Source of the DNA: a virus
Strand: one strand, 5' to 3'
Length of the DNA stretch: 42,944 nucleotides
IMG/VR virus record: IMGVR_UViG_3300031785_000013
Location: 1 to 42,944 of that record
Both the position numbers and the translations under genes were made by a program. Below, piece after piece: positions 1 through 42,944 of the stretch. Positions within the stretch are counted from its first letter, which is position 1. Every line of letters starts with the position of its first letter. The notes below the pieces were generated by a model that made no database searches, had not been told where the DNA came from, and saw only the letters and a program-made list of their open reading frames with translations.

Positions 1-55
1 TTATGATTCCCGCCGCTTCGCCGCACTGAACCTTCCCCTGGCGGAGCCACACGAT

Positions 56-213
<158 letters not shown>

Positions 214-223
214 AAATCAAAAC

Positions 224-1315
224 TCAGCCGGTGATCTGGCTCAAATCCAGGTCGGCAACGGCCTCGGTCCACACCACCTCTTCGTGATCCGCCTCGTAGT
301 TCTTGGTCATCTTCCGCGTGCTGTGCCCGGCCAGCTTTTGCCCATCCTTGCCCGCTTTTTTGTACAGGTGCAGGCTCAGGGCGCGCAGCTCATGGAAGCC
401 CGGCTGTTGGGCCGGTGACCAGTCTGGGTAGGGATTGGCGGCGTCCCTGGCTGCTTTAAATGCCCGGGTGAGATAGCGGGTATCGACCTGGGTCCAATGG
501 CGGCCGCTCGCTACCCGGCGCTCCGGCTTGCGGTGAACCAGGAACGGGGAGGGCACGTCATCCCGGCAGCGGGCCACCAGAGCTTTGAGCTGCGGCGTCA
601 TCGGTAACCGGATCCAGCCGGCATCACTGGCACGCCGGGTCTTGTGCTGGGCAACGTGCAGCGCGTCGTCCCAGATGTCATCAAACCGCATGGTCGTGAT
701 GTCCTCGCGGCGCTGGGCGGTCAGCAGGGCCAGATCAATCGCATTCTGCAGCCAGGGCTCCGCCACGGCATAGATCGCCTGGACGCCGGCCACGGTATGC
801 CGACGCCGCGCCTTCTTCTCGGGCCTGGGTATCGTCGCCTCGGCGGGGTTGTCCGCCACCAGACCTTTTGCGGCCGCATGGTTGAGCAGATCCGCCAGGA
901 TGGCACGGGCCTGATTCGACGCCCGCGGCGTCAGGCTGTCGAGGAACGCCGAGACCATGCCGATGGTGATCTGGGCGACGTCACGCTCGCCCAGCGCCGC
1001 CCGGATCTGCCGGAAGCGCACCGCGTACAGGTCCAGCGTGGCCTGGGCCAGCTCCCGGGGCGGCAGTACCTGGGCCTCGTAGTAGTCCAGAAACCCGTTG
1101 AGGCTCACGGAATCGCCCATCACGTCCGCCACCAGGTCGCCGCCGGCCATGAGCAGGCCGTTAAGCTGGTTCGCCGCGGCGACGGCCTTGGCGCGATCTA
1201 CGCCCATGCCGTGCCATGTCCCTGTGTCCGGCCGGCGGTACTTGAACGCCCGGCCGTTCGCATAGAGGTTCGGCGGCAATCCGCTGTTTCGCTTCTTCCT
1301 GGGCCTCGGCGCCAT
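224..1315 (-). CDS. int: Lambda-type tyrosine integrase
   Basis: Site-specific recombinase of 363 residues (lambda Int has 356) that would integrate and excise the phage at tRNA-Pro. The N-terminus (SGLPPNLYANGRAFKYRRPD) closely matches the lambda Int arm-binding domain. A core-binding region follows, then the catalytic domain with R202 (TAQRRED), K225 (HKTRR), H308-x-x-R311 (FHELRAL), H331 (LAGHS) and the nucleophile Y340 (TKNYEAD). All expected catalytic residues are present. The start was placed at ATG 1315 because it overlaps the excisionase stop by one base (TGATG) and the lambda-like domain begins there. The 3' end abuts attL, as in lambda. Confidence 0.95.
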   Translation of the reverse strand: MAPRPRKKRNSGLPPNLYANGRAFKYRRPDTGTWHGMGVDRAKAVAAANQLNGLLMAGGDLVADVMGDSVSLNGFLDYYEAQVLPPRELAQATLDLYAVRFRQIRAALGERDVAQITIGMVSAFLDSLTPRASNQARAILADLLNHAAAKGLVADNPAEATIPRPEKKARRRHTVAGVQAIYAVAEPWLQNAIDLALLTAQRREDITTMRFDDIWDDALHVAQHKTRRASDAGWIRLPMTPQLKALVARCRDDVPSPFLVHRKPERRVASGRHWTQVDTRYLTRAFKAARDAANPYPDWSPAQQPGFHELRALSLHLYKKAGKDGQKLAGHSTRKMTKNYEADHEEVVWTEAVADLDLSQITG

Positions 1316-1527
1316 CAGCTCGCCCTCAGTACGGCATCGACCAGTTCGTCGCCAGTCTGGCGCTGGTAGGCCGTCCAGTCCACAAACCACAGCTTGCCCA
1401 CCTGCTGCCCGGGCAGATCGCCGCGCTTGAGCTGGTTGCGTATCGCCTGGGCGGTGAGCGGGGTGCCGTTCTCACCCCAGACCCGCCGCTGGAACTCGGT
1501 GATGTTGATCAGTTCTCGCTGGAGCAT
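1315..1527 (-). CDS. xis: Excisionase (Xis-like)
   Basis: A basic 70-residue protein directly upstream of and overlapping int. It has a small winged-helix pattern: a helix-turn-helix segment (NITEFQRRVWG, then TAQAIRNQLKRGDLPG), then a wing (QQVGKLWFVDWTAYQ). This fits phage excisionases, which bend attR/attL DNA and direct Int toward excision. The start at ATG 1527 is supported by a strong GGAGG at 1533-1538. Identification rests on fold pattern and gene position, since Xis sequences diverge widely. Confidence 0.75.
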   Translation of the reverse strand: MLQRELINITEFQRRVWGENGTPLTAQAIRNQLKRGDLPGQQVGKLWFVDWTAYQRQTGDELVDAVLRAS

Positions 1528-1528
1528 T

Positions 1529-1786
1529 TCAGCCTCCTTCCTCCTGGGTGAGCAGGGCACGTGCCTCCGTCAGTGCCTCCGGCATTTCGCCATCGGCATA
1601 AAGCTGGCCGGCATCCCGGCAATCGCCCCATTCGCCATCCACCTTGACGGCGTAGATTTCGAGCATGTCGGCGGCTTTGGCGAGCGCTGTTTCCAGAGCT
1701 GCCATGCGCTCCCGCATCTCCGCCAGTTCCCTTTCGGCCACCGGGTTCCCGGCGGTCACGTCGTAGAGGTCCAGGTATTTGCCCAT
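1529..1786 (-). CDS. Small acidic phage protein, unknown
   Basis: An 85-residue acidic protein with a central predicted helix rich in Glu, Ala and Met (about residues 15-45, heptad-like, may form a coiled coil) and an acidic tail (LTQEEGG). I do not recognise the family. ATGATG offers starts at 1789 or 1786, and the second has better spacing from GGGAGG. The start overlaps the stop of the upstream gene and the stop lies two bases from the xis start, so it is a translationally coupled member of the leftward early operon. Confidence 0.6.
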   Translation of the reverse strand: MGKYLDLYDVTAGNPVAERELAEMRERMAALETALAKAADMLEIYAVKVDGEWGDCRDAGQLYADGEMPEALTEARALLTQEEGG

Positions 1787-2022
1787 CATTCCTCCCTGCC
1801 GCGCTGGCCGGCCAGCGCTTGCATGGTTTCGGACCACCACAGCCGCTCGGCGTGCTGTCCGGCCTCGTATGCTGCATCAATCAGTCGGGCCAGAGCCGCG
1901 CCTGCGTGGTCATCATCGAGGGCGACAATTGCGGACCCATGCCCTGGCACGTGGAAACAGGCATGGCCGGAGCGATCATCGGGCGTCGCGGAGTTCGCGT
2001 ACCATTCGTATCTGAGTTTCAC
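1786..2022 (-). CDS. Small early protein, unknown
   Basis: A 78-residue protein starting at GTG 2022 (KLRYEWYANSATPDDRSG...), chosen because GGGAGGGGAG lies just upstream and the GTGA overlap couples it to the preceding gene. The middle (GHGSAIVALDDDHAGAALARLIDAAYEAGQ, shown here only as a span of residues 30-60) alternates beta and helix patterns. No family is recognised. It overlaps its downstream neighbour as well, in line with a tightly packed early operon of accessory genes. Confidence 0.55.
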   Translation of the reverse strand: MKLRYEWYANSATPDDRSGHACFHVPGHGSAIVALDDDHAGAALARLIDAAYEAGQHAERLWWSETMQALAGQRGREE

Positions 2023-2345
2023 TGCTCCCCTCCCTCTGCCATGGCGGCAGCGGCGCGATGGTCGAGACTTGCCGCTTTGGCGTTCCATGCCTCGATGTTC
2101 ACGCCGCGAAGATCATCGCGCTCGGTGCCCCAGTATCCGATCTCTACCCCGATGGGAGTAATTTCGTACCAGCCCCAAGCGCCACCGTCTGTCTCTCGGT
2201 GCCGGTTTTTCTTCCGCTCAATACGCAGCACCGGGTCTCCGAACATGAATCCGTTGGGTGGCCGCCGGCGCGCGATATAGCGAGCCAACGCCGGCAGATA
2301 GTCTTGTGGCTCCAGCAGCTCGCGGTCTGTGCGCTCAGCGGTCAT
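2019..2345 (-). CDS. Early phage protein, unknown
   Basis: A 108-residue charged protein. It begins MTAERTDRELLEPQDY, has an Arg-rich turn (YIARRRPPNG), a beta-rich middle with aromatic residues (GGAWGWYEITPIGVEIGYWG) and an Ala-rich C-terminus. GGAGGTGACCC before ATG 2345 is a good ribosome site. The gene overlaps its upstream neighbour by 11 bases. Function is not recognised; position alone says it belongs to the PL operon. Confidence 0.6.
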   Translation of the reverse strand: MTAERTDRELLEPQDYLPALARYIARRRPPNGFMFGDPVLRIERKKNRHRETDGGAWGWYEITPIGVEIGYWGTERDDLRGVNIEAWNAKAASLDHRAAAAMAEGGEQ

Positions 2346-2535
2346 GGGTCACCTCCACCGGCACATGCCAGGGCAGTTCGCGGAACGGGTGATGTGCGTA
2401 GTAGCCGGAGTAGGGCAGCAGGGCCATGAATAACCGGTACCAGCCGGGCATCCAGGTCGGCACCAGCTTCACGGTCAGCAGGTACGCTGCTGCTCCGGCG
2501 ATCATCAGTGCGATGTGTCGGGTGCGCTCAGTCAT
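2335..2535 (-). CDS. Small membrane protein
   Basis: A 66-residue protein (MTERTRHIALMIAGAAAYLL...) with one clear transmembrane segment at about residues 7-25 and a second, weaker hydrophobic stretch (LFMALLPYSGYY) at about 36-48. The start at ATG 2535 was chosen because AGGAGG sits 9 bases upstream and the hydrophobic segment begins right after it; longer forms would extend into the preceding gene. Inner membrane location is likely. Role unknown. Confidence 0.6.
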   Translation of the reverse strand: MTERTRHIALMIAGAAAYLLTVKLVPTWMPGWYRLFMALLPYSGYYAHHPFRELPWHVPVEVTHDR

Positions 2536-2785
2536 TGGGTTGTTCCTCCTGTATGGGTGGCCCGACCAGAATTGGATAGGCGGGATCATCCAGTTGGCAG
2601 ACGAAAAGAAACAACCCAAACAGCGCCTCTGCGACAACCAGCAGTGCATCCAGGGCGACGTGCTTCCCTGCTACGGCTGGGCACTCGGTGTCGAGATCGC
2701 CGAGCCACACTGGGATGCCGAACATCCGCCCATGGTTCGTGTATCCGGCGGCTAGCGCTTCCTTCTCAGTCAGGAATCCCAGCAT
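2528..2785 (-). CDS. Early phage protein with hydrophobic stretch, unknown
   Basis: An 85-residue protein (MLGFLTEKEALAAGYTNHGR...) with a hydrophobic run near residues 48-66 (LLVVAEALFGLFLFVC) that could be one membrane helix, then a Pro/Glu-rich tail. ATG 2785 or GTG 2788 may be the start; both lie behind GAAGGAGGGTGA. It overlaps the stop of the 400-residue gene upstream and the start of the downstream membrane protein. Two consecutive small membrane candidates in an early operon hint at a host-envelope role, which is only inference. Confidence 0.55.
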   Translation of the reverse strand: MLGFLTEKEALAAGYTNHGRMFGIPVWLGDLDTECPAVAGKHVALDALLVVAEALFGLFLFVCQLDDPAYPILVGPPIQEEQPND

Positions 2786-3987
2786 CACTCACCCTCCTTC
2801 CCGGCGCGGAGACGGGCGGCTTCGGCGCGAAGAAATCCTGCTGCTCGGACCAATGTTTCGGGGTTGCCGGGCATCCGCTCAATTTCAAGCGCGGCCCATT
2901 CAAGGATTCCGGCTGGGCATGCCGCTATCTCCCGCTCGTCCGGGGCGGGGGCGGACAGCATTGGCAGCCACCCAAGGGGCTCGCCCTCACCGGCCGTGAA
3001 ACAATCCTGCTGCCAGTCCCAGCCGGCAATGTGCCATTCGTCGTCGCCGGAATCGTCGTAGGTGTTCGCCCCGATGGTCCAGGCAGGCCCCGAGTCGAAC
3101 CCGTCATTGACTCCGTGGTTGGTAAACTGGACCAGCAGCAGCACCATGGTGCCGTCGCGTGGCGCGGTGGACATGGGGCGCGGGGTTCCCGGCAACCCAT
3201 CAGGATCGCTTACAGGTTGCTGGGCTGCGGGCATGTCACAAGGTCCGGTGCCAGGGCGCTTGCAGGGCTGGCTACGACAGCATTCCGGCACCGCCACCTG
3301 GGGCGCCCGTTCCTTCAGCAGCCCCAGCAAGTGCTCTTTCTCACGATGCAGGGCGCGGTATGCCGGGCTGGACTTGATGGCCGTCTCGGTCAGGCCCGCC
3401 ACCTGGGGCGCGGGGTGGCCCAGTGTGGCCAGCGCCCGACCGACGGCGTTGTACAGCACAATCAGGCTCTCCGGCTTTTCAGTCATCACTGAGAAGATGC
3501 GCCCGGCCAACTCCGTGCCGCCCATGCCAGACAGTTCCGGACGGTATGTGCCGACGTCGTGGGCGGCATTGTCACGGTAAAACGCCACGCCTGCCGCGCT
3601 GGCAGTGCCCAAGTCGCAGATCAGCACGTCGCCCGCGCCAATTTCCAAGTCCACCGCCTCCCCCTCGGCATGGGAGCGGATACCCTCGATAGCTCGCTGG
3701 GCTGCAACCCACTTCTGCCCGGTCAGTGCCGAACTGTCCGGCCCCGCCGTTTCATACAGGCCATCGAGGAAACTGATCAGATCCTGCTCGGTTTTAAACT
3801 CCCGTCGTTCGGCATGGGAGAGGGCCTCCAACTGGCTGGCAACGGCGAGCATTTCATCGTGGGCAGATTTCGCCTCTTCCTCGCCGTCCCAATTGCCGCT
3901 CAGGGTGTGGCCCTGCTGGATTCCGAGCGCCTCTTCCCGAAGCATTTTTACCGCTCGCTTCAGCACTTCTCTCTGCTGCTCAGCCAT
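2785..3987 (-). CDS. Large early protein with DUF551-like segment, unknown
   Basis: At 400 residues this is the largest unidentified early gene. Residues about 1-65 are helical and charged. The middle region (about 110-230) contains GAGDVLICDLGTASAAGVAF and a long helix ending before a Cys-rich linker (ECCRSQPCKRP). The C-terminal third carries MSTAPRDGTMVLLLVQF, then a Trp-rich WHIAGWDWQQD and LGWLPM, the pattern of phage DUF551-type domains (APRDG...W...LP.). It looks like a modular fusion of separate early phage proteins. No catalytic motif is evident. Confidence 0.6.
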   Translation of the reverse strand: MAEQQREVLKRAVKMLREEALGIQQGHTLSGNWDGEEEAKSAHDEMLAVASQLEALSHAERREFKTEQDLISFLDGLYETAGPDSSALTGQKWVAAQRAIEGIRSHAEGEAVDLEIGAGDVLICDLGTASAAGVAFYRDNAAHDVGTYRPELSGMGGTELAGRIFSVMTEKPESLIVLYNAVGRALATLGHPAPQVAGLTETAIKSSPAYRALHREKEHLLGLLKERAPQVAVPECCRSQPCKRPGTGPCDMPAAQQPVSDPDGLPGTPRPMSTAPRDGTMVLLLVQFTNHGVNDGFDSGPAWTIGANTYDDSGDDEWHIAGWDWQQDCFTAGEGEPLGWLPMLSAPAPDEREIAACPAGILEWAALEIERMPGNPETLVRAAGFLRAEAARLRAGKEGE

Positions 3988-3996
3988 TGCGATCTC

Positions 3997-4290
3997 CTAA
4001 AACTCAAATTCCCACCGGTAACCGGCGCTGATGACGTTGAACCCGTGGTCCTGACCCGTCTCCATACTGCTGACGTGCTGGCCCTGCAGGTAGAAATTGC
4101 GGTACTCCACGCCGATCTGAACGTCGGCCACCCAGTCGGGCAGGGCGGTGTAAATCTCGGCGCGGTATTCCTGGCCCCGGATGATGGCTTTCTCTTCCAT
4201 TCCGATCTGGTAGCCCATGCCGCCCTGGACGTAGATCGTCGGGTCAGCCAGGGCGGCGCAGGGGAGCAGTAGCAGTGCGTAGCGGATCAT
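3997..4290 (-). CDS. Secreted beta-rich (outer-membrane-like) protein
   Basis: A 97-residue protein starting MIRYALLLLPCAALA, a short cleavable signal peptide with likely cleavage after ALA. The rest alternates polar and hydrophobic residues in beta strands (TIYVQGGMGYQIG, VADVQIGVEYRNFYLQG) and ends with an aromatic strand ISAGYRWEFEF whose last residue is Phe, as in outer-membrane beta proteins. It is short for a barrel (about four to five strands), so it may oligomerise or be periplasmic. GAGGAG lies 8 bases before ATG 4290. It sits just after ssb in the early operon, where its role is unknown. Confidence 0.6.
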   Translation of the reverse strand: MIRYALLLLPCAALADPTIYVQGGMGYQIGMEEKAIIRGQEYRAEIYTALPDWVADVQIGVEYRNFYLQGQHVSSMETGQDHGFNVISAGYRWEFEF

Positions 4291-4300
4291 GGGCGGCTCC

Positions 4301-4708
4301 TCAGAACGGCAGATCATCGGGGTCGTCTAAATCATCCGCCGGGGCGGATTGCTGGCCGCTGCCGGTATTGGCCGGCTCGTACCCCTGGGGGCTGCCGGAC
4401 TGGCGCGGCTCGCCCTGCAATTCGATCTCGCGCACCAGCACCTCCAGCGACATGCGCGTCTCGCCGTTGGATTCGTACTCCCGCGCCTTGAACTCGCCGG
4501 AAATCGTGGCCTTGCCGCCCTTGAGGATATGAGGCGCCAACTTCTCGCCGCGCTCGCCGAAGATCACCGCCGTGACCCAACTGGTGTGCTTGTTCTCGCC
4601 CCAGCCGGCCTCCACCGGGCAGCGAACCGTGGTGATGGCCTTGCCGTTGGGCGTGTAGCGGACCTGTGCGTCTTGGCCGAATCGTGTTGTGAAGGTGAGG
4701 ATGTTCAT
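4301..4708 (-). CDS. ssb: Single-stranded DNA-binding protein
   Basis: A 135-residue protein with an OB-fold pattern: an N-terminal strand MNILTFTTRFGQDAQVRY, then GKAITTVRCPV, TSWVTAVIFGERGEKLAPHI, LKGGKATISGEF and RMSLEVLVREIEL. A Gly/Gln/Ser linker leads to the acidic tip DDLDDPDDLPF, the hallmark of bacterial SSB tails that recruit repair and replication partners. It is shorter than host SSB (about 165-180), as usual for phage copies. It lies one gene from recT and probably supports recombination and replication of phage DNA. Confidence 0.9.
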   Translation of the reverse strand: MNILTFTTRFGQDAQVRYTPNGKAITTVRCPVEAGWGENKHTSWVTAVIFGERGEKLAPHILKGGKATISGEFKAREYESNGETRMSLEVLVREIELQGEPRQSGSPQGYEPANTGSGQQSAPADDLDDPDDLPF

Positions 4709-4953
4709 TCTTCCTCCTCGTCATCGTCGGAACACTCGTCGATGCCCTGAACGCACCCCATGGACCACTCGCGGTCGCGGAAATCGCCACGAGGGTCGTT
4801 CTGACCTTCAGTGCCGAAAAAGTCGTACCCGCGAAGATCGTCCAGCATTGCATCCAACGCCTCGGCAATACCTTCTGCATCATCCGGATCATTGATCGCC
4901 AGTTCGCCAAGGCGCCCGACGACTTTGCTTACTCGCTGCTGTACTCGATTCAT
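4705..4953 (-). CDS. Small acidic protein, unknown
   Basis: An 82-residue protein (MNRVQQRVSKVVGRLGELAI...) with helical N-terminal half, a segment RGYDFFGTEGQNDPRGDFRDREW and an extremely acidic C-terminus (DECSDDDEEEE). The start at ATG 4953 follows GGAGAGAGAT. On the message, a TCCCC-TTCG-GGGGA hairpin (4973-4986) sits just upstream of that site. Very acidic small phage proteins sometimes mimic DNA or inhibit host nucleases, but nothing specific supports that here. Confidence 0.6.
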   Translation of the reverse strand: MNRVQQRVSKVVGRLGELAINDPDDAEGIAEALDAMLDDLRGYDFFGTEGQNDPRGDFRDREWSMGCVQGIDECSDDDEEEE

Positions 4954-5361
4954 ATCTCTCTCCGTTGTCAGTTCCCCCGAAGGGGATGCGGTGGCCGGTG
5001 CTGATCTCCGGCTTCGGTGGTCACGTAACCGCGTCGAATTGGTCATGCGTGAACCAGGGCGTGAACCCGGGCGCTTGGCAACTCGATACAGCGCATCAGC
5101 CTGCGCATTCACCGCATCGGAGGTGTGATCTGGCGGCGGTGTTCTCGGGAGCCCGTGGCCAGCGCCCCGCCGCGCGTCCCTCAGCTTTTCAGATCACACC
5201 CCGATAAGGTGGCCGGTTACGCCGGCCAGACGCCGGGGCTTTCTCCCGGGCGGTGCATGACTGCCAATCCTCCGTTCTGCTGCCGCCGATTCAGGGCTGG
5301 CGGCTGTGGCCTCGCGAAAATGTCAGCGGGTAAGGCCCGCCACTCCCCGGTGAGCGCCGGA
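4954..5361 (-). other. Gene-free stretch in early operon with nested inverted repeats
   Basis: I find no convincing gene in these 408 bases on either strand. They contain an 11-bp perfect inverted repeat (GGTGTGATCTG at 5122-5132, CAGATCACACC at 5190-5200) enclosing a second stem (GCGGCGG 5133-5139, CCGCCGC 5167-5173), a CGCCGGG/CCC-GGCG hairpin near 5230-5253, and a TTCG-capped hairpin at 4973-4986 just before the downstream gene. It separates recT from its downstream neighbours in an otherwise overlapping operon. A small RNA, processing site or remnant of a lost gene are all possible. Confidence 0.5.
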
Positions 5362-6411
5362 TTAAGCTGCTTGCTCCATGGCCTGGATGTACTCGACGGC
5401 GTCGGCGGACAGGTGCTTGAGCACGAACTCCCGTTCTTCGGCGTCCAGCTCGCCCAGCACTTCCTCGACGGCGCCACGGTCATCGCTGGAAACCGCATCG
5501 TGAATCGCGTCCTTGATGTCGTTGAACTGAGCGATGCCGCTTTTCTCCAGCTCGTCGGCCTGCTTCTTGCCCTCGACTTTGTGGCCCTTCTCGAATGAGT
5601 TGTAGAGGGCGATCCATACGTGATCGGGCAGGGACAGCCGCATCATGTAGAACTTCAGCGCATCGCCCTTGCGTAGCAGCTCCATGTACTCGGCGTGCTG
5701 CTCGATGGTGTAGGCCGTGCCCTCGGATTGGTGCAGGGCCTCGACGGCCAGATCCACTCGGCGCCGGTTCGGCGTTTGTGGCCAGGACTTGTAGGCCCGC
5801 TTGAGGATGGTTTTCTTCGCCATTTCCTCGTACCACTGTTTCCACGGGCCGCCGCCTTTCTGGTAAGCCTTGCTGGTGTCGCGAATCTTGTTGATTTCCT
5901 CCACCGGCATGACTTCCGTGAGGATTTCACCATCGGGCAGCTTGGCGATGCAGTACCCGCCCTTGATGGCGCCCCGGTCGCTGAACGGGTCTGCTTCGTG
6001 GTCCGGCGCCAGGGCAGGGCCGCGCCATGAGAATTTGTCGTGCTCGTAGACCAGCTCGACCTTTGCCCACTTGATGGCGCCGGCATCGGTGGCGATCTTG
6101 GAAAGGCCGCGATAGCTAATGTCCAGGCAGATCGCGCCATCACGCGGCACCAGGTAGGCATGGGCGCTGGCAGGGTTCAGGCTGATACCGATGGCCGCCA
6201 CGTTCAGCACTGCGGCTTGCAAGCTGTTCGGGTTGTTCGCCGCCGTCTTCAGCGTGAACTCGTTTTTGAGCAACTGCTGACGGGCGAACAAGCATTCCTG
6301 AGCGAAATCCACCAGGGAGCCGTTCGCGGCGTCCAACTCCATGAACTTCGCTTCCTGCTTCTTGATGATGTCGATGGCCTGTACTGCCATCTGCTTACCT
6401 TGATTGCTCAT
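5362..6411 (-). CDS. recT: RecT-family single-strand annealing protein
   Basis: A 349-residue annealing recombinase of the RecT/Redbeta group. It shows the family core: ANNPNSLQAAVLNVAAIGIS, then LNPASAHAYLVPR, ICLDISYRGLSKIATDAGAI and a conserved WKQWYEEMAKKTILKRAYK region. The C-terminal third (from about residue 260) is acidic and helical. It would anneal complementary single strands during phage recombination, with SSB encoded two genes downstream. AGGAG precedes ATG 6411. No RecE/YqaJ exonuclease is next to it, which is unusual; partner nucleases may be those of the right arm or of the host. Confidence 0.92.
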   Translation of the reverse strand: MSNQGKQMAVQAIDIIKKQEAKFMELDAANGSLVDFAQECLFARQQLLKNEFTLKTAANNPNSLQAAVLNVAAIGISLNPASAHAYLVPRDGAICLDISYRGLSKIATDAGAIKWAKVELVYEHDKFSWRGPALAPDHEADPFSDRGAIKGGYCIAKLPDGEILTEVMPVEEINKIRDTSKAYQKGGGPWKQWYEEMAKKTILKRAYKSWPQTPNRRRVDLAVEALHQSEGTAYTIEQHAEYMELLRKGDALKFYMMRLSLPDHVWIALYNSFEKGHKVEGKKQADELEKSGIAQFNDIKDAIHDAVSSDDRGAVEEVLGELDAEEREFVLKHLSADAVEYIQAMEQAA

Positions 6412-6426
6412 GTCGTGCTCCTATCG

Positions 6427-6450
6427 AATAAAAGGCGGGGCGGACCCCGC
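6427..6450 (-). terminator. Possible weak terminator upstream of recT
   Basis: On the minus strand GCGGGG-TCCG-CCCCGC (6435-6450) is followed by CTTTTATT. The stem is strong but the T run is short, so this may be a partial terminator that makes recT expression depend on antitermination, or just a stable hairpin. Confidence 0.4.
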
Positions 6451-6458
6451 AAACCGAA

Positions 6459-6722
6459 TCAGCGCTTCGGTTCGTTCAATTCCTGTCTTTTCAGCCGCGC
6501 GATGAGTTGGTTCACTTTGCGGTGCGTGTAGATCATTCGGCCCCGGTACTTCGCCTTACCGCCAGACGGCCACCAGTCAATGCGCTCACCACCGAATACC
6601 CGCGAGAAGTGGTAGGGGCTGTGCTGGGTCCAGCCTTTGGTATCGGCCTTCTCCAGCATTTTTGCCCGGTGCTTCTTCGTGTCTTCGCGCACTTCGCGCC
6701 AGAGGTCGCCCATGTCACTCAT
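6459..6722 (-). CDS. Small conserved-type phage protein, unknown
   Basis: An 87-residue basic protein (MSDMGDLWREVREDTKKHRA...) with a pattern seen in small phage proteins beside recombination genes: GWTQHSPYHFSRVFGGERID, then WWPSGGKAKYRGRMIYTHRK and a basic tail. The Trp/His/Tyr-rich core with many Arg and Lys suggests nucleic-acid binding, but this is inference. ATG 6722 is preferred over longer forms because it overlaps the upstream gene by only 8 bases. The ribosome site (AGAGG) is modest. Confidence 0.6.
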   Translation of the reverse strand: MSDMGDLWREVREDTKKHRAKMLEKADTKGWTQHSPYHFSRVFGGERIDWWPSGGKAKYRGRMIYTHRKVNQLIARLKRQELNEPKR

Positions 6723-7053
6723 TGCCGGCCTCTGTCGTATCGGTGTTCTGCTCGGCGAGGTAATCCGCATCGCGGCGAACCACGGCCACCATCATCGCGT
6801 TGCCGTTGTTGACGCTGACCTTGCCGAGGCAGTGCGACATCCGTTTGGTCAGGCCGGATTCCATGGGCATGGTCAGCATCGCCACGCGACCCAGCAGATC
6901 GGCGATGTCCTCCCAGCCCTGGAGTTCGTCGGCGAATTCATTGGCGGCCTCGAACGTCTCGTCGTCATCGCCTTGGAACTTCTCCGGATACGCCGCCTGC
7001 ATCAGCTCGAACATTTCCAGGTCATCCAGCGGCTGGTGTTTGCGCTTACTCAT
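6715..7053 (-). CDS. Acidic early protein, unknown
   Basis: A 112-residue acidic protein. The N-terminal half (MSKRKHQPLDDLEMFELMQA, then an Asp/Glu-rich helix with GWEDIADLLGRVAMLTMPME) looks helical; the C-terminal half has VSVNNGNAMMVAVVRRDADYLAEQ, possibly a beta hairpin plus helix. No family is recognised. It overlaps both neighbours by a few bases, as expected for a coupled member of the leftward early operon. Confidence 0.6.
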   Translation of the reverse strand: MSKRKHQPLDDLEMFELMQAAYPEKFQGDDDETFEAANEFADELQGWEDIADLLGRVAMLTMPMESGLTKRMSHCLGKVSVNNGNAMMVAVVRRDADYLAEQNTDTTEAGNE

Positions 7054-7258
7054 AACTCGCTCCTGCTATCCGTTCCGGGCAGTCGTAGCCCTCTGCTGTC
7101 TCCGCCGGCCAGTGGCCCTGAGCCACCATCAGGCAGGTGGTGCGCTCCTCGGCCAGCGCGTCTTGGTAGTCCTGCTCACCAATGACCGTCATCAGGGCGA
7201 CAAACGCGATGATCGTGGTGGCGCCCATGAGGATCTCGCCAAAGCTGTAGTTGCTCAT
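7046..7258 (-). CDS. Small single-span membrane protein
   Basis: A 70-residue protein (MSNYSFGEILMGATTIIAFVAL...) with one transmembrane helix at about residues 7-26, then a soluble tail with three Cys (TTCLMV, YDCPERI). ATG 7258 is chosen because it gives the hydrophobic segment near the N-terminus and a 4-base ATGA-type overlap with the gene upstream. Orientation is uncertain. Role unknown. Confidence 0.6.
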   Translation of the reverse strand: MSNYSFGEILMGATTIIAFVALMTVIGEQDYQDALAEERTTCLMVAQGHWPAETAEGYDCPERIAGASYE

Positions 7259-7524
7259 GCCGGCACCCCGCTTTTCAGGTGGTCCATCAGCGAATCGAAC
7301 GTGTATTCGCTGGGCTGGTGGTCGGTGCGGTCGTCGATGCGGCGGACTTGATGGCCAAACAGGCCCCACCCGGAGTCAGTCTGAAAATCTCCGCCGGTGA
7401 CTGGTGGGCCGACCACCCAGCCGAACAAGCCAAAATGTGTTCGGGCATTGGGCGTCAGGCGCTCGAACCAATCCCCGACCCGCAGCGGGCGCCCGTTTAC
7501 GTCGTGTCCGAGGATCTCGCTCAT
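7255..7524 (-). CDS. Early phage protein, unknown
   Basis: An 89-residue protein beginning MSEILGHDVNGRPLRVGDWF, with beta-strand pattern GLFGWVVGPPVTGGDFQTD and then GHQVRRIDDR. The opening (DVNGRPLRVGDWFERL) resembles small SH3-like beta barrels found in phage early regions, in which a polar turn precedes RVGD. That is a fold guess, not a family match. It overlaps both neighbours by 4 bases. Confidence 0.55.
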   Translation of the reverse strand: MSEILGHDVNGRPLRVGDWFERLTPNARTHFGLFGWVVGPPVTGGDFQTDSGWGLFGHQVRRIDDRTDHQPSEYTFDSLMDHLKSGVPA

Positions 7525-8030
7525 GACTGGCCCTCCGGTAGGCGGAGAAGTCCGGCGTCGTAGATGTCAGACAGGGCAGAACGGATACGAGGACCGTCTT
7601 TCAGGATGGTTGCCGCCACCGCCGCATCAATGACCCGATCCTTGTCGGATTTGAGGGGGCGCACGTCGTTAACATGAGTGCCGATATAGCTCCTGCGATC
7701 CGTTCCGTTCCGCCACACCACGGTGTCAACATCAACAGCCAAGACGGTAACTTTTGCCCATACTTTTCTGTTCTCAATCCATGCCTCAACCTCGGCCCCC
7801 ACAGGCGGCAGGCCATCCTCGGGGCCGCACCATTGGGTGGGGCGGGGCATAAGGCGGTCATGAAACTCCGGCCCGTTGGCTGACAGCCTCCATTCGCGTC
7901 TATTGGGGGAAAAATACTCCCACCAGCCCTCATGTCGGCGATACCAGCAAACCTGAGGCTCGCGACTCAGGCCTTCCGGTGCGCAGTACGTCGCACCCTC
8001 CGGTGCCTCGTTCCAATCAATATCGCTCAT
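7521..8030 (-). CDS. Early phage protein, unknown
   Basis: A 169-residue protein rich in Trp and Cys (WNEAPEGATYCAPEG, VCWYRRHEGWWEYFSPNRRE). The middle has PTQWCGPEDGLPPVGAEVEAW followed by a beta segment (KVWAKVTVLAVDVDTVVWRNG), which resembles phage proteins with a PPVG..V...... SH3-like repeat; the C-terminal 45 residues are helical (KDRVIDAAVAATILKDGPRI). It looks like a fusion of small early-phage modules. Function unknown. Confidence 0.55.
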   Translation of the reverse strand: MSDIDWNEAPEGATYCAPEGLSREPQVCWYRRHEGWWEYFSPNRREWRLSANGPEFHDRLMPRPTQWCGPEDGLPPVGAEVEAWIENRKVWAKVTVLAVDVDTVVWRNGTDRRSYIGTHVNDVRPLKSDKDRVIDAAVAATILKDGPRIRSALSDIYDAGLLRLPEGQS

Positions 8031-8233
8031 GACACCGCCTCCGCAGTGATGTGTGTGTCTTCCAGTTCGGCTATGCCGTGGGTGATGGCGGCAAGGCGCT
8101 GGCGAGCCTCAGCGGGCGTATCGCCCAGCACCATAGTTCTGCCGCACTCGACGAGGCAGTAGAACGCCTTGTCGCCTTCCTCGAAGCGGATTAGGTCCAG
8201 CTTCTCGTCGATCTGCTTGATGCGTCGGTTCAT
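8027..8233 (-). CDS. Small early protein, unknown
   Basis: A 68-residue protein (MNRRIKQIDEKLDLIRFEEGDK...) with an N-terminal helix, a beta segment KAFYCLVECGRTMVLGDTPAEARQ and a helical end. The pattern G(D)TPAEARQRLA resembles HicB-like or small alpha-beta phage modules, but no confident match. GTG 8236 and ATG 8233 are both possible starts behind GGGAGGAACGAG. It overlaps its neighbours by 4 bases at its 3' end and 1 base at its 5' end. Confidence 0.55.
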   Translation of the reverse strand: MNRRIKQIDEKLDLIRFEEGDKAFYCLVECGRTMVLGDTPAEARQRLAAITHGIAELEDTHITAEAVS

Positions 8234-8691
8234 CACGGCTCGTTCCTCCCTTCAAAAATCGTCTCCACCCAGCCCCAGGTCGGCGCGGCTTTCATCACTG
8301 CGTCGTGGAAAGCGTCCATGGCCTGCCGAACATGCGGCGCCCAGGTCCGGCGCGCGTCATCCGGCGCGAACACCGCCAGTCGGACAATCTCCACCGGATC
8401 AATCTCGCCGTCGGCCAGCGCGTCCTGCAGTTGGTCCCGGCTCATGCCAAACGTCTGGCGGCGGAACTCGCTCAGGCACAGCGGGCGGAACTCGGCGGCG
8501 CCAAACGCCAGGAACAGCACCAGCGCATCGAACTCGGATTCCAGGTGCTCCTGCGCGCTGAACGCGGTCTCGATTTCGTCCGACTCCAGGGCATCGGCCA
8601 GATACAACTCGCACCATGCGTCGTAGGCGGCACGCTGCGGATGCAGGGCATCCTGGTAATCCCAATCGCTCGCGGCTTGATGTGCGTTCAT
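8233..8691 (-). CDS. First gene of leftward early operon, unknown
   Basis: A 152-residue acidic protein with no recognised family. Sequence is helical throughout (YDAWCELYLADALESDEIE, then FDALVLFLAFGAAEF, then QLQDALADGEIDPVEIVRLA) with a short C-terminal segment TWGWVETIFEGRNEP. Being the first gene behind the PL-type promoter, it would be made earliest after induction or infection, a position often used for antiterminators or host-takeover proteins. It lacks the Arg-rich N-terminus typical of N proteins, so no antiterminator call is made. CAGGGGAG precedes ATG 8691. Confidence 0.6.
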   Translation of the reverse strand: MNAHQAASDWDYQDALHPQRAAYDAWCELYLADALESDEIETAFSAQEHLESEFDALVLFLAFGAAEFRPLCLSEFRRQTFGMSRDQLQDALADGEIDPVEIVRLAVFAPDDARRTWAPHVRQAMDAFHDAVMKAAPTWGWVETIFEGRNEP

Positions 8692-8729
8692 GGTTCGCTC
8701 CCCTGCGGGTTGTCCGTGTTGATGGGCTT

Positions 8730-8758
8730 AGAATATGAACCGTAAGTACACTAGTCAA
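8730..8758 (-). promoter_or_regulatory. PL-type promoter of leftward early operon
   Basis: On the minus strand, TTGACT (8753-8758) and TATTCT (8730-8735) are separated by exactly 17 bp, a near-consensus sigma70 promoter. Transcription would start near 8723, about 32 bases before the first gene. One repressor operator lies inside the spacer and another just upstream of the -35. Confidence 0.85.
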
Positions 8759-8772
8759 GAACCAAAAGTACA
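8737..8772 (-). promoter_or_regulatory. OL operators (two GAACCNNAAGTACA copies)
   Basis: GAACCGTAAGTACA (8737-8750) and GAACCAAAAGTACA (8759-8772) are direct repeats 22 bp apart, two helical turns. One fills the -35/-10 spacer of PL, so a bound repressor would block RNA polymerase. The same 14-mer recurs three times in the right control region. Confidence 0.8.
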
Positions 8773-8786
8773 TTTTCTCGGGGTTA

Positions 8787-8808
8787 TTTGTGACCGGTCA
8801 GTCACAAA
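8787..8808. promoter_or_regulatory. 8-bp palindrome upstream of PL, unassigned operator
   Basis: TTTGTGAC (8787-8794), six bases, GTCACAAA (8801-8808). It resembles a CRP box, but the TGTGA/TCACA half-sites are 8 bp apart instead of 6. It sits between the terminator of the repressor operon and the OL operators, about 65-85 bp upstream of the PL start. Confidence 0.45.
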
Positions 8809-8835
8809 AGGGGCGGGTCAGCGAAAAGCAGGCAC

Positions 8836-8858
8836 AAAAAAGCCCGCGCTGGGCGGGC
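8836..8858 (-). terminator. Terminator of the repressor operon
   Basis: On the minus strand GCCCGC-CCAGC-GCGGGC followed by TTTTTT. It lies 75 bases after the stop of the last gene of the repressor operon and upstream of PL, separating the two leftward transcripts. Confidence 0.85.
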
Positions 8859-8932
8859 CATTCTGCGCCAAAGAGGCTAGTCACCGTAGCGGATGGCGAC
8901 TCCTGGCTACGGCGGCCACCGCGAGGGTGGAC

Positions 8933-9289
8933 TTAAATCAGGGCGGCGGCGCCGAAGGAGATTGCGGCGGCCAGGGCAACCAGGGTGATCGCGGTGCCCA
9001 CGAACCACTTGATCATGGTCGATTCCACGGACTTGACGCTGGTCTCAACGCCGGACAGGTCAGCCTTGGTGGCGCCATGCTTCTCGATGGAGTCGGTGCG
9101 CTCATCGATCCGAGCAAGCGTTACCCGCATGTCTGCCGTTACCTGTTCCAGATTCGCTACACGCTGTTCCATATCGTCAGGCCCTCCGGGGCCTCCACCG
9201 TCTTTTCCGCCCTTAGAATGAGGCTCGTCGCGGTAAGATTCAACCATTTGTTCTTTGTAGGCGCTGTAGTCCAGAACATTGTTATCCAT
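8933..9289 (-). CDS. Coiled-coil protein with C-terminal membrane anchor (rexB position)
   Basis: A 118-residue protein. The N-terminal third is polar and ends in a Gly-rich linker (SKGGKDGGGPGGPDD). Residues about 40-92 form a heptad-like coiled coil (MEQRVANLEQVTADMRVTLA, ...SGVETSVKSVES), and residues about 94-116 a single transmembrane helix (FVGTAITLVALAAAISFGAA). It overlaps the upstream zinc-ribbon gene by 8 bases and is the last gene of the repressor operon, so it should be expressed in the lysogen. Position matches lambda rexB (membrane, exclusion). The architecture also resembles XhlA-like small membrane proteins and the lysis-region protein at 20753. Confidence 0.65.
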   Translation of the reverse strand: MDNNVLDYSAYKEQMVESYRDEPHSKGGKDGGGPGGPDDMEQRVANLEQVTADMRVTLARIDERTDSIEKHGATKADLSGVETSVKSVESTMIKWFVGTAITLVALAAAISFGAAALI

Positions 9290-9608
9290 GATCCCCGCCC
9301 CCAGAGTTGCGCGCTTTCAGTATACTCAGCAGCTCCCGAATGATTGGCATTGGCCAGAATAGAGATATGTGACCGCAGTTGCTGCAGCTCAGCGCCAGCG
9401 TCGGGAGATGATGGTCATCGTCTGCGAATTCCAGTCTAAAGGCTCCGGCGTGCTGGATGCTTTCGAGGCTCGGGAAAAACACAAGCGTGTCGCTCCCGCA
9501 AAAGGTGCACCGCCATCGGCCCGAAACGCGGGCCAGTGCTGCGGCGAGATCAACATCATCCGCCTTGGCGATGATCTCCTTGATAGATTTTGGGTCCACC
9601 TCGGACAT
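9282..9608 (-). CDS. Zinc-ribbon protein co-expressed with repressor (rexA position)
   Basis: A 108-residue protein with two CxxC knuckles: RCTFCGSD near residue 33 and SCSNCGHI near residue 75, a probable zinc ribbon flanking a beta region (TLVFFPSLESIQHAGAFRLE). The N-terminal 30 residues are helical. AGGAGGGGAT precedes ATG 9608, only 22 bases after the repressor stop, so it belongs to the repressor transcript and would be made in the lysogen. Lambda rexA occupies this position. Similar small zinc-ribbon proteins are scattered in bacteria without known function. A nucleic-acid sensor or regulator is a guess. Confidence 0.65.
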   Translation of the reverse strand: MSEVDPKSIKEIIAKADDVDLAAALARVSGRWRCTFCGSDTLVFFPSLESIQHAGAFRLEFADDDHHLPTLALSCSNCGHISLFWPMPIIRELLSILKARNSGGGDHG

Positions 9609-9630
9609 ATCCCCTCCTGGGTTGTTGTTA

Positions 9631-10329
9631 TTACATCGGGTCGTACTTGCCGATCACTACGCCGCAGATGCTCCATCCGCCGTCGATCTTGATGATCGGC
9701 TCCGGCCAGTCCGGGTTGCCGGGCTTCAGGAACGGCTCGCCCTCGTTGAACTGGATCATCTTGAGGGTGACCTTGGCGTCGCTGTGGCGCTTGGCCACCA
9801 CGAATTTGCCGCTATCCGGCGTCCGGTCTGGGTCCACGATGACGATTTCGCCGCTACGGATGCGAGGGAAGTTGCTTTCGCCATCGACGCGCAGAGCATA
9901 GGTGCGCGGGCCGGCGCCGGGCGGCCGGAACGGCAACCATTCGTCGGCCATGCCTGGCTCGAATGGATCTTCCGCTTCGCAGAACTCGCCGGCTTGAACA
10001 TAGCTGATGATTGGGATGCTGCCGTGGTTGGCCGGCCCCGGCGCCACGTCATCGCCCCATGGCTCCAACTCCTCGGCGACACCAGCCGCCATGGAGCCCT
10101 CGCCATATTGGAGCCACTGCTGGCTGACCCGTAACGCCTTTGCTATGACGCCCAACTTTTCCTGGCGCGGCATGGCCTCGCCGTTGAGCCATTTGCTCGC
10201 GGCCTTCGGGGTGGCGCCGGCCAGCTTGGCAAGGCGAGCGCCCGCGCCCCGCTCCGGCCACCCCTCGTTTGCGGTGGCGCGGCGCAGGCGCGCGGAGAAC
10301 CGTTTTCGTACTTCTTCAGCATGAACCAT
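9631..10329 (-). CDS. CI-type prophage repressor with S24 (LexA-like) domain
   Basis: A 232-residue repressor that would keep the prophage silent. The N-terminal helix-turn-helix spans about residues 28-60 (RLAKLAGATPKAASKWLNGE). The C-terminal S24 domain has an Ala113-Gly114 cleavage site (VQAGEF), a likely nucleophile Ser152 (VDGESNFP) and Lys190 (KVTLKM), so RecA-stimulated self-cleavage and SOS induction are expected. ATG 10329 is the chosen start because HTH sequence begins soon after it. It lies inside an operator copy and about 7 bases from the PRM -10, so the message is probably leaderless, as in lambda cI. Confidence 0.92.
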   Translation of the reverse strand: MVHAEEVRKRFSARLRRATANEGWPERGAGARLAKLAGATPKAASKWLNGEAMPRQEKLGVIAKALRVSQQWLQYGEGSMAAGVAEELEPWGDDVAPGPANHGSIPIISYVQAGEFCEAEDPFEPGMADEWLPFRPPGAGPRTYALRVDGESNFPRIRSGEIVIVDPDRTPDSGKFVVAKRHSDAKVTLKMIQFNEGEPFLKPGNPDWPEPIIKIDGGWSICGVVIGKYDPM

Positions 10330-10335
10330 AGGTAC

Positions 10336-10341
10336 ATTATC
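10336..10341 (-). promoter_or_regulatory. PRM -10 element of repressor promoter
   Basis: Minus-strand GATAAT at 10336-10341 puts the transcription start at or next to the repressor ATG (10329). No good -35 is visible 17 bp upstream (CTGAAA), consistent with a weak, activator-dependent PRM. Confidence 0.55.
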
Positions 10342-10348
10342 TTTCTTC

Positions 10349-10376
10349 TTGAATGTACTTTCAGTTCCGTTATAAG
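10349..10376 (+). promoter_or_regulatory. PR promoter of rightward early operon
   Basis: TTGAAT (10349-10354) and TATAAG (10371-10376) with a 16-bp spacer. Transcription would start near 10383, about 25 bases upstream of the cro-like start. The middle operator lies in the spacer and the third straddles the predicted start site. Confidence 0.75.
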
Positions 10377-10408
10377 ATGTACCGAAAGTACATATCGGAA
10401 CCGGAACT

Positions 10409-10639
10409 ATGTCCTTCTTCAAATCAGTTATCGACTCGGTAGGTGGCGTCAAGGCGGCCTCCAAAATCTGCGGGATCAGCCCTCGCGCCATGTACAAGTG
10501 GCTGGATAGCGGCTCCCTCCCCAGGACCGATTACACCGGCGAAACGAACTACGCCGACCTGCTGGCCGAAGCCTCGGACGGCAAATTCACCGCCGACGAA
10601 CTGCGCGAGAAATTGCGCCCCGGATCACGCGCTGCCTGA
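10409..10639 (+). CDS. YdaS/Cro-like DNA-binding protein
   Basis: A 76-residue protein divergent from the repressor and first on the PR transcript, the position of Cro. Its N-terminal 40 residues form a helix-turn-helix of the YdaS/Cro type: MSFFKSVIDSVGGVKAASKI, then CGISPRAMYKWLDSGSLPRT. The C-terminal helix (DGKFTADELREKLRP) may mediate dimerisation. It would bind the same operators to block repressor synthesis and favour lytic growth. The upstream ribosome site is weak (GGAAC), which may limit Cro levels. Confidence 0.85.
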   Translation: MSFFKSVIDSVGGVKAASKICGISPRAMYKWLDSGSLPRTDYTGETNYADLLAEASDGKFTADELREKLRPGSRAA

Positions 10640-10678
10640 CCGGGCGCTTTTTATTTGGCTTGGAGTGAGAGAGCGAAC

Positions 10679-11098
10679 ATGAGCGAAACGCAGCGAACAA
10701 TGCCCCTGATGGGCGCCATCGACACCGAGACGCGGGACGTTGACCCGGTCGCCATAGCGGGCTGCTCGCACTGGTCCCAGGCCCTCCGGCTGTGCCTTCA
10801 GCAATCCCGTGTGAAGCGCGACCAGCGCTCATGGGCTGATCTGCTGGGCATGTCAGTAGGAACCCTGAACACGCTCATGAACGCCGACCACCACGCCAAG
10901 CGGGGCGCCCGTGTTCGGCATCTGGATATGGATTTGGTGGCGGAGATCGAGGCGCTGGCCGGCAACAACGCAATCAGCCAGTACCAAGTCATGCGCAAGG
11001 CGCGGCAGTTGTATTGCCAGCGCGGGCAGGTGAGCCCGGAACAGGAAATGGCAGAGCTTCGGGCGCGGCTGGCCCAGCTTGAGGCGCAATCAGCTTAA
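10679..11098 (+). CDS. CII-like / HTH early regulator
   Basis: A 139-residue protein following cro, where lambda has cII. It has a helix-turn-helix segment (RSWADLLGMSVGTLNTLMNA, about residues 46-65) and ends in a long helix with a heptad pattern (SPEQEMAELRARLAQLEAQS), suggesting oligomerisation. The fold fits a phage transcriptional activator or repressor, but the sequence is not close to lambda CII. ATG 10679 follows GGAGTGAGAGAGCG. It ends just before a hairpin terminator, which it or the antitermination system could modulate. Confidence 0.6.
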   Translation: MSETQRTMPLMGAIDTETRDVDPVAIAGCSHWSQALRLCLQQSRVKRDQRSWADLLGMSVGTLNTLMNADHHAKRGARVRHLDMDLVAEIEALAGNNAISQYQVMRKARQLYCQRGQVSPEQEMAELRARLAQLEAQSA

Positions 11099-11103
11099 AC
11101 AAG

Positions 11104-11138
11104 AAAGCCCCGGCGCTGGCAGGCGGAACCGGGGCTTT
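11104..11138 (+). terminator. Intergenic hairpin terminator after CII-like gene
   Basis: AAAGCCCCGG (11104-11113) and CCGGGGCTTT (11129-11138), 10 bp with a 15-base loop and only three T after the stem. It resembles tR1 in lambda in position and could attenuate PR transcription before the replication genes. Confidence 0.6.
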
Positions 11139-11152
11139 GGTGGAGACTCGAG

Positions 11153-11290
11153 ATGACTATACCGAAAGACGAAACGAAGCACCAGAGAGCCCAGCGGCTC
11201 GCCAGAGAGGCGGCAAAGCGCATGGCATCCAAGCCCTGCGAGCGCACCCGCCGGACGCTGTTCAAGCACATTCGAGAGGGGTTGGAGTAA
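11153..11290 (+). CDS. Small basic protein upstream of replication gene
   Basis: A 45-residue, strongly basic protein (MTIPKDETKHQRAQRLAREA ... FKHIREGLE) that is probably one long helix. TGGAGA lies 8 bases upstream, and its TAA overlaps the ATG of the replication initiator by one base (TAATG), so it is likely translated and couples into that gene. Short basic genes in this spot are common in lambda-like phages. Function unknown; RNA or DNA binding is possible. Confidence 0.55.
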   Translation: MTIPKDETKHQRAQRLAREAAKRMASKPCERTRRTLFKHIREGLE

Positions 11291-12060
11291 TGAGCCGCTA
11301 CCGCAAAGTCGATCCGCGCATCTGGAACGACGCGAAGTTTCGCGGGCTCAGCGACAACGCCAAGCTGGTGTTCTTCATGTTGCTGACCCACCCGAACATG
11401 ACCGCGCTGGGTGCAATGCGCGCCACGGTCGCAGGTTTGGCGGAGGAAATGGGATGGCTTCCGGAAGCCTTCCGGGAAGCCTTTCAGGAGGTATGCCGGA
11501 AGGGCATGGCAGAGCATGACCAAGAGGCCTGTTTGATGGCTCTCCCGAAGTTCATCAAGTACAACCCCCCGGAGTCTCCCAACGTGGTCAAGGCATGGGA
11601 ATCTGCGCTGGACATGCTGCCGGAGTGTGCCCTCAAAAGCCGCGTCATTGCTGGTGCGAGAGCCTTTATTGAAGGGAAAAGCGAAGGCTTCCAGAAAGCC
11701 TTACCGGAAGCCTTCGCGAAGAGTATGCCTTATCAGGAGCAGGAGCAGGAGCAGGAGCAGGATATAGGTTCCGCCGCTGGCGGCGCCCCAGCTAAGAAAT
11801 CCAGACGCAAGAAACCCGAAACCCCGATCCCTGACGACTTCCAGCCTGACGCTACCAGCAAGCAGAAAGCCCTGGAGTACGGGCTAAGCCTTTCGGCGGA
11901 GCTGGACAAATTCGTGAATCACGCCCACGCCAATGACCGCCGGCAGGTCGACTGGCAAGCAGCATTCCGCATGTGGCTGACCAATGCCCTCGAGTTTCGT
12001 GGTGGCCGGCGACAGGCAGCGGGCAACCCCGGACCCCGGAAGGAGCTTCGCCTTGACTGA
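11290..12060 (+). CDS. O-like replication initiator
   Basis: A 256-residue replication protein. The N-terminal half (YRKVDPRIWNDAKFRGLSDN, then KLVFFMLLTHPNMTALGAMR) has the winged-helix pattern of phage replisome organisers and DnaT-like proteins. The C-terminal part (about 180-240: IPDDFQPDATSKQKALEYGL, RQVDWQAAFRMWLTNALEF) is the domain that in relatives contacts the helicase loader or helicase. A (GAGCAG)n tract at 11735-11760 encodes EQEQEQEQ between the domains. Repeats inside the gene probably form the origin. It overlaps the DnaB-like helicase gene, its likely partner. Confidence 0.8.
   Translation: MSRYRKVDPRIWNDAKFRGLSDNAKLVFFMLLTHPNMTALGAMRATVAGLAEEMGWLPEAFREAFQEVCRKGMAEHDQEACLMALPKFIKYNPPESPNVVKAWESALDMLPECALKSRVIAGARAFIEGKSEGFQKALPEAFAKSMPYQEQEQEQEQDIGSAAGGAPAKKSRRKKPETPIPDDFQPDATSKQKALEYGLSLSAELDKFVNHAHANDRRQVDWQAAFRMWLTNALEFRGGRRQAAGNPGPRKELRLD
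11456..11717. other. Candidate replication origin within the initiator gene
   Basis: GGAAGCC or its complement GGCTTCC occurs five times in two clusters: 11456-11462 and 11463-11469 (a perfect 14-bp palindrome), 11475-11481, 11686-11692 and 11706-11712. The second cluster is a 12-bp inverted repeat (11681-11692, 11706-11717). In lambdoid phages the origin, with iterons for the O protein, lies inside the initiator gene. Assignment here is by analogy. Confidence 0.45.
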
Positions 12061-13354
12061 CATGATCGAAATCAGCGCCCGCCTGCACCGGCAGGCCACC
12101 CAGGCGGAGGACGCCATCATCGGCTCCGCCCTGATCAACCCCTCGGTCCTGGCCACCATGGACCTGACCCCGGCGGACTTCGTCACCGCCAATGGCCGGC
12201 AGGCGTGGCAGGCGATCACCCAGGCGGACATGGACGGCCCGGTGGACATCGTCACCGTGGGCGCCGTGCTTTCGGCCATGACCAACGGCCGTGACTGGCT
12301 GGTGTGGCTGTCCGAGCGCGCCCAGAGCACCCCGAGCGCAGCGAACGCCAAAGCCTACGCCGGTGAGCTGCGCAAGATGCGTCAGAAGCTCCGAGCCATG
12401 CAGCTTTGCTCCGAGGCGCTGGGGGAAATCCCGAACGGCGGCCCGGAAGTGATCGACGGGCTGATCGGCGGGCTGATGGACCTGATGTCCGTGGCCAAAA
12501 ACTACGAATACACGATGAAGGAATCCCTGCGCGCCGCCACCAACCTGATGGAAATGGCCCGCAAGGGCGACCTGAAAACCGTCACCACCGGCCTGACCGA
12601 CCTGGACGAACAGCTGGGCGGATTCCACGACTCCGATCTGGTGGTCGTGGGCGCCCGGCCGGCCATGGGAAAGAGTGCGCTGCTGCTGAATCTGGCGCTC
12701 AACGCCGGCACCGCGGTGGGCATCATCAGCTCCGAGCAGCCCCATGAGCAGATCGGCATGCGCACCCTGGCCATCGGATCCGGCGTGGGCCTGGGCAAGA
12801 TCCGGGCGGCGCGGATGGATCACAGCGAGTGGGACCGCCTGCCCATGGCCATGACCAAGTACGCCGAGCGCGGGATTTTCATCAACGACCGCTCCGGCAT
12901 TTCCATCATCGAGCTGGTTCGCCAAGCCCGCCAGTGGAAGCACGGCCAGGGCATCACCGCCCTGTACGTCGATTACATCCAGCGCATCAAGGCCAGCGAC
13001 CCCCGGGCGAAGCGCCACGAGCAGGTGGGGGAGGTCGTGCGCGGCCTCAAGGAGCTGGCCCGCGAGCTGAACATCCCGGTGGTGGCCCTGGCCCAGGTGA
13101 GCCGCGACGTGGATAAGCGGACCGACAAGCGCCCGAACATGGGCGACATGTCCGACAGCTCCGAGATCGAGAAAGAGGCGGATCAGGTGATGACCCTGTA
13201 CCGCGACGACGCCTACGACGAGAGCAGCCCCTGGAAAGGCGTCATGGAAATCAACATCGAGAAGAACCGCCACGGCCCCACCGGGAACGTGAAGGTGACC
13301 TGGAACGGCGCGGCCCAGCAGGTGCGCGACCTGGATACGAGGTACACGGCATGA
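12053..13354 (+). CDS. DnaB-type replicative helicase
   Basis: A 433-residue hexameric helicase (host DnaB has about 470). The N-terminal helical domain spans about residues 8-110, followed by a linker and the RecA-like motor: Walker A GARPAMGKS (200-208), Walker B TALYVDYIQR (about 302-311) and the ALAQVSR sensor motif (about 345-351). It would unwind the phage replication fork together with the O-like protein upstream. AAGGAG at 12040-12045 is 7 bases from TTG 12053 but 16 from ATG 12062, so the TTG start is favoured; it overlaps the initiator gene by 8 bases. Confidence 0.92.
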   Translation: MTDMIEISARLHRQATQAEDAIIGSALINPSVLATMDLTPADFVTANGRQAWQAITQADMDGPVDIVTVGAVLSAMTNGRDWLVWLSERAQSTPSAANAKAYAGELRKMRQKLRAMQLCSEALGEIPNGGPEVIDGLIGGLMDLMSVAKNYEYTMKESLRAATNLMEMARKGDLKTVTTGLTDLDEQLGGFHDSDLVVVGARPAMGKSALLLNLALNAGTAVGIISSEQPHEQIGMRTLAIGSGVGLGKIRAARMDHSEWDRLPMAMTKYAERGIFINDRSGISIIELVRQARQWKHGQGITALYVDYIQRIKASDPRAKRHEQVGEVVRGLKELARELNIPVVALAQVSRDVDKRTDKRPNMGDMSDSSEIEKEADQVMTLYRDDAYDESSPWKGVMEINIEKNRHGPTGNVKVTWNGAAQQVRDLDTRYTA

Positions 13355-13383
13355 AACTGACCAGCAAGAGCGAGGTGGCGTGA
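13351..13383 (+). CDS. Possible 10-codon coupling ORF
   Basis: MKLTSKSEVA: its ATG overlaps the helicase stop (ATGA) and its TGA overlaps the next gene's ATG (TGATG). It exactly fills the gap and would keep ribosomes moving between the two genes. It may be a chance arrangement. Confidence 0.25.
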   Translation: MKLTSKSEVA

Positions 13384-13748
13384 TGGGTCGGCTGAGACTT
13401 GAGCGCCCGCGCAACGCCTTCCGCTACAAGGCGTTCTGGCGAGATTGCGAGCCTTTCGTGATGAACGATCGTGGCCTTCTTATCCACCGTCCACGAACCG
13501 TGGTGATGTGTCAGCTCTCCGGGTTCCCGTCTCATATCGGGGTCAGCTACTACTGCGGCAATCAGGCGTCCGGCGGGCGGAACTTCACGTTCCTGGCTGA
13601 GCCGCCAGAGGGCCGGCTGGTGTGCGCGGTTTGCGAGGCCCGGGCCCTGATGGCTGGCCTGCCGAGCACCGACGAAATTATGGGGCGCCATGTCTGCAAG
13701 GGGCGCGTTAAAGCTGTTCGTGATTGCTGCAAGGAGGACTCCCAATGA
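13383..13748 (+). CDS. Cys-rich phage protein, unknown
   Basis: A 121-residue basic protein. It has several Cys and His residues that could bind zinc: VVMCQLSG, SYYCGNQASGG, LVCAVCEARA, RHVCKGRV and a final DCCKED. The middle (NFTFLAEPPEGRLVCAVCEA) is a zinc-knuckle-like turn. ATG 13383 (or GTG 13380) follows GAGGTGGC. It belongs to the right early operon between helicase and DNA-metabolism genes. A role in DNA binding or recombination is plausible, but no family is recognised. Confidence 0.6.
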   Translation: MGRLRLERPRNAFRYKAFWRDCEPFVMNDRGLLIHRPRTVVMCQLSGFPSHIGVSYYCGNQASGGRNFTFLAEPPEGRLVCAVCEARALMAGLPSTDEIMGRHVCKGRVKAVRDCCKEDSQ

Positions 13749-14062
13749 AAACCTCCGTCCGCGAATCCAGCCTCATGGCCTACGACGCCATCACAACCGC
13801 CGACCTGGGCCGCCAGGAAAAGCAGGTGCTCGCCGGCGTCGCCCTGCTGATCCGCACCGGCCAGCACGCCGATGGCTGGGTAAGCCGCCGGCAGATCGCC
13901 ACCACCACCGGCCTGGAAACGTCCACCGTGGCGGCGCGCACCAACGCCCTGGTCGCGGCCCGCCGGCTGGTGGAGTCCGAGGATCTGCGCCGGTGCCCGA
14001 TTACCGGCCGGAACGTGCATATGGTTTCCCTGCCTGCGCCGGCAGGCGAGGAGGCGGCATGA
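13745..14062 (+). CDS. Winged-helix DNA-binding phage protein
   Basis: A 105-residue protein with a winged-helix pattern: helix DLGRQEKQVLAGVALLIRTG, then WVSRRQIATTTGLETSTVAA (helix-turn-helix), then RTNALVAARRLVESED and a short beta wing (ITGRNVHMVSLP). Similar small phage proteins regulate or assist early transcription and replication. AAGGAGGACTCCCA precedes ATG 13745, and it overlaps its upstream neighbour by 4 bases and the HNH gene by 4. Confidence 0.7.
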   Translation: MKTSVRESSLMAYDAITTADLGRQEKQVLAGVALLIRTGQHADGWVSRRQIATTTGLETSTVAARTNALVAARRLVESEDLRRCPITGRNVHMVSLPAPAGEEAA

Positions 14063-14688
14063 GAAAGTTTTGGACTGACGCCGAAGACCGCTGGCTGATC
14101 GACAACTACCCGGACACGCTGGCAGAGGACATAGCAAAGCATTTGGGTCGCACTGTCCGGTCCGTTTATGCCCGCGCGAACGGCATGGGTCTCAAGAAAA
14201 GCGCCGAGTTTCTATCCAGCGAGGCGGCGGGCCGCACCAATCTGCTGAAGGCCGGAGAAAAACACAGATTTCACTCGGGGCAAACCCCGTGGAACGCCGG
14301 CAAGAAGGGTTGGCAGGCCGGAGGCCGCGCCAAGGAAACCCAGTTCAAGAAGGGGCGGAGGCCGCACACCTGGAACCCGGTCGGCCATGAGCGCTTGACC
14401 AAGGATGGATACCTGCAGCGCAAGGTCACGGACACCGGCTGCACGCCGCGCGACTACCGGATGGTCCACCACTTGGTGTGGGAGGAAGCCGGTGGAGAGG
14501 TTCCACCCGGGCACGTCCTTGTGTTCCGCAACGGCAACAAGAGGGACATCCGCCCCGAGAATCTGGAACTGATCACCCGGGCCGAGAACGCCCGCCGTAA
14601 CTCCATCCATCGTTATCCGCCAGAGCTTCGCGCCGCCATGAGAACAGCGGGCAAGCTACGCCGGAAAATCCAGGAGGCTGAATCATGA
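14059..14688 (+). CDS. HNH endonuclease with N-terminal Myb/SANT-like domain
   Basis: A 209-residue nuclease. Residues 1-45 form a SANT/Myb-like DNA-binding unit (FWTDAEDRWLIDNYPDTLA, HLGRTVRSVYARANGMGLKK). The HNH_3-type core is at about 135-180: RMVHHLVWEEAGGEVPPGH, then VLVFRNGNKRDIRPENLELI. H137/H138 and N158-160 fit the HNH pattern, with F156 where many members have His, as in other phage copies of this subfamily. It may be a free-standing homing nuclease or act in phage DNA processing. The small gene behind it often accompanies this family. Confidence 0.85.
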   Translation: MRKFWTDAEDRWLIDNYPDTLAEDIAKHLGRTVRSVYARANGMGLKKSAEFLSSEAAGRTNLLKAGEKHRFHSGQTPWNAGKKGWQAGGRAKETQFKKGRRPHTWNPVGHERLTKDGYLQRKVTDTGCTPRDYRMVHHLVWEEAGGEVPPGHVLVFRNGNKRDIRPENLELITRAENARRNSIHRYPPELRAAMRTAGKLRRKIQEAES

Positions 14689-14927
14689 AAAACCGCATCG
14701 AGGATCTGCGCAATCACCTGTTCGCCACCATTGAGGCACTGTCTGACCAGGACGACCCCATGGAGCTGGACCGGGCGAAGGCCATTTCTGAAGTGGCCCA
14801 GACCATCATCAACAGCGCCAAGGTCGAGGTGGAGTTCCTGAAAGTCACCGACCGGGAACGCGATAGCGGATTCCTGAGCAACGAACGACCGCAACTGCTG
14901 CCGATGCAAGGCGGTAAGAAATCGTGA
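14685..14927 (+). CDS. Small conserved phage protein next to HNH gene
   Basis: An 80-residue helical protein (MKNRIEDLRNHLFATIEALS, then DPMELDRAKAISEVAQTIIN, SAKVEVEFLKV). The pattern DLRNHLF..E.L.D....M...RAKAI.EVAQ.II.SAKVE is a common small phage protein that I know only as a family without assigned function, usually beside HNH or recombination genes as here. It overlaps the HNH gene by 4 bases, so the two are probably translated together. Confidence 0.75.
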   Translation: MKNRIEDLRNHLFATIEALSDQDDPMELDRAKAISEVAQTIINSAKVEVEFLKVTDRERDSGFLSNERPQLLPMQGGKKS

Positions 14928-15163
14928 TCCCCATGGTTTCGGCTCAATGCCGTCCGAATAGGCCGCCCCGAGCCAAGCCTGAGCCAAGGCGGAGCCAGGC
15001 GCTAACCCTATTCACCGACCCTCTCGCTGCCCTGGAAGAGGCCCAATTCCAAGCCGAAATGACCGGCTGGCCCCAGGCCATCGTCAACGGCGAGCAGGGC
15101 ATGACCGTCATGGCCAAACACCGGGCGCATGGCATGGAGATTCTGGAGGTGGTGCATGGCTGA
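14924..15163 (+). CDS. Small early protein, unknown
   Basis: A 79-residue protein starting at GTG 14924, with ATG 14933 as an alternative. The N-terminal third is Pro/Arg-rich (RPNRPPRAKPEPRRSQ) and the rest (DPLAALEEAQFQAEMTGWPQ, NGEQGMTVMAKHRAHGMEIL) looks like a small alpha-beta module. It overlaps both neighbours. No family or function recognised. Confidence 0.55.
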   Translation: MIPMVSAQCRPNRPPRAKPEPRRSQALTLFTDPLAALEEAQFQAEMTGWPQAIVNGEQGMTVMAKHRAHGMEILEVVHG

Positions 15164-15575
15164 CACGATCACCCTGTTTGCCAAGGAGCAGCTTGGCGAC
15201 CTGATGACCGAGCTCCTGCGCCGGGATTTCCCGGTGCGGGTCAAGATCACCAAGGCGTCCAGAACATTGCCTCAGAACGCGTTGTACTGGCAGTGGCTCA
15301 CCGTCATGGCGACCCATTTCACCGAGCGCGGCTACACGCTCACGAAAGACGACGCTCACGACCTGATGCGCCACAAGTTCCTGGGCCACGAAACCAAGAC
15401 GGTCGGCCAGACCGAAATCACCAAGCTGCGCAGCACCGCCGAGCTGGATAAGGGCGAAATGACCGACTACATGACCCAGATCGACAACTGGTGCGTGGAC
15501 CACGGGTGCTACCTGCCCAAGCCCGAGGACAGCGAATACCAGCAGATCATGCGGGAAATGGGGGAAGTGGCATGA
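15156..15575 (+). CDS. ninB: NinB/Orf-like recombination protein
   Basis: A 139-residue protein matching the NinB (lambda Orf) family, which binds single-stranded DNA and helps Red recombination by supplying RecFOR-like mediator activity. Key pattern: VKITKASRTLPQNALYWQWL, then HFTERGYTLTKDDAHDLMRH, and the C-terminal DNWCVDHGCYLPKPED. ATG 15156 is favoured over a longer form because it falls after GGAGGTGGTG. It probably assists the RecT/SSB pathway encoded on the left arm. Confidence 0.88.
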   Translation: MADTITLFAKEQLGDLMTELLRRDFPVRVKITKASRTLPQNALYWQWLTVMATHFTERGYTLTKDDAHDLMRHKFLGHETKTVGQTEITKLRSTAELDKGEMTDYMTQIDNWCVDHGCYLPKPEDSEYQQIMREMGEVA

Positions 15576-17275
15576 GCTTGGCCGAACGAGTAGACAGTCA
15601 TATCGTCAACACCGAGGAGTTTTTCGCTCCGATGTCCGCCGACCTGGTGGACGGTCTGGTTGGTGAGTTCGAGGCCGCCAAGGCTCGCATTGAGTCGCTG
15701 GCTGCTGCAATGGAGGCGCCCGAGCATGAGGGCGTTCTGCATCATTTCATCGAAGGTAACGTTCCAGATCAGCGCCACACCATCCCGACCTCGGTGGCCG
15801 AGCTATTCAGGCTGGAGGGTGCCGTGGCGCACCTGACGGCCCAGTATTGGGACCGGGCACTGCGCCTGACCGACGTGATCGACTACATGCCCCAGGCGCG
15901 CCGGGATGATTGGTTTGAGCAGATCAAGAACCCACTGGGCAAGAAGGTTTGGGCTCACGAGGCTGGCCGTGGCCGCGTGGAGCGCTGGCAGGTTGAGCCG
16001 CTGCCGGCCTTCGAGGAGGACACGGTACGGTCAACCCTGCAGGGCTTGCTGGCCAGCCGCTCCCAGTTCTTCGCTGAGCGTGTGGATGGCATTTTCAAAT
16101 CGCTGAGCCGAACCCATGTAACGAACCAGCCCCAAGGGTTTGGCAGGCGCATGATCTTGCCGAACGTGATCAACAGCTTCGGAGGTATCGATTACCGCCA
16201 GAGCGGCGTGATCAACGATCTGCGGTGCGTGATCGCCAAATTCATGGGTCGCGACGAACCAAAGTACGGCGCCACGGATTCGGTGATTGGTGTGGCCCGC
16301 CAGTTCAACGGCGAGTGGCAGGGCGTGGACGGAAATGCATTCCGAATTCGCATTTACAATGGTGTCGGCACCGCTCATATCGAGGTGCACCCGGACATGG
16401 CTTGGCGCCTCAACTCAGTTCTCGCCCACCTGTACCCCGCAGCAATCCCGGCGGAGTTCCGGCGCAAACCTAAGCGTCAGCGCAAGATCAAGGATTTTGA
16501 GCTGTTCGACCGCCCGCTACCGTTCTCGGTGATTTCTCTGTTGGCGGGCCTGAAAGAGGCGCACCGACGCGTCGAGAACCCAGGCTTCAACGAACCGAAG
16601 TTTCGACCTGTACGGCTCACCCGCCGGTTCGATTTCGACGCCCACCGCGCCGACAAATATGCGCTGGCTGAGGCCGTGCGGGTAATCGAGACAATTGGTG
16701 GCGCCAAGGCGGATGACGAGGACCACTGGCAATTCGACTACGAGCCGACGGAGGTACTGGATCAGATCATCTGCACCGGGGCCATTCCGGACCAGAAATC
16801 CCACCAGTTCTACCCGACCCCGGCGGAGATCGCGCAGGCCGTTGCCGAGCGTGTGCTTGATGGTCTGGGGCCTGGCGGCATGATCCTGGAGCCTAGCGCC
16901 GGCATGGGCGGCCTAGCCGATTTTCTGCCACGAGACCAGGTGCAGTGCGTGGAGGTCAGTCAGCTGCACTGGCAGGTTCTCCGCTCCAAGGGCTACGACG
17001 CCATCTGTGACGATTTTCTGATCCTCCCGCTGGGTCAATACGACCGGATCGCGATGAACCCGCCGTTCAGTGAAGGTCGTTGGCGGGCCCACCTTGAGCG
17101 GGCGGCGGCGCTACTGGCCCCGGGCGGCCGCTTGGTAGCGGTGCTGCCCGAGAGCGCCCGGGGGTCGGTGGAGCTGCCCGGGTGCTCCCTTGCCTGGTCC
17201 GACGTGTACAGCAACCAATTCAAAGGGGCCTCCGTTTCGGTGGTGATCTTGACGGCAGACAGGGAGGTGGCCTGA
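15572..17275 (+). CDS. DUF4942-type N6-adenine DNA methyltransferase
   Basis: A 567-residue protein. The N-terminal two thirds (about 30-340) match the DUF4942 layout of phage and plasmid methylase fusions (FGRRMILPNVINSFGGIDYR). The C-terminal class I methyltransferase has FYPTP (413-417), SAM motif I LEPSAGMGGL (439-448) and the N6-adenine catalytic motif IV NPPF (496-499). No restriction nuclease lies beside it, so it is an orphan methylase, likely protecting phage DNA from host restriction or regulating it. It overlaps ninB by 4 bases (ATGAG/TGA). Confidence 0.9.
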   Translation: MSLAERVDSHIVNTEEFFAPMSADLVDGLVGEFEAAKARIESLAAAMEAPEHEGVLHHFIEGNVPDQRHTIPTSVAELFRLEGAVAHLTAQYWDRALRLTDVIDYMPQARRDDWFEQIKNPLGKKVWAHEAGRGRVERWQVEPLPAFEEDTVRSTLQGLLASRSQFFAERVDGIFKSLSRTHVTNQPQGFGRRMILPNVINSFGGIDYRQSGVINDLRCVIAKFMGRDEPKYGATDSVIGVARQFNGEWQGVDGNAFRIRIYNGVGTAHIEVHPDMAWRLNSVLAHLYPAAIPAEFRRKPKRQRKIKDFELFDRPLPFSVISLLAGLKEAHRRVENPGFNEPKFRPVRLTRRFDFDAHRADKYALAEAVRVIETIGGAKADDEDHWQFDYEPTEVLDQIICTGAIPDQKSHQFYPTPAEIAQAVAERVLDGLGPGGMILEPSAGMGGLADFLPRDQVQCVEVSQLHWQVLRSKGYDAICDDFLILPLGQYDRIAMNPPFSEGRWRAHLERAAALLAPGGRLVAVLPESARGSVELPGCSLAWSDVYSNQFKGASVSVVILTADREVA

Positions 17276-17646
17276 TGCAAGGCGGCAAAGCACCCACCGC
17301 GCGCCAAAAGCGCTGGCAAAACTGGCTCCGCGACCAGGGCTGCGCCTGCTGCGGCATGCCAGCAGAGATCCATCACTGCGTCGGGTCCACTGGGAAGCAC
17401 CGGAAAATCTGGATCGGACAGGATTTTGTGATTCCACTCTGCCCGCGCCACCACCGGCACGAGGCGTCGATCGACAAAAACACCGCCCAGTTCGTCACCG
17501 AGTATTACGGCAAGCCGCGGGACATCGGCCGGCGGGGCATGGAGAAGCGCATCTTTGCGGGGCTGGTGGCGCACTACCGGCGCATGAAGGGCGAGCTGCC
17601 CTGTTCGGCTGAGGTGCTGGCCGCGATTGAGGATTGGCACCGATGA
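17275..17646 (+). CDS. HNH nuclease, Ref-like (RecA-dependent nuclease type)
   Basis: A 123-residue protein with a zinc-binding HNH fold: CACCGMPAEIHHCVGSTGKH, then QDFVIPLCPRHHRHEASIDK, followed by FVTEYYGK. The CxxC, IHH and PLCxxHH motifs match the domain of phage P1 Ref, a RecA-dependent nuclease that enhances recombination, although P1 Ref is longer with an N-terminal extension. ATG 17275 overlaps the methyltransferase stop by one base. Other HNH subfamilies remain possible. Confidence 0.75.
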   Translation: MQGGKAPTARQKRWQNWLRDQGCACCGMPAEIHHCVGSTGKHRKIWIGQDFVIPLCPRHHRHEASIDKNTAQFVTEYYGKPRDIGRRGMEKRIFAGLVAHYRRMKGELPCSAEVLAAIEDWHR

Positions 17647-18020
17647 TCCCCAGCGAGAGCCAGGAACAGATCACCGTGGTGCGCTGGTTCGACCTGAGCC
17701 ACCGGGATCTCAAGGGCCGGCTGGTGGCCGTGCCCAACGGTGCCCACCTAGCCGGCAGCGGCAAACAGCGGGCGGCGAAGATGGCGCGGATGAAGGCCGA
17801 GGGGTTGCGTCCGGGCTTCCCCGACCTGTTCCTGCCGGTGCCGGCCCAGGGCTTCCACGGGTTGGCCATCGAAATGAAGCGGCAGAAGGGCAGCACGACC
17901 AGCCGGGAGCAGATGGACTGGCTCAACTGGCTGGCCGAGCAGGGCTACATGACGGCGCTGTGTAAAGGCGCCCAGGCGGCCATGGACACGATCAATTCGT
18001 ATTTGGGAGAAGGGCAATGA
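17643..18020 (+). CDS. VRR-NUC domain nuclease
   Basis: A 125-residue PD-(D/E)xK-type nuclease. The pattern GRLVAVPNGAHLAGSGKQRA, ... GLRPGFPDLFLPVPAQGFHG, LAIEMKRQKGSTTSREQ, DWLNWLAEQGYMTALCKG is the VRR-NUC fold; D at PGFPDLFL, E at LAIEMK and K follow the catalytic order D...ExK, and the C-terminal helix ends YLGEG. Such phage enzymes are thought to process recombination or replication intermediates, such as branched DNA. It overlaps neighbours by 4 bases and sits in a block of recombination nucleases. Confidence 0.9.
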   Translation: MIPSESQEQITVVRWFDLSHRDLKGRLVAVPNGAHLAGSGKQRAAKMARMKAEGLRPGFPDLFLPVPAQGFHGLAIEMKRQKGSTTSREQMDWLNWLAEQGYMTALCKGAQAAMDTINSYLGEGQ

Positions 18021-18199
18021 TGGGAATGGTGATTCTGTGCGCGATCCTCTGGCTGATGCTGGGCGAGGCGGTGCGTTGGCTGGCCTTTGCTGGTGCGGCG
18101 AGCAGCCCGAGGCACAGGGCGATCATGAGTCGCACGCCGAAGTGGGTCTTCTGGGTGACTGGCCCTTTCGTAATGCTGGCCCTGATTTTGGGAGACTGA
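18017..18199 (+). CDS. Small membrane protein, two spans
   Basis: A 60-residue protein (MMGMVILCAILWLMLGEAVR...) with two transmembrane stretches, about residues 2-26 and 43-58 (WVFWVTGPFVMLALILG), separated by a basic loop (SSPRHRAIMSRTPK), which places the loop in the cytoplasm by the positive-inside rule. GGAGAAGGGC precedes the start. Function unknown. Confidence 0.6.
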   Translation: MMGMVILCAILWLMLGEAVRWLAFAGAASSPRHRAIMSRTPKWVFWVTGPFVMLALILGD

Positions 18200-18200
18200 G

Positions 18201-18434
18201 ATGAATGAGCGCTCTGGTTCTTATCCAAAGGCTTGGCCGCGCGTCCATGTTCGCTGGGGTGAGGTATCCGAAGCGGATATGAGGCTTGTGGCCGAGCGGC
18301 TCCGAAATGCCTCGTTTTCTGCTCAAGACGCCAGCAATGGCCTGCGTAACTTCGGGGCTGCAGCAGAAAGGGCCAGCGAGACTGCCCGAAAAATCCAGTG
18401 GCCCGGCAATCCAGAAGGAGGCGCCAATGGCTGA
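18201..18434 (+). CDS. Small early protein, unknown
   Basis: A 77-residue protein (MNERSGSYPKAWPRVHVRWG...) whose middle is helical (SEADMRLVAERLRNASFSAQ, NGLRNFGAAAERASETARKI). It begins one base after the previous stop, behind GGGAGACTGAG, and overlaps the next gene by 8 bases. No family recognised. Confidence 0.55.
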   Translation: MNERSGSYPKAWPRVHVRWGEVSEADMRLVAERLRNASFSAQDASNGLRNFGAAAERASETARKIQWPGNPEGGANG

Positions 18435-18732
18435 TGTCGTTGATTTCGAGAGCGCCAAGCAGGCGCGATCCAGGCACATCGGCGGGCCGTGCCGGTGCAT
18501 GAACTGCGGCCATGAGTGGGTAGCGGTGGCGCCTGCGGGCAGTCCCGCCGGCCTCGAATGTACCGAGTGCGGGCTCAGCAAGGGCGTGCTGCGGGAGTTC
18601 ATTGGAGCGGATGTCGGCCAAGAGCGGTACGTATGCAATCAGTGCGAAAGCGACGTCTACATGATCGAGCCGCACGGAGCGGTCTGCGTCGGGTGTGGCT
18701 GGCTCCATACCTGGGACGATCTGGCACCTTAG
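18427..18732 (+). CDS. Zinc-ribbon protein with four CxxC knuckles
   Basis: A 101-residue protein with paired CxxC motifs: RCMNCGHEWV and ECTECGLSK form one ribbon, YVCNQCESDVY and VCVGCGWLH form a second. This looks like a small nucleic-acid or protein-binding adaptor. No catalytic residues are visible. ATG 18427 follows AAGGAGGCGCCA, a strong ribosome site. It is followed by another zinc-finger gene. Zinc-ribbon proteins at the end of an early operon often affect transcription, but the target is unknown. Confidence 0.7.
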   Translation: MADVVDFESAKQARSRHIGGPCRCMNCGHEWVAVAPAGSPAGLECTECGLSKGVLREFIGADVGQERYVCNQCESDVYMIEPHGAVCVGCGWLHTWDDLAP

Positions 18733-18741
18733 GAGATTGGA

Positions 18742-18942
18742 ATGGCTGATTCAGCGGATCGGGCCGGCGAACTGATCGAGGAGCGTATGGCGCAAGCCCT
18801 GGCCGGCCGTGGCGCACCTGCAGGCGAGTCCGAAGAGTTCTGCGTGGACTGCGACGACGAAATACCAGAACGGCGGCGGTCCTTGGGCGGCGTAACCCGC
18901 TGCGTGGACTGTCAGGGCATTTTCGAGGCGAGAGGGCGGTGA
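18742..18942 (+). CDS. DksA/TraR-like C4 zinc-finger protein
   Basis: A 66-residue protein of the TraR/DksA C4 zinc-finger family. An N-terminal helix (ADRAGELIEERMAQALA) precedes FCVDCDDEIPERRR and the second knuckle TRCVDCQGIFEARG (CxxC-x17-CxxC). TraR-like short forms bind the RNA polymerase secondary channel without needing ppGpp, so this could redirect host transcription during lytic growth. AGGAGATTGGA precedes the ATG. It is directly upstream of the Q-like gene. Confidence 0.88.
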   Translation: MADSADRAGELIEERMAQALAGRGAPAGESEEFCVDCDDEIPERRRSLGGVTRCVDCQGIFEARGR

Positions 18943-18943
18943 T

Positions 18944-19342
18944 ATGGCACTGGTGAATGATGGCGCCGAGCTGGCGCTGACGCAATGGGGCATCTGGTGC
19001 CGGAGCAACACCGGGGCGCCGCACGATGCGATAAGCTGGATGGGGCCGTTCCTGGACCGGATGCGAGGGCAGATCATCGATCCGGATGACCGGCCCGTCA
19101 GGCTGTGGGAAGATCCTGTGTGCGAGGCGTTCGACGCTCATGTGATGCAGTACATCCGCACCTCCCATCCGGACGAATTCAAGGCCTTGGCGGCTTACTA
19201 TGCATTCCCCGCCGGTGACGACGACATGGTGACCAGCAAGACGGGGCTGGCGAAGCGCCTGAAGACCAGCCGGAACACAGCCATCAAACGCCTCGAGTCG
19301 GGCATCAAAATGGTGGCCATGGCGATGCACATGGCGGCCTGA
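18944..19342 (+). CDS. Q-like late antiterminator
   Basis: A 132-residue protein at the end of the right early operon, immediately before the late promoter and its terminators. It fits the phage antitermination Q/sigma-like group: LALTQWGIWCRSNTGAPHD in the N-terminus, FDAHVMQYIRTSHPDEFKAL, and a C-terminal helix-turn-helix (SKTGLAKRLKTSRNTAIKRL) resembling sigma region 4. Q proteins load onto polymerase paused at the late promoter and allow read-through. The family call rests on this pattern and on the location. Confidence 0.8.
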   Translation: MALVNDGAELALTQWGIWCRSNTGAPHDAISWMGPFLDRMRGQIIDPDDRPVRLWEDPVCEAFDAHVMQYIRTSHPDEFKALAAYYAFPAGDDDMVTSKTGLAKRLKTSRNTAIKRLESGIKMVAMAMHMAA

Positions 19343-19374
19343 TGGGCGGTGTCCAAAAATCCACTGTCGATGTG

Positions 19375-19403
19375 TTGACTGTTCAACGGTCCAGGGGTAT
19401 AAA
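19375..19403 (+). promoter_or_regulatory. Late promoter (PR'-type)
   Basis: TTGACT (19375-19380), exactly 17 bp, TATAAA (19398-19403). It lies right behind the Q-like gene, with no gene until 19537, and a terminator begins about 26 bases after the predicted start near 19410. This is the PR'-tR' arrangement of lambdoid phages. Confidence 0.88.
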
Positions 19404-19435
19404 AGAGTCAGATTCGAGAATTGCCTCTAAGCCTC

Positions 19436-19456
19436 AGCCCCGCGCTGGGGCTTTTT
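19436..19456 (+). terminator. Late leader terminator 1 (tR'-like)
   Basis: AGCCCC-GCGCT-GGGGCT followed by TTTT. It would stop the constitutive late transcript after about 45 bases unless the Q-like protein acts. Confidence 0.85.
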
Positions 19457-19474
19457 GCGTTCTGATACCCCCAA

Positions 19475-19491
19475 TCACCGGCAAACGGTGA
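19475..19491 (+). other. Small hairpin between the two leader terminators
   Basis: TCACCG-GCAAA-CGGTGA, six base pairs with no T run. It could be a pause hairpin or part of the antitermination leader. Confidence 0.4.
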
Positions 19492-19498
19492 ATTCTGC

Positions 19499-19522
19499 AG
19501 CCTGCCTTGTGCGGGCTTTTTT
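19499..19522 (+). terminator. Late leader terminator 2
   Basis: AGCCTGC-CTTGT-GCGGGCT with one G-U pair, followed by a run of T. It comes 40 bases after the first and 15 bases before the endolysin start, so read-through must pass both. Confidence 0.82.
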
Positions 19523-19536
19523 ATGCGAGGTGTGCT

Positions 19537-19917
19537 ATGGACTGGAGCCGCTGGCCGAACTTCTCAGCCGGGGAATTCCGGTGCTCGCACACGGGCAAGG
19601 ACGGCATGGACCCTGCGTTCATGGATCGCCTGCAGGCCCTGCGCACCGAATACGGCAAGCCCATGGTCATCACCAGCGGCTACCGCGACCCGTCGCACCC
19701 CATTGAGGCCCGCAAGGCTTCACCGGGCGCCCATGCCAGTGGACGGGCGGCGGACATTGCTGTTCGGGGCGGCGATGCCCTGCACGTTATCGAGCTGGCG
19801 TTGGCCCTCGGATTCACCGGCTTTGGCGTCAATCAGAAGGGCGGCAGCCGGTTTTTGCATCTCGACGATCTGCCCAACGAAACCGGCCGGCCGCGCCCCT
19901 GGATCTGGAGCTACTGA
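19537..19917 (+). CDS. Endolysin, M15-family peptidase
   Basis: A 126-residue zinc peptidase of the M15_3 (D-Ala-D-Ala carboxypeptidase/VanY-like) type that cleaves peptidoglycan cross-bridges or stem peptides at lysis. Motifs: ITSGYRDPSHPIEA, the zinc motif GAHASGRAADIAV (H66, D73), then FGVNQKGGSRFLHLDD with H108 and D110. No signal peptide is present, so release needs the holin. ATG 19537 is used because the family pattern starts there (DWSRWPNFSAGEFRC) and because it follows GCGAGGTGTGCT. First gene of the late operon. Confidence 0.9.
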   Translation: MDWSRWPNFSAGEFRCSHTGKDGMDPAFMDRLQALRTEYGKPMVITSGYRDPSHPIEARKASPGAHASGRAADIAVRGGDALHVIELALALGFTGFGVNQKGGSRFLHLDDLPNETGRPRPWIWSY

Positions 19918-19918
19918 G

Positions 19919-20131
19919 GTGAGCGACCTTCGGAGCTTCATCCAGCGCAACGGCTGGGCCAAGGTCCTGCTGGCGCTGTGGGGGCTGACCCTGACCACCC
20001 TGGTGGTGATCAAGGTGTTCTTCGATCCGCCGGACATCCCGACGGGCACCGCCGCCGCGTTCGCGACCCTGTTCGCGCTGCCGCCCCTGGTGGTGAAGTT
20101 CTGGCAATGGCAGCGGGATAAGCCCGAATGA
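19919..20131 (+). CDS. Holin candidate
   Basis: A 70-residue protein starting at GTG 19919 (GGAG 8 bases upstream) with two hydrophobic spans, about residues 15-34 (KVLLALWGLTLTTLVVIKVF) and 43-60 (TAAAFATLFALPPLVVKFW), a polar N-terminus and a basic C-terminus. Size, location between endolysin and spanins and two membrane spans suggest a class II-like holin that permeabilises the inner membrane. No specific holin family is recognised. Confidence 0.65.
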   Translation: MSDLRSFIQRNGWAKVLLALWGLTLTTLVVIKVFFDPPDIPTGTAAAFATLFALPPLVVKFWQWQRDKPE

Positions 20132-20517
20132 GCTGGGCAGTGCTGCTACAGAAAGGCGGCCCCTACGCCGTCGTCCTGGCGGTGGTCGCCGCAATCGCCG
20201 CCGGCGGCTGGGTGGGTCGCGGATGGTACGAGGACAGCCGGGACCTTGCCGAAGAGCGCGGCGCCCAGGCCGCTATCGACGCCGCCATGGAGCGCGAATC
20301 CAAGATCGCCGAGAAGGTGGAAGGTCGCCTGGCCGACCTGCAGGCGAACGAACGCATCATCGACCGCGGGGTGATCCGTGAGATCCAGAATCCTGTTTAT
20401 CGCAACGTGTGCCTGCCTGCTGGCGGTCTCCGGCTGCTCAACGCGGCCGCCCGAGGCGAGCCCGTACCAGCAGACGCTCCTGACCCGGTGCCCGGAGACC
20501 CTGCCGACCCTGAATGA
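20128..20517 (+). CDS. Rz-like inner-membrane spanin
   Basis: A 129-residue i-spanin. One N-terminal transmembrane helix (about residues 10-30, AVVLAVVAAIAAGGWVGRG) is followed by a periplasmic coiled coil (about 40-85: AEERGAQAAIDAAMERESKI) and ends with the motif YRNVCLPAGGLRLLNAAARG, typical of Rz-type proteins, before a Pro/Asp-rich tail. It would join the o-spanin across the periplasm and fuse the two membranes at the last step of lysis. The Rz1-like gene begins inside it in another frame. Confidence 0.88.
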   Translation: MSWAVLLQKGGPYAVVLAVVAAIAAGGWVGRGWYEDSRDLAEERGAQAAIDAAMERESKIAEKVEGRLADLQANERIIDRGVIREIQNPVYRNVCLPAGGLRLLNAAARGEPVPADAPDPVPGDPADPE

Positions 20518-20620
20518 CGGGGAGGCCGGCACCGTCCTGCGCACCATGACCGAGTGGGCCAGCCAGTATCACGACTGCGCCACCCGGCATAACGGCCTGA
20601 TTGAGGCCATCGGAGAATGA
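20378..20620 (+). CDS. Rz1-like outer-membrane lipoprotein spanin
   Basis: An 80-residue lipoprotein starting inside the Rz-like gene in a different frame (overlap 20378-20517) and running past its end. Signal peptide MRSRILFIATCACLLA with lipobox VSGC (Cys20) and a Ser at +2, so it should be sorted to the outer membrane. The mature part is short and Pro-rich at first (STRPPEASPYQQ). The nested arrangement is the classic Rz/Rz1 signature. Confidence 0.88.
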   Translation: MRSRILFIATCACLLAVSGCSTRPPEASPYQQTLLTRCPETLPTLNDGEAGTVLRTMTEWASQYHDCATRHNGLIEAIGE

Positions 20621-20742
20621 AGCGCTGGCTGTACACCACCGTGTACGCCCTGACGCTCACGCTCATCATCATTTTTCTTTTCTGGCTTGTGGCTGCGTGG
20701 CTTGCGCGGCAATGGTGGAGATCGTCCCGGGATGACACATGA
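20617..20742 (+). CDS. Small membrane protein in lysis region
   Basis: A 41-residue protein (MKRWLYTTVYALTLTLIIIF...) with one strong transmembrane helix at about 5-32 and a basic, Trp-rich tail (ARQWWRSSRDDT). Its ATG overlaps the Rz1-like stop (ATGA). Short bitopic proteins in this position can be holins, antiholins or pinholins, so it is a second lysis-timing candidate. Confidence 0.55.
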   Translation: MKRWLYTTVYALTLTLIIIFLFWLVAAWLARQWWRSSRDDT

Positions 20743-20752
20743 GGAATACGAC

Positions 20753-21076
20753 ATGGACAGCATCCCCCCGAGACTCGGGGCAGTGGAGCAGGAAGTGCAC
20801 ACTCTCCGCCACCGCGTAAACGCCTTGGACTCCGAACGCTTGCCTCACCGGGTGGGCAACCTGGAGGCCAGCATCCAAGACCTGAACGTGATCCGCCAGG
20901 ACACCACGCAGATGAAGGTGGTCCTGGCCAAGATGAATTCGTTTGTGCGCGGGGCGGTGTGGATTCTCGGGGGCCTGGTGACCATCGCCACCCTGCTGAT
21001 CGCCCTGGCCGGCGTCATGCCCAAGATGGACGCCATCATCATCGAGAAGAGCGCACCAGCTGAGGCTACGCAATGA
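20753..21076 (+). CDS. Coiled-coil protein with C-terminal membrane helix
   Basis: A 107-residue protein: coiled coil at about residues 8-60 (LGAVEQEVHTLRHRVNALDS, RVGNLEASIQDLNVIRQDTT), a transmembrane helix at about 67-88 (GAVWILGGLVTIATLLIALAG) and a short C-terminus. GAGGA is 7 bases before ATG 20753; ATG 20732 is an alternative. The layout resembles XhlA/hemolysin-type lysis accessory proteins and the rex-position protein at 8933. Function unknown. Confidence 0.6.
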   Translation: MDSIPPRLGAVEQEVHTLRHRVNALDSERLPHRVGNLEASIQDLNVIRQDTTQMKVVLAKMNSFVRGAVWILGGLVTIATLLIALAGVMPKMDAIIIEKSAPAEATQ

Positions 21077-21291
21077 CTAACCCGATTAAGCTTTATCTGG
21101 CTGAACGTGATTGCCAGACCGAACTTGGCGGCAAAGCCCTTGTGCTGGTTGATGCCAAAGGTGTCGTGGTTCGGGGCCAAAAAGCCCTCTCGCTGGACCA
21201 GTGCGTCGATAGTGAGTCGACCGTAACGGTGACCTTGATCGTTGACGGCGAGTACCTGTCGATCGGCGAGCCGCCGGAAAGCGCTCAGTGA
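21073..21291 (+). CDS. Small phage protein, unknown
   Basis: A 72-residue protein (MTNPIKLYLAERDCQTELGG...) with a beta-rich pattern (KALVLVDAKGVVVRGQKALS, STVTVTLIVDGEYLSIG). It looks like a compact beta domain, possibly a small structural or decoration protein. It is coupled by a 4-base overlap to its upstream neighbour and by GTGA to the next gene. Confidence 0.6.
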   Translation: MTNPIKLYLAERDCQTELGGKALVLVDAKGVVVRGQKALSLDQCVDSESTVTVTLIVDGEYLSIGEPPESAQ

Positions 21292-21455
21292 GGGCGCGCT
21301 GCCAGATTATGGTCCGTGTCTCCCTGCGCTGGTGGTTGCCGCTTTACATCCTGGGCGTTCGCCTCATGAGTGAACTGACCGGCCTAGAGCCTGATCCCGA
21401 CAAGGTGCGGTATTGGGTGAAGAAGGGCATCAAGTTCAAGGTAGTGCAACAGTAA
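21288..21455 (+). CDS. Small protein with hydrophobic segment before terminase
   Basis: A 55-residue protein starting at GTG 21288 (overlapping TGA), or 48 residues from ATG 21309. It has a hydrophobic Trp-rich stretch (RWWLPLYILGVRLMSEL) and a basic C-terminus (VRYWVKKGIKFKVVQQ). The stretch is short for a membrane span but could be amphipathic. Similar small genes often precede terS. Function unknown. Confidence 0.5.
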   Translation: MRARCQIMVRVSLRWWLPLYILGVRLMSELTGLEPDPDKVRYWVKKGIKFKVVQQ

Positions 21456-21456
21456 C

Positions 21457-21496
21457 CCGGGCGGTGCCCGGCAACGAGTAACTGGGCGGGGCCCAG
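21457..21496 (+). other. Twin GC hairpins upstream of terminase small subunit
   Basis: CCGGGC-GGT-GCCCGG (21457-21471) and CTGGGC-GGG-GCCCAG (21482-21496) lie in near-duplicate segments each starting with TAAC. The stems differ at matching positions (C-G in one is T-A in the other), so pairing is conserved. No T run follows, so these are not terminators. The location just before terS suits a packaging (cos/pac) or translational control element. Confidence 0.5.
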
Positions 21497-21513
21497 GATA
21501 GGAGGACTCAGCG

Positions 21514-21903
21514 GTGCTGACTCCGAAGAGAGAGAAATTTGCCCAAGCCTATGTTGAGCTTGATTGCGGGGCGGCCGCTTACCGCGAGGCGTTCAGCACA
21601 AAGAACATGAGCGACAAGAGCGTCTGGGAGCACGCAAGTCGCCTGCTCAAGGATGTCAAGGTCAGGGCAAGGGTTGAAGAGCTGAAGGCGGAGCACAGGA
21701 AGCGCCACAATGTAACCGTGGACGACCTGCTCCGGGAGCTGGAGGAGGCGCGAGTTGCCGCCATGACCAGCGAGAAGCCCCAGGCCGCCGCCGCTGTTGG
21801 CGCCACCATGGGCAAAGCCCGCATTCTTGGGCTCGATAAGCAGGTTCTTGAGCATCAGAACGCGGCGGTAACCGTTGTTGTGAATCGCCCGGATGGAAAT
21901 TAA
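21514..21903 (+). CDS. terS: Terminase small subunit
   Basis: A 129-residue DNA-recognition subunit of the terminase_2-type. N-terminal helix-turn-helix (MLTPKREKFAQAYVELDCGA, AAYREAFSTKNMSDKSVWEH), then a coiled-coil oligomerisation region (VKVRARVEELKAEHRKR, VDDLLRELEEARVAAM) and a C-terminal tail. It would bind the packaging site and load the large subunit. Start is GTG 21514 behind AGGAGGACTCAGC. It overlaps terL by 11 bases, a typical arrangement. Confidence 0.9.
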   Translation: MLTPKREKFAQAYVELDCGAAAYREAFSTKNMSDKSVWEHASRLLKDVKVRARVEELKAEHRKRHNVTVDDLLRELEEARVAAMTSEKPQAAAAVGATMGKARILGLDKQVLEHQNAAVTVVVNRPDGN

Positions 21904-23125
21904 CCCGACCGTTCCTCAGGACCGGTTCATTTTCAGCGAGGCCCAATACCCGGCCATCGTCGCCGGCTTCGGGGCCGGCAAGACCGAGGCGCTGATCGTC
22001 CGCTCCCTGCTGGGCAAGCTGGCGCACCCTGAATCGGACAGGGCGTTCTACGAGCCAACCTACGACCTGATCCGGATGATCGCCTGGCCGCGCTTCGAGG
22101 AGCTGCTGTCCGACCTGAAAGTGCCGTACCGGCTCACGAAACACCCGCACAACGTCCTGGAGATCGACGGCTACGGCCGGATCATCTTCCGGAGCATGGA
22201 CACGCCTCAACGGATCATCGGCTTTGAGGTCGGCGATTCGGATGTGGACGAGCTCGATACACTGAAACGGGACGACGCCGCCGAAGTCTGGCGCCGCGTG
22301 CTGTCCCGGAACCGCCAGCGCAAGGCGGACGGCTCGCCCAACACGGTAGGCGTGGCCACCACGCCTGAAGGTTTCCGCTTCGTCTACGAGACGTGGCACG
22401 AAAAGCGCCCACCGGGGTACGAGATCATCCGGGCGCCGTCGTACAGCAATCCGCATCTGCCGGACGGCTACATCGACAGCTTGCGCGACATCTACCCGTC
22501 GCACCTGCTGGACGCCTACATCGAGGGCGAGTTCGTCAACCTGACGACCGGCACGGTGTACATCCAGTTCGACCGGAAGCGGTGCAACACCCAGGAAACC
22601 GAGCAGGCCGGTGAGCCGCTGTTCATCGGCATGGACTTCAACGTCGGCCAGATGTCGGCAGTGATCCATGTGAAGCGCAACGGCCACCCTGTAGCGGTCG
22701 GCGAGATCAGCAACGGTTACGACACGCCGGACATGGTGCGGCTCATCAAGGACCGGTACCCAGGCCATGCCATCCATGTGTACCCGGATGCCTCCGGCGG
22801 TGGCCGGCGCAGCGTGGACGCCAGCAAGACCGACTTGGCCATCCTGCGAGAGGCCGGGTTCACGATCCACGCCCCGAAACAGAACCCGCCGGTCAAGGAC
22901 CGGATCAATGCGATGAACGCGGCGCTCCAGAGTGGGTACAGGGTCAACGTCGACCGCTGCCCTGGGTATGTGAAGTGCCTGGAACAGCAGGCCTACAACC
23001 AGCACGGCGAGCCGGACAAGAAGCAGGGCCTCGACCACTTCCCGGACGCCGGCGGCTACTTCATCCATTACGAGTACCCGGTGATCAAGCCGGCCAGCGT
23101 CGGCCCCATCAAGTTCATGAGGTAA
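21893..23125 (+). CDS. terL: Terminase large subunit
   Basis: A 410-residue packaging motor. The ATPase has Walker A GFGAGKT (25-31) and an acidic Walker B-like VGDSDVDE (113-120). The C-terminal RNase H-like nuclease has D248 (GMDFNVG), D299 (YPDASGG) and D381/D385 (LDHFPDA). It would cut concatemeric DNA and pump it into the prohead through the portal. Length is near the lower end for TerL but all motifs are present. It is followed 4 bases later by the portal gene. Confidence 0.95.
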   Translation: MEINPTVPQDRFIFSEAQYPAIVAGFGAGKTEALIVRSLLGKLAHPESDRAFYEPTYDLIRMIAWPRFEELLSDLKVPYRLTKHPHNVLEIDGYGRIIFRSMDTPQRIIGFEVGDSDVDELDTLKRDDAAEVWRRVLSRNRQRKADGSPNTVGVATTPEGFRFVYETWHEKRPPGYEIIRAPSYSNPHLPDGYIDSLRDIYPSHLLDAYIEGEFVNLTTGTVYIQFDRKRCNTQETEQAGEPLFIGMDFNVGQMSAVIHVKRNGHPVAVGEISNGYDTPDMVRLIKDRYPGHAIHVYPDASGGGRRSVDASKTDLAILREAGFTIHAPKQNPPVKDRINAMNAALQSGYRVNVDRCPGYVKCLEQQAYNQHGEPDKKQGLDHFPDAGGYFIHYEYPVIKPASVGPIKFMR

Positions 23126-23129
23126 CAGA

Positions 23130-24494
23130 ATGCCCGTTGAAACGCTCCACCCTGATTACGAGCGCCATGAGAAGAAGGCGCGACGGGTCCGGGATGCGGT
23201 TGAGGGCTCTGACGCCATCAAACGGCGCGGCACCGAGTATCTGCCCAGCCCTGATCCAGACGATCCGGACCGGTACGCCAACTACAAGATGCGAGCCCTG
23301 TGGCTGGGCGTTACCAAGCGCACCCATGACGGCATGCTGGGCGCGGTGTTCCGCAAAAAGCCGGAGGCCGAGCTGCCGTCCGTTATTGAGTACATGCGCG
23401 ACGACGCCGACGGATCAGGCATGAGCCTGACGCAGTTCGCCCGAGGCGCGGTCTCGGACACGGCAGTAAACGGCATTCATGGCGTCCTGGTGGACTATCC
23501 GGAGGCCGAGGACGGGCTGACCCGGGAGCAAGCTCAAGGCCTGCAGGCAACGCTCCGCGCCTACCCCTCGCCCACCATCATCAACTGGCGCCGTGACGGC
23601 GAGCAGCTGGCCTTGGTGGTCCTGCTCGAGCACTACGACGTGCCGGTCGATGAGTTCCAGGCCAACCAGGAGAAGCAGTATCGCGTCCTGAGCCTGGATG
23701 ATCAGGGTTACTACGTTCAGCGGGTCTTCCGGCACAACGAGGAAGTATCTCGTTCAGAGCCGCGCATGGCGAACGGGGAGCGGTGGCCGTTCATCCCGTT
23801 TCAGTTCATCGGCGCCGGCAACAACGACGAGCACCCCGATAACCCGCTGCTGCTGGACATCGCGGACGTGAACATCGGCCATTACCGCAACAGCGCCGAC
23901 CTGGAAGAGGCGTCGTTCATCGTCGGCCAACCCATGTTTCACGTCGATGTGGGCGAGACCAGCACCCAGGAATGGAACGATCTGAACCCCAACGGGGTGA
24001 CCGTCGGCGCCCGTCGGGGCATTCAGACGAAGGGCGGCAAGGTCGAACTGGTCCAGGCCGAGGAGCGGAACCTGCCACTCAAACTCATGGAGCAGAAAGA
24101 GGCTCAGATGCTCGCCATCGGCGCCAAGCTGATCGAGCAGCGCGGCGGCAATGAGCGGGAGGAGGCCGTGCGGGCGCGGACCGGCGCCGAGAACGCCAAC
24201 CTGTCCACCCTGGCCGACAACGTCAGCGATGCCCTGGAGAATTGCCTGGAGTGGGCGGCGCTGTTCATGACCAGCGCGGATGTGTTCGACGACATCAAGT
24301 TCCGGCTGAATCAGGAGTTCTACGAGCAGGGCGCCGACCCGCAAATGGTCATGGCGCGCATCCAGGAAGTGGATCGGGGCCTGATCGCCAAGGCGGATTA
24401 CCGGGCCTGGCGCCGCAAGACCGGCGGCATTGAGCCGGACCGCACCGACGAAGAGATCGATGCGGAGGTCCAGTCCGGGGGCACTGAGCTTTGA
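23130..24494 (+). CDS. Portal protein (DUF4055 type)
   Basis: A 454-residue portal subunit that would form the dodecameric DNA channel at one capsid vertex. It has the DUF4055 layout: TLHPDYERHEKKARRVRDAV, LWLGVTKRTHDGMLGAVF, VNGIHGVLVDYPEAEDG, WPFIPFQFIGAGNNDEHP, PLLDIADVNIGHYRNSAD and a C-terminal helical barrel region (REEAVRARTGAENANLSTLA). Position between terL and the Mu F-like head gene agrees. AGGTAACAG precedes ATG 23130. Confidence 0.93.
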   Translation: MPVETLHPDYERHEKKARRVRDAVEGSDAIKRRGTEYLPSPDPDDPDRYANYKMRALWLGVTKRTHDGMLGAVFRKKPEAELPSVIEYMRDDADGSGMSLTQFARGAVSDTAVNGIHGVLVDYPEAEDGLTREQAQGLQATLRAYPSPTIINWRRDGEQLALVVLLEHYDVPVDEFQANQEKQYRVLSLDDQGYYVQRVFRHNEEVSRSEPRMANGERWPFIPFQFIGAGNNDEHPDNPLLLDIADVNIGHYRNSADLEEASFIVGQPMFHVDVGETSTQEWNDLNPNGVTVGARRGIQTKGGKVELVQAEERNLPLKLMEQKEAQMLAIGAKLIEQRGGNEREEAVRARTGAENANLSTLADNVSDALENCLEWAALFMTSADVFDDIKFRLNQEFYEQGADPQMVMARIQEVDRGLIAKADYRAWRRKTGGIEPDRTDEEIDAEVQSGGTEL

Positions 24495-25498
24495 CCTCAC
24501 ACGGCAAGCTCCTTGAGGCCCTGATCCGGCACCAGATCTACATTCAGCAGTTCGGTGGCGGTCAGGTAAAGCGGGCGCTCCCCATATTGCGGGCGCTCGC
24601 CAGAGACCTGCAGCAGCGCATTGCTGGCGCCACAGAATTTCAGGCAGGGCGGATGGTGGCCCTGGAGCGCGACCTGCGCGAGATCATCGTCCACGCCACG
24701 ACCGGCATTCAGGGCGCCTTGGAGCTTGAGGATTTCGCCGAGCAGGAAGCCGGCTTCGCCGCCAAGCTGCTGGCGTCTGGCGCCACGGTGGAGATTCGCC
24801 AGGGCTTCACGCCTGAGCAGATCCGGGCGATCACGACCCGCAGCAAGATGACGCTGCTCAGCGGCAAAACCCAGAAGCGCCTCACGATCCGCCAGGCCTT
24901 TGACGACTTCGCCCAGGGCGTTGGCCGCGACAGCATGCGCGTGGTCCAGGCGGGTGTCCTGGAAGGCAAAACGACGGATGCGATGGTCCGGGAGGTGTCC
25001 CGGCTGGTCACTACGCGGTCCCGGCAGCAGGCCGAGGCAGTCATCCGCACGGCCACCAACCACGTCGGCGCCACGGCCCGCGATGAGGTGTACCGGGCCA
25101 ACGCCGACATTCTCGAGGGTGAGCGCTTCATGGCCACCCTGGACAGCCACACCACCATCACATGCGCCGGCCTGGACCGCACCCTGCACCCGCTGGGTCA
25201 GGGGCCGCGCCCACCGCTGCACTATCGGTGCCGCAGCATCCGGGTGCCGGAAGTGAAAGAGGAGTATCGCCTCGGGGGCCTCGGTGAGCGCGCCAGCATG
25301 GATGGTCCGGTGGACAACCAGCTCACCTACGGGGGCTTTCTGCGGCGGCAGAGCAAGGAGTTCCAGGATGACGTGCTGGGGCCGCGCCGTGCGGCGCTGT
25401 TCCGCTCCGGCAAGGTCAAGATCAACCAGTTCACCGATGACGCCGGCCGGGTGCTGACGCTCGATGAATTGGCGGCCCGCGAAGGGCTCACGCTGTAA
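24491..25498 (+). CDS. Minor head protein (Mu gpF / SPP1 gp7-like)
   Basis: A 335-residue head morphogenesis protein with a TTG start that overlaps the portal stop by 4 bases. The family signature lies in the middle to C-terminal part: RQQAEAVIRTATNHVGATAR, NADILEGERFMATLDSHTTI, TCAGLDRTLHPLGQGPRPPL, HYRCRSIRVPE (C plus HxxCR). Such proteins sit inside or at the portal vertex of the procapsid. A GGGTCGC-TTCG-GCGGCCC terminator follows it. Confidence 0.9.
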   Translation: MTSHGKLLEALIRHQIYIQQFGGGQVKRALPILRALARDLQQRIAGATEFQAGRMVALERDLREIIVHATTGIQGALELEDFAEQEAGFAAKLLASGATVEIRQGFTPEQIRAITTRSKMTLLSGKTQKRLTIRQAFDDFAQGVGRDSMRVVQAGVLEGKTTDAMVREVSRLVTTRSRQQAEAVIRTATNHVGATARDEVYRANADILEGERFMATLDSHTTITCAGLDRTLHPLGQGPRPPLHYRCRSIRVPEVKEEYRLGGLGERASMDGPVDNQLTYGGFLRRQSKEFQDDVLGPRRAALFRSGKVKINQFTDDAGRVLTLDELAAREGLTL

Positions 25499-25516
25499 CA
25501 GACATTCGATTTACAC

Positions 25517-25540
25517 GGGTCGCTTCGGCGGCCCTTTTTT
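25517..25540 (+). terminator. Intra-operon terminator before scaffold gene
   Basis: GGGTCGC-TTCG-GCGGCCC (one G-U pair) followed by TTTTTT. It is a strong intrinsic terminator inside the late operon, so capsid and tail genes need antitermination or a local promoter. Confidence 0.85.
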
Positions 25541-25583
25541 ATGCCTGCGGGGCAGGCGAAACCAGCAAACGGGGTTTGCAGAC

Positions 25584-26285
25584 ATGGCACTGAAATTCGA
25601 GATCACCAAGGAAGAGTTCGAGGCGCTGGAAGAGGGTCAACGGGCCCTGTACAGCGAGCACGGCGACGGTTACCGCCTCCAGGTGGACGGCATCGACCCT
25701 GCCGACGAGCTCAAAGAGGCCCTGCGCAAGGAGCGGGAAGAGCGGGCCGAGGCGAAGCGCAAGCTTCAGGAATTCGAGAGCGAGGCGGAAAAGCGCGAGC
25801 GCGAACGCCTCGAGAAACAGCAGGAGTGGGAAAAGCTCTCCAAGACGGAGCGCGAGCGGGCGGAAAAGCTCGACAAGGAGCTGGCGGAGTTGCGCGACAA
25901 GGTCGCCAACAGCGAGCGCACCGCCACCGCTGAGGGCATTGTGGCCGGCCTCATCGACAAAGAGGCGACCGGCGGCGTGCAGCGCTATGAGCTGCTGCGC
26001 AAGGAAGCCCTGCAGTTCATCTCCCACACCCCGGAAGGAGTAAAGATCAACGGCCCGGACGGCCAGGCGTGGGACGCCAAGCAGCTGGGCAAACATCTGA
26101 CCGAAACCTATCCGTTCCTTGTGGACGGAAGCAAAGCGACCGGGGGCGGGGCTCCTGGCGGCAAAGGCGGCGGGGCCGTCACGAAGAAGTTTCACGAAAT
26201 GACAGGCGCAGAGCTGAAGGCCCTCAAAGACGAGGACCCGGAAGCCTACAGGCGCCTCCGTGACGAACACCACCAACAGAGGTAA
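25584..26285 (+). CDS. Capsid scaffolding protein candidate
   Basis: A 233-residue, very charged protein. Residues about 35-130 are a long Lys/Glu/Arg-rich coiled coil (LRKEREERAEAKRKLQEFES, EKRERERLEKQQEWEKLSKT). Then comes a folded part (TAEGIVAGLIDKEATGGVQR) and a Gly-rich linker before a short C-terminal helix (KFHEMTGAELKALKDEDPEA) that may bind the capsid protein. Position right before the major capsid protein and this layout point to a scaffold. No protease is visible. Confidence 0.75.
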   Translation: MALKFEITKEEFEALEEGQRALYSEHGDGYRLQVDGIDPADELKEALRKEREERAEAKRKLQEFESEAEKRERERLEKQQEWEKLSKTERERAEKLDKELAELRDKVANSERTATAEGIVAGLIDKEATGGVQRYELLRKEALQFISHTPEGVKINGPDGQAWDAKQLGKHLTETYPFLVDGSKATGGGAPGGKGGGAVTKKFHEMTGAELKALKDEDPEAYRRLRDEHHQQR

Positions 26286-26291
26286 GCAATC

Positions 26292-27302
26292 ATGGCGACT
26301 ACCCGCCTTTCCGACATCATCGACGTGGAGGTCTTCCAGGACCTCCCGCAAATCAACGGCCCCGAAAAGACCGCGTTCTTCCAGTCCGGCATCGTTACCC
26401 GTAACCAGATGCTGGACAACATGGCGTCCCAGCCGGGCAAGCTGATCGAGCTGCCGTACTGGAATGACCTGGACGGCGCTGACGAGGTCAACTACAGCTC
26501 CGACGACCCTTCGTCCAACGCTACGCCGTCCAAGATCACCCAGGGTGAACAGATCGCCCGCAAGGCGTTCGTCAACAAGGGCTGGTCAACCGCCAACCTC
26601 GCCTCGGAGCTGGCCATGGGCGGCAGCGCGATGGATGCCATTCGCGCCAAGACCGATATGTACTTCCAGCGCCAGTGGCAGCGCCGGCTGATCGCTGCGG
26701 TTAAGGGCGTGATGGCCGACAACGTGGCCAATGACGACGGCGACATGGTGTACGACATCGCGTCCGAATCGGTGGCCGGGCAGAGCGCCAGCACTCGCTT
26801 CAGCCGCGACGCCTTCATCGAGGCCGCCTACACCATGGGCGACCAGGTGGACGGCGTGACCGCTATCGCCGTGCACTCCATGGTCGCGAAGCAGATCACC
26901 AAGCTGAACGACGCCGAAGACGTGCGCGACTCCGAGGGCAACCTGCTGTACCGCGCGTACATGGGTCGCCGGATCATCGTCGACGACAGCCTCCCGGCCG
27001 TGGCCGGCACCACCGACGGCGTGAAGTACACCTCCGTGCTGTTCGGCCCGGGAATCTTCGGCTATGGCGAGGGTTCCCCGCTGAACCCGGTGGCGCTGGA
27101 TGAAGACGAATCCGCCGCCGATGGCGCGGGCGTGGAAGAGCTGTGGCTGCGCAAAACGTGGCTGCTGCACCCGTTCGGCTTCCAGCAGACCGGCACTCCT
27201 GCCGGCAACAGCTTCACCCAGGCCGAGCTGGCCACCGCTGCGGTCTGGACTCGCGTCCTCGAGCGCAAGCTGGTGCCGATGGCGTTCATGGTAACCAACT
27301 AA
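26292..27302 (+). CDS. Major capsid protein
   Basis: A 336-residue capsid subunit, located after the scaffold and followed by a small gene and connectors. Pattern of the phage coat family: LSDIIDVEVFQDLPQINGPE, GKLIELPYWNDLDGADEVNY, TQGEQIARKAFVNKGWSTAN, DMYFQRQWQRRLIAAVKGVM, VTAIAVHSMVAKQITKLND, and RRIIVDDSLPAVAGTTDGVK, the last being the usual P-domain strand. It ends LVPMAFMVTN. No prodomain is obvious. Right behind the stop is a GGCGGCC-TTCG-GGCCGCC hairpin. Confidence 0.92.
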   Translation: MATTRLSDIIDVEVFQDLPQINGPEKTAFFQSGIVTRNQMLDNMASQPGKLIELPYWNDLDGADEVNYSSDDPSSNATPSKITQGEQIARKAFVNKGWSTANLASELAMGGSAMDAIRAKTDMYFQRQWQRRLIAAVKGVMADNVANDDGDMVYDIASESVAGQSASTRFSRDAFIEAAYTMGDQVDGVTAIAVHSMVAKQITKLNDAEDVRDSEGNLLYRAYMGRRIIVDDSLPAVAGTTDGVKYTSVLFGPGIFGYGEGSPLNPVALDEDESAADGAGVEELWLRKTWLLHPFGFQQTGTPAGNSFTQAELATAAVWTRVLERKLVPMAFMVTN

Positions 27303-27305
27303 ACC

Positions 27306-27323
27306 GGCGGCCTTCGGGCCGCC
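27306..27323 (+). other. TTCG-capped hairpin after capsid gene
   Basis: GGCGGCC-TTCG-GGCCGCC, a perfect 7-bp stem with a stable tetraloop, without a T run. It may protect the 3' end of the abundant capsid message or partly terminate transcription. Confidence 0.6.
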
Positions 27324-27338
27324 TCTTCGGAGGCAATC

Positions 27339-27497
27339 ATGGCTGAAGAGAAGACCAACCAGGACGGCTTGGTCCCCGGTGCCCCGGTGGACATCGAGAC
27401 CGTTATGCGCCTGGAGCGCAAGCATGCTGCCGAGCGCGCCAAAACGGCGGCCAAGCCGGCGGCTAAAGCCAAAACGGCGGCCAAGCCGAAGGAATAA
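27339..27497 (+). CDS. Small Lys/Ala-rich protein after capsid gene
   Basis: A 52-residue protein (MAEEKTNQDGLVPGAPVDIE...) with a C-terminal repeat of AKTAAKP motifs (two copies plus a related AAKA unit). CGGAGG lies 6 bases upstream of ATG 27339. The repetitive basic tail resembles histone H1-like or linker sequences. It might decorate DNA or capsid, but this is a guess. A spontaneous repeat expansion could explain the tail. Confidence 0.6.
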   Translation: MAEEKTNQDGLVPGAPVDIETVMRLERKHAAERAKTAAKPAAKAKTAAKPKE

Positions 27498-27500
27498 CCG

Positions 27501-27878
27501 ATGACCGATTACATCACCGTCGCGGACGTGGACCAGATTCTGGGCGCCAGCTGGGCAGAGGAGGCCGACAAGGCCGCCGCTGTGCTTCAGGCCAACACCT
27601 GGATGACGGCCCGGGCCGTGGTGGCCAGCGATCCGGCGGAGGAAGCCATCAAGACGGCCGGGGCGTATCTCGCCCAGGAATCCGCCGCTGGCACCCTGTA
27701 CACCGACACCCAGGGCGACATCAAACGCACCCGGGTAAAGGCGGATACGGTGGAATCGGAAACGGAGTATCAGGACGGTGCCCGGGCTCGCTCGGGCAAC
27801 CTGTCCTTTGTCTTTGACCTGCTGCGGCCGTATTTCCCGGTCGGCGGCGGGTCCACCTTTCCGGTGCGGAGAGCCTGA
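27501..27878 (+). CDS. Head-tail connector protein
   Basis: A 125-residue protein between the capsid gene and the other adaptor genes. The pattern MTDYITVADVDQILGASWAE, ADKAAAVLQANTWMTARAV, EEAIKTAGAYLAQESAAGTL, VSRVKAD-like (RTRVKADTVESETEY) and the final LRPYFPVGGG agrees with phage head-completion/DNA-packaging adaptor (gp6/gp15-like) helical bundles. It would close the portal and accept the stopper protein. Position supports the call more than sequence identity. Confidence 0.75.
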   Translation: MTDYITVADVDQILGASWAEEADKAAAVLQANTWMTARAVVASDPAEEAIKTAGAYLAQESAAGTLYTDTQGDIKRTRVKADTVESETEYQDGARARSGNLSFVFDLLRPYFPVGGGSTFPVRRA

Positions 27879-28231
27879 TGGGTCTTCGCGCTGACGTACA
27901 AACCGGCATCGCTGCGGCGTTTGATGACGCCCTGGCCGATGCGGTGCGCAGCTTCACTCTGACGCGGGTGACCGGCACCGATTACGACCCCCTGACCGGC
28001 GAGGAGACCCAGACCACCGAGACCTTCCAGGGTCGCGGCGTGTTCGGGGGCTTCAAGACCGAGCAGGTCGACAACGAGCACATCCTGGCCACCGACGAGA
28101 AACTGACCGTGCTGCAGAGCGAGATCGGCACCGATCCAGAGATCGGCGACGACATCGGCGGCAAGCGGGTGATGAACACCTGGCAAGACCCGGCTTCTGT
28201 CGCCTGGATTGTCCAGCTGAGGGACGCATGA
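27878..28231 (+). CDS. Head-tail joining (stopper-type) protein
   Basis: A 117-residue beta-rich protein: SFTLTRVTGTDYDPLTGEE, TTETFQGRGVFGGFKTEQVD, ILATDEKLTVLQSEIGTDP, GDDIGGKRVMNTWQDPASVA, WIVQLRDA. This is the pattern of phage head-tail joining or stopper proteins that plug the connector channel after packaging. ATG 27878 overlaps the upstream stop. It is followed by an HK97 gp10-like gene, the usual order. Confidence 0.78.
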   Translation: MGLRADVQTGIAAAFDDALADAVRSFTLTRVTGTDYDPLTGEETQTTETFQGRGVFGGFKTEQVDNEHILATDEKLTVLQSEIGTDPEIGDDIGGKRVMNTWQDPASVAWIVQLRDA

Positions 28232-28626
28232 GCTTCGCGGCGGACGTAAAGAAGTTCAGCCGGATGGCGAGTCAGTCCCTGGAGAAGACCGCCCGGGCCG
28301 TGGAAATCCAGGTGTTCGCGGAGGTGATCAACCTGTCACCCCGTCGCACCGGCCGCTTCGTCGGCAACTGGCAAATTTCCCAGGGTGCGCCGACTGACGG
28401 CGAGCTTGCCCGGGAGATCGAGAAACAGCAGGCCGTTAACGAGATGAACGAGGTGGTGGCGGCCCTCAAGGGCGGGGGTGTCACCTTCATGGCCAACAAC
28501 CTGCCGTACGCGCATCGCCTGGAGTTTGATGGCTGGTCCAGGCAGGCCCCGGAGGGCATGGTCCGCCGGACCGTGGCCCGCTTTAACCAGATCGCCGACG
28601 AGGCTGCCAAGAAGAACCGCGTATGA
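28228..28626 (+). CDS. HK97 gp10-like tail component
   Basis: A 132-residue protein matching the HK97 gp10-like putative neck/tail component: FAADVKKFSRMASQSLEKTA, the core VINLSPRRTGRFVGNWQISQ, and NLPYAHRLEFDGWSRQAPEG with VRRTVARFNQI. It is thought to sit at the head-tail interface. The S-P-x-R-T-G-R-F motif is the strongest evidence. It overlaps its neighbours by 4 bases. Confidence 0.88.
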   Translation: MSFAADVKKFSRMASQSLEKTARAVEIQVFAEVINLSPRRTGRFVGNWQISQGAPTDGELAREIEKQQAVNEMNEVVAALKGGGVTFMANNLPYAHRLEFDGWSRQAPEGMVRRTVARFNQIADEAAKKNRV

Positions 28627-29096
28627 GAAACCTGGATATTCGCAATGCGCTGGTCCTGAGCTGGCTGGATGGTGATTTCGGCCTGACCACGGCGTTCCCG
28701 AACAAGGATTTCACCCCGGGCACAGACCCGTGGGCCGCTCTGTTTGTGGTGCCGAGCCAGCCCGGCGTGGCCACCTGCGGCGATGAAGGCCAGGACCGCC
28801 ACGACGGGTTCCTGCAGATCGACCTGAATCACCCGCTCAACGACGGAGACATCCCGGCCATCACCCTGGCCGACCAGATCGCCCGGCGGTACAAGGCGGG
28901 CACGCGCTTCGACGCCCCGGCCCTGTCCGAAACCCTGATCGCCGATTTCCAGGCCCAGGAGTTCCTGGTCTGGGATCCGCTCAAGGTGCTGATCCGCTCC
29001 TGCGGCTACCAGCAGCCGCGGCGGGTCGAGAACTGGTCCCGAACCACGATGACGATTTTCTACTCAGCATGGGTAAGCAGAGGCTATACAGAATGA
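28623..29096 (+). CDS. Tail terminator / completion protein
   Basis: A 157-residue protein in the usual position of the tail terminator (gpU/DUF4128-like), between gp10-like and tail-tube genes. It begins MRNLDIRNALVLSWLDGDFG and ends SRTTMTIFYSAWVSRGYTE, with a beta-strand series (AALFVVPSQPGVATCGDEGQ, LQIDLNHPLNDGDIPAITLA, EFLVWDPLKVLIRSCGYQQP). It would cap the tail tube and set its end. Stop overlaps the start of the next small gene. Confidence 0.72.
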   Translation: MRNLDIRNALVLSWLDGDFGLTTAFPNKDFTPGTDPWAALFVVPSQPGVATCGDEGQDRHDGFLQIDLNHPLNDGDIPAITLADQIARRYKAGTRFDAPALSETLIADFQAQEFLVWDPLKVLIRSCGYQQPRRVENWSRTTMTIFYSAWVSRGYTE

Positions 29097-29368
29097 ATCC
29101 TATCTACCCCGATCGTCCCCACGACCCGGATTTGGAGATCGACCCTGGCAGAGAGATGTCCAGTCCAATTACCACCTATGCCTTTGACCAAGCGGCCGAA
29201 AACCTTAGAGCAAAAGTGCAGAGGGCGGTTGATGAGTTTCACCAGGCTACAGGTGGATTGTGCGCTCCGTCTCTGGATGTGACCAGCACCCCGATCACAA
29301 CCATGAGCCAATCCGTTCATCGCTATATCAGCAAGGTGGATGTTGAGCTTCAACTGAGAACCGTTTAA
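29093..29368 (+). CDS. Small moron-like protein, unknown
   Basis: A 91-residue protein starting at ATG 29093, overlapping the previous stop (ATGA). It has a helical middle (TYAFDQAAENLRAKVQRAVD, EFHQATGGLCAPS) and a beta-like end (VHRYISKVDVELQLRTV). Its base composition looks less GC-rich than its neighbours, and it separates the head-tail genes from a long non-coding stretch. A late-inserted accessory gene is likely. Function unknown. Confidence 0.55.
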   Translation: MNPIYPDRPHDPDLEIDPGREMSSPITTYAFDQAAENLRAKVQRAVDEFHQATGGLCAPSLDVTSTPITTMSQSVHRYISKVDVELQLRTV

Positions 29369-29699
29369 AGCCGCTGCGCCCTACCGTCGTGAGACGTGGG
29401 GGCGCGGTGCATTTCTTTGGTCGAGCCGGTGAGACGCGCACCGGGGGAAGCCTTGCGGACTGGGGTGAGAAAGAGACCAGCGCCATCCAGCTAGCTACTG
29501 GGACCAAAAATCCCCGACACCTGGGGCGAAAAGCGCCTGATCAGCGCGAAGTAGCGAGTGGTGTGACTGCCCGGGTGAGAGAATCCGGGAACCTTTTAGA
29601 AGGGCTGCCATCCGGCGGCCCTTTTTTGTTTCTGGCCGTCGTGAGACGTCCCAACCGCCCCGTCGTGAGACGCGGCTTTCCCAATGATGGAGGTTCGTT
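29369..29699 (+). other. Non-coding, hairpin-rich region with GTGAGA repeats before tail tube gene
   Basis: No gene fits these 331 bases. GTGAGA occurs six times (29389, 29429, 29465, 29575, 29641, 29665). CCGTCGTGAGACG occurs three times (29384-29396, 29636-29648, 29660-29672), each a CGTC-GTGA-GACG hairpin with a GNRA tetraloop; a fourth, shortened copy is at 29426-29436. The first hairpin is extended by GCGCCC/GGGCGC (29376-29381, 29400-29405). Further stems place GTGAGA in the loop: GCG-CTGG/CCAG-CGC (29455-29483) and CCCGG/CCGGG (29570-29589). A terminator ends at 29627. This suggests a structured RNA or an operator array. Confidence 0.6.
29602..29627 (+). terminator. Intra-operon terminator before tail tube gene
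   Basis: GGGCTGCC-ATCC-GGCGGCCC (8 bp, one G-U pair) followed by TTTTTT. It stands between the hairpin-rich region and the tail tube gene and would stop transcription unless it is antiterminated. Confidence 0.88.
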
Positions 29700-30638
29700 A
29701 TGGGCTGCCCTGCAAACGGCTCACGCCACTCTATGGCCCTGGTGGCCGAAACCGAAGCCGGCACCACTCCGGCAACCCCCGCGTTCACCCCGATTCGCCA
29801 GACCGGCACCACGCTGGCCCTGACGAAGGAGGCTCTGCAAAGCAACGAGCTGCGCGCCGACCGTCAGATCGCCGACATGCGCCACGGCAACAAGCAGGTG
29901 GGCGGCGACATCTCCACCGAACTGAGCTACGGCGGTGCGTTCGGCCCCATGCTGGAAGCGGTGCTGTGCGGCACCTGGGAAGCGGACACGCCGTCCGCCG
30001 GCACCGACACGCTGAAGGCGGGCGTGGTTCGCCGGCCCTTCACCATCGAGCGCCACTTTGCGGACATCGGCCAGTACCTGCGGTATCTGGGGTGTGAGTT
30101 CAACACCTGGAGCCTGACGGTCTCCACCAACGCCATCATTACCAGTTCGTTCGGGCTGGTGGGCCGCTCCATGGATGCGCCGGCTCAAACCGCGATTGCT
30201 GGCGCCACCTACGACCCTGCGTCCACCAGCAGCCCGTTCGATTCGTTCTCCGGCCAAATCAACGAAGGCGGGTCATCCATTTCGACCGTCACCGAGCTGT
30301 CCCTGACCCTGGAGAACGGCCTGTCACCGCTGTTCGTGGTGGGCTCTGACAGCGCGGCGTGCATGAGCATCGCCCGCTCCAACCTGACCGGCTCCATCAC
30401 GGCGTTTTTCGACAGCGAGACGCTGTACGAGAAGTTCCTTAACGAAACCGAATCCAGCCTGGAGTTCACCCTGAGCGACGGCACGAACGCCTACACCTTC
30501 AGCCTGCCGCGCGTGAAGTACAACTCCGGCCAGCCGGACGTGAGCGGCGAAGGCGAGGTGACCGTCTCCATGGACTTCCAGGCCCTCTTTGACGCCACCG
30601 AGGAAAGCCAGATCGTGATCCTGCGGGGTGCTGCGTAA
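29700..30638 (+). CDS. Major tail tube protein
   Basis: A 312-residue protein in the tail-tube position before the G/GT chaperone genes. It matches the phage tail tube protein layout: MALVAETEAGTTPATPAFTP, TLALTKEALQSNELRADRQI, HGNKQVGGDISTELSYGGAF, and a later C-terminal domain (TELSLTLENGLSPLFVVGSD, FDSETLYEKFLNETESSLEF). It would polymerise as hexamer rings to make the tube. GGAGG lies 6-8 bases before ATG 29700. The upstream non-coding block may regulate its high expression. Confidence 0.88.
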   Translation: MGCPANGSRHSMALVAETEAGTTPATPAFTPIRQTGTTLALTKEALQSNELRADRQIADMRHGNKQVGGDISTELSYGGAFGPMLEAVLCGTWEADTPSAGTDTLKAGVVRRPFTIERHFADIGQYLRYLGCEFNTWSLTVSTNAIITSSFGLVGRSMDAPAQTAIAGATYDPASTSSPFDSFSGQINEGGSSISTVTELSLTLENGLSPLFVVGSDSAACMSIARSNLTGSITAFFDSETLYEKFLNETESSLEFTLSDGTNAYTFSLPRVKYNSGQPDVSGEGEVTVSMDFQALFDATEESQIVILRGAA

Positions 30639-31030
30639 TGAAGATGGAAGCCCTGTTCACCCGTGAGAAGGCCAACGAGGGCACCAAGGTGCCCCTGTCC
30701 TACGCCGACGGCACGCCCACCGACCACCACCTGGTCATCCGCTCCCAATGGTCCGACGCCTTCCAGCAGGCCAAGCAAGACGCTTACCGGCAGGACATGG
30801 AAGCCCTGGCCAAGGGCGAGGCCGTGGACAGCACCGAGCGCCACGTGACGCTGTGCGCGGCCCTGGTGGCCGGCTGGGACCTGGAAGAGGAGTTCACCGA
30901 GGAGAACGTGAAGATCCTGCTCCGCGAAGCGCCCCAGCTTCGGGACATGATCGACCGCCACGCCTCGCGTGATGCGCGTTTTTTCGGGAAGCCGTCCACC
31001 GACTCTACGAGTGGGCGGAAGCGGAAATAG
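30638..31030 (+). CDS. Tail assembly chaperone G
   Basis: A 130-residue protein (MKMEALFTREKANEGTKVPL...) in the position of lambda gpG between tail tube and tape measure. It is acidic and helical (DAFQQAKQDAYRQDMEALAK, WDLEEEFTEENVKILLREAP) and ends in a basic tail (TSGRKRK). Near its end, T TTT TTC (30979-30985) is read as Phe115-Phe116 in a good frame for a -1 slip. It would coat the tape measure during tail assembly. Confidence 0.85.
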   Translation: MKMEALFTREKANEGTKVPLSYADGTPTDHHLVIRSQWSDAFQQAKQDAYRQDMEALAKGEAVDSTERHVTLCAALVAGWDLEEEFTEENVKILLREAPQLRDMIDRHASRDARFFGKPSTDSTSGRKRK

Positions 31031-31329
31031 GGGACACGATTCCGGACCCCAAGACCGGCGCCAGCCGCCGGCAGCAGCTTGAGGCGGTTTACCGCCAGAC
31101 CGGCAAGAAACCCAAGAGCCTGAAAGCAGACCCGCCCCCGGATGGCACCGCCTACCTGTGGGGCTGGTTCTGCGAGCTGGGCGATTGCTCCTACACCGAG
31201 ATCCACCACTGGGCCGCATTGAAGCGAATCCACCTCCTGCCCTGGGAAGTGGACGTGCTGCGGCATCTGGATCACCTGAGATCGAAGGCATGGCATGACC
31301 GAAACAGCGCGTCTCGTACTGGCCGTTGA
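30638..31329 (+). CDS. Tail assembly chaperone GT, made by -1 frameshift
   Basis: After a -1 slip at T TTT TTC, ribosomes would continue from base 30985 in the -1 frame for 114 codons to TGA 31327-31329, giving a fusion of about 230 residues. The T part (REAVHRLYEWAEAEIGDTIP, ... TAYLWGWFCELGDCSYTEIH, HWAALKRIHLLPWEVDVLRH) has no good start of its own and overlaps the tape measure start by 35 bases. Lambda makes gpGT in the same way and at the same place. Programmed frameshifting is inferred, not shown. Confidence 0.8.
30979..30985 (+). promoter_or_regulatory. Slippery heptamer T TTT TTC
   Basis: T TTT TTC is in the X XXY YYZ register relative to the G frame. Both tRNAs can re-pair one base back (TTT, TTT). 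The -1 frame stays open for 114 codons whereas the G frame closes 45 bases later. Confidence 0.8.
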
Positions 31330-33487
31330 CAGCCGTGAAGTCGACCGTGGCCAGCGGTCCCTGGATGGCCTGACCGACAAGTCACGCCGGGCCGAGCAGG
31401 AAACCGAGCGGCTCACCCGTGCCACCGACCAACTGGGTGGGGCGTATCGCGGCCTGCGCAATGTGCTCGCCGCAGTGGGCATTGGTGTGGCGATCCGCGC
31501 CGTTGTTCAGGCGTCCGACACCTACTCCGAGCTGCGCTCCCAGCTGCGGCTGGTGACCGAGAGCCAGGAGGAGCTGAACGACACCTACGAGGCGGCCTAC
31601 AAGCTGGCCCAGGAGACCCGTGGCGGCCTCGGCGAGACTATCAACCTGTACGCCCGGCTGGCTCGCTCCAGTGAAGAGCTGGACCTGACCAACCAGCAGC
31701 TGTTGACGGTCACCCGAGCCATTAACCAGTCGTTCGTGGTCTCCGGCGCCAGCGCGCAGGAAGCGGCCTCCGCCACCCTCCAGCTTTCCCAAGGCATGGC
31801 CTCCGGCACGCTGCGCGGCGAGGAGCTGAACTCGGTTCTGGAGAATAGCCCCCGCCTGGCGCGCGCCATTGCTGACGGCCTGGGCGTGACGATCGGCCAG
31901 CTGCGGGAGCTGGGCGCCGAGGGCCAGCTGACCGGCTCGGCGGTGACCCGGGCGCTCCTGTCCAGCGCGGACAGCATCAACCGCGAATTCCAGGACATGC
32001 CCCGCACCGTGGGCCAGTCTCTCCAGCAGCTGCGCAATGACCTGATTGACACCTTCGGTGAGACCGACGTTTCCGGCTTCAACGATGCCATTGATGACCT
32101 GCGGGAACTTGTCACCGACCCGAACTTCAAGGAAAGCGTTGTCACCCTCGGCACGGCGTTCGCCACGCTGATCGGCACCATGGCCTCCGGCGCCAGCGAA
32201 GTGGTGAAGTTTACCGAATACCTTGGCGCAGAATTTGCGTCGAAGTTCAACGGCGTGGCCGCCGACGACATCCCGCGCCTTGAGCGCGAGCTCGCCGGGC
32301 TGGAAAAGCAACTGAATGCATCCTTCCTGGAGAAGGACATCGGTCTGATCTTCACCAGCAAGGAAGAGATCAAGCGCAAGATTGAAGAGGTGCGGGAGCG
32401 GCTTCAGGTTGCCTACGACTTGCAGCAGAGCTTTAACCGGGGATTCGGGAACACCAGCCCGGACCAGAGAGGCGGCGACGATCCGCCTGAGCCGCCTAGC
32501 GGCGGCAACGACAAGGCCACCGACTCCATCCAGAAGCGGGTCGCAGCCCTCCAGCTGGAAGCCGAAACCCTGGGCATGACGGCCCGCCAGGAGGAGCTGT
32601 ACCGCGCACGCAAGGAAGGCGCCACCGCCGCGCAGCTCGCCGCCATCGACGGGTCATACCGGCAGATGGAGGCGTATGAGGCCGAGCAGAAGGCGCTGGA
32701 GGAGAAGGCGGAGTTTGAGCGAGCACTGGAGCGCGACCTCGGCGAGATTCAGGACCGCTATGCCTCTGAGCGGGAGCTCCTAGCGGAAGACCTGATGCTT
32801 CGCCGGGAGACCATCCTGGAATCCTACGAGCTAGGCCTGATCGACCGCCAAGAAGCCAATGCACTGCTCCAGGAATCCAACCGCGAGTATTACGACGAGC
32901 TGGACGCGCTCAGGAATCTGGACATTGAGCGCGAGCAGAAAGCCAGCCAGATGGTCACGTCTGCCCGGCTGGCGGCGGCCCAGCAAGGGGTGGGGCTGCT
33001 GCAGTTTTTCGCCCGCGAGAACGAGGCAGTCGCCCATGTGGTGCTTGGCGTTCAGACTGCTCTGTCTGCGGCGATGGCATGGACCAATACACTGGTGGCC
33101 GCCACCCGGGCCGTTGCAGAACTTGGCCCCATCGCCGGCCCGCCTGCAGCAGCCAGCATCATGGCGTGGGGTAAGCTGCAGGTCGGCCTGATCGCCGCCA
33201 CCGGATTGGCCAAGGGCTTCATGGGTGGCGCCGGTGGCGGCAGCCCTTCGGGGGCCGGGGGCGGCTTCGGCGGCAGCCCTGAAGCGGCGCCCCCGAGCCC
33301 GCTGCCGCCCCGAGACAGCAACTCCGGCGGCAATCTGACCATCGTGTTTCAGGGGGACGTGACAGGCTTCGATCAAGACGAGCTTGCTGATACTCTCCTG
33401 AACAAGATGGGGGACGAGATCAACAATCTCGACAGGGTGGTGATCGACCCCAGATCCAGAAACGGAAGAATGCTCAGGGGACGATGA
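31295..33487 (+). CDS. Tape measure protein
   Basis: A 730-residue protein that sets tail length and is ejected ahead of DNA. The N-terminal tape-measure domain is clear: TARLVLAVDSREVDRGQRSL, LGGAYRGLRNVLAAVGIGVA, AAYKLAQETRGGLGETINLY and SATLQLSQGMASGTLRGEEL. Long helical coiled-coil stretches follow (about 340-580), then a hydrophobic segment (about 600-650, VLGVQTALSAAMAWTNTLVA ... AASIMAWGKLQVGLIAATGL) and a Gly/Pro-rich tail. At this length the tail would be fairly short for a siphovirus. It is preceded by the G/GT genes as expected. Confidence 0.93.
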   Translation: MTETARLVLAVDSREVDRGQRSLDGLTDKSRRAEQETERLTRATDQLGGAYRGLRNVLAAVGIGVAIRAVVQASDTYSELRSQLRLVTESQEELNDTYEAAYKLAQETRGGLGETINLYARLARSSEELDLTNQQLLTVTRAINQSFVVSGASAQEAASATLQLSQGMASGTLRGEELNSVLENSPRLARAIADGLGVTIGQLRELGAEGQLTGSAVTRALLSSADSINREFQDMPRTVGQSLQQLRNDLIDTFGETDVSGFNDAIDDLRELVTDPNFKESVVTLGTAFATLIGTMASGASEVVKFTEYLGAEFASKFNGVAADDIPRLERELAGLEKQLNASFLEKDIGLIFTSKEEIKRKIEEVRERLQVAYDLQQSFNRGFGNTSPDQRGGDDPPEPPSGGNDKATDSIQKRVAALQLEAETLGMTARQEELYRARKEGATAAQLAAIDGSYRQMEAYEAEQKALEEKAEFERALERDLGEIQDRYASERELLAEDLMLRRETILESYELGLIDRQEANALLQESNREYYDELDALRNLDIEREQKASQMVTSARLAAAQQGVGLLQFFARENEAVAHVVLGVQTALSAAMAWTNTLVAATRAVAELGPIAGPPAAASIMAWGKLQVGLIAATGLAKGFMGGAGGGSPSGAGGGFGGSPEAAPPSPLPPRDSNSGGNLTIVFQGDVTGFDQDELADTLLNKMGDEINNLDRVVIDPRSRNGRMLRGR

Positions 33488-33488
33488 G

Positions 33489-33908
33489 ATGAAACACTTT
33501 CTTATGGCTGTGGCTGCCGCCGCAGCATTGATCGGCTGCGCCACGCCGTTGGATGGCCTTCTCGATAGTCGCTATTCCGAGGTCCAGCCGGCTCCGGCGC
33601 CATCGCAGATGGTTGGCACATGGACCGGAAGCATGGGGCCCTATTTGCTGACCCTGCAGTTAGAAAGCGATGGCACGGGCCTGTACTGCTACTCCTGGAA
33701 CGAGAAGCACGCCGTAAACAGGATAAAATACGATGGCGAACGCCTAGTGTTTCAGGATGGCTCAATGGCCTCCATCATTGAGGCGGCGCCGGACAAGCTG
33801 ATCATCCGCCCTGATTACTCGCATGCAAGTCGGTCCACGCTGAGCCCGGATGAGGGACTGGCGGAGGCTTCTCCGTACTGTGCGAATGCCGTCAAGGAGG
33901 CAAAATGA
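33489..33908 (+). CDS. Prophage-encoded lipoprotein (moron)
   Basis: A 139-residue protein with a lipoprotein signal (MKHFLMAVAAAAALIGC; lipobox ALIGC, Cys17) and Ala at +2, so it should go to the outer membrane. The mature part has MVGTWTGSMGPYLLTLQLES, TGLYCYSWNEKHAVNRIKYD and AAPDKLIIRPDYSHA, a lipocalin-like or small beta-domain pattern. It stands between tape measure and minor tail genes. Phage lipoproteins of this type (T5 Llp, phi80-type Cor) block receptors against superinfection, an attractive but untested role here. Confidence 0.75.
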   Translation: MKHFLMAVAAAAALIGCATPLDGLLDSRYSEVQPAPAPSQMVGTWTGSMGPYLLTLQLESDGTGLYCYSWNEKHAVNRIKYDGERLVFQDGSMASIIEAAPDKLIIRPDYSHASRSTLSPDEGLAEASPYCANAVKEAK

Positions 33909-34198
33909 ACATTCATGATGATTTCCCCGGTCGCGCCGATGACTCCGCCGGAGACAATAATTCTGCGCTGATTCTGGCCAATATGCACTTCCTGCAGGCG
34001 GTCGTTAAGGAGCTCATAGCAAGCGGGATGCTGGACGGAAAGATGGCAGCCAGTAACTTGGCGGAATCAGCCTTGAAGGCTGAATTCTCTTATAGCGGCC
34101 CGAACTGGGATTTCTATCATCGACTAGTGCAGATGTTTGCCGAGGTGCTGCAGGAGAACAGGAAAGGCGAGGCCGGCCCGACCGGACCAGCCCACTAA
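33905..34198 (+). CDS. Small protein following the lipoprotein gene, unknown
   Basis: A 97-residue protein (MNIHDDFPGRADDSAGDNNS...) with a helical middle (LANMHFLQAVVKELIASGML, MAASNLAESALKAEFSYSG) and a Gly/Pro end. AAGGAGGCAAA precedes ATG 33905 and it overlaps the lipoprotein gene by 4 bases. A terminator follows the pair, so the two may form one accessory cassette. The composition is less GC-rich than the flanking tail genes. Function unknown. Confidence 0.55.
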   Translation: MNIHDDFPGRADDSAGDNNSALILANMHFLQAVVKELIASGMLDGKMAASNLAESALKAEFSYSGPNWDFYHRLVQMFAEVLQENRKGEAGPTGPAH

Positions 34199-34232
34199 AC
34201 AGACCCCGCTACGGCGAGGTTCAGCTTTCCAG

Positions 34233-34257
34233 GCCCTGCCATTCGGCGGGGCTTTTT
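34233..34257 (+). terminator. Terminator after the moron pair
   Basis: GCCCTGCC-ATTC-GGCGGGGC (8 bp, one G-U pair) followed by TTTTT. The sequence after the stem, CTTTTTCGTTTCTGGA, is almost the same as that after the tRNA terminator at 174-189. Confidence 0.88.
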
Positions 34258-34274
34258 CGTTTCTGGAGCCCTGA

Positions 34275-34658
34275 ATGGCCACGATCACCTATATCGCCAA
34301 GCGCAGCCTTATGGCTGGGCATGTCGAGGGCGAGGAGTACACCTTTGAGGTGCCGATTTCCGACTGGACGCCGCGCCCCCGGCGACAGGTGGCCAGCTCC
34401 ACCTCTCTGTCTGGCCGGCGCTTCGAGCGGCTGACCCGAATTGACCGGGAGTGGCGCACTTCCACAGTCGCCGAGGACGACGAAACCAAGCTGGCCCAGC
34501 TCGAGGAGTTCCTGGATTCCGTGTCCGGCGGCGAGACATTCGACATCACCCCCTTTGCAACGCTCTACACCTGCCAGCTGGAGGGCGACCCGAGCTGGTC
34601 GCTGGTGAATAGCGTGGGCTTCTACTCGGTCAACTTCACGGTACGCGAGTTCGTATGA
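34275..34658 (+). CDS. Minor tail protein (distal tail / hub adaptor type)
   Basis: A 127-residue protein between tape measure and the giant hub gene. It begins MATITYIAKRSLMAGHVEGE and is beta-rich (YTFEVPISDWTPRPRRQVAS, FDITPFATLYTCQLEGDPSW, LVNSVGFYSVNFTVREFV), a pattern of small minor tail proteins that join the tube to the baseplate hub. GGAGCCCTGA precedes ATG. Its stop overlaps the start of the next gene. Exact family uncertain. Confidence 0.7.
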   Translation: MATITYIAKRSLMAGHVEGEEYTFEVPISDWTPRPRRQVASSTSLSGRRFERLTRIDREWRTSTVAEDDETKLAQLEEFLDSVSGGETFDITPFATLYTCQLEGDPSWSLVNSVGFYSVNFTVREFV

Positions 34659-37600
34659 GAATCGATAACAGCGCCTTCGCCGAGATCAACGACAGCCAGT
34701 GGCAGGCCCCGCAGTTCGTTGTGTCCCTGGACTTCGGCGATAGCGACCTGTTCTACCTGACCTCTCACGCCATCACCGGCCTGACCGGCGAGAACGTCAT
34801 CGAGGGCGTGCTGGTCAGCATCTCCGGCACCTCCCAGAAGCTGAACCCGGACAAGGCGAACGCGGAGATCGGCAGCCTGAACTTTGAGGTGCTGGACGAC
34901 GGCCTGACCGCGCTGCAGGCGGACCGGCTGAGCCAGGGCAAAGGCCTGCGGGGCAAGACGGTCCGGTTCTATGTCGGCGATGAGGCCCTGCCGTGGTCCA
35001 GCTACATCCTGGCCACCACCCAGATCGTGGATGAGGCCGGCTATAAGGATCTGTCCTACAGCTTCAAGTGCGCCGACGTTCAGCGGATGCTCCGTGAGGA
35101 CGTGTTCAAGCCGAAGGAAACGCGGCTGAACCGCACTCTGGAGGCTGATTCGGATGAGATCGAGGTCCTGACCACCAACGGCTTTGAGCCGTACCAGCAC
35201 CCGAACGTTGCCGGTGCCGTGGCCGCCGGCCAGAAAGTGGGCCTTTTGCACCTGGAGGGCGATGACGACGACTTCGAGATTGCCTCTTACACCGGCAAGG
35301 AGGCCAACAAATTCACCGGCGTGACCCGGGGCCTGTTCGGCACAACACCGCTGCGTATCGAGCTGAGCAATACCACCGACAGCGAGTCCAGCCCCAAGGT
35401 GACGGAGTTCATCTACCTGGAAATGCCGGGGCCGATGCTGGCCTATGCGGTGCTTACCGGGGCGGTCTACGGCCACCCCGGTGAATATCTGCCGGAGCAC
35501 TGGCAGCTTGGCGTGCCCGCCGAGTTCATCCGTACCAGCGATTTCGAGAGCATTGGTGAAGATCTCTGGGTGCCGGAGGACCCGAACCAGGGTTTGATCG
35601 TTCGCCTGGCTGGCCTGGAAGAGGAAGACGGCAAGAAGTTCCTGGAAGAGGAGGTGTTCCTGCTGATGGGCTGTTACCCGCCCATCTATTCCGATGGCCA
35701 GCTGGGTATGCAGCGCATGACGGCCGTGCACTCCACCGGTGGCTATGTCCGTCGCCTGGACGCCGACACCGTGGCGGATTATGGCGACCTGACCCACGAC
35801 ATGGGCGCGGTGATCAATGAGATCTTCGTGTCCTGGAACTGGGACATCTTCCAGGAAGAGCTCACCCGCCTGAACTACCTCCCGGACATGGAGTCGATTC
35901 GGGCGCATGGCCAGGCCGAGAAAAAAGAGCTTGAGTTCCGGGGCCTGTACAGCAGCCGGCACAGCTCGCAGACGATCCAGCGGCTTATCGCCAGCCTTCG
36001 GGACCGATACGCGGGCCCGCCGCTGCGCCTGGACCTGACCCTGACCCCGGACCAGAACGACCTCGAGGTGGGCGACATCGTGCGGGTCGACCTGTTCGAG
36101 GTGCAGGATTACACCGGCACGACCGTAGACGGCCACCTGAACCGGAACTTCGAGATCCAGCAGATCAGCACCGACTGGCGGACCGGCAAGGTCAAGGTGA
36201 AGCTGTTCGGGTCCAGCCAGAAGGCCGGCGCGCTGCCGCCGCAGGAGACCGGCACGGCCATCCCGGACGAATGGTATGAGCGGGGCACCGAGATCAGCCC
36301 CACCAACTTCCCGGGCGTGGTGACCGTCTCCGGCGGGGTTACCCGGGTGGAGGGGCTGCTGGACCTGGCCGGTGGGGAAGGGCTGGGCGATGAGGCGTCG
36401 TTCTTCTGGTGCCCCACGGACCTCACCTGCGACGACGCCGCTGAAATCCGCATCTCCGACAACGTGGCCCTGCTGGTGCGTGGCTTCTTCTCGCTGAACA
36501 ACGCCAAGATCAACGGCAAAGGCCGCGGCTACCCGGGTGGCGCCGGGACCACCAGCATGGTCTCTACCGGCGGCTATTTCTTCAACTATGGCAGCCGCTG
36601 GGATGCGGCGAACAAGGGCACCCCGGGCTTTATCGACATCCAGTCGACGCCGCAGGGCGGCCGGGGCTATCAGAACCGGGGCACGCTCGACCCGTATCTG
36701 CTGGACGTGGACGGCCTGGCCACCATGCGGCCGGCCGGGGCCATCATTGGCGGCCGGATCCAGCCGGGCCAGACCCCACCCCCGGTGTACGAGCAGGACG
36801 AAAGCGGGATCACCCTGTACCCGGTGGACCTCCGCGGCTCCAGCGGCAGCGGCGGCGGCTCGGTAATCTCCAACTACGACGGATTCATCGAGTACGAACG
36901 CCCTGGTGGGGATGGCGGGGCCGGTGGTGCGGGCCTGATGATCGTGGCGCGCGGCATGACCATCGGCGTAAACGGCTACATCGATGTCAGCGGGGCGGCC
37001 GGCAGCACGCCCCCGGGCCCCGACTACAGCCCCTCGGCGGACCCCCAGCTGCACATCTGGGCCGGCTCCGGTGGCCCGGGCGGCCCGGGGGCCTGTTACA
37101 TCCTGATCGACGGGCTGGCCAACGCCCCCAGCATCAACGAGCGCACCGCAATCGCCAATGGCGGGGACCTGGTGTGGGCCGGCCGGCGCCTCAAGCCCTA
37201 CAAGGTCACCAACGACGGTACTGTCACGGTCTCCAGCGACAAGGGTCCCGCCCCGCAGCAGGGCACGGCCACGACCTCGCCGGCGCCGGGCGCCATGGTC
37301 TGGGAAACCGCCTTCACCGTGCAGATCCTGACCGGCTACATCGAGCCGGTGGAGGACGAGCCGGTGGTGACCCTCAATCCGCCGGTTGTGACCCTGCAGG
37401 AAGCCACCAACACCCCGCGCACCGCCAACGCAAACCTTTCCACCATCGAGGTGGGCGTCCAGCCGCCGAGCGTGAGTAACTACGCCTACGGCCTGGTGGA
37501 GTACCGCGAAAAGGGCCAGGCGGGCTGGTTCGAGGTCGGCCCGGCCTCGCCGGAGGCCACGTTTGTGGTGCCCAGCGACGGCAAGACCTACGAGGTCCAG

Positions 37601-40489
37601 GTCCGGGGCGTCTCCCTGCGCGGCAAGGTGAACCAGGACGGCGCCACCGCCGAGATCACCACCACCAAGGTCAGCGCTCCGGGTGACGGCCAACCTGATG
37701 ATAAGGGGCCGGAGGACGAAGCTGACCAGGTGGTCCCAGCGCCGCCAGTTACCGGGATGGAGCTGTTCCAGCAAGGGAACGACACGGTATTTGGCGGCAA
37801 AGACGTCAAGGTGGTATGGCGCAAGAACTCGGTCACCGAGTGGGTCGAGATGGGCGCCGAGGGCAGGCAGGGTGCCGGCAAAGGCGCCTTGGATCTCTAT
37901 TTCAAGGATTACCAAGTCGAAGTTTGGGCCGATGTGGCTGGGCTTTTGCAGTTGGTGCGCACCGAATGGGTGGTTGACCCGGAATTCATCTATACCTACG
38001 AAAAGAACGCCGAGGACTTTGCCCGAGAGACCGGTAGTGCCGGGGCATGGCGGGAAATGGAATTTCGGGTCTACTGCCGAGGGCGGCAGAACCAGATCAG
38101 CGCCCAGGCGGCGCGGCTCAGCGTGGAGAACGTCGCTCCACCCCTGCCGGGCGCCCTGACTATCTCCGCCGGCTTCCGCAGCGCGCAGATCGACTTCGAG
38201 CCGCCGGAAGACCTGGATTACCGCGACTCCCGGGTATGGATGAGCCAGAGCACCGGCTTCACCCCCGGCCCTGAGAACCTGGTGGCCCAGCAGTACGGCG
38301 GGCCGGTGGTGCTGTCCGGCCTCACCGACAACAGCACCTACTACCTGCGGTTTGCCACCTATGACGCCTTCGGCCAGGGCACGATCAGCAGCCAGTTCAC
38401 GGTCACCACGCCGTCGCTGTCCGCTGGTGAGGTGGAGGGCCTGAGCCCCTGGGCCACGGTCACCGACGCCGACCGGGCGTTCATCGACGCCAATCTGGCC
38501 AATGACGCGATCGACAGCACCAAGATCGTCAAGCTCACCGCCTCCAAGATCGTCACCGGCACCCTGGCCGCCACCGAGAAAATCAGCGTGGAAGGGCAGG
38601 TGGAAAGCGTGGTGGGCGATGCCGTGGCGACGCTGGGGCCGAAGTCCGCCGACGGCAAAACCGGGATGATCACCTACCAGTACGCCGGGACCACCCTGTT
38701 TGCCGTCTACAGCGACGGCTCGGCGGCGTTCTCCGGCTCCGTGGTGATCACCGGGGGCAGCGGCTACAGCAATCTGAGCGACAAGCCGGGCTCGCTGGCC
38801 GACATCAACAGCACGGAGGCGGACACGCTCACCCAGGCATCCGCCGACGCCGCCCAGGCAATCCTGGATGCAGCCGATGCCCAGGCGGCGGCAGACGGCA
38901 AGGTCGCGAGCTTTTACCAGTCCTCGGAGCCCACCGCCGATGGTGTGGGCGACCTCTGGGTGGATTCCGACACTGACCGCCTGTACCGCTGGGATGGCAC
39001 CTCATGGGTGGAGATTCAGGATGAGGGCATCGGCCAGGCTCTTTCTGATGCCGCGACGGCACAGGGCACGGCGGATAGCAAAATCCTTACCTTCTACCAA
39101 GCCGGCGAGCCCACGGCACAGTCCGTCGGCGACCTGTGGGTGGACACCGACGACCAGAACCGGCTGCATCGGTGGGACGGATCGGTGTGGCAGGACGTGC
39201 GGGATGCGGCCATCGGTCAGGCGCTGGCCGAGGCCGCCGCCGCCCAGTCCACCGCCGACGGTAAAATCCAGTCGTTCTATCAGGCATCGGAGCCCGCTTC
39301 CGGCATGAGCGAGGGCGACCTGTGGTTCGATACGGACGACGGTAACCGCGCTTACCGATACGACGGCACCGCATGGCAGGACGCCCAGGACAGCGGCATT
39401 AGCACGGCGCTATCCGAGGCCGCTGACGCCCAGGCCACCGCCGACGGCAAGGTCACCACGTATTTCTCCACCAGCACCCCGACGGCGGAGGCGGTGGGCG
39501 ACCTCTGGTACAACGACAGCACGAAGCTGCTGAAGCGCTGGAACGGCACAACCTGGGACGATTCAGGGAGCCTTGGCGCCGACTGGTACAGCAACCTGTC
39601 GGGCATCCCGTCCCGGCTGGGTGACACGCCCTCCACCGGCCTGAATCTGACCGCCACCCACCTGGGGTATTACGACGGTGCTAGCTGGACCGCCTACATC
39701 GACGATAACGGCGATTTCTATTTCGGCGACGGCGGAGAAAAGTATATCCAGAAAGTGTCCGGCGATCTTGTGATCGGCGAGGAAACCGATTTCAGGGGTT
39801 TCGCCAACTTCAACTCCTTGGATTATAGCCGGTACATCGTTTCCCATTTGGAGCAGGAATATAACCAGATTACTGAGACCGGCACGTCAATCGTTTTTCT
39901 GACGCCCGCCGACGGCGACGTCTTTGCCAAGCCCGGCTCAATAAAGATGACGGTGGACAGCGGGGTTAATGACAAAATCGCCCGGCTTTCACCGGATGTA
40001 GACGGTCTATCTTTTCAAGAGTGGTCCACCTTCCAGGCGAGGCTATCTTTTGAGGTGATGGCGCGGTTCCTCGGCTCTGACGATGGTGACGCGGATTGGT
40101 TTATCGGCAAAGGCAGCGTGCATGGAGGCATCCTGGATGCCTTTGGGTTTAGGTATTTTCAGGATTCTGGCGCATCAGGGGCAAAGCTTTATGCCTGGTC
40201 ATCTCAATACACAGGCTCCCCCTCATATACGGCTGTTGAATTGGCTGCCGACCCATCCTTCGAGGTTAGGCTTGGCTGTCGCCAATACAGCGACAGGATT
40301 GAATACTATGTCGACAGGTCTTTGGTTGCGACCATAACCACCAACCTGCCCGTGCCAACCAATACAACCTCGGTTCGGTTTCCGGCGGCTTCGCTTTATT
40401 GCCCTGGAACATCCAGTCAGCTTCAGACCCTTTACATCGGCGAGGCGAGATACCTCCAGAAAGACCCAGCGGTATTTAATTCCGATTAA
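34655..40489 (+). CDS. Tail hub and central fibre protein
   Basis: A giant 1944-residue protein that joins the tail-tip hub with a host-recognition fibre. The N-terminal ~600 residues have the hub pattern (DNSAFAEINDSQWQAPQFVV, KCADVQRMLREDVFKPKETR, LDLTLTPDQNDLEVGDIVRV). Beta-rich and Gly-rich segments follow (about 620-870), then fibronectin-like domains (about 900-1260). Residues about 1394-1640 hold four tandem repeats, each with ADGK..(S/T)FYQ..EPT...GDLW.D.D...R.(W/Y)DG..W. The last ~230 residues are a lectin-like tip and look less GC-rich. It would determine receptor choice. Confidence 0.88.
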   Translation: MRIDNSAFAEINDSQWQAPQFVVSLDFGDSDLFYLTSHAITGLTGENVIEGVLVSISGTSQKLNPDKANAEIGSLNFEVLDDGLTALQADRLSQGKGLRGKTVRFYVGDEALPWSSYILATTQIVDEAGYKDLSYSFKCADVQRMLREDVFKPKETRLNRTLEADSDEIEVLTTNGFEPYQHPNVAGAVAAGQKVGLLHLEGDDDDFEIASYTGKEANKFTGVTRGLFGTTPLRIELSNTTDSESSPKVTEFIYLEMPGPMLAYAVLTGAVYGHPGEYLPEHWQLGVPAEFIRTSDFESIGEDLWVPEDPNQGLIVRLAGLEEEDGKKFLEEEVFLLMGCYPPIYSDGQLGMQRMTAVHSTGGYVRRLDADTVADYGDLTHDMGAVINEIFVSWNWDIFQEELTRLNYLPDMESIRAHGQAEKKELEFRGLYSSRHSSQTIQRLIASLRDRYAGPPLRLDLTLTPDQNDLEVGDIVRVDLFEVQDYTGTTVDGHLNRNFEIQQISTDWRTGKVKVKLFGSSQKAGALPPQETGTAIPDEWYERGTEISPTNFPGVVTVSGGVTRVEGLLDLAGGEGLGDEASFFWCPTDLTCDDAAEIRISDNVALLVRGFFSLNNAKINGKGRGYPGGAGTTSMVSTGGYFFNYGSRWDAANKGTPGFIDIQSTPQGGRGYQNRGTLDPYLLDVDGLATMRPAGAIIGGRIQPGQTPPPVYEQDESGITLYPVDLRGSSGSGGGSVISNYDGFIEYERPGGDGGAGGAGLMIVARGMTIGVNGYIDVSGAAGSTPPGPDYSPSADPQLHIWAGSGGPGGPGACYILIDGLANAPSINERTAIANGGDLVWAGRRLKPYKVTNDGTVTVSSDKGPAPQQGTATTSPAPGAMVWETAFTVQILTGYIEPVEDEPVVTLNPPVVTLQEATNTPRTANANLSTIEVGVQPPSVSNYAYGLVEYREKGQAGWFEVGPASPEATFVVPSDGKTYEVQVRGVSLRGKVNQDGATAEITTTKVSAPGDGQPDDKGPEDEADQVVPAPPVTGMELFQQGNDTVFGGKDVKVVWRKNSVTEWVEMGAEGRQGAGKGALDLYFKDYQVEVWADVAGLLQLVRTEWVVDPEFIYTYEKNAEDFARETGSAGAWREMEFRVYCRGRQNQISAQAARLSVENVAPPLPGALTISAGFRSAQIDFEPPEDLDYRDSRVWMSQSTGFTPGPENLVAQQYGGPVVLSGLTDNSTYYLRFATYDAFGQGTISSQFTVTTPSLSAGEVEGLSPWATVTDADRAFIDANLANDAIDSTKIVKLTASKIVTGTLAATEKISVEGQVESVVGDAVATLGPKSADGKTGMITYQYAGTTLFAVYSDGSAAFSGSVVITGGSGYSNLSDKPGSLADINSTEADTLTQASADAAQAILDAADAQAAADGKVASFYQSSEPTADGVGDLWVDSDTDRLYRWDGTSWVEIQDEGIGQALSDAATAQGTADSKILTFYQAGEPTAQSVGDLWVDTDDQNRLHRWDGSVWQDVRDAAIGQALAEAAAAQSTADGKIQSFYQASEPASGMSEGDLWFDTDDGNRAYRYDGTAWQDAQDSGISTALSEAADAQATADGKVTTYFSTSTPTAEAVGDLWYNDSTKLLKRWNGTTWDDSGSLGADWYSNLSGIPSRLGDTPSTGLNLTATHLGYYDGASWTAYIDDNGDFYFGDGGEKYIQKVSGDLVIGEETDFRGFANFNSLDYSRYIVSHLEQEYNQITETGTSIVFLTPADGDVFAKPGSIKMTVDSGVNDKIARLSPDVDGLSFQEWSTFQARLSFEVMARFLGSDDGDADWFIGKGSVHGGILDAFGFRYFQDSGASGAKLYAWSSQYTGSPSYTAVELAADPSFEVRLGCRQYSDRIEYYVDRSLVATITTNLPVPTNTTSVRFPAASLYCPGTSSQLQTLYIGEARYLQKDPAVFNSD
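38837..39570 (+). repeat. Four tandem coding repeats in the tail fibre
   Basis: Four units of about 55-61 codons, each containing an Ala-rich helix (AAxAQxxADGK), then (S/T)FYQxxEPT, GDLWxD(T/S)D and RWDGxxW. Start positions are about 38837, 39046, 39226 and 39412. The repeats are diverged at the DNA level, so they are old rather than recently slipped. Confidence 0.75.
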
Positions 40490-40501
40490 CCGGAGAACCC
40501 C

Positions 40502-41134
40502 ATGTCACAGTACAGAACCGGAACCGCGTCGGCGGTTCAGGATAGCGCCGTTGTGTCCGGCGTCGGCACAGCCTGGCTGGCCAACGCCAGCGCCGGGGAC
40601 AGCTTCGTCATGGCCGGCACGGGCGTCGTTTATGACATCGCCAGTGTGGACAGCGACACGCAGCTGACCCTCACCGTCCCGTACAAGGGCGCGACTCGCT
40701 CAGGCGCCTACGCCATCCAGCGCGATTTCACTGCCGACGGCATTCCCGAGATGGCCCAGGGCGACATCGAGACGGCCACCATCTTCACCCGGGCGATGCG
40801 GAAGATTCAGAGCCGCTTCAACCTGATCACCGGCGTCGCGGCCAATGGCGCGCCCACCTACGGCGACACGACGGCCGGCATCGCGGGTACTTCAGACACC
40901 GAGTTCTTCTGGGTGCCGGATGCTGGCGGCCTGACGCTGTACAAGAACGATAACGGTACGGCCGTGGAGCAGGGCGACTACCCCAACAGCCAGACCCTGG
41001 CCGATGCCGTGGATGCCATGACAGGCATGGAGTCGCGATTCCTCGCCCTGATCGGCAGCCTGCACCCGTCATTCGGCGAGACCAGTCTGTACGCCGACTT
41101 TAAAGCCCAATCGTTCGTCTTGGAGGTGGAGTGA
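40502..41134 (+). CDS. Tail fibre-associated protein
   Basis: A 210-residue beta-rich protein after the giant fibre gene. It begins MSQYRTGTASAVQDSAVVSG, with VYDIASVDSDTQLTLTVPYK, GAYAIQRDFTADGIPEMAQG and a segment with EFFWVPDAGGLTLYKNDNGT; the start resembles the N-terminal anchor of phage fibres and tip proteins (RxGTxSVxxGSxxVxGxGTxW). It would attach to the hub and carry or guide another fibre. CGGAGAACCCC precedes ATG 40502. Confidence 0.72.
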   Translation: MSQYRTGTASAVQDSAVVSGVGTAWLANASAGDSFVMAGTGVVYDIASVDSDTQLTLTVPYKGATRSGAYAIQRDFTADGIPEMAQGDIETATIFTRAMRKIQSRFNLITGVAANGAPTYGDTTAGIAGTSDTEFFWVPDAGGLTLYKNDNGTAVEQGDYPNSQTLADAVDAMTGMESRFLALIGSLHPSFGETSLYADFKAQSFVLEVE

Positions 41135-42036
41135 TGCGCAACATGAAAACGGTCCCCTATGACGAAATGTTTACCCTGTCCGCGCCGTCTCCGAAGTGGG
41201 TGTGGAATGCGCAGGGGCAGCTGGTGGAGATTCCGGCGGGACAGCCTGCTTTCGGCTACGACCGCTTCACCGGTGAGCCTCTCGGGCAGATTGTCGAGTC
41301 TGTCGGGGCCACCAATGTTCTGCTTAATAGCTTTGCCCCGGCCACGCAGACGGTGAGTGTCAGTGATGCCACGACCTACACCCTGAGCGTCTATGGCTCC
41401 GGGTCGGCGGAAATCACAGCCGGAGGCTCTGGCACAGCAACGGATGGCTCCCCCCTCACGTTCACCACGGCCGGCACCAGTGTGACCGTTACGGTGACCG
41501 GCACCCTGGAGGTGTTTCAGCTTGAGGCGGGTAGCGCGGCCACATCACCAATTGAAACCACGGGCAGCGCAGTCACCCGAGCCGCTGACATTGCGACAAT
41601 TCAAAACGTGGATACGGCGGAATGGTGGGGAGCGAGTGAAGGCTGGGCGCGGGTACAGTTTGACGGGATGCGCCAGGTAGGTGGGAACACTACGTTGCTT
41701 TTGTTGTCAGGCGGCGGGACGCGCTTTGTCATGTATACAGACTCCAGCGCCGCTTTGTTGTCGTATGATGGAACGAATATTTTAAACTCTGGCGTCCCGT
41801 GCGTTGATGTCCCAACAGCCGGGATTGTTACATGGTCGACACCTCAAGGCACGTTTAAAATTCTGGCTGATGGAGGGTCTGTTGTTTCATCCAGCTATAA
41901 CGGGTCTTTCTCCGGAATCTCAAATTTCAATATCGCCGTTGATGATATGACGGTTGAATTAGGGCACTTGTCATTTGGCAAAAATTATCTGTCCGACTCT
42001 GAAATGCTCGACAAAATTCAGGAGCTAACGTCATGA
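41134..42036 (+). CDS. Tail fibre / carbohydrate-binding protein
   Basis: A 300-residue protein. The N-terminus (VPYDEMFTLSAPSPKWVWNA, GQPAFGYDRFTGEPLGQIVE) may be an anchor. The rest is Thr/Ser/Gly-rich with a jelly-roll pattern of phage fibre carbohydrate-binding domains (TNVLLNSFAPATQTVSVSDA, EVFQLEAGSAATSPIETTG, TRAADIATIQNVDTAEWWG). The 3' third (after about 41640) is visibly richer in A and T than the phage average, a mark of recent tip exchange. ATG 41134 is 7 bases behind GGAGG. Probable receptor-binding protein. Confidence 0.78.
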   Translation: MRNMKTVPYDEMFTLSAPSPKWVWNAQGQLVEIPAGQPAFGYDRFTGEPLGQIVESVGATNVLLNSFAPATQTVSVSDATTYTLSVYGSGSAEITAGGSGTATDGSPLTFTTAGTSVTVTVTGTLEVFQLEAGSAATSPIETTGSAVTRAADIATIQNVDTAEWWGASEGWARVQFDGMRQVGGNTTLLLLSGGGTRFVMYTDSSAALLSYDGTNILNSGVPCVDVPTAGIVTWSTPQGTFKILADGGSVVSSSYNGSFSGISNFNIAVDDMTVELGHLSFGKNYLSDSEMLDKIQELTS

Positions 42037-42359
42037 GCCAATGGCAACCGATATACCTACGCGCTGATGACGAAGCGGCAATGATGGCAGCCCTGGACGC
42101 TGCTGGGCTTATCTTCATTGACGAAGACGAACAGCAGCAGGTGGGCGGCGATCCGTTCTGCATCCGGGTGCTACTATTGCCGAACCTGACCGAGACGACC
42201 GGCGAGGGCGAAGACGCGGTAAGCACTCCGATTCCCGGCTATCACGTCAACGTCATTGTGCGGCCCGATTGCCTCGACCAGTACACTGCCTCGCTGGCCG
42301 GTGTGATCATCGACCCGCCGCCGGAGACGCCACACGTCAAATACGCGGGGTGCGGATGA
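42033..42359 (+). CDS. Small tail-fibre-region protein, unknown
   Basis: A 108-residue acidic protein (MSQWQPIYLRADDEAAMMAA...) with an alpha-beta start (LDAAGLIFIDEDEQQQVGG) and a beta-rich end (IPGYHVNVIVRPDCLDQYTA, GVIIDPPPETPHVKYAGCG). It overlaps the fibre gene by 4 bases, so it is coupled to it. It may be a fibre chaperone or small tip subunit. No family recognised. Confidence 0.6.
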   Translation: MSQWQPIYLRADDEAAMMAALDAAGLIFIDEDEQQQVGGDPFCIRVLLLPNLTETTGEGEDAVSTPIPGYHVNVIVRPDCLDQYTASLAGVIIDPPPETPHVKYAGCG

Positions 42360-42553
42360 TCGAGCTATACGGAAGCCGCGAGCAGATCACGGCCGCCATC
42401 GAGGCGGAAGGCGGGCAGATCGACGCCGGGCAGATCACGGTCCAGGGCTCGGCCACGCGCCACGGCATCGAGTTCACTGCGGTGGGGGCGAACCTGTATT
42501 CCACCGATGATGAATTCGTGGCCCTGGTTCGGGATCAGTTGCCCGCCGAGTAA
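42356..42553 (+). CDS. Last late gene, small unknown protein
   Basis: A 65-residue protein (MIELYGSREQITAAIEAEGG...) with pattern alpha-beta-beta-beta-alpha (QIDAGQITVQGSATRHGIEF, VGANLYSTDDEFVALVRDQL). ATG 42356 overlaps the upstream stop (ATGA). It is the last phage gene before attR. Function unknown. Confidence 0.6.
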   Translation: MIELYGSREQITAAIEAEGGQIDAGQITVQGSATRHGIEFTAVGANLYSTDDEFVALVRDQLPAE

Positions 42554-42817
42554 CGCTGACCTCTGGTCGCTGGCCTCCCTGCCGACGGCGGACAATGCCA
42601 GGGTAGGGCGGCCGCTTCGGGCTGTCTGTAGGCTGGCGGCCACAGATCGCGTCAGCCTGGGAGTACAGGACGGACGGACAGTGTTCCGGTGATGCAAAAC
42701 GCCGCCGCAAGCCATTGATTTGCAAGGTTTGCGAAACGCCACAAAGCACTGTCTTTTTGGTCAGTCGGGAAAGCCTGAAACCCAATAAAATCAATAAGAT
42801 AGGCTGATTACGCCGCC
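42554..42817. other. Gene-free right arm next to attR (P arm)
   Basis: I see no gene here. Features include a short direct repeat AAACGCC (42697-42703 region and again near 42735), phased TTTGC tracts (near 42718 and 42728), and AAATCAATA at 42788-42796, one mismatch from the AAATCAAAA units in attL. By analogy with lambda this would be the P arm, carrying Int, Xis and IHF sites. None of those can be proven by eye. Confidence 0.45.
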
Positions 42818-42944
42818 TGCATGGGGTGCAAGGGGTCGAAGGTTCGAATCCTTCCGTCCCGACCAAATAAAACGAAGAGGGTCAGTGACTTACGGGCACT
42901 GGCCCTTTTTCGTTTCTGGACCAAATCAAAACAAAATCAAAATG
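42818..42944 (+). repeat. attR: right copy of the 127-bp direct repeat
   Basis: Identical to 87-213. It begins TGCATGGGG, so only the 3' part of tRNA-Pro (through CCA at 42865) and its terminator are present, not a full tRNA. The window stops here. Upstream of it the sequence differs from the tRNA 5' half, as expected for the phage side. Confidence 0.9.

Follow-up and report, generated by a model that had tools for sequence, protein, structure and literature searches.

Comparison among phage genomes shows a small hairpin with a GUGA loop to be a widespread, putative 5'-leader RNA element of phage structural genes, and such an element very probably acts on the gene that follows it. In the window, by which we mean the whole 42,944-nucleotide stretch analysed (the phage fragment held as IMG/VR record IMGVR_UViG_3300031785_000013), the hairpins occupy a 331-base non-coding block before the tail-tube gene. 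This block would be the 5' leader of the tail-tube message, carrying an RNA element that recurs in other phages.

Three GTGA hairpins precede the tail-tube gene

The initial annotation had counted six GTGAGA motifs in the 331 bases. We located all six, at 29389, 29429, 29465, 29575, 29641 and 29665, and they make up 6 of the 11 plus-strand occurrences in the window, while about 0.1 would be expected in the block from the window's own density. GTGAGA is not enriched over the whole window on both strands (14 found versus 18.3 expected), so the signal lies in the clustering within the block. The 13-mer CCGTCGTGAGACG, described as repeated exactly three times and folding as CGTC-GTGA-GACG, was indeed found in three exact copies, at 29384, 29636 and 29660, and nowhere else in the window even when one mismatch was allowed. 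Each copy holds the CGTC-GTGA-GACG 12-mer, which forms a 4-bp stem with a GTGA loop, and the window has no other plus-strand C-GTGA-G hairpin with a stem of at least 4 bp.

These three copies sit between the tail-terminator gene and the tail-tube gene. Upstream of the leader, the window encodes a scaffold, the major head protein, connectors and the tail terminator, and downstream of it the tail tube, a chaperone and the tape measure; the gene that the leader would serve (29700-30638, plus strand) encodes a major/minor tail protein matching phrog_290 with an E-value of 4e-89. A 99-aa plus-strand ORF with no PHROG match (29069-29368) lies between the tail terminator and the leader, and its presence varies among relatives. 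This orphan ORF overlaps the end of the tail-terminator gene, and the phage group shows a different small ORF or none at this place, which resembles a moron site. The phage record also carries a tRNA gene at its left end (58-131), possibly an attachment site.

All features of the block lie on the plus strand. Hairpin 1 (29370-29410) bears the unit CGTCGTGAGACG at 29385-29396 on top of a longer stem, GCGCCC/GGGCGC. It is followed by an optional block of about 180 nt (29414-29596) that holds three further GTGAGA motifs; seven fetched relatives carry this block, and some relatives that keep the hairpins are without it. Then comes an intrinsic terminator (29600-29627) with a 10-bp stem, AAGGGCTGCC/GGCGGCCCTT, an ATCC loop and a T run, and after it the tandem pair, hairpin 2 (29637-29648) and hairpin 3 (29661-29672), both CGTC-GTGA-GACG. 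Both the terminator and the two copies said to lie between it and the ribosome site (29637-29672) are thus real. Hairpin 3 ends 27 nt upstream of the tail-tube start codon, and the pair directly precedes the tail-tube Shine-Dalgarno, read from the sequence as GGAGG at 29689-29693.

A TTTCCC box (29677-29682) lies between the last hairpin and the Shine-Dalgarno and could pair with GGAGG, and such pairing could make the tail-tube leader a switch. The window's family has TTTCCC ahead of GGAGG (29677-29693 in the window) and several other families have TCCC, and the box could sequester the ribosome site; TCCC occurs within 24 nt after the unit in 24 of 107 unit contexts and CCCT in 21, which are weak statistics.

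The claim that two further hairpins carry GTGAGA in their loops stood only in part, as the motif at 29429 lies half within its stem (CCGGTG-AGACGCG-CACCGG) and the fourth motif, at 29575, is not conserved, being GGGAGA in the relatives L021 and L024. Since motifs 2 to 4 (29429, 29465 and 29575) lie in the optional block and are without the CGYC/GRCG stem, the conserved element is the three hairpins and not the six motifs, which had been taken as one element.

The hairpins come and go at the tail-tube locus

Homologues of the tail-tube gene show three states of the locus. In one, there is a terminator and no hairpin (L004, L007, L010, L013, L015, L016, L018, L019, L022 and others, with proteins 84-95% identical). 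Another has hairpin 1, the terminator and the doublet (L005, L008, L011, L014, L033, L034 and L103), and the third has all of these plus the block of about 180 nt (the window, L012, L021, L024 and others, as well as L090, L092, L093, L097, L100, L102 and L109). Hairpins are absent from L004, L007 and L010, whose tail-tube protein is 95% identical. Because such close relatives, with a near-identical tail-tube protein, lack the hairpins, the element is, to judge from these loci, modular and dispensable here. Homologues without the repeats had been named in advance as speaking against an RNA element; these three phages are such homologues, whereas the covariation whose lack was to count with them is present, as described below.

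Where the hairpins are kept, the three 12-mers are identical in 10 of 10 aligned carriers, while the terminator stem and the spacers vary. The outer stem of hairpin 1 keeps pairing through G-U changes in the aligned relatives, and the terminator stem varies in sequence among relatives yet remains a terminator.

Matches to the optional block are limited to this phage group. Lineages with tail-tube proteins of only about 85% identity share a block of about 96% identity, which may reflect recent exchange or constraint, and compensatory changes are seen in its last hairpin (GCCCGG...CCGGGA versus TCCCGG...CCGGGAA). As a whole, the block has no better fold than shuffled sequence (z +0.51), and on this value and its restriction to one phage group we do not favour it as an independent structured RNA. 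Nothing supports a small RNA ending at 29627, which had also been proposed and to which the same z value applies. The idea of an insertion element or cassette boundary, raised by the differing small ORFs and by AAAGCCGC...GCGGCTTT at the ends, was dropped because the doublet stands alone in unrelated phages.

The GTGA doublet recurs in unrelated phages

A strict scan, for pairs of exact 12-mers separated by 5-35 nt, matched at least 27 viral contigs, some of them from phages unrelated to the window phage. A relaxed scan, in which the second stem pair could be any Y x R pair and no 5' half was specified for the first hairpin, matched at least 95 stretches; after coding chance matches and near duplicates were dropped, these came to at least about 50 non-redundant phage loci (48 or 51 clusters under slightly different rules), all of these counts being lower bounds with patterns so strict. 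The unit is mostly present as a doublet, with a doublet spacing of 5-36 nt before start codons. Coding false positives in Arg/Glu/Ala-rich frames were taken out (L129, L133, L141, L162 and L175), and L126 was rejected as an inovirus carrier because an HK97-like capsid start follows. The element is absent from the named phages closely related to carriers (Limnohabitans DC33, Caulobacter BL94, phiV10 and BcepC6B), and we found no experimentally studied carrier.

Loop controls with identical stems and spacing gave 10 matches for GAAA and 76 for GCAA, the latter mostly Arg/Lys coding, against at least 95 for GTGA, and a mixed GTGA and GMAA control gave 15. When both stems were formed and a ribosome site and start codon lay within 60 nt, there were at least 34 matches for GTGA and one each for GAAA and GCAA. 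Flipping the second pair to R-Y left 10 matches, none in a leader. Read from these counts, the GTGA loop rule is strong but not absolute, the exceptions being GCAA in L215 and L266, a terminator-like GAAA pair in L200 and GAGA in L143 and L154. Variant loops in similar leaders (L118, 5985-6090; L143, 4907; L154, 6209; L215) comprise a GTGAT pentaloop, GAGA, GCAA and a T-A closed GTGA (CGCT/AGCG).

The stems covary around a constant loop

The 5' half of the first hairpin, which the relaxed search left unspecified, is the exact complement in 55 of 60 matches. At the second stem pair of the second hairpin, searched as Y x R, we counted 28 TA, 30 CG, 2 TG and no CA, and both TG cases are coding matches (L141 and L175). 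Among unsearched neighbours near the clusters, perfect 4-bp tetraloop stems have a GTGA loop in 11 cases and each other loop in at most 2; the stems of these GTGA neighbours are TGCC/GGCA, ATCC/GGAT, GGCC/GGCC and CGCT/AGCG. A set of 22 distinct units shows two-sided changes at all four pairs with 100% pairing, its covariation score is reached by 0 of 500 shuffles and slid registers fail the test; the set was partly picked by pattern or pairing (seven rows are unsearched neighbours selected for pairing), so the unbiased covariation evidence consists of the unspecified-half result and the unsearched-neighbour hairpins. The check for covariation that the initial annotation had proposed thus comes out in favour of an RNA, with stems that change compensatorily while the GTGA loop is constant.

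The consensus unit is MM-CGYC-GUGA-GRCG-YY, with a 4-bp stem and no bulge; A or C stands at -2 in 89% of cases, and C or T at +1 and +2 in 75-79%. Comparison shows the hairpin to act, as far as sequences can tell, as a sense-strand RNA with a fixed GUGA loop and a Y-R second pair.

The doublet lies at ribosome sites of virion genes

On the sense side, 37 of the 48 clusters have a ribosome site with a start codon no more than 80 nt away; on the other side, 2 of the 48 do. Distances from hairpin to start peak at 10-17 and 20-29 nt, and 30-60 nt classes were also seen. When 30 downstream proteins were compared with PHROGs, 12 were major head proteins, 6 major tail proteins, 2 scaffolds, 1 a sheath, 4 small terminases, 1 a large terminase and 4 unknown. 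The 12 head proteins span several unrelated families (phrog_10/617, 283, 212, 334 and 1357), and Pfam adds a GP7 capsid and a lambda-like tail tube. Single copies of the unit precede further genes in carrier phages; in L178, for instance, one stands before the tube gene that follows the sheath gene, and in L156 one stands before a second gene.

The relaxed doublet search over 754 proteobacterial genomes matched the two seed genomes and 0 of the 752 others. In the GTDB species set, the exact doublet occurs in 13 stretches, and the likely true cases are a Mesorhizobium prophage (L116, before a capsid gene) and an Oceanospirillaceae contig (L118, before a small terminase gene). By comparison, the element is shown to be nearly absent from bacterial genomes and, it appears, phage-restricted. 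Stretches L111, L112, L119, L121 and L123, together with L113-L115, L117 and L120 from Verrucomicrobia, were set aside as other tandem or dispersed repeats and not leaders. The latter five come from one Verrucomicrobia MAG in which many GCCGTCGTGAGACGG repeats are scattered; GTGGA or GCGGACC comes after them, and they form a different repeat family.

ssRNA phages carry the doublet

Contig L125 encodes exactly the coat protein of the ssRNA phage Esthiorhiza.4_8 (BK013831, Leviviricetes), and the doublet lies between its maturation and coat genes. A relative of this phage, L084, has two T-A versions of the unit. In L130, the doublet precedes the replicase gene (Pfam RNA_replicase_B, E-value 4.6e-110). 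The doublet is absent from three ssRNA phages with related coats (L301-L303). Because positive-strand RNA genomes carry the doublet, a DNA-level function is untenable as the general one. The initial proposal of a structured RNA is therefore upheld by the compensatory stem changes, the constant GTGA loop, the ribosome-site position before virion genes and the occurrence in ssRNA phages, and its alternative, a DNA operator, is disfavoured by the covarying stem and by that same occurrence.

In L130 (2320-2380), the start of the replicase gene contains CGTCTCACGACG, a perfect complement of the upstream unit CGTCGTGAGACG, and the resulting 12-bp alternative helix over the replicase start could compete with the hairpin. 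L084 has hairpins with C-GTGA-G loops near both genome ends (47-60 and 3502-3523).

A possible reader of the GUGA loops

Taken as a whole, a host-read GUGA leader element of virion genes is our best explanation, one that we consider slightly more probable than not being the case. Two or more GUGA hairpins placed 10-30 nt before the start codons of virion genes would present loops that a host-supplied factor reads, and the outcome would be stronger initiation or a longer mRNA life for the highest-copy proteins. The parts of this explanation differ in strength. That the GUGA loop is specifically recognised is probable, and a reader of the loop is suggested because equally stable loops go unused. 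The reader would be supplied by the host since ssRNA phages whose annotation lists three genes (maturation, coat and replicase) leave hardly any space to encode such a factor and have no gene in common with DNA phages; that such a host-supplied reader raises expression we put forward tentatively, with slightly more doubt than belief.

A host factor or the ribosome is the most likely reader, which by our inference would raise translation or mRNA stability. One candidate is a dimeric host RNA-binding protein, and the pairing of the hairpins points to a dimeric reader or to added avidity, as Weinberg et al. (2010, PMC2864571) argued for pan RNAs in tandem. The second candidate is the 30S subunit itself, since a hairpin abutting the Shine-Dalgarno would be situated on the side where the mRNA leaves the subunit and could contact it directly; the 30-60 nt distance classes fit such contact less well than the 11-17 nt class. 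In the window phage, the leader follows an intrinsic terminator and would thus act on transcripts that read through it. Against the explanation as a whole stands the finding that relatives of the window phage and of other carriers do without the hairpins, so the element is not essential.

The ribosome-site position before highly expressed genes, the stems of only 4 bp and the other tetraloops of a few leaders would also be expected if the hairpins gave generic protection or insulation to the mRNA, with any short stable hairpin keeping the Shine-Dalgarno open and slowing decay while the loop goes unread. We regard this as unlikely, since two loops of similar stability on a C-G closing pair by standard nearest-neighbour tables, GAAA and GCAA, occur in one leader each versus at least 34 for GTGA, the second pair must be Y-R, and the unit has preferred flanks, A/C ahead of it and C/T behind it. 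Operator-like hairpins beside the ribosome sites of coat genes are classic in ssRNA phages, and with the doublet preceding ssRNA coat and replicase genes, and tandem copies suiting a dimer, a phage-encoded protein, for example the virion protein being made, might bind the pair and repress its own translation as the MS2 coat does. This is very improbable, as the unrelated capsid, tail-tube, sheath, scaffold, terminase and ssRNA coat proteins share no fold able to bind the hairpin.

Marginally less probable still is a signal like boxB or put that causes antitermination, allowing RNA polymerase to read past the terminator. Lambdoid N proteins use GNRA-like hairpins, the block has a terminator inside it, and hairpin 1 and the optional block precede that terminator; the conserved doublet, however, lies downstream of it, many carriers have no terminator there, and ssRNA phages are not transcribed by host RNA polymerase. 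The least probable reading is that of palindromes working at the DNA level, as a mobile hairpin, a recombination site or an operator: presence and absence among relatives with differing small ORFs looks modular and palindromic repeats are often mobile, but the strict sense orientation (37 versus 2 clusters), the asymmetric constant GTGA loop, the spacing to start codons and the occurrence in RNA genomes all argue against it.

That a loop-specific pair is used both by ssRNA phages and by DNA phages unrelated to one another hints at a host target common to them. It is conceivable, though we rather doubt it, that a host-read RNA signal is shared across viral realms, the GUGA pair having been gained separately by tailed dsDNA phages and by positive-strand RNA phages, or passed between them, to capture one conserved host factor or 30S contact for making virion proteins at a high level. 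Such a signal would be a regulatory RNA common to viruses without shared genes. Phages need hundreds of capsid and tail-tube copies, and the contribution of leaders is poorly known outside model phages. The doublet offers a short mark by which virion genes of metagenomic phages can be annotated, and it may also serve as a portable element for expression. The constancy of GUGA against equally stable loops makes loop reading directly testable.

Comparison with known RNA elements

The initial annotation had recognised no named RNA family, and we likewise found no Rfam match to the leader: at the gathering threshold, Rfam 15 gave only the tRNA at 58-131 in the window and no family in 10 other carriers, and a permissive search of the leader gave sub-threshold matches to the terminator only. 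Mu-gpT-DE (RF03012) is like the doublet a small RNA hairpin tied to phage structural genes and placed beside a start codon. Its covariance model has no match at the doublets up to an E-value of 5 and none in carriers over the cut-off, the only weak match lying in L155, away from the doublet; its own stem takes in the ribosome site and has CCUG/CAGG closing a large loop, a structure unlike that of the doublets. A CRISPR-repeat mimic is not suggested by the position at ribosome sites.

The doublet resembles MS2-type coat operators as a hairpin near the ribosome site of a phage structural or replicase gene. Those operators have a bulged A, an ANYA loop and one cognate coat protein, whereas the doublet has no bulge, a GUGA loop and many unrelated downstream proteins; binding of the MS2 coat type is unlikely because those proteins are unrelated. 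Lambda boxB, with its short GNRA-like hairpin, and the HK022 put RNA, with two stem-loops, resemble the unit as hairpins of phage transcripts, but they act on RNA polymerase elongation upstream of terminators, while the doublet (29637-29672) lies downstream of the terminator (29600-29627) and at ribosome sites. The core GUCGUGAGAC and its GUGA loop are shared with the tip of 23S rRNA helix 93, which we take to be GUC-GUGA-GAC. At the second pair, half of the phage units, unlike helix 93, have C-G and not U-A, so mimicry of the full rRNA sequence is not required.

In its arrangement, the doublet is like the pan motif, a simple hairpin, mostly in tandem, in 5' leaders, whose tandem form was taken to hint at a dimeric protein-binding motif (Weinberg et al. 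2010, PMC2864571). The pan stem has two bulged A residues and precedes bacterial pantothenate genes, whereas the doublet is made of bulge-free 4-bp GUGA hairpins before phage virion genes. In the part of the literature that we covered, we found no earlier description of the GUGA doublet, and a prior description is possible. Tandem-hairpin leaders as such are known; what would be new is the spread of such a leader RNA over both DNA and RNA phages.
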